Shown one piece after another: positions 1-21,075 of a stretch of DNA of 21,075 bases (the stretch's first letter is position 1; each line of letters opens with the position of its first letter). Position numbers and translations under genes: made by a program. This DNA is from a virus: IMG/VR virus record IMGVR_UViG_3300006324_000096, positions 1 through 21,075 of that record. One strand, 5' to 3'. The notes beneath the pieces were generated by a model. The model made no database searches. It had not been told where the DNA came from and saw nothing but the letters and a program-made list of their open reading frames with translations.

Positions 1-22
1 CCGTAATTCTTCATGGAAATAA

Positions 23-49
23 AAAGCCCCCTGAATCTCAGAGGGCTTT
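23..49 (-). terminator. Rho-independent terminator for the minus-strand gene block
   Basis: Positions 23-34 pair with 38-49 around a 3-nt loop, giving about 11 base pairs with one C/A mismatch. On the minus strand the stem's 3' arm ends in GGGGGC and runs straight into a T-rich tract (TTTTTATTT), as in an intrinsic terminator. On the plus strand the following sequence is not a U-tract, so action on the minus strand is favoured. It lies downstream of the last minus-strand gene in the window (stop at 218). Confidence 0.75.
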
Positions 50-161
50 GACATATTTATTTAGCATTCGCTTACCCTAACGTTTGCCTATCTAATATTA
101 CAGCTATTAGGGATATTAATTCATGATGAGGGTCAATAATTTTGTTCTTCACACCCACAAC

Positions 162-181
162 TGTTGACTGGTAAGTCAACA
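162..181. repeat. Perfect 8-bp inverted repeat with 4-nt loop in the 51-217 gene-poor gap
   Basis: TGTTGACT (162-169) and AGTCAACA (174-181) are perfect inverted copies around GGTA. No U-tract follows on either strand, so it is not an obvious terminator. It could be an RNA-processing hairpin or an operator-like site. The surrounding gap (51-217) holds no convincing gene. A 22-codon minus-strand ORF at 133-201 begins MKKLLIVVDLPV but lacks a Shine-Dalgarno sequence, and its coding sequence spans this hairpin. Confidence 0.4.
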
Positions 182-217
182 ACAATAAGTAGTTTCTTCA
201 TAGGCTAACGCAGAGAG

Positions 218-589
218 TTAGTTATTTTGATCCAATATTACTTGAACTTCAGTTGGGATTTTATAGTCTTGATTTTTAATAAAGCTCGCACAATTGCCAA
301 TATGTTTAACATTTTTTATATCATCTATAATCATATTCCCCAAAAATTGTTCCTTTGAAATCAATTTATTATCTATAAAAAATAATACAACATAGGCATC
401 TTTGAATCTACCACTTTTGAAGTAATGAAATTCATCAACATTATAATATAGCTCAGATAAAACAGGCTCTCCCAGTAAATCAATAACTTCTTCTTTTGTA
501 GCCTTCCGCAGTTGTATTGGTAGATACTCTTTCCATTGCTTGGTGTATCGTGTATCAACTGCTTCTATGTCTACAATATAAATTGTCAT
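218..589 (-). CDS. Hypothetical protein, 123 aa, possibly a truncated or recombined phage gene
   Basis: The product is not firmly recognised. The N-terminal 30 residues (beginning MTIYIVDIEAVDTRYT) form a beta-strand followed by a Tyr-Thr-x-x-Trp-Lys helix. From memory this opening resembles longer T4-like marine phage proteins that are sometimes labelled glycosyltransferases. The remaining ~90 residues do not follow that family, so a truncation or chimera is possible but unproven. The ATG overlaps the stop of the upstream gene (ATGA at 586-589), indicating translational coupling. It is the last gene before the terminator at 23-49. No catalytic motif was seen. Confidence 0.6.
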   Translation of the reverse strand: MTIYIVDIEAVDTRYTKQWKEYLPIQLRKATKEEVIDLLGEPVLSELYYNVDEFHYFKSGRFKDAYVVLFFIDNKLISKEQFLGNMIIDDIKNVKHIGNCASFIKNQDYKIPTEVQVILDQNN

Positions 590-798
590 TGTTTTCGCTT
601 GTTCCTTCTATTGCGTCCTCTCGCTTGTCGTTCTCTTCGAGCCTTTTCAGGATCTAAAAAAGCCTGCCAAACTTTGGACTTTTTATTATACAAGTCTCGT
701 TCATCGAACTTGTAACCTTCAAAGCGACAAAAGTCGCGTAACTTATCCAGATCATCAAAGATCTGTACCACGTCGGGTCGTTGTGCAAAGTAGCCCAC
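586..798 (-). CDS. Small conserved-type phage protein with a strongly basic tail, 70 aa
   Basis: The function is not known. The first ~50 residues are mixed charged/aromatic and probably helical (VVQIFDDLDKLRDFCRFEGY). The C-terminal ~20 residues are almost entirely Arg/Lys/Asn/Gln (for example RGRNRRNKRKQ), which suggests nucleic-acid binding. The start codon is GTG at 798, chosen because AAGGAG lies eight bases upstream. The stop overlaps the next gene's ATG as ATGA, so the two are probably co-translated. No metal-binding or enzymatic motif is visible. Confidence 0.65.
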   Translation of the reverse strand: MGYFAQRPDVVQIFDDLDKLRDFCRFEGYKFDERDLYNKKSKVWQAFLDPEKARRERQARGRNRRNKRKQ

Positions 799-815
799 GA
801 TGTTTTCTCCTTCAT

Positions 816-1190
816 CTAGCTAGGTGCATATTGAATATGGCAACCATTTTCACCATCTTCAGAAATGTCAATATTTACGTCTCTATCTGGATAACGTGCA
901 TTAACTTTTTCATATAAGTCATCTGCCATCATCTCACAAGATTTGTAATCTACATTAAGTTCCCCTTGATATAGTTTCTCCAACCAACGTTTAAATTGTA
1001 TAAATTCGATATCCCTATCATCGTGAAATACTTCAATCTCTACTTTGAAATGAAATATGTGTCTATGCGGATATCCCAAAAATGATACATCGTATTCATC
1101 TCCGGTCTTAAGTTTAACATCGTCAAGTGCCGCCGGAAATTTATGTATTCCTTCTTTGCGGAACGTGACCCATATCATACGTTTATTCAT
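816..1190 (-). CDS. Phage protein with a QueD / 6-pyruvoyl-tetrahydropterin-synthase-like pattern, ~124 aa
   Basis: Seen: strand, His-x-His (PHRHIFHFKVEIEVF), then IEFIQFKRWLE, then SCEMMADDLYEKV, then a C-terminal strand ISEDGENGCHIQY. Family knowledge: QueD/PTPS T-fold enzymes have the same order, HGHNY strand, V-x-DF-x-x-L-K helix, (T/S)-S/x-E-N-x-A helix, and a final strand with Glu. The catalytic Cys normally four residues before HxH is absent, so this may be a divergent or non-catalytic T-fold protein. If it is a preQ0-pathway protein it would fit the nearby dpdA-like gene. The start is uncertain between ATGs at 1196, 1190 and 1178. A sigma70-like promoter abutting 1196 makes 1190 (leaderless) or 1178 likelier. 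Confidence 0.7.
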   Translation of the reverse strand: MNKRMIWVTFRKEGIHKFPAALDDVKLKTGDEYDVSFLGYPHRHIFHFKVEIEVFHDDRDIEFIQFKRWLEKLYQGELNVDYKSCEMMADDLYEKVNARYPDRDVNIDISEDGENGCHIQYAPS

Positions 1191-1196
1191 GTTCAT

Positions 1197-1225
1197 ATTG
1201 TACTGCCTTTACAGTTATTTGTCAA
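1197..1225 (-). promoter_or_regulatory. Sigma70-type promoter TTGACA-17-TACAAT
   Basis: The -35 TTGACA is at 1220-1225 and the -10 TACAAT at 1197-1202, with a 17-nt spacer. The -10 directly abuts an ATG at 1194-1196. Normal -10 to +1 spacing puts the transcript start near 1190, which is the A of the next in-frame ATG. The -35 lies inside the last codons of the upstream 179-aa gene. Confidence 0.6.
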
Positions 1226-1754
1226 CCTTTATTGGTTCGTCTTTTGAATAAGCATTCCATCCTGTGAATTTTTTTCGATCCATCAAGTCGTGTACCTGAT
1301 GTATCCAAACTCCAGGATTAGATGCATCAAAATCGTTATCATCGATTTTAATACAAGCATTATAATTTAATTGCTCGATGTGTGGTAATTTTACACTAAT
1401 CTGTGATATAAATTTTGGACTTTCATTAAAATCACAGTTAAGTATCCATTCATGATACTTTACATCGTAATCTAATGTAACCCAATAGTCTTTGTCTAGT
1501 AATCCGTTTATAATAACAGACCATTTCTTAACTTCGCCTGGATGATGTTGTGTTAAGTCTACATTAAAACTTTGGTTAGCACCAAGATATATATGGTGTA
1601 CCCATTGTTCTTTTGCGTGTTTGATAATAGTGTCTAAAGGTTGGGCTCCTACAACAAATAATGTGTCCATATCATAAGCAGGCGTATGTTCAACTTCAAA
1701 TCCAGTAAAAAATTTTACTTCAGTTTCAACACCGTCATTATAAACACGTTTCAT
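1215..1754 (-). CDS. Hypothetical phage protein, 179 aa
   Basis: The function is not recognised. Alternating strands and helices (MDTLFVVGAQPLDTIIKHA, HHIYLGANQSF, YWVTLDYDVKYHEWILNCDF, NYNACIKIDDNDF) suggest an alpha/beta fold. The C-terminus is rich in Trp and Asp. No CxxxCxxC radical-SAM motif or P-loop is present. The ATG at 1754 is preferred to an in-frame ATG at 1799 because AGGAG lies seven bases before it, and the upstream gene stops at 1765. It lies in the same short-gene cluster as the QueD-like gene. Confidence 0.65.
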   Translation of the reverse strand: MKRVYNDGVETEVKFFTGFEVEHTPAYDMDTLFVVGAQPLDTIIKHAKEQWVHHIYLGANQSFNVDLTQHHPGEVKKWSVIINGLLDKDYWVTLDYDVKYHEWILNCDFNESPKFISQISVKLPHIEQLNYNACIKIDDNDFDASNPGVWIHQVHDLMDRKKFTGWNAYSKDEPIKVDK

Positions 1755-1764
1755 CGTTGTTCTC

Positions 1765-2055
1765 CTACTCGTCCCTCTCAAAGGGAACTTCGCCTTCATC
1801 GTTTTTAGAAATGACTTCTAAAACTGGTTTAGTAGTACATCCTACATGAACTAGGTCTACTTTCCAATCTTCTTTAAGCATCTCTTGTACAGCCTCGAGT
1901 CCACGTGACCTAATTGTGTCTTCCCAATCTTCTACAAATTCAACGCACTCAGTTTTAGTATCAAAATGCCTAGAAAGAACATTTACGATTTCATCTCTTT
2001 GAAAACCGCTTGGCTCAATTAATGTGAAAGCCAAAAGTAGCATAAAAGTTTCCAT
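1765..2055 (-). CDS. Hypothetical small protein, 96 aa, hydrophobic N-terminus
   Basis: Not recognised. Residues 4-13 (FMLLLAFTLI) are hydrophobic but short and have no preceding basic residues, so a signal peptide is doubtful. The rest is strongly acidic and predicted helical (VEFVEDWEDTIRSRGLEAVQE), ending in an acidic tail. The ATG at 2055 has an AGAGGT Shine-Dalgarno sequence seven bases upstream. It is the first gene behind the promoter at 2097-2124, with a leader of about 35 nt, so it is probably expressed early with the genes after it. Confidence 0.65.
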   Translation of the reverse strand: METFMLLLAFTLIEPSGFQRDEIVNVLSRHFDTKTECVEFVEDWEDTIRSRGLEAVQEMLKEDWKVDLVHVGCTTKPVLEVISKNDEGEVPFERDE

Positions 2056-2096
2056 AAGTCTTACCTCTTGTTTGCCTAAATTACGATTATTATACT

Positions 2097-2124
2097 ATTA
2101 TAACATATTATACGAAGAAGTCAA
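2097..2124 (-). promoter_or_regulatory. Sigma70-type promoter TTGACT-16-TATAAT
   Basis: The -35 TTGACT is at 2119-2124 and a perfect -10 TATAAT at 2097-2102, with a 16-nt spacer. A second TATAAT lies just downstream at 2089-2094. The TGA stop of the upstream 65-aa gene (2121-2123) is embedded in the -35 hexamer. It would drive the 96-aa gene and those after it. Confidence 0.75.
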
Positions 2125-2318
2125 TGCTCTAATTCTTCCAAATAGTCTAATTGGTTGAGTTTATCTTTTATTCGAAGTTTCATTTTTTTGTGCCTTTTTA
2201 TAACTGCCTTTGATTCCCATGATCGATCTCCATTCCGATCAGTTTCCATTTGTTCTACATTATTATGTAGATAACGGAATTCTTTCTTAAGTCGCCTTTG
2301 TCGTTTGCTCTTGCTCAT
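2121..2318 (-). CDS. Small basic helical protein, 65 aa
   Basis: Function unknown. The protein is Lys/Arg-rich from its start (MSKSKRQRRLKKEF) and ends in a Leu/Glu-rich helix (KLNQLDYLEELEH), compatible with a short coiled coil and nucleic-acid binding. It overlaps the 3' end of the dpdA-like gene by 32 bases in another frame; that overlap encodes dpdA's acidic tail. AGAGGA about nine bases upstream supports the ATG at 2318. Its stop codon forms part of the next promoter's -35 box. Confidence 0.6.
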   Translation of the reverse strand: MSKSKRQRRLKKEFRYLHNNVEQMETDRNGDRSWESKAVIKRHKKMKLRIKDKLNQLDYLEELEH

Positions 2319-3846
2319 TCTCCAGTTCCTCTAGCTTGTGCTCATGCTCTTCAGTGAATTCATCATCGTCAACTAGGGGTTGTGTATTATCAGCATCTTC
2401 AAATAGTGAATTAAACATAGCACTTGCATTCACAGTTCTTTTACCTGTCATACCTCTAGTTCCTATCACTGAAATCCAAAATTTATTAAATTCTTCTATT
2501 ACTGCCATTGCAGTATCTTTACTATCTGTTGCAAATATAGCCTCTATAATATCTCTAAAGTAAACTCTATCAAAACGTTCATCAACTAGCATTTTTGGAA
2601 TAACATTATTATCATATTGTCTGTTTGCTTCTTGTACTGCATTAATATGATGCCAAACATTATGTCCCATTTGAATTGCATAACTAAATGAATCCCAACT
2701 AGTTCTTCCTTCTTTACCTATCTTATTTAGGTCGCCTGGCTTATAACAACATACTTCTGAAACTTTTAATCCGTTCGTTATAGGTGAATCTTCAAAGTTT
2801 TTAAATATACCGTCTTGTAATACTGCATCTTTAAATAAACGAGAATCTGTAGCATACTTCTTATCATCTATACTCGGCACCATTCGGTACACCCATTTAG
2901 ATCTATCTTCTGTTTCTGTTTGAATATAAACTTGTCCATTTGCAGTTGCTAAGAAAGGACTTGCACAATCAAATGTAACTGTAAAGTTTGGATTGTGATA
3001 TTTACGAACTGCTCTTTGTACGTCAGTTAGTAAGGCCGCCCATTCAAGTTTAGACGTACCTAAGAAGTGCATATAGTCATGCAATCCTTTTTCTAATAAA
3101 TTATCAAAACGTAATGCTACAAGTCTTTTTAATACTAGGTGTATGTCACACATATTTTGACCACCCATTGACCACCCATTAAAGTGATCTGTATATTTCT
3201 TAGGATCACAATAGTCTTTCATTTGCTGATACCAATCTTCTGCATCAGTATGATTTTCACCTTGTAATACATTAAGGAATTTACAAGCACCAGACTTGTT
3301 TTTCATAAAGTATTCATTATTAATGCGTGTGGCATTTACAGCTTCTTGATATGTTGTAATACCTGTAGCTCTTTGTCCAGCCGGTGACCGTGCCACCCAA
3401 GCAGGTATATCAAGTATCATACCGTAATCAGCATACGCATCAAGCCACGTTAAGACTTGCTGTCGTTTCTTTTTTGCTCTAGGACAATTAGGATCTTTCC
3501 AATCACCTTCCCATACACCTTTACCAATTTGGAAACCACCTGAGTCTCCAAGTATCCAACTGTTATTACGATCCCTATTACGGACCATGTCTTCTTTAGG
3601 TGAGTGTTTGTTTACATCAAGTTCGGCGTGTCCCGCACTATATAGACTCCAATGATATTTGAATAAACCCTTTTGTGGGTTTAACCAGTTCATACTTTCT
3701 ACATCGTTCGGGAAGTTTGATGGAACTCGTGACTTTTCAACATACTCGTCGTATCGTTGCTTTCCTATATAAGTTGCAAAGAAGCCACTTATTGCCGGAA
3801 GAAATATTGCATAATCTTTTTGTGCTGTCGTTAAGTCTGTTCTCAT
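2287..3846 (-). CDS. dpdA: DpdA-like DNA-guanine transglycosylase (TGT superfamily), 519 aa
   Basis: Likely role: exchanges guanine in phage DNA for a 7-deazaguanine base, which protects it from host restriction (known for phage DpdA proteins). Seen: DSGGFQ at 101-106 (general-base Asp of TGTs), MILDIPAW with Asp146, VLQGE near 194, GWSMGG at 224-229 (TGT substrate Gly loop), and TFDCASP with Asp293 at the TGT nucleophile position. The C-terminal CxCxxC...H zinc site of bacterial tRNA TGTs is degenerate (VCCYKP, then HNVWHH), which argues for the DpdA branch over tRNA TGT. An acidic tail (DDDEFTEEHEH onward) overlaps the next gene. It follows the FTR1-like gene by 3 nt. Other preQ0 genes are not in the window, apart from a possible QueD-like protein at 816-1190. 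The substrate base is unknown. Confidence 0.8.
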   Translation of the reverse strand: MRTDLTTAQKDYAIFLPAISGFFATYIGKQRYDEYVEKSRVPSNFPNDVESMNWLNPQKGLFKYHWSLYSAGHAELDVNKHSPKEDMVRNRDRNNSWILGDSGGFQIGKGVWEGDWKDPNCPRAKKKRQQVLTWLDAYADYGMILDIPAWVARSPAGQRATGITTYQEAVNATRINNEYFMKNKSGACKFLNVLQGENHTDAEDWYQQMKDYCDPKKYTDHFNGWSMGGQNMCDIHLVLKRLVALRFDNLLEKGLHDYMHFLGTSKLEWAALLTDVQRAVRKYHNPNFTVTFDCASPFLATANGQVYIQTETEDRSKWVYRMVPSIDDKKYATDSRLFKDAVLQDGIFKNFEDSPITNGLKVSEVCCYKPGDLNKIGKEGRTSWDSFSYAIQMGHNVWHHINAVQEANRQYDNNVIPKMLVDERFDRVYFRDIIEAIFATDSKDTAMAVIEEFNKFWISVIGTRGMTGKRTVNASAMFNSLFEDADNTQPLVDDDEFTEEHEHKLEELENEQEQTTKAT

Positions 3847-3849
3847 TTT

Positions 3850-4392
3850 TTATCCAAGATGTTCAATCGCTTCATAGCCAAACCATAAAGCAAATATAAG
3901 GAACGTATATCTTGTTATTGAAAATAGTGTTTGTGTTTTAATGTGTTTTTTCAAATATGGAAAACCACCAAATACTAGTGCAATAGCCAGTCCTGCCCCT
4001 AACCATCCATCGCTTGTATTGTTTACTGATTGAAACATAAAAATACATATTTCCATAAATTCTCTAGCAAAAATAAAGAATATTGTAAACATTCCTACAA
4101 ACAAACCTGTTTGTCCACTTCTAATGTAGTTGACGTGTTGTTGTAAGTGCTTGGCCATATTTTTACTATTAAAGAACAAGTAAAACATTAATGCAGAAAG
4201 TAATGCATACATACCTACTTCGTATGCCTCTAATGCTTCACCCAAGAACCATCCAGATACTATTCCTGTGATTAATCCTAAGAAAGCTGGTACATATACT
4301 TTCCAGTTTAATCCTATAGCTGTAGAAACCATGACGGTTAAGAACGCCATCTCTAATGCTTCACGCCCAACGTAGGCAAAAGATGCTAACAT
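3850..4392 (-). CDS. FTR1/EfeU-type iron permease-like membrane protein, 180 aa
   Basis: Likely an inner-membrane iron transporter or a remnant of one. Seen: about six hydrophobic segments (near residues 2-24, 33-50, 58-75, 97-121, 128-146, 157-175). There are two REXXE motifs exactly 100 residues apart: REALE at 10-14 in the first helix and REFME at 110-114 in the fourth (FFIFAREFME). Family knowledge: FTR1/EfeU permeases carry REGLE in helices 1 and 4 as the iron-binding glutamates, and EfeU has FFAVAREGLE at the second. At 180 aa it is shorter than EfeU (~276 aa) and lacks a seventh helix and C-terminal region. No EfeO/EfeB partner is seen. Its ATG overlaps the clamp stop (TAATG), so it is coupled to gp45 and shares the promoter at 5150. 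Transport activity is unproven. Confidence 0.75.
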   Translation of the reverse strand: MLASFAYVGREALEMAFLTVMVSTAIGLNWKVYVPAFLGLITGIVSGWFLGEALEAYEVGMYALLSALMFYLFFNSKNMAKHLQQHVNYIRSGQTGLFVGMFTIFFIFAREFMEICIFMFQSVNNTSDGWLGAGLAIALVFGGFPYLKKHIKTQTLFSITRYTFLIFALWFGYEAIEHLG

Positions 4393-5126
4393 TATTTGCT
4401 CTGTGCAGGTAAGATATAGTTGTAATCAGTTAATCCTGAATCAACACTAATTTGCATAGCACCTTGATCGGAAAGTTTCATAGTTAGTTTTCCATCAAGA
4501 CTTAAAATAGCTTGTACTTGTGCTACCGGCCAACTCCAAGAATGTTTTAATTCGTTAACAATTCCTGTATGTTGAAATACAAATGAACCTGCGTGGGTTG
4601 AATGATCACCAAAGTAAAATACTAATGTATTGTTTTCTGTTTTAACTGTAAAAACAGTTTCTTCAGCGTGTGCGGCACTTTGTAATTTCATTCTGTTAAT
4701 TGCCGCGATGCTTGGTTCAAATTCAACTTCCCACGTTGCACCTTTAAATTTAACAGATTTTAATTTCTCATTAATAATTTCGCTATTCATAAAACGATAA
4801 TCATTTTGGAAATCACCTGCTTCGTTTTCAAAGTGAATATGTGTTGGAATAGTTACTCCGTTTCTATCTGCTTTTTCTACAGATAGTTTTGCATTTTTCT
4901 GATATTCCGGATTCTTTAAATGCAAGGCTAACTTATCTAAGTTTGGCATACCAAATGTTTCTTTAAATTCTGAAACTGGATTTTTAGCCGTTGCTGTAAG
5001 AATTACAGAACGATCCTCGGCCATACTTTCAATAGTAGTACTTTGATCGTCACCAGTAACTTTAACTAGATCTAAAAAGCCTAGCGAATGTGTATGGGCA
5101 ACGATATCTTGTAAGATGTCTTTCAT
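4392..5126 (-). CDS. gp45: Sliding clamp, T4 gp45-like, 244 aa
   Basis: Likely the trimeric processivity clamp for the phage polymerase, also the mobile enhancer of late transcription in T4. Seen: length close to T4 gp45 (228 aa), an all-beta/helix alternation, an N-terminal helix, an EFKETFGMPNLDKLALHL stretch like the clamp's first-domain helix, and a beta-hairpin C-terminus ending YNYILPAQSK. Sequence signatures in this family are weak, so the call rests on overall pattern, length and T4-like context with gp43. It is first behind a strong sigma70-type promoter, with GGAG eight bases before ATG 5126. Clamp-loader genes are not in the window. Confidence 0.75.
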   Translation of the reverse strand: MKDILQDIVAHTHSLGFLDLVKVTGDDQSTTIESMAEDRSVILTATAKNPVSEFKETFGMPNLDKLALHLKNPEYQKNAKLSVEKADRNGVTIPTHIHFENEAGDFQNDYRFMNSEIINEKLKSVKFKGATWEVEFEPSIAAINRMKLQSAAHAEETVFTVKTENNTLVFYFGDHSTHAGSFVFQHTGIVNELKHSWSWPVAQVQAILSLDGKLTMKLSDQGAMQISVDSGLTDYNYILPAQSK

Positions 5127-5149
5127 ACGATTTTCTCCATTAAGTGTTT

Positions 5150-5178
5150 ATTATACAAGTGTTTTAGTCTAAAGTCAA
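5150..5178 (-). promoter_or_regulatory. Sigma70-type promoter TTGACT-17-TATAAT upstream of the clamp gene
   Basis: The -35 TTGACT is at 5173-5178 and the -10 TATAAT at 5150-5155, with a 17-nt spacer. Predicted transcript start is near 5143, giving a ~17-nt leader that contains GGAG before the gp45 ATG. The TGA stop of the epimerase (5175-5177) lies within the -35. Confidence 0.82.
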
Positions 5179-5933
5179 GCATTTTTTTGTAGTCCTCGCT
5201 CATTAAAATACTCAAATATATCGAGCGTAGGTTTCCAGCCAGACTTTCTTAATTTAGAAATGTCTGCTTGATTATCAGTCCGTTCGTGCTTATCGCCAAT
5301 TTTTAATTTAGGATATAAACCTAAATGGTCTGTAATGTCTTTTAGTTTATGTGATTTCCCTGTGCCCAAATCAAATACACCAGTTAATTTTTTATTCATT
5401 AAATGAATTAGTGCATCACAAATATCACTAACGTGGATAAAATCTCGTTTATGGTTGCTGTTTATAAAATCAATTTCTCGTCTTAGAAGTTTTGGAATAA
5501 ACATATCGGGTCTTGGTTCTTGGTCTCCATTGTATATAGTTGTAAAACGTAGGCCTAATGCTCGTCGTGGCGCAATCCGTTCAATTGTATGTTTTGATAA
5601 TGCATACGGATTCCTCCAAGGTTCTTTTGCAGTACTTGAACTTGCATATATAATTCTTGCTTTTGGAAATGCTTTAAACAATCTTTTTGATGCTAGTACA
5701 TTGTGTTCCCAATATTCTTTTGGATGTGTAAGACTTCTTCTGACACCGCTCTTTCCTGCTAAATGAAATATTATATCTACATCATAATTTAAATCACAAT
5801 CTCTAAGATCCTGTCCGTCTTTTAAATCAAGTGTATGAATTTCATGACTGTATAGTAATCTGATTCGTAGTTCTTCACCAACCATACCTTTACTACCAGT
5901 TATTAATATTTTTTTTGAGTTTGCGTCAATCAT
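5175..5933 (-). CDS. NAD-dependent sugar-nucleotide epimerase/dehydratase (extended SDR), 252 aa
   Basis: Likely acts on a nucleotide sugar. Seen: Rossmann motif with GSKGMVG at 13-19 near the N-terminus, DL at 36-37 after the second strand, FHLAG at 56-60, catalytic Ser cluster SSS at 98-100, and YALSK (Tyr110/Lys114) as the SDR YxxxK. RDFIHVSD at 163-170 is typical of NDP-sugar epimerases, and FDLGTGK follows near 187. At 252 aa it is shorter than usual (~310-340), with a reduced C-terminal substrate domain. It overlaps the nucleotidyltransferase by 8 bases, so the pair probably acts in one sugar pathway, for example making a DNA- or surface-modifying sugar. The substrate cannot be read from sequence. 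Confidence 0.85.
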   Translation of the reverse strand: MIDANSKKILITGSKGMVGEELRIRLLYSHEIHTLDLKDGQDLRDCDLNYDVDIIFHLAGKSGVRRSLTHPKEYWEHNVLASKRLFKAFPKARIIYASSSTAKEPWRNPYALSKHTIERIAPRRALGLRFTTIYNGDQEPRPDMFIPKLLRREIDFINSNHKRDFIHVSDICDALIHLMNKKLTGVFDLGTGKSHKLKDITDHLGLYPKLKIGDKHERTDNQADISKLRKSGWKPTLDIFEYFNERGLQKNA

Positions 5934-6351
5934 CTATGCCTACCCAAGCGTTTGCTACTCGTTTTCTTAAATCACTACTAGAAAATCTATGGTTACGTTT
6001 ATTATAATAATGTTCTATTCCTAAACTTTCACCTGTTGTTTTACCACTAAAGTCTTTGCCTTCATACTCAACACCTAGTATACGTACATTAATTCCATTA
6101 TATAATAAAAGAAGGTCATCTATATCTTCTTCTTTAACATACGGAATAATTTCATCAACATAACGTACACCTTTTAATTGTGTGTAACGTTCAATTATAG
6201 TTTGAACAGGTTTATTTTTTCCTGGTCTACAAGTTGGATCAATTTGTAATCCGCATATAAGATAGTCACATTGTTCCTTTGCTTCACGCAACATAGCAAT
6301 ATGTCCTGCGTGTAGTAAATCAAATGTACTAAATGTTATACCAATTCTCAT
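5926..6351 (-). CDS. Cytidylyltransferase-like nucleotidyltransferase, 141 aa
   Basis: Likely transfers CMP or AMP to a phosphorylated alcohol or sugar (TagD / HldE-C type). Seen: GITFSTFDLLHAGH with the HxGH nucleotide-binding motif at 14-17, VDEIIPY after the second strand, and SSSDLR at 124-129 as the ISSTxIR-type motif. At 141 aa it is close to single-domain GCT family members (~130-160). The ATG overlaps the purC stop (ATGA at 6348-6351). It sits beside the epimerase, suggesting activation of the same sugar or polyol. Nucleotide and substrate specificity are unclear. Confidence 0.85.
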   Translation of the reverse strand: MRIGITFSTFDLLHAGHIAMLREAKEQCDYLICGLQIDPTCRPGKNKPVQTIIERYTQLKGVRYVDEIIPYVKEEDIDDLLLLYNGINVRILGVEYEGKDFSGKTTGESLGIEHYYNKRNHRFSSSDLRKRVANAWVGIDD

Positions 6352-7250
6352 TTTATAAACCTGTTTGTTAGTTCTGTTACTAATTCATATTTGTTTGCAA
6401 CATTAGATAAATCTTCGCCATCTCTAAAAGATTGCTTATCTAATTGTTTTGCAGGATCCCCATCAGGCCAAATACGCCAACTGTCGTTATCAACAACATC
6501 AGATAGTACTAAAAGGTTGTCTTTAGATCGAAACCCTAATTCAAATTTTATATCTACAAGATGTATATCAGAAATATTCTTCCAACTATTTTCTATCGCT
6601 TTAAAGGCCGGAATAACAATTTTATTAATAGCACTATCCAACTCGTGTGAATTGAGTAAAGCTAGAGCAGTCATTAGAGGTTTACCTTCAATAGGATCTT
6701 TTGCAGAATACAAGTCCCATCTATCTGGCCATTTATAACCTGGATCTCCAAGTTTAATATATGGATCTGTATATACACCGTCGGCCCATTTACCTTCTAC
6801 TAGATATTTTTCTCTAGCTTCATTTTCATCCATCTGCATAGGTTCATTTACAAGTGGAGGCATTACAACAGAATGTTTATGAAATACTTCCCATATAGGA
6901 TTTACAAAATGATAAGGTGGTGCATAAGCCGTATTATATTCTGGGTTGCGTTTTAAGTAACTTCCATAAGCATAACGTCTAACAACAAACTCAAGTGGCA
7001 ACATATCGCATTCGTTGTGTAGCATTGTACTTGGGTCTGTTTGTTTAATAAAAGATGTAGCTATACCATGTGCATCAAGCATTTTAAATACATTTGATGC
7101 TTGTTTTGTTTTTTGTATTCCTATATCAGTAAGTTCTTCTTTTTGAGCGGCATCACCGCCTGTTAAGAAATTTTTTGCAACCATCTTAACTGTAAAGGGT
7201 TCATCGCCCTTTTGAATTAATTTTGTTTTACCTTCAACTAAAATAGTCAT
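6348..7250 (-). CDS. purC: SAICAR synthetase (PurC), 300 aa
   Basis: Condenses CAIR with aspartate using ATP in de novo purine synthesis (cytosol). Seen: EGKTK at 6-10 at the start, PLEFVVRRYAYGSYLKR at 85-101 (the family's signature, usually PLEVVVRNxxAGS), DIKFELGF at 233-240 followed by LVLSDVVDNDSWRIWP (DEISPDTxRLW in bacterial enzymes), and LDKQSFRD near 270. Length is in the long-form range (~290-300) rather than the 237-aa E. coli type. Marine T4-like phages are known to carry purine genes. It is linked by ATGA overlaps to hemB upstream and the nucleotidyltransferase downstream, so it is co-expressed with replication genes. Confidence 0.93.
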   Translation of the reverse strand: MTILVEGKTKLIQKGDEPFTVKMVAKNFLTGGDAAQKEELTDIGIQKTKQASNVFKMLDAHGIATSFIKQTDPSTMLHNECDMLPLEFVVRRYAYGSYLKRNPEYNTAYAPPYHFVNPIWEVFHKHSVVMPPLVNEPMQMDENEAREKYLVEGKWADGVYTDPYIKLGDPGYKWPDRWDLYSAKDPIEGKPLMTALALLNSHELDSAINKIVIPAFKAIENSWKNISDIHLVDIKFELGFRSKDNLLVLSDVVDNDSWRIWPDGDPAKQLDKQSFRDGEDLSNVANKYELVTELTNRFIK

Positions 7251-8035
7251 ATTAATTTTCTCGCTCCATAAGATATCATATAATCTGCACCAGCTCTTTC
7301 AAAAACATGGTACGTTTCTACTAATTGTTCAGGTGTGCTAATTCCTAACCATTCACCTGATACTTGAAATACACCACAAGGTTTACCTGTGATTTGTTTT
7401 ATAGGTCCTATTAAATCTATACTAGTCATACCTGGTTTAACCATTAATTCATCAGCACCATCGTCTGCATAATTTACTGATTTGATAATAGCTTTATCTC
7501 TATCTGAAACATCTAATTGATAGGGTCTTACTATACCTTTTTCTATTCCCATTACATTACGCCAACCACTATAAAAACTAGATCTAAATTTTGTACTGTA
7601 ACTCATTACAGGAATTTTACTATTAGCATTTTTAATATTTTTAACAGTATTTGGTTGACAATCACTAGGAGCAATTGTGGCCCCAGAAGCATTGTATATT
7701 TCTACTGCTTGTTCCAATAATAGCTCGTCTGTTTTATCTTGATTGCTTGTAACGTTACAATGCCCGTCATGTGTATAAGCACATAAACAAATATCTACAT
7801 TTAGTTTAATATTAAGTTTAGCAAGAGCTTTTGCTGTCTGTGATACTAAAACAAAGTTATTCTTTTCTTTTAGTTTATAATCTGGAATATAAAATAGTAA
7901 AAATTCCTTAACTCCTAAGTCAATATCTTTTTTAACACGTTCAATAACATCTACAGGACCAAAAACTTTGTTATCATTATCTAGTCCCGAATCATGTGTT
8001 GTAGGACTAGAAAATATTGTTTGTACTACTCTCAT
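7247..8035 (-). CDS. hemB: Porphobilinogen synthase / delta-aminolevulinate dehydratase (HemB), 262 aa
   Basis: Would condense two 5-aminolevulinates to porphobilinogen, an early step of heme/tetrapyrrole synthesis. Seen: DICLCAYTHDGHC at 81-93 with three zinc-type cysteines (83, 85, 93), APSD at 122-125, MSYSTKFRSSFY with Lys149, LMVKPGMTSIDL with Lys200 (the two Schiff-base lysines of the family), and FQVSGEW at 223-229. All active-site landmarks are in the usual order. At 262 aa it is shorter than cellular HemB (~325), lacking most of the N-terminal arm that shapes the octamer, and the segment between the Cys motif and APSD is short. The start overlaps the exonuclease stop (ATGA at 8032-8035) and the end overlaps purC. 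The family call is firm; activity is inferred. Confidence 0.92.
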   Translation of the reverse strand: MRVVQTIFSSPTTHDSGLDNDNKVFGPVDVIERVKKDIDLGVKEFLLFYIPDYKLKEKNNFVLVSQTAKALAKLNIKLNVDICLCAYTHDGHCNVTSNQDKTDELLLEQAVEIYNASGATIAPSDCQPNTVKNIKNANSKIPVMSYSTKFRSSFYSGWRNVMGIEKGIVRPYQLDVSDRDKAIIKSVNYADDGADELMVKPGMTSIDLIGPIKQITGKPCGVFQVSGEWLGISTPEQLVETYHVFERAGADYMISYGARKLI

Positions 8036-8562
8036 CGTTTCACCCCAAAGTGTTTATATGTTTGTTGTACACATTTAGCTTGATAGTAACAATCTGCTAA
8101 GGCGTTGTGTGCGTCGCTCTGTATTGCTTTACGAGGGTCTGCAGGCATCATTGCAAACAATGTGCGACTGTCTCTTATTTGCCAGAAGTTCCAAGGTACT
8201 GGCTTACCTAACATTTCGTATAAGTTTTCTAACATACCATAATCAAACATAGGACCTTGAGCCCACAAGTAATCTAAACCAACACACCATTTATTTAGGC
8301 GTTGAGTTAATTCATTTAGGTCAACTCTGTCTTCATCACCTAGAGCTTCATCTCTAATATGTGCTTTTTGTTTAGCCCACCAGTTTAATGTATCTTGATC
8401 GATTGTACGACCTAGTTCGGTTTGGTCATCTACATTAACACGTAGATATAATCCATCATGTGGTTCGTCATCAGTAAAAGGATTAAATTTAATTGCACCA
8501 ATTGTTAATATGGCAGAATTAGGTTTAACTCCTAATGTTTCTAAGTCAATCATTCCATGCAT
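8032..8562 (-). CDS. DEDDh-type 3'-5' exonuclease, 176 aa
   Basis: An RNase H-fold exonuclease, DexA/ExoX/Rv2179c-like, probably degrading DNA or RNA ends. Seen: MIDLETLG with Asp6/Glu8 (ExoI), WAQGPMFDYGML with Asp107 (ExoII), and SDAHNALADC with His152 and Asp157 (ExoIII), so all five DEDDh residues are present. Length is typical of single-domain members; T4 DexA is 227 aa. Its ATG at 8562 overlaps the gp43 stop as TAATG, with GGAGGAG just upstream. An in-frame ATG at 8553 is an alternative. Position directly behind the polymerase fits a role in nucleotide recycling or host DNA breakdown. Confidence 0.85.
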   Translation of the reverse strand: MHGMIDLETLGVKPNSAILTIGAIKFNPFTDDEPHDGLYLRVNVDDQTELGRTIDQDTLNWWAKQKAHIRDEALGDEDRVDLNELTQRLNKWCVGLDYLWAQGPMFDYGMLENLYEMLGKPVPWNFWQIRDSRTLFAMMPADPRKAIQSDAHNALADCYYQAKCVQQTYKHFGVKR

Positions 8563-11234
8563 TATTCTCCTCCTCCAAAATCAAATAGTGTTTGAAAAGT
8601 ATTATGTTGGAGTGTACTTGCTACGTCCCAGTTTAATACGCCAATTAAATTTCCTAGTTTATTATCAATAATAGTTTCTTCCATAGCTTCGTTATCAAAT
8701 GGAAGTTCTTTAAACCAATCAGGTAAACGTAATTCGTCTGTTGGATATGCAACACTTGTATACCCTAATGGATTTTGTTTTAGTTTACAAACAATAACTT
8801 TCATACCATCTACAATCGTTTGGCTATACCTGTCGCCATTCATACGTTTTAATGTATTCCAGTTAATACTTGCTCGAACGTGTCCGGGCATATTTGCTTT
8901 GCCTTGTTTTTCTTCTTTTTTTCTATACTCTGTAACTTTATTAGCACGTTTAGGAGATCCTTTCTCATATCCAGGACGTAACTTAAAGTCTTTTCTAAAT
9001 TCTGTAATACGTTCTAATACTTCAGATTCTTTTTTATCAGTTAATACCATAAGCAATAACTCACTTAAAAAGTTTTGCATAAACTCTGGTGTATCAGAAC
9101 GTTTTAAATCAAGCCCCATGGCTTTTACTTTACCTGGTCCGTCAATATCTTTACGCATACCTTCTTCGTCATAAATTAATGTTGCATAACGTTTCTTTGT
9201 AATATACAATCCGTTTTCTGCAACAATTTCTCTACCTGCTTGAATTACATCTGCACGACCTTTAGGACAATGGAATGCTTTACCCATAAACTCAATAAAT
9301 GTTTTATTAACTTCTTCTGCTACCTGATCATATAATTTAATAACACTTTCTTTAGTCCAAGGTATTGCTCCAGATTCTATTTCTTTTTTCAAAATTGGAA
9401 ATGCAGAAAAGTATGCAGAATCTGTATCTCCGTAAATTATAGCATCACCAACATGGTCGTATGTGCCTGTAATAACTTTATTAGATTCTGCCGCCATATG
9501 TTTTGCAATTTGTCTACCGGTTAATGTAGTTGATTGCCCAAGACGTTTATCAAAAAATCTACAACCTGGATTTAAAAGTGCTCCATATAAACTGTTTAAA
9601 TTAATTTTTTTAACAAGTTGTCGTTTATCCCAATATTCAATTTCAATTTTATTGCCAGCTTCAATGGCTTTTGTTTTCATTTCTTGCAGTTCTTTACGTT
9701 CTGCATACCAACGTTTTAATAATCCAGGTATAACACCATCAAACTCGTTTGTTAAAATAGTTCCGTTTGCTGTTAACATCCAAGGTTTACGACTATCAAA
9801 TATTGCTTTATAAACTTCTGCCGCACTCATTATTTCTGAATCTGCATTTTCCCAATCAATTGTAATGTCAAAGTCTTTACGTTTTTCCATTACAGCTTCA
9901 TATTCTAATGTACCGAAATGTCCTTCCCATGCTCCTGCAAATGATTTTTTCTTTAATGTCATTGCTTCTTCAACCATTGCATCTGTATCAATAGGACGTA
10001 ATTGTCCTACAATAGTTGCTGGGTCCATATTCAATGCTCTAATAACACTTGGATATAGAGAATTTAAATCCATTGAACCTATCCACTTGTGTAAACCTTT
10101 TTTAGGAAATGCAACATAAGCCCCAGCCGCGGTTGCGTGTTCTCTATCATGCTTACTTCTATTAGGTACTTGTAATCCTCTACCATGTGCTTCGTTAATA
10201 ATTGCTTGTTCTGTAACTGCTACTGCACCCATTGTAGTTTGCAGTAATACAGTATTTGCATGAGCTAGTTCATTACTAAGATCAATAAACTTTAATTTTT
10301 GATCTAGTTTGTCTAATAGTGCTACGTCTTGTCTATTATATTCAATAAACTTTTTAAAATCGTTTTTATAAAGTTCGTCTAACGTACCTTCATAAACTGT
10401 TTTCTTTTCACCTATTTCAGCTTCACCAATAGCATCCAGTCTATAAGAATGTGTTTCAGAGTATGTATATTTTCTATACAGTTCTAAACTATCTAAATGC
10501 ACACGCCCTTTTAAATCATATGTTTCAAGTGTACGCCCATATTTTTCATATTCACGTTTCTTAGGTAGTTGTCCCCAAAGACAAAATCGTCTTGTGTCGT
10601 CTTTGCTTAATACTCTGCTTACTCTATTAACTGTATAAGGAATATCATAACCTTCTGAGTTCCAACCACTTAATATATCAGCGTCTTCAATTAAGTCAAG
10701 AAATGTTTTTAACATATCTTCTTCTTTTTCAAATAAATGTGTATTCGGAAAGTCTTTAGTTTGCTCTTTAGCTTCTTCCATTGTAATTGTTTTCGGTGGA
10801 ATTGCTAAAGTAACAAGTGTATCCATCCATTGTAGATGTACACTAATTGCTGTTATTGGCATAAACGGATCTGAAGGATCAGCAAAGCCACGTTCAGGAT
10901 CAAAGTCCGTTTCAATATCCCAAAATGCTACGTTGAGTTTTGGAGCATCTTGATTAAGATAATTTTCACTTAAACATTGGAATATCGGATTTATATCGCT
11001 TTCAAATAATTGCTTTGTATTATTAATAGCGAGTTCTTTGCGGAATTCTTTAGTTGACTTTGATACTATTCTATTTAAAGGATCACCGTAAATGCTTTTA
11101 TGCTTTCCGCGAGGATCTTTATAATAAAATGTATATTTTATAGGATATTCTGTGAAATGTCGTTTTCCTTCTCTGCGTTCTACAACACGGAGTAGGTCAG
11201 CGTCACGATCAAACATAGCGTCTACATAACTCAT
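8562..11234 (-). CDS. gp43: Replicative DNA polymerase, T4 gp43-like family B, 890 aa
   Basis: Replicates the phage genome. Seen: exonuclease motifs FWDIETDF (Asp106/Glu108), WNSEGYDIPY (Asp197) and YNRQDVALLD (Asp303); polymerase motif A SMDLNSLYPS with Asp389, motif B KKINLNSLYGALLN around 542-555, and motif C YGDTDSAYF at 601-609. Length is near T4 gp43 (898). The C-terminus holds QTLFDF, a clamp-binding (PIP-like) peptide, fitting gp45 nearby. All catalytic residues are present, with no intein or split. GAGG lies just before ATG 11234. It leads a chain of overlapping genes through the epimerase. Confidence 0.97.
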   Translation of the reverse strand: MSYVDAMFDRDADLLRVVERREGKRHFTEYPIKYTFYYKDPRGKHKSIYGDPLNRIVSKSTKEFRKELAINNTKQLFESDINPIFQCLSENYLNQDAPKLNVAFWDIETDFDPERGFADPSDPFMPITAISVHLQWMDTLVTLAIPPKTITMEEAKEQTKDFPNTHLFEKEEDMLKTFLDLIEDADILSGWNSEGYDIPYTVNRVSRVLSKDDTRRFCLWGQLPKKREYEKYGRTLETYDLKGRVHLDSLELYRKYTYSETHSYRLDAIGEAEIGEKKTVYEGTLDELYKNDFKKFIEYNRQDVALLDKLDQKLKFIDLSNELAHANTVLLQTTMGAVAVTEQAIINEAHGRGLQVPNRSKHDREHATAAGAYVAFPKKGLHKWIGSMDLNSLYPSVIRALNMDPATIVGQLRPIDTDAMVEEAMTLKKKSFAGAWEGHFGTLEYEAVMEKRKDFDITIDWENADSEIMSAAEVYKAIFDSRKPWMLTANGTILTNEFDGVIPGLLKRWYAERKELQEMKTKAIEAGNKIEIEYWDKRQLVKKINLNSLYGALLNPGCRFFDKRLGQSTTLTGRQIAKHMAAESNKVITGTYDHVGDAIIYGDTDSAYFSAFPILKKEIESGAIPWTKESVIKLYDQVAEEVNKTFIEFMGKAFHCPKGRADVIQAGREIVAENGLYITKKRYATLIYDEEGMRKDIDGPGKVKAMGLDLKRSDTPEFMQNFLSELLLMVLTDKKESEVLERITEFRKDFKLRPGYEKGSPKRANKVTEYRKKEEKQGKANMPGHVRASINWNTLKRMNGDRYSQTIVDGMKVIVCKLKQNPLGYTSVAYPTDELRLPDWFKELPFDNEAMEETIIDNKLGNLIGVLNWDVASTLQHNTFQTLFDFGGGE

Positions 11235-11249
11235 AGTGACGCCTCTTTG

Positions 11250-11570
11250 TTATTTTGTTCGTAGTCCTTTAGGACCGTACCAAAAGTATTCTTTATCATT
11301 TATTGCCTTATCATCTATCCAAACATCGTAATGGGGTTTTCCCATTTTAATTGATGTAAATTTAACTCCCCAGCCTTCTAATTGTGCCTTAGTAAACCCT
11401 TGCCAATCTTTGCCAGACCTTGCACCTCTGGCTGTCCAATAATGTACTTCGTTTCCATCATCAAAGAGTTTATTTAAAATTTCTATTCGTTCCTTAATTG
11501 GTTTACTTTCTTCATAATTACTACCATCAGTATAACATATTGTTCCGTCTATGTCTACCATATAGATCAT
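11250..11570 (-). CDS. Small HAD-superfamily phosphatase-like protein, 106 aa
   Basis: A single-domain HAD hydrolase; the substrate is unknown. Seen: VDIDGT with Asp6/Asp8 (motif I), YWTARGARS with Thr46 (motif II), Lys78 (motif III) and DVWIDDKA with Asp86/Asp87 (motif IV). It has no cap domain, so it may act on large substrates such as nucleic-acid ends or phosphoproteins. T4 polynucleotide kinase has a comparable phosphatase domain, but no kinase is attached here. The start is placed at ATG 11570, which overlaps the preceding stop as ATGA. The frame stays open upstream to 11621, but that part duplicates the neighbour's coding sequence. Confidence 0.8.
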   Translation of the reverse strand: MIYMVDIDGTICYTDGSNYEESKPIKERIEILNKLFDDGNEVHYWTARGARSGKDWQGFTKAQLEGWGVKFTSIKMGKPHYDVWIDDKAINDKEYFWYGPKGLRTK

Positions 11571-11851
11571 AAAAAGAGTCGCCAAATTGCAATACCATTC
11601 ATTATTGAAAACCACGAACATAATAGTATTACAAATGCCGCCTTTCGAATTATTGCACTAACCACGCCCAACATAGATCCAACAAAGTACATCGGAATAA
11701 AAAGTTTAGTTGCAGGGTCAAGTACAGTATAGGTTAATATTGCACTAGCTGAAATCAAAAAAGTTGCCTCAACCATTTCACAATAAAATGCCGTAGGACT
11801 TAATCGATGACTTTCTTTAAGGAAATTTGTTACTTTACTTAAAATTATCAC
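11567..11851 (-). CDS. Small membrane protein, 94 aa
   Basis: Unrecognised. There are about three hydrophobic helices (roughly 27-47, 50-67, 70-92) after an amphipathic N-terminal 20 residues, with little outside the membrane. The start is GTG at 11851, overlapping the DsbA-like gene's stop as GTGA. The end overlaps the HAD start as ATGA. Its length and three helices would allow a holin-like or membrane-modifying role, but no lysis gene is adjacent, so no function is assigned. Confidence 0.7.
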   Translation of the reverse strand: MIILSKVTNFLKESHRLSPTAFYCEMVEATFLISASAILTYTVLDPATKLFIPMYFVGSMLGVVSAIIRKAAFVILLCSWFSIMNGIAIWRLFL

Positions 11852-12108
11852 TTATCTTTGCCAAGCGTAACTATTAATGTTTCCAAGTCGTCAAATGCAT
11901 CTGAATGAGCTTGCCAATCATGTTTATGTGCAATTTTAATTGCTTTATTAATTAAAGCTGGCTTCATATCCAACTCTTCTGCTACTGCTTTTACTGTATC
12001 TTTAAGACCAGCTTGTAGATCTTCAACTTCTTGAAGAACAGTACCTCCTTCGTTGACCAAACGAGTAAGTTTGTCTTTTTCTTCGGGTCCGTATACGCGA
12101 TCACTCAT
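11848..12108 (-). CDS. dsbA: DsbA-like dsDNA-binding / late-transcription accessory protein, 86 aa
   Basis: Probably related to T4 DsbA (89 aa), a small dsDNA-binding protein that acts near late promoters. Seen: a helical N-terminus, a central stretch AVAEELDMKPALINKAIKIAHKHDW that parallels T4 DsbA's region ending in LYHKDN, and an acidic C-terminus; overall size and helix pattern agree. Identity looks low, so the call is provisional. A strong sigma70 promoter lies immediately upstream, with GGAGG five bases before ATG 12108, so it is probably expressed early ahead of gp43. Confidence 0.6.
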   Translation of the reverse strand: MSDRVYGPEEKDKLTRLVNEGGTVLQEVEDLQAGLKDTVKAVAEELDMKPALINKAIKIAHKHDWQAHSDAFDDLETLIVTLGKDK

Positions 12109-12131
12109 GTTTACCTCCAGGTTAATACTAC

Positions 12132-12160
12132 ATTATAGTATACTTTTCGCATTTTGTCAA
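12132..12160 (-). promoter_or_regulatory. Near-perfect sigma70 promoter TTGACA-17-TATAAT
   Basis: The -35 TTGACA is at 12155-12160 and the -10 TATAAT at 12132-12137; both match the consensus, with a 17-nt spacer. Predicted start is near 12125, giving a ~17-nt leader with GGAGG before the DsbA-like ATG. It lies three bases after the stop of the third 2OG-like gene and could drive the gp43-hemB-purC-epimerase run. Confidence 0.88.
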
Positions 12161-12163
12161 GTT

Positions 12164-12697
12164 TTATCTTGCTTGTTCTAATTTAATTGATATATTTCCT
12201 GATATAACAACTCGATTATGTTCACATTCTTGTTTTGGAACGTAATGTGAAACAGTTCCAGGAAATATAATTATTAAACCAGTATTTGGTTTAATATTTC
12301 TTCCTGCCCCCGGAAAAATTAATGGAGCACACTTTGGACAAGCATCTACATAATATATAAATGACCAAAGTGATGGCCAATGGGCGTGTGGATTAGTATT
12401 GTCTCCAGTTTTATAAATTACTCCCCAAGCATCTGTGCAATATGTTTCTCCAGTAGGATATGGATGAACTTCTTGTTTAAGTGTATCTATTGCAAAATCA
12501 ATTATTAGTTTAAAATATTCATTCTTATACATATCCCAAGTAGTCATATCAGCTTTAACGTTTGTTTCGTGATTTTGTTGGTCACCAAGGTCACGTATAA
12601 TATTTGTTAAGAGTTCTTTAAACCCTTCAGCCTTAGGATATACGTTTGTATGTACAACCATTGGTTCTGTAAATAAAAATCGTTCTGAGTTTATCAT
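12164..12697 (-). CDS. 2OG-Fe(II) oxygenase-like protein, paralogue 3, 177 aa
   Basis: Likely a cupin-fold (double-stranded beta-helix) dioxygenase. Seen: NPHAHWPS (His104/His106), DACPKCAP (Cys120/Cys123), GLIIIFPGTVSHYVP (His151), ECEHNR (Cys158, Arg162) and VVISGNIS at the end. Phage-type 2OG oxygenases of this family show PHxH...YYL...FPSWLxHxVxPN...RxSISFN in the same order. HxH replaces the more general HxD. Its ATG overlaps paralogue 2's stop as ATGA. Substrate unknown. Confidence 0.75.
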   Translation of the reverse strand: MINSERFLFTEPMVVHTNVYPKAEGFKELLTNIIRDLGDQQNHETNVKADMTTWDMYKNEYFKLIIDFAIDTLKQEVHPYPTGETYCTDAWGVIYKTGDNTNPHAHWPSLWSFIYYVDACPKCAPLIFPGAGRNIKPNTGLIIIFPGTVSHYVPKQECEHNRVVISGNISIKLEQAR

Positions 12698-13302
12698 AAA
12701 TTTACTGCTACGTTTCCGGCTATTGAGAATCTATTATGATTACATTTATGTGGTGGAACAGCATGAGCTATCCAACCAGGAAATATAATTAATAATCCTG
12801 TTTTAGGAAAATGAAGGTTTGCGTCTTGACAATTTGGAAATACTATCGGTGCACAATCCTTACAAGCATCTATATAGTAAGTAAATGCCCATGTTGCCGG
12901 CCAATGATAATGTGGTTCTAATCCTAATGTCCAAGTTTCTTTAGAAGTGTTAGGCTTATACAATACACCCCAACAGTCAAGTATATATGGATCATTATTA
13001 AATCTATCCATATTAGGAAATAATGGTAGAGCTTCTTTTATTGTGTCTAGAGCAAAGTCTGTTATTTTTTTAAAGTATTCATTGTCTTGAAAGAGTTTAC
13101 GAAAATTAGCTGATTGCGGTCCTTTATTTATTGTTGAGTTTACAAAGGTAGTTTGCGTAGGTTCTTTATGATATGTTTGTTCTATTTTATCGTAGTCTAA
13201 TATAATTTTACTTAATAGAGGCTTTATAGTTTCAGCATCAGGATATGTGGTTGTAAATATATCACCACCTTCTAAAAATTGTTTTGTGTCAGAATTAATC
13301 AT
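12694..13302 (-). CDS. 2OG-Fe(II) oxygenase-like protein, paralogue 2, 202 aa
   Basis: Same architecture as its neighbours: EPHYHWPATWAFTYYIDAC, then CKDC, GLLIIFPGWIAHAVP, KCNHNR and FSIAGNVAVNL. An N-terminal ~100-residue helical part is shared with the other two (TYPDAETIKPLLSKII matches YPGADTVKPFLTQLI in paralogue 1). A ~15-residue insertion (around KPNTSKETWTLGLEP) precedes the HxH. Both ends overlap the neighbouring genes by ATGA, so the three are translated together. Confidence 0.75.
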   Translation of the reverse strand: MINSDTKQFLEGGDIFTTTYPDAETIKPLLSKIILDYDKIEQTYHKEPTQTTFVNSTINKGPQSANFRKLFQDNEYFKKITDFALDTIKEALPLFPNMDRFNNDPYILDCWGVLYKPNTSKETWTLGLEPHYHWPATWAFTYYIDACKDCAPIVFPNCQDANLHFPKTGLLIIFPGWIAHAVPPHKCNHNRFSIAGNVAVNL

Positions 13303-13904
13303 AATTTTATTGCTACGTTTCCTGCTATTGATATTCGGTCATGTTCGCACTTATGCGGACCAACGCTATGTGTTACCCAGCCTGGAAATATAACTAGGTC
13401 CCCTGTTTTTGAGTTAATAGCATTTCTATTGTCAGTATTAGAAAATACTAACGGCGAACAATTTTCACAAGCATCTATATAATATGTAAAAGTCCACGTT
13501 GCAGGTATATGTCTATGTGGATGTAATCTTGGTGTATTAGCTACTCCTGGACCTCTAGATAAAAAAGATTTATTTAATACACCCCAAACATTTATTATAT
13601 AAGGTTCAACAGGCCAACTTGTAATCTTGCTATCATTGTTTTTATATGTTTCTATATCTGGAAATGATGGTGTGCATTCTTTAATAGTTTTTATTACAAA
13701 GTCAGTTATTTTTTTGAAATATGAGTCTTTAAGCATTACTTCTATTGAGTCCAAGGGTACTAACGGTGCCCAAGAAGTTTTCTCTTGCTTGTTATAAGTG
13801 TTTATTAGCTGTGTTAGAAACGGTTTTACTGTATCAGCGCCAGGATACGTATTCTGATAAACTTCACCAATTTCGTTAAATTCTTTTTTTGTTAATGCTG
13901 ACAT
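13299..13904 (-). CDS. 2OG-Fe(II) oxygenase-like protein, paralogue 1, ~201 aa
   Basis: Seen: HPHRHIPATWTFTYYIDACENC, GDLVIFPGWVTHSVGP, KCEHDRISIAGNVAIKL. It has the best match to the general phage 2OG pattern (WVTHSVGP, RISIAGN). The start is taken as ATG 13904; the frame also has a TTG at 13910, two codons earlier. The upstream gene stops at 13914, so either is possible. Fe(II) ligands are predicted as the paired His of PHRH and the His of THSV. The reaction is unknown. Confidence 0.75.
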   Translation of the reverse strand: MSALTKKEFNEIGEVYQNTYPGADTVKPFLTQLINTYNKQEKTSWAPLVPLDSIEVMLKDSYFKKITDFVIKTIKECTPSFPDIETYKNNDSKITSWPVEPYIINVWGVLNKSFLSRGPGVANTPRLHPHRHIPATWTFTYYIDACENCSPLVFSNTDNRNAINSKTGDLVIFPGWVTHSVGPHKCEHDRISIAGNVAIKL

Positions 13905-13913
13905 TAACAATAC

Positions 13914-14570
13914 TTATGTACTGCTATTGTCCTTAGATTCGTCTTCCGACTTATATTGCCATTCGTCAGTATGTCCTACTGTCCATTTATCAGTATTTTC
14001 AACTTTATAATTTTGAGTACAAACTTTAAAGTCAACTGGAAGAGTTTTTCCAGGGATTAAACTTGCGTCTTTCCAAATTATTCTATTATTCGGTTGTGCC
14101 GCAAACTGTCCATTCTCAAGTTTAATAATATTAAATGATTTATGTTCAGCATCATATTCGGAAAAGTTTATATCTGTAGAATTTTTATCAGCATGACAAT
14201 TATCTATAGTAAACATATATTCGCCTTGATGCATTTTACGATCCTTACCATAGAACGAACAAGCACCTAGCATTTGTTTTTCTACTACTGTAAAGTCGTA
14301 GTCAAAGCAATCCCATAGTTGTAAGATATGTAAAGGAAGCTGTTCTCCAAATAATTGTTCTTTCCAAACGAAAGCTGATAGTGGGAGTTTATCGTATAGA
14401 GCACCGTATTCAGTTAATAATGTTTCAAAGTATAATGCTTTTCCTAATACACTTTTTACGCTTATCCAAATACCAGGAGTTACTTCTCCGTGACCTTTCT
14501 CAAGGTCATATAAGTATTCTTTTTTTACAAGTACGTGTATTGGGGGTATAACCCCAACAAGAAAAGCCAT
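13914..14570 (-). CDS. Conserved-type phage protein of unknown function, 218 aa
   Basis: Not recognised. Predominantly beta, with many aromatic residues (ALYFETLLTEYGALYDKLP, LQLWDCFDYDF) and an acidic Ser/Asp/Lys tail. No enzyme motif is visible. ATG 14570 is preceded by GGAG five to six bases upstream and a T4-late-like motif at 14589-14596, so it is probably expressed late and may be a structural or maturation protein. A G/C hairpin (14540-14557) lies just inside the 5' coding region. Confidence 0.6.
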   Translation of the reverse strand: MAFLVGVIPPIHVLVKKEYLYDLEKGHGEVTPGIWISVKSVLGKALYFETLLTEYGALYDKLPLSAFVWKEQLFGEQLPLHILQLWDCFDYDFTVVEKQMLGACSFYGKDRKMHQGEYMFTIDNCHADKNSTDINFSEYDAEHKSFNIIKLENGQFAAQPNNRIIWKDASLIPGKTLPVDFKVCTQNYKVENTDKWTVGHTDEWQYKSEDESKDNSST

Positions 14571-14588
14571 ACGGTCTCCATTCAGATA

Positions 14589-14596
14589 TATTTATT
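14589..14596 (-). promoter_or_regulatory. T4-late-type promoter motif (AATAAATA)
   Basis: The minus strand reads AATAAATA, 7 of 8 to T4 late TATAAATA, with its 3' edge 19 bases before the ATG of the 218-aa gene. The same spacing occurs at 18145-18154 before another head-type gene. It would drive the 218-aa gene and perhaps the oxygenase trio. Confidence 0.45.
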
Positions 14597-14607
14597 TAAA
14601 ATTTCAA

Positions 14608-15294
14608 TTATGCGTGGGATTTTTGTTGAGCTGAATCAGCCTGTTTCATTAACATTTTAAACTTTGTAAACAACTGTGGGTCGTTCATAATGACTTGAAG
14701 TTTTTTTGTATATGGTGCTATTGATTTAACTAAATTAGGAGGTATAGTGCCTCCTGCTGAAATTTTATCTAAACCTTTAGCTACTAATCCACCACTAGCT
14801 TTACCACCGCCAACACTTTTTAGTGTTGTGGCTCTTTGTGCAATTTTAGTTGTATCTTTAGGATTTGTTTTATGGCCGTGTGTTTTGCCTTTGTGTTTCT
14901 TTTGAATCCCTCCTGCTGGAACGTTATGTTGTGTTTGTCCTGTTTTTGGGACCACATTAGGAACTGCATTTGCTTGACTTGGTTGTTGAGTTGGTTGTTG
15001 AGTTGGTTGTTGAGTTGTTTGTGGAGTTGGAACCACACTAGCAACTTTATTTACAGCATTACTTCTCTTTGCCTTAGTTGCGGCCAAATTAGCACCGGAT
15101 TTTTTAAGATCTTGAGCACTTCTCTGACGTGCCCCCTTTGCCCATTTTCCTGCACCCGTTGCCGCCGCTCTAGCCGCCGCCGCTACTGCTGGTAATATTT
15201 CATTAATTTGTTTACCAGACATACTTTCAGTAATATACCGATGTTTCTTACCAAAGTTAATTAGTGCATCGTTTTCAAATTGGTTAAATTTCAT
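14608..15294 (-). CDS. Low-complexity basic protein, probable internal head protein, 228 aa
   Basis: The function is not known. Seen: a short N-terminal segment (MKFNQF) followed by YITES at 20-24, matching the T4 gp21 prohead-protease pattern (I/L)-x-E|(A/G/S). This is followed by an Ala-rich helix, then Lys/Gly/Gln/Thr-rich disorder including TQQP repeats, and an Ile/Leu/Lys C-terminal helix. T4 internal proteins similarly begin with a cleavable targeting peptide followed by a basic body. The start overlaps the upstream stop as TAATG. This is inference; a DNA-binding head protein is the simplest reading. Confidence 0.6.
   Translation of the reverse strand: MKFNQFENDALINFGKKHRYITESMSGKQINEILPAVAAAARAAATGAGKWAKGARQRSAQDLKKSGANLAATKAKRSNAVNKVASVVPTPQTTQQPTQQPTQQPSQANAVPNVVPKTGQTQHNVPAGGIQKKHKGKTHGHKTNPKDTTKIAQRATTLKSVGGGKASGGLVAKGLDKISAGGTIPPNLVKSIAPYTKKLQVIMNDPQLFTKFKMLMKQADSAQQKSHA
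14979..15026 (-). repeat. 12-bp tandem repeat encoding TQQP-type units
   Basis: Three exact copies of ttggttgttgag (plus strand) run 14979-15014, followed by a degenerate fourth (ttgtttgtggag) to 15026. On the minus strand they encode in-frame Gln/Pro/Thr repeats within the 228-aa gene. Slipped-strand length variation is likely here. Confidence 0.85.
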
Positions 15295-16172
15295 TAAAAT
15301 CTCTCAACCGGGTCGAGTTTATTTTTATTAAAATATATTAATTTTCCACCGCCGAAAGCTATACCGTAGTAGCCGGCTTTGTTTTTGTCTCTGACTACTC
15401 CTACCTTCCCAGCGAATTCATTATTTCCTAATATTGTTTTTTTAATTTTTACCCTGTGTCCGATTAACTCATCTTTTGTCGTGCCAGTTTTTTGTGGAGC
15501 GTTCCAAGAACCTATTTTAGCTGGTGCCGTTTTATGGCCGCCCTGTCCTGTTGCAAATTTTGACATAACTCCACTAACACTTTTTGCTATGTTACCCAAG
15601 TTTCCTACAGGTTTCTCCCTGGCAGTCCTTACCGATTGGGGTGCCCAATTAGTTGGATGATATCCTTTTTTTGGGGGGCCTACTTCTTCTAGCTTTTCAT
15701 TTAAGTGATGTTGTAGTCCATCTTTATATTCTGATTCCTTGTTTACTAAATCAGTTAAAAATTTAGTAAGTTCTTCTATAGTATCAAACTCACCTATTTG
15801 TTTACCATGTTTAAATGCTTTAAAAGGTTCGCCCTTCATTTTTGTACTATGAATTCCGTACTTATTCATATCTGGGGCAGGGTTTCTCTCTTGTCCTTCA
15901 AATGTTGTATCATTAAATTTATCTGCATAATCAAGATGATGATATACAGTACTTAGATAGTCAGATGCTTTTGTAATTTTAGCCGAAACCCATCCTTCTA
16001 ACCCGTCTTCCTCATTCATGCTTTTAAGCATATCGTGAAGTTTAATAGAATACTTTGCGGCTTTATATAGTTCAGCTCTAGCAAGTTGTATTTCGTGATC
16101 CTGCTCAACTTTGTGAGCCATATCTGCTAAATCTTCTTTAACTACTTGTTTTGTAAACTCTTTTTCTCGCAT
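15294..16172 (-). CDS. Probable virion-associated protein with a C-terminal SH3/KOW-like segment, 292 aa
   Basis: Unrecognised. Residues 1-60 are helical and charged, the middle is Lys/Gly/Pro-rich disorder, and the last ~70 (from about 225) read GHRVKIKK, EFAGKVGVVRDKNKAGYYG, GGGKLIYFNKNKLDPVE, resembling an SH3/KOW-type beta-barrel. A similar segment occurs in the 647-aa neighbour (GKRVKIIHADPKQGLYKVEF). No gp21-like site is obvious near its N-terminus. It overlaps the 228-aa gene as TAATG; AAGGAT precedes ATG 16172. Confidence 0.65.
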   Translation of the reverse strand: MREKEFTKQVVKEDLADMAHKVEQDHEIQLARAELYKAAKYSIKLHDMLKSMNEEDGLEGWVSAKITKASDYLSTVYHHLDYADKFNDTTFEGQERNPAPDMNKYGIHSTKMKGEPFKAFKHGKQIGEFDTIEELTKFLTDLVNKESEYKDGLQHHLNEKLEEVGPPKKGYHPTNWAPQSVRTAREKPVGNLGNIAKSVSGVMSKFATGQGGHKTAPAKIGSWNAPQKTGTTKDELIGHRVKIKKTILGNNEFAGKVGVVRDKNKAGYYGIAFGGGKLIYFNKNKLDPVERF

Positions 16173-16183
16173 TATAATATCCT

Positions 16184-18127
16184 TTATCGACTTACAGTCG
16201 CTCCACCCATTAAGTTGTTACTCATATCTAAAGCATTAACGGCCGTTCCATCAGCTTTTTTCTTTTGTGGTGCCTTAGGTAATCCTTTTTTATCCTTTGG
16301 TCTGTGTCCGTATGCTTGTTTAGGATTAACCACTGTAGCAATATTGCCGGCACTTGTTGCACCAGCTGTAGCTGTTTCTTTCATACCATTATATAATTCT
16401 GCTTCGTAATCTTCTTTCTTATCAGCATCATAATTAATTTTCCATGCCGCTAATTCTCTATAGCGTCTCTTTACTTCACTAGCAAGTTCAGGGTCGTCAT
16501 GCATATAACGTTCTAACCCATAAAGAGCTTTAATTTTAGCTTGGTAATCTTCTAAATCTTTAACTTTAAAATCAGCTTCTAATATTTTAGCAATCTCTTC
16601 GTTAGTTAAAGACTCTTTCTCGTCTGGTTGTTTAGCAGTACCGAATTCTTTTTCATCTTCATCAGACCAATCATCGTCTTCTTCATCAGGATCGACTTCA
16701 TTTGGCCAATTCATTGGATCTTGTAATGGTTCAATTCGTCCCCAGTATTGATGATCACCTGCATAGTCTTTAGTTGAATCATAAAACTCATGATCAGCAG
16801 GTCTATCACTATTTTTACCGTCTAACCATATGTCAAATGCTTTGTCATAATTTTCTGCAGGTACTTTATAAAAATGTAATTCTGTTGGTTGGTCCATAAT
16901 AATATGTGTGCCACGAGCGCCACTATCATAGTCAGTTGGATTCATATAATTACGGCCTATTGGATTTGCTTTATGCCAAATTTGCGATTGTACTCTATCA
17001 TCGCTTTCATCTTCTTTAATTCCTTCGTTAGCGTCCCACGGATGTTTCCAGTCACGTGGTTTAGTAGTTTTACCTAATGCATCTGTAGGAACTTCAAGAT
17101 CAAGTTCATCACGACTCATGTATACTTCAACACCGCTTTGAAATTCTACTTTGTATAGTCCTTGTTTAGGATCAGCGTGTATTATTTTTACTCTTTTACC
17201 TTGAGATGTTTTTACAACAGTTCCAACACGATCGTCAATAAATTCTTTAATGCTTTCAGATCCGTTTCCTGTTCTTTTATATACGTTTTGTATTTTGTTA
17301 ATTGCGTCTGGCCAACCATCTACAATAACTCTTGCCATGCTTTCAGCTTTGTATTCATCTTTATTTAATACGTGTTGAGCCATTTCTAACCCATAGCCTA
17401 AATGAGCTTGAGCGACTCCTAAAAGTCTTGCTGGATGGTATTCATCACTTTCATCTTGTATATCTTCTTGTGGTTGTGCTTCTGGCTCGTCGTCTGATAC
17501 ATAGTCATAAAGTTTTTTACCACCATATAAAATTGCAATAATTGCCGTTGCCGGTAATGCCCATTTTATTGCCACTTGTGCAAGTGCTTTGATAGTTTCA
17601 CTATCAAGCATATCACCTACAAGTTCTGTGATGTCGTCAATTAACTCATCAACTTCCATGTAAATTTTTGCGCCTACACCTAATATTGTAGCCTTAATAG
17701 GATGTTTAAGAACTTGTTTTCCTACTCCTTTTACTACGCTTCCTGCGCCTTTGCCACCTTGTTTAATAAGAGGTTTGGCACCTTGAGCCACTTTTTTAGC
17801 CACACTAGCTCCAGCACCAGCTCCTTTTTTAAGTATGTCTTTTGCACCTTTTCTTCCAAGGAATCTAAGTACATGAGGAGCACCTAGTCTAACAGCCGCA
17901 CCTAATGCCGGTATTAGTAATGGTAAAAAAGCAAGTTCAGTTAAGTACTTGACATCTGCTTCAGTTAAATCGTCTTGGTGTTTTGCTTTTCGTGGAATTA
18001 TCTTAGTTTTATCACCATGAGATCCAGCGGCACCGCTCTTTTTAATGTCTTGCATTTGTTTCCAATTAGGATCGCGGGGTTTTACTACCTTGCCACCTTT
18101 ATATTTTTTAAGCTCTTCAAATCTCAT
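16184..18127 (-). CDS. Large probable internal virion protein with membrane-active segments, 647 aa
   Basis: Function unknown. Seen in order: a basic N-terminus (MRFEELKKYKGGKVV); LTEA at 54-57, a good gp21-type cleavage site; a hydrophobic stretch about 62-92; a Gly/Lys/Ala-rich amphipathic stretch about 92-150; a transmembrane-like helix about 183-203; an acidic linker; a KOW/SH3-like segment about 308-345; an acidic middle; and a Gly/Ala/Thr-rich tail with GATSAGNIATVVNP. The mix of membrane-active N-terminal part and soluble tail resembles proteins ejected with phage DNA. AAGGAA precedes ATG 18127, and a T4-late-type motif lies 18-20 bases before it. Confidence 0.65.
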   Translation of the reverse strand: MRFEELKKYKGGKVVKPRDPNWKQMQDIKKSGAAGSHGDKTKIIPRKAKHQDDLTEADVKYLTELAFLPLLIPALGAAVRLGAPHVLRFLGRKGAKDILKKGAGAGASVAKKVAQGAKPLIKQGGKGAGSVVKGVGKQVLKHPIKATILGVGAKIYMEVDELIDDITELVGDMLDSETIKALAQVAIKWALPATAIIAILYGGKKLYDYVSDDEPEAQPQEDIQDESDEYHPARLLGVAQAHLGYGLEMAQHVLNKDEYKAESMARVIVDGWPDAINKIQNVYKRTGNGSESIKEFIDDRVGTVVKTSQGKRVKIIHADPKQGLYKVEFQSGVEVYMSRDELDLEVPTDALGKTTKPRDWKHPWDANEGIKEDESDDRVQSQIWHKANPIGRNYMNPTDYDSGARGTHIIMDQPTELHFYKVPAENYDKAFDIWLDGKNSDRPADHEFYDSTKDYAGDHQYWGRIEPLQDPMNWPNEVDPDEEDDDWSDEDEKEFGTAKQPDEKESLTNEEIAKILEADFKVKDLEDYQAKIKALYGLERYMHDDPELASEVKRRYRELAAWKINYDADKKEDYEAELYNGMKETATAGATSAGNIATVVNPKQAYGHRPKDKKGLPKAPQKKKADGTAVNALDMSNNLMGGATVSR

Positions 18128-18144
18128 AATATTTCCTTGCTTTA

Positions 18145-18154
18145 AGTATTTATG
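18145..18154 (-). promoter_or_regulatory. T4-late-type promoter motif CATAAATACT
   Basis: The minus strand reads CATAAATACT, matching TATAAATACT of T4 late promoters at all but the first base. The TAA stop of the 496-aa gene (18150-18152) is embedded in it. Predicted start is near 18140, leaving a very short leader that begins at the AAGGAA Shine-Dalgarno sequence of the 647-aa gene. Confidence 0.62.
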
Positions 18155-19640
18155 CTTTAGCTAGTTTAGTGGCTGTAGCATACATAACTGCTTTAGCGTC
18201 ATCACCATAGCGTTTTGAGAAGCCTTTTTTGTCTTTTTTCATGCCCTTAACAATACGTTCTTTGCTTTTTTCTTCACCCTTAGATAGTGAGCGTTCTGTA
18301 GCTGGATTTCTACCTTTTCTAGCGTGTGCTCTTGGAGAATGTTCAATATCATGAATAGTATAGTTTTTGCCATCATATGAAACATCTTTTCCGGATAAAA
18401 GTTCGTAAATTTTAGCTAATAATCTTGGATCGTATTCTTTTCTTCCAAATCCCTTTTGTGGTTCTTTAATTTTATCAGCAACAAAGTCTTTAAAATCAGA
18501 ATAATGCATCTTTAACTGACCTTCAGTCATGTTTTCTGAAAAATATTGTTTTAATTGTTTTGCAGTTCTTTCGAATTTATGATCTTTATGTTTAAATCCG
18601 ACACCGCCAGCCGCTTCCCATTTTGCAATATTTTGTCCAAAGTCATCTATTAAGATATTTGGTGTTCCATTTGGTTGTATAGCGTATTGTTTTTTGTTAG
18701 TTGTAATAATAACTTTATCAGGTGGGAAATCTTTTAAATGTTTCTTAGCCCATTCTTTTTTACTAGGCTCAACTCTATGATCGTCTGCCATAGGTGCAGA
18801 AAGAATATTATAATTGCCTTTAATTTCTTTAATAATGCCTAATAAGTTAAAAGCATTAGGGGCTGGGTCTAAATTAACCCAAAAATCTGGAGTACTTCTA
18901 ATTTTATCTAATCCTAAATTTACATTTTTAATCTCTCTCCAGTCTTTAACTCCCATTAATTTAGTCCAGGCACTAAAGAAGTCAACAAGTACTCCATCCA
19001 TGTCAACATAAATTTCAGATTGTTTGCTTACATCACTTATCTCTGCTTCTTGTAGGTTATCTGGAACATCAAATTGCCATACTTTACCCTGACCAGTTGT
19101 TCTTATTGCCGCAGTAAGTCTTGTATTACCGCCTACAAGCTCTAACCATCCATCACTATAACTTGCAACAATAGGTAATTCAATTGTGCCTGTTTTTAAT
19201 TGTTTTTCAACTCTTTTTTTCCTTACAGGATCTATTTTATCCCAGTCTTTTACATCACCAGCTTCAGTATTTTTAATCTTTTTAACTGTTTCAGTATCAT
19301 AGTCTACTACGCTACCTTGTTTAGCAAGAGCAATCCATTTCTCTTTACCTATATTTTTAAATTCCTTGTAACGTTTTGCTTCGCCCCATTCAGTATCAAA
19401 GTTAGGGTTAGTATATGTAATAGAGTTTTCTGATTCTGTCATGCCCAAGTTAAAGAGCGTGTTAGGTTTAGTATTTTTGTGAGCTTTTTGGTGCATGAAA
19501 TATGCAGGCTTACCATCTTTGTCAACTTTATTTCCGAATTTAGCGGCTTGTATTTTTGTTTCGTCAGGTCCAACGTCAGCAGTCGTATTAACTCCCGGAA
19601 CAATTCTGCCGACACCTTCGTATAACTGACGTAATTTCAT
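18150..19640 (-). CDS. Multidomain virion-type protein: ParB/sulfiredoxin-like + HAD phosphatase-like, 496 aa
   Basis: Seen in order: MKLRQLYEG with LYE|G at residues 6-9, a gp21-type site; a segment around 120-180 with IELPIV...LVGGNTRLTAAIR, like ParB/sulfiredoxin-fold proteins; LQEA at 196-199, a second gp21-type site; a HAD domain with VDMDGVLVDFF (Asp213/Asp215), ILSAP (Ser281), DKVIITT (Lys309) and LIDDFGQN (Asp332/Asp333), like 5'(3')-deoxyribonucleotidases; then a basic tail ending RYGDDAKAVMYATATKLAKA. All four HAD motifs are present, so activity is plausible. The frame opens with a TTG four codons earlier, but ATG 19640 overlaps the upstream stop (TAATG) and gives the MKLRQL start seen in neighbours. 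Target unknown. Confidence 0.75.
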   Translation of the reverse strand: MKLRQLYEGVGRIVPGVNTTADVGPDETKIQAAKFGNKVDKDGKPAYFMHQKAHKNTKPNTLFNLGMTESENSITYTNPNFDTEWGEAKRYKEFKNIGKEKWIALAKQGSVVDYDTETVKKIKNTEAGDVKDWDKIDPVRKKRVEKQLKTGTIELPIVASYSDGWLELVGGNTRLTAAIRTTGQGKVWQFDVPDNLQEAEISDVSKQSEIYVDMDGVLVDFFSAWTKLMGVKDWREIKNVNLGLDKIRSTPDFWVNLDPAPNAFNLLGIIKEIKGNYNILSAPMADDHRVEPSKKEWAKKHLKDFPPDKVIITTNKKQYAIQPNGTPNILIDDFGQNIAKWEAAGGVGFKHKDHKFERTAKQLKQYFSENMTEGQLKMHYSDFKDFVADKIKEPQKGFGRKEYDPRLLAKIYELLSGKDVSYDGKNYTIHDIEHSPRAHARKGRNPATERSLSKGEEKSKERIVKGMKKDKKGFSKRYGDDAKAVMYATATKLAKA

Positions 19641-20140
19641 TAGGCCGCCCAAACATGAGTTGCACCACGTTCCTTACCAGTACGTGCAATTTGGTTCATC
19701 ATCATTATTACTTCGTTAAAGTAACCTTCACGTTTGCCGCCACCGATCATTGTAGCACCGCCACCACTTTTATCTACTGTAGTAGGTTCTTCTGCTGAAC
19801 GTTTGCCTATATGTCGTTTTAACCATTGAGTAGTGAATGCAATGAACTCGTCTATAGGGACATTACTGTCTGGATCTCCAAATCCAAGCTCATCAAATAC
19901 TTCACGCATATTTGAATTAGACAAATTTAAATCTAAGTCTGGATTGTAGTCAGGATTTTCAGGTGGTTCTTCATCACCATACATATACTTGTCTGAATTT
20001 TTATAAAAGTCATCACCATAACGACTTCCTGAATCAGTATCACTAGTCCAGTAACCTTTTTCTTTGTCCTTATGACCTGCGGCAAAGCTCATACTTTCGA
20101 TGATACCTTCTACTACTGCGCCTAAGTCTTTTATTTTCAT
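19640..20140 (-). CDS. Probable internal head/virion protein, 166 aa
   Basis: Function unknown. The N-terminus MKIKDLGAVVEGIIES holds two candidate gp21-type sites (VVE|G, IIE|S at 13-16). It is followed by an acidic, Tyr/Asp/Pro-rich disordered region and a helical part (IDEFIAFTTQWLKRHIGKRS), ending in ARTGKERGATHVWAA. AGGGG lies close upstream of ATG 20140, which overlaps the previous stop as TAATG. Its small, acidic-then-basic make-up fits a head-packaged protein. Confidence 0.6.
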   Translation of the reverse strand: MKIKDLGAVVEGIIESMSFAAGHKDKEKGYWTSDTDSGSRYGDDFYKNSDKYMYGDEEPPENPDYNPDLDLNLSNSNMREVFDELGFGDPDSNVPIDEFIAFTTQWLKRHIGKRSAEEPTTVDKSGGGATMIGGGKREGYFNEVIMMMNQIARTGKERGATHVWAA

Positions 20141-20355
20141 TATTTGCGTCCCCTAAATGGTATATTATTAGTAACCATATACGGTCTGCTAAACCAAAGT
20201 CTGAACCATTCTTCTGTGCCTGGTTCAATACCCTGTTCTTTTTCTTTTTTCTTTAATGCCGTGGCAGTTACACTAGGATTCTCGTCTATTTTGTATTCAG
20301 AGTATCCTTGAAACTCGTTAATCCCTGCTAATTGTTTTAATCTGTCTATATCCAT
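20140..20355 (-). CDS. Small phage protein, 71 aa
   Basis: Begins MDIDRLKQLAGINEFQGY, in the same style as the neighbouring head-type proteins (short charged helix, then I-N-E). It contains EQGIEPGTEEWFRLWFSRPY and ends in a basic FRGRK. No enzyme motif was seen. One base separates its ATG from the stop of the small Cys-rich ORF at 20357, and its stop overlaps the next ATG. Only weakly match-able to gp21 sites (INE|F). Confidence 0.6.
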   Translation of the reverse strand: MDIDRLKQLAGINEFQGYSEYKIDENPSVTATALKKKEKEQGIEPGTEEWFRLWFSRPYMVTNNIPFRGRK

Positions 20356-20356
20356 T

Positions 20357-20524
20357 TTACTTTTTATCTATTCCACAATATTTACTTGCTTCGTCTACTT
20401 TGCCCATGCTAATTTTATGAAATGTCTTCATAATGTTTTTATGCTTTACGTTATTCGGGCATGAACATTGCCATTGGTACATCGCTTCGCATTTTACACA
20501 ATATCTAGACTTTAGTTTACTGAT
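20357..20524 (-). CDS. Overlooked Cys-rich small ORF, about 41-55 aa
   Basis: Fills the gap between two genes and stops one base before the next ATG. The frame reads SRYCVKCEAMYQWQCSCPN then KTFHKISMGKVDEASKYCG. Five cysteines (CxxC, CxC and one near the end) suggest a zinc ribbon or knuckle. The only in-frame ATG (20482) would drop the first CxxC. A good Shine-Dalgarno (AAGGAG) sits six bases before an in-frame ATC at 20522-20524, overlapping the upstream stop, so a rare ATC start is possible. Real start unproven; a frameshifted continuation of the upstream gene is an alternative. Confidence 0.45.
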   Translation of the reverse strand: MSKLKSRYCVKCEAMYQWQCSCPNNVKHKNIMKTFHKISMGKVDEASKYCGIDKK

Positions 20525-21075
20525 TGGGTTCTCCTTCAGTTCGGGTTACGTTATTTGAATCAAAAATTAATAAACCTTCAACAGCTTTATCACTAATTAC
20601 TCCGTCATATCCTGCTTGTTTTAAGTCCATTGTTAGTATTGCTGAGTACATTTTATCTCCAGTATACTCCCAAGGTTTAAGTCCCATTTTTGCTTTGATA
20701 TCTGCTACTTCGTCGCTTTGATAATCAGCTATTTTTAGCCCTGGCTTTACTTTATACTTAACAATCTCACCGTCAGCACCATGATGTATTGAAAATGCAT
20801 TCGCGGCTGACTCAGTCCATGTAAGATAAACTCCTCTACCTAATGCACCTAGTCCTAAACCTTTGCCACCCTTGCCTTCTCCACGATAAAATTGTCCATC
20901 TTTTTCTTTATATAAATGTTGATAAAAATCTGCTTCAGATTCTATTACTTGTATATCTTCTTCTTGTATTCCTAATCCAGAACGTACTTTATTATATAAC
21001 ATTCTTGCTACTTTAGGATCTGTACTACATACTCCGCCTTTAAATGATTGAAGATCTCCATCAACTGCCGCTTGT
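20517..21075 (-). CDS. Partial protein with ADP-ribosyltransferase-like features; 5' end outside window
   Basis: No stop occurs upstream of the first in-window ATG (21002), and the extra codons read as sensible protein (for example LQSFKGGVCSTDPKVARML), so the true start lies beyond 21075. Seen: GQFYRGEG, a Gly-rich loop, GRGVYLTWTESAANAFS, VKYKVKPGLKIADY, and YDGVISDKAVEGLLIFDS. This order (YRG strand, Gly-Val-Tyr-Leu-Thr strand then Ala-rich helix, late Glu before IF) resembles the ART fold. T4 Alt is an ART packaged in the head, and this gene precedes head-type genes. The fold assignment is tentative; substrate unknown. Confidence 0.5.
   Translation of the reverse strand, partial: QAAVDGDLQSFKGGVCSTDPKVARMLYNKVRSGLGIQEEDIQVIESEADFYQHLYKEKDGQFYRGEGKGGKGLGLGALGRGVYLTWTESAANAFSIHHGADGEIVKYKVKPGLKIADYQSDEVADIKAKMGLKPWEYTGDKMYSAILTMDLKQAGYDGVISDKAVEGLLIFDSNNVTRTEGEPNQ

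Follow-up and report, generated by a model that had tools for sequence, protein, structure and literature searches.

The cellular zinc-type porphobilinogen synthases (PBGS, HemB) of E. coli (1B4E/1I8J) and human (ALAD) are the closest known counterparts of the phage protein described here, which shares with them the TIM barrel, both Schiff-base lysines and the three-Cys zinc site. In cellular HemB, an N-terminal arm and a glutamate that binds allosteric magnesium are the elements switching the enzyme between an octamer and a less active hexamer. A different arrangement is found in Rhodobacter capsulatus PBGS, which is hexameric, metal-independent and escapes magnesium control (PMC535902). The viral HemB has in common with that enzyme the loss of allosteric-magnesium determinants, but it has kept the catalytic zinc site, which R. 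capsulatus PBGS does not have, and is without the arm. With regard to phages, AlaS, HemO and PcyA/X have been published, with activity shown for AlaS and PcyA; phage AlaS has no heme feedback site and complements E. coli (PMC11480375). A search of its text turned up neither HemB nor porphobilinogen synthase. HemC and HemF (coproporphyrinogen oxidase) were named in one sentence for the deep pelagimyophage PMP-MAVG-4, with no gene order or analysis and no mention of HemB (PMC7029224). The genes described below belong to the same pathway and the same kind of marine T4-like phages as the published AlaS/HemO/PcyA-X genes; AlaS, HemO and PcyX were also found here on HemB contigs, and the heme genes found in phages here go beyond those described in PMC11480375. 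In the main text of open-access papers we found no report of phage HemB or HemE; a mention elsewhere is possible, but phage HemB appears to be new. The view of the initial annotation that tetrapyrrole supply is not a standard phage function has to be relaxed in view of these published genes.

A HemB gene next to phage replication genes

The window, i.e., the whole 21,075-nucleotide stretch of IMG/VR record IMGVR_UViG_3300006324_000096 that was analyzed, has an open reading frame for a 262-aa HemB running from 8035 to 7247 on the minus strand, and many stops when the same interval is read on the plus strand. Pfam ALAD (PF00490) matched the protein at 151.7 bits (E 3.3e-44, cut-off 24.6), and no other Pfam family did so. 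The best NCBIfam match, NF006762, also names HemB; its score of 140 bits is below the equivalog cut-off of 297, a naming threshold rather than a mechanistic feature, because of sequence divergence and missing segments. PHROGs v4 gave no match for the protein. The genes of this region are as follows:

7247..8035, minus strand: hemB, armless porphobilinogen synthase, 262 aa (Pfam ALAD, AF2 model, invariant catalytic residues)
8032..8562, minus strand: DnaQ/RNase T-type 3'-5' exonuclease, directly upstream of hemB (PF16473, 134.5 bits; phrog_255)
8562..11234, minus strand: T4-type family B DNA polymerase (phrog_262, 658 bits; closest to jumbo phages)
6348..7250, minus strand: purC-like SAICAR synthase, directly downstream of hemB (Pfam SAICAR_synt, 123 bits)
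5926..6351, minus strand: cytidylyltransferase-like protein of RfaE-domain type (profile match), found directly after the exonuclease in hemB-less relatives
3850..4392, minus strand: short homologue of EfeU/FTR1-type iron permeases, a 180-aa membrane protein (E 1.2e-7 to NCBIfam EfeU, short of the curated cut-off)

Direct reading of the sequence revealed 4-bp ATGA overlaps on both sides of hemB, one between the exonuclease stop and the hemB ATG and the other between the hemB TGA and the purC ATG. A protein identical to the window HemB is encoded on a contig from a different IMG/VR dataset (L002), and the polB-exo-hemB order was seen on 11 contigs; about ten contigs besides the window, derived from different IMG/VR datasets, share the gene order. 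The identical protein and the shared order rule out a chimera or contamination, and 7247-8035 is confirmed as a genuine phage-encoded HemB. The claims of the initial annotation on enzyme identity, flanking overlaps and absence of contamination are all upheld by these data.

Its placement of hemB within the replication operon was correct only in that the gene sits in a cluster of replication genes. In the window lineage hemB lies between the exonuclease and purC, whereas relatives that retain polB-exo, with exonucleases of 80% identity or less, have no hemB. In these relatives the gene after the exonuclease is a cytidylyltransferase (L258, L260-L262), purC (L259, L263) or, further out, an epimerase. 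Since purC occurs without hemB in L259 and L263, it too counts as accessory in this slot. Thus, hemB is an accessory gene inserted after polB-exo rather than a constant member of the replication operon. It has the features of a phage auxiliary metabolic gene: it is located among phage genes, recurs across independent assemblies and is absent from related phages.

Several other genes of the window were noted. The EfeU/FTR1-like protein has two RExxE motifs (REALE and REFME) and is kept at 88-89% in three other records (G003, G005 and G016); it is a candidate phage iron permease near hemB, and a tie to hemB is unproven. A 519-aa protein with a DSGGFQ motif (2287-3846, minus strand) is possibly TGT/DpdA-like; it had no Pfam match and has homologues in jumbo phages, e.g., Pseudomonas phage PA5oct. 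Three tandem genes at 12164-13910 (minus strand) belong to one family, and the one examined matches 2OG-Fe(II) oxygenase phrog_81.

Active site, missing arm and fold

When aligned with E. coli HemB, Lys149 and Lys200 of the window protein correspond to the Schiff-base lysines Lys195 and Lys247, and Cys83/Cys85/Cys93 to the zinc ligands Cys120/122/130 (CxCx7C). Other equivalent positions are D81, S124, Y146, R159, Q173, S226 and Y256 (E. coli D118, S165, Y192, R205, Q220, S273 and Y312), so that the substrate residues of the cellular enzyme, Ser273/Tyr312/Arg205/Gln220 in E. coli numbering, are kept. D81, C83, C85, C93, K149, R159, Q173, K200, S226 and Y256 are invariant in 24/24 viral homologues down to 43% identity. 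Judging from its conserved ligands, the window HemB is of the zinc type. The position of E. coli Arg216 is not kept in viral HemBs (V, H, E and others were found), although it adjoins Arg170, which is invariant among them. The allosteric-magnesium glutamate (E. coli E232) is K in the window protein and K, R or S in 24/24 viral sequences, whereas all sampled cellular HemBs of that alignment have E except Leptospira (S).

The window HemB begins at the first barrel strand, its residue 1 pairing with residue 29 of E. coli HemB. Relative to E. coli, it has no SMPG loop, lacks about 28 residues of arm and a portion of the loop that precedes the zinc site, and is a few residues shorter in the lid. 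About nine residues following QVSGEW and a few at the very end are gone as well, which leaves a C-terminus shorter than that of cellular HemB. A wrong start codon was considered as the cause of the missing arm and rejected; the open frame upstream adds six in-frame codons at most. The intact lysines and CxCx7C set, together with the absent arm, had been read correctly in the initial annotation. An AF2 model based on 24 viral sequences (pLDDT 90.8, pTM 0.90) begins straight at barrel strand 1, and the best 50 matches in a PDB comparison were all ALAD/PBGS (TM 0.90 to solved ALAD and up to 0.91), which confidently places the modeled fold in the HemB/ALAD family. The window HemB is thus without the features of octameric, magnesium-regulated PBGS, and from the loss of both the arm and the magnesium glutamate we infer that viral HemB has probably been freed from magnesium and octamer control and would escape quaternary control in the host.

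Viral HemB clade, phage lineages and linked heme genes

IMG/VR scans and local extraction yielded some 70 HemB loci. All complete IMG/VR HemBs that were inspected have no arm (at most about 14 residues ahead of the first strand) and are 259-285 aa long, compared with about 320-360 aa in cellular HemB, with shortened loops. The exceptions are a near-identical pair, L129:5986-6966 and L130, on contigs classed as viral; these HemBs are full-length and cell-like (58% to Priestia) and fall apart from the armless clade. The tree placed 32 viral HemBs without the arm in a single clade with 100/100 support, on a long branch. The nearest of the 17 cellular sequences in the tree, a set that did not contain SAR11 HemB, was that of Leptospira (support 100/99), and no sampled alphaproteobacterium adjoined the viral clade. 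Leptospira HemB is 38.7% identical to the window protein and 43.3% to the HemB of G001 (described below); the other cellular HemBs aligned at about 28-33%. Despite its support, Leptospira is doubtful as a true sister of the viral clade, as sampling is thin and long-branch attraction possible. A limited form of the phylogeny proposed in the initial annotation returned a virus-only clade, and the donor cannot be named from this tree because SAR11 HemB is outside the sample. The suggestion that a Cys-type site may point to a donor other than alphaproteobacteria has to be weakened: HemBs of Sphingomonas, Methylobacterium and Shinella are indeed Asp-type, but that of Rhizobium is Cys-type, so the site does not exclude an alphaproteobacterial donor. 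No close cellular relative was found in genome contigs scanned with phage-derived HemB patterns, the best cellular match in phage and plasmid collections was 39.7%, and HemB in isolate phages was limited to bacterial-looking records. Pairwise dN/dS among viral hemB genes was about 0.11-0.47, a range that indicates purifying selection.

The phages with armless HemB belong to at least two dissimilar lineages, one of jumbo type and the other of SAR11-type pelagimyophages. The window PolB is nearest to those of the jumbo phages Sinorhizobium phage Phosso (49.8%) and Agrobacterium phage Atu_ph07 (46.1%), and nearly the whole window is collinear with a 199.8-kb contig, G016 (IMGVR_UViG_3300027709_000056). 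The second lineage is represented by G001, a pelagimyophage genome of 177,460 b, regarded as complete because it ends in a 119-bp direct terminal repeat; its PolB is 73.7% identical to that of SAR11 phage Mosig and only 26% to the window PolB. The HemBs of the window and G001 are nevertheless 69-71% identical, so that hemB has passed between phage lineages.

In addition to HemB, G001 encodes AlaS (565 bits, cut-off 338), HemC, HemF, heme oxygenase and bilin reductase; HemC (318.5 bits vs 164) and HemF (331 vs 297) are above the NCBIfam equivalog cut-offs. AlaS was detected at 565-581 bits on four HemB-bearing records (G001, G017, G018 and G030), and heme oxygenase and bilin reductase in both G001 and G017. 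Pelagimyophage-type contigs show the order 2OG-oxygenase, hemF, (F20), hemB, hemC near baseplate genes, with hemF-(F20)-hemB-hemC overlapping. F20 is a 277-282-aa protein with conserved cysteines located directly upstream of hemB in several of these contigs:

L008:3451-4284: F20
L021:9156-10004: F20

It also occurs on contigs without detected hemB (L072-L076, L078-L081), had no Pfam or PDB sequence match and only a marginal PHROGs match, and gave a poor structure model. Relatives of the window phage carry hemB with up to four other enzymes of the heme pathway. In the 107-kb contig G017 (IMGVR_UViG_3300000101_000007), from another lineage, hemF-hemC-hemE-hemB occupies 84655-88184 (also L221:4655-8184), with alaS about 8 kb beyond the cluster and HemO/PcyX elsewhere on the contig. 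The same cluster and alaS were found in G030, and hemF-hemB with alaS in G018. HemE adjoins HemB in G017 and G030 and is near it in G028, G029 and G034; this HemE-like protein is above the Pfam URO-D cut-off (208-271 bits), and its best NCBIfam match is TIGR01464 hemE at 211 bits, under the cut-off of 303. None of these proteins was matched to a HemB, HemC, HemF or HemE family in PHROGs v4. HemD and HemJ (7 records each) and ferrochelatase (21) were not found in the phage contigs examined. In the window lineage no pathway gene other than HemB was seen: G016, which is of window type and may be incomplete, showed none of AlaS, HemC, HemE, HemF, HemO and PcyX. A class-III aminotransferase of G016 was considered as HemL and rejected, as it had no match to Leptospira HemL.

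Two observations concern other genes of these contigs. A tryptophan-halogenase-like gene is present on a hemB-bearing phage contig (L021:2190-3746) and another in G001. At about 72-91 kb, G016 carries several clustered radical-SAM/SPASM proteins, along with aminotransferases and an AMP-binding enzyme; the cluster may be an island for modification or natural products.

Possible role during infection

We consider it likely that the gene codes for a working zinc-type HemB, an auxiliary enzyme that sustains tetrapyrrole, most probably heme, synthesis in the infected host, probably outside quaternary control. The arm-free protein is predicted to be active, and would condense two 5-aminolevulinate (ALA) molecules to porphobilinogen during infection; the product would go into host tetrapyrroles, heme being the likeliest, while loss of the arm and the magnesium glutamate would let the enzyme escape the host octamer/hexamer switching. 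In the window lineage it would act on host ALA, as no other pathway gene was seen there. The role is clearest in phages supplying a stretch of the heme pathway, i.e., the pelagimyophages and the HemE-bearing lineage. This reading is based on the ALAD profile and fold, the invariant active site, dN/dS, the viral clade, linkage to hem genes and co-carriage of AlaS, HemO and bilin reductase, and is consistent with the published complementation of E. coli by a phage AlaS without a heme feedback site (PMC11480375). Weighing against it are a report that contact between arm and barrel stabilizes the closed lid over the active site in the octamer (PMC7729013), so that a HemB without the arm might be a poor catalyst, the replaced Arg216 (albeit beside the invariant Arg170), the lone HemB of the window lineage, even in G016, and the failure to find HemD or ferrochelatase in any phage contig examined. 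Besides, HemB is usually not the limiting step of the pathway.

It is possible, but unlikely, that the product serves a non-heme tetrapyrrole, such as bilins made via phage HemO/PcyX or siroheme/cobalamin intermediates, or a host bilin/heme signal. Heme oxygenase and bilin reductase in G001 and G017 and the published phage bilin cassettes (PMC11480375) are compatible with this possibility; however, HemE and HemF act on the branch that leads to heme, the routes to siroheme and cobalamin diverge upstream of HemE, and the window-type contig G016 has no HemO/PcyX. A weak or inactive armless HemB that mixes or competes with host HemB, and so lowers or reroutes tetrapyrrole synthesis, is less probable still. 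In its favor are the lost arm, a lid shortened relative to that of E. coli, the change at Arg216 and the solitary HemB of the window lineage. Against such sabotage, the catalytic set is strictly kept in 24 proteins down to 43% identity, hemB is under purifying selection, and the genes for HemC, HemF, HemE and AlaS that are linked to it in operons of other phages point to supply. Finally, although HemB is a near-universal cellular enzyme and L129 and L130 do carry a cell-like copy, a host gene kept briefly by chance, through recent transfer, chimera or cell contamination, is very improbable given the recurring gene order, the ATGA overlaps and the deep virus-only clade with no close cellular relative, and for the armless clade this idea is close to refuted already, with contamination rejected.

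With regard to the supply of tetrapyrroles, which we favor, we are evenly divided on a broader proposal, that aquatic T4-like phages have their own partial heme pathway (AlaS, HemB, HemC, HemE and HemF) with a virus-only, arm-free HemB of new quaternary structure that has escaped magnesium and octamer-hexamer control, and run heme synthesis outside host regulation. The finding is of interest because the regulatory arm has been lost throughout the clade and because relatives have near-pathway gene sets. Phage tetrapyrrole metabolism, so far a matter of single genes, is widened to cover most of the early part of the heme pathway, in a lineage akin to SAR11 phages. The viral protein represents a natural minimal HemB, in which the active site was kept while the arm, thought to be the seat of regulation, was dropped. 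Both the purpose of this arm and the need of phages for new heme during infection are now open to testing.
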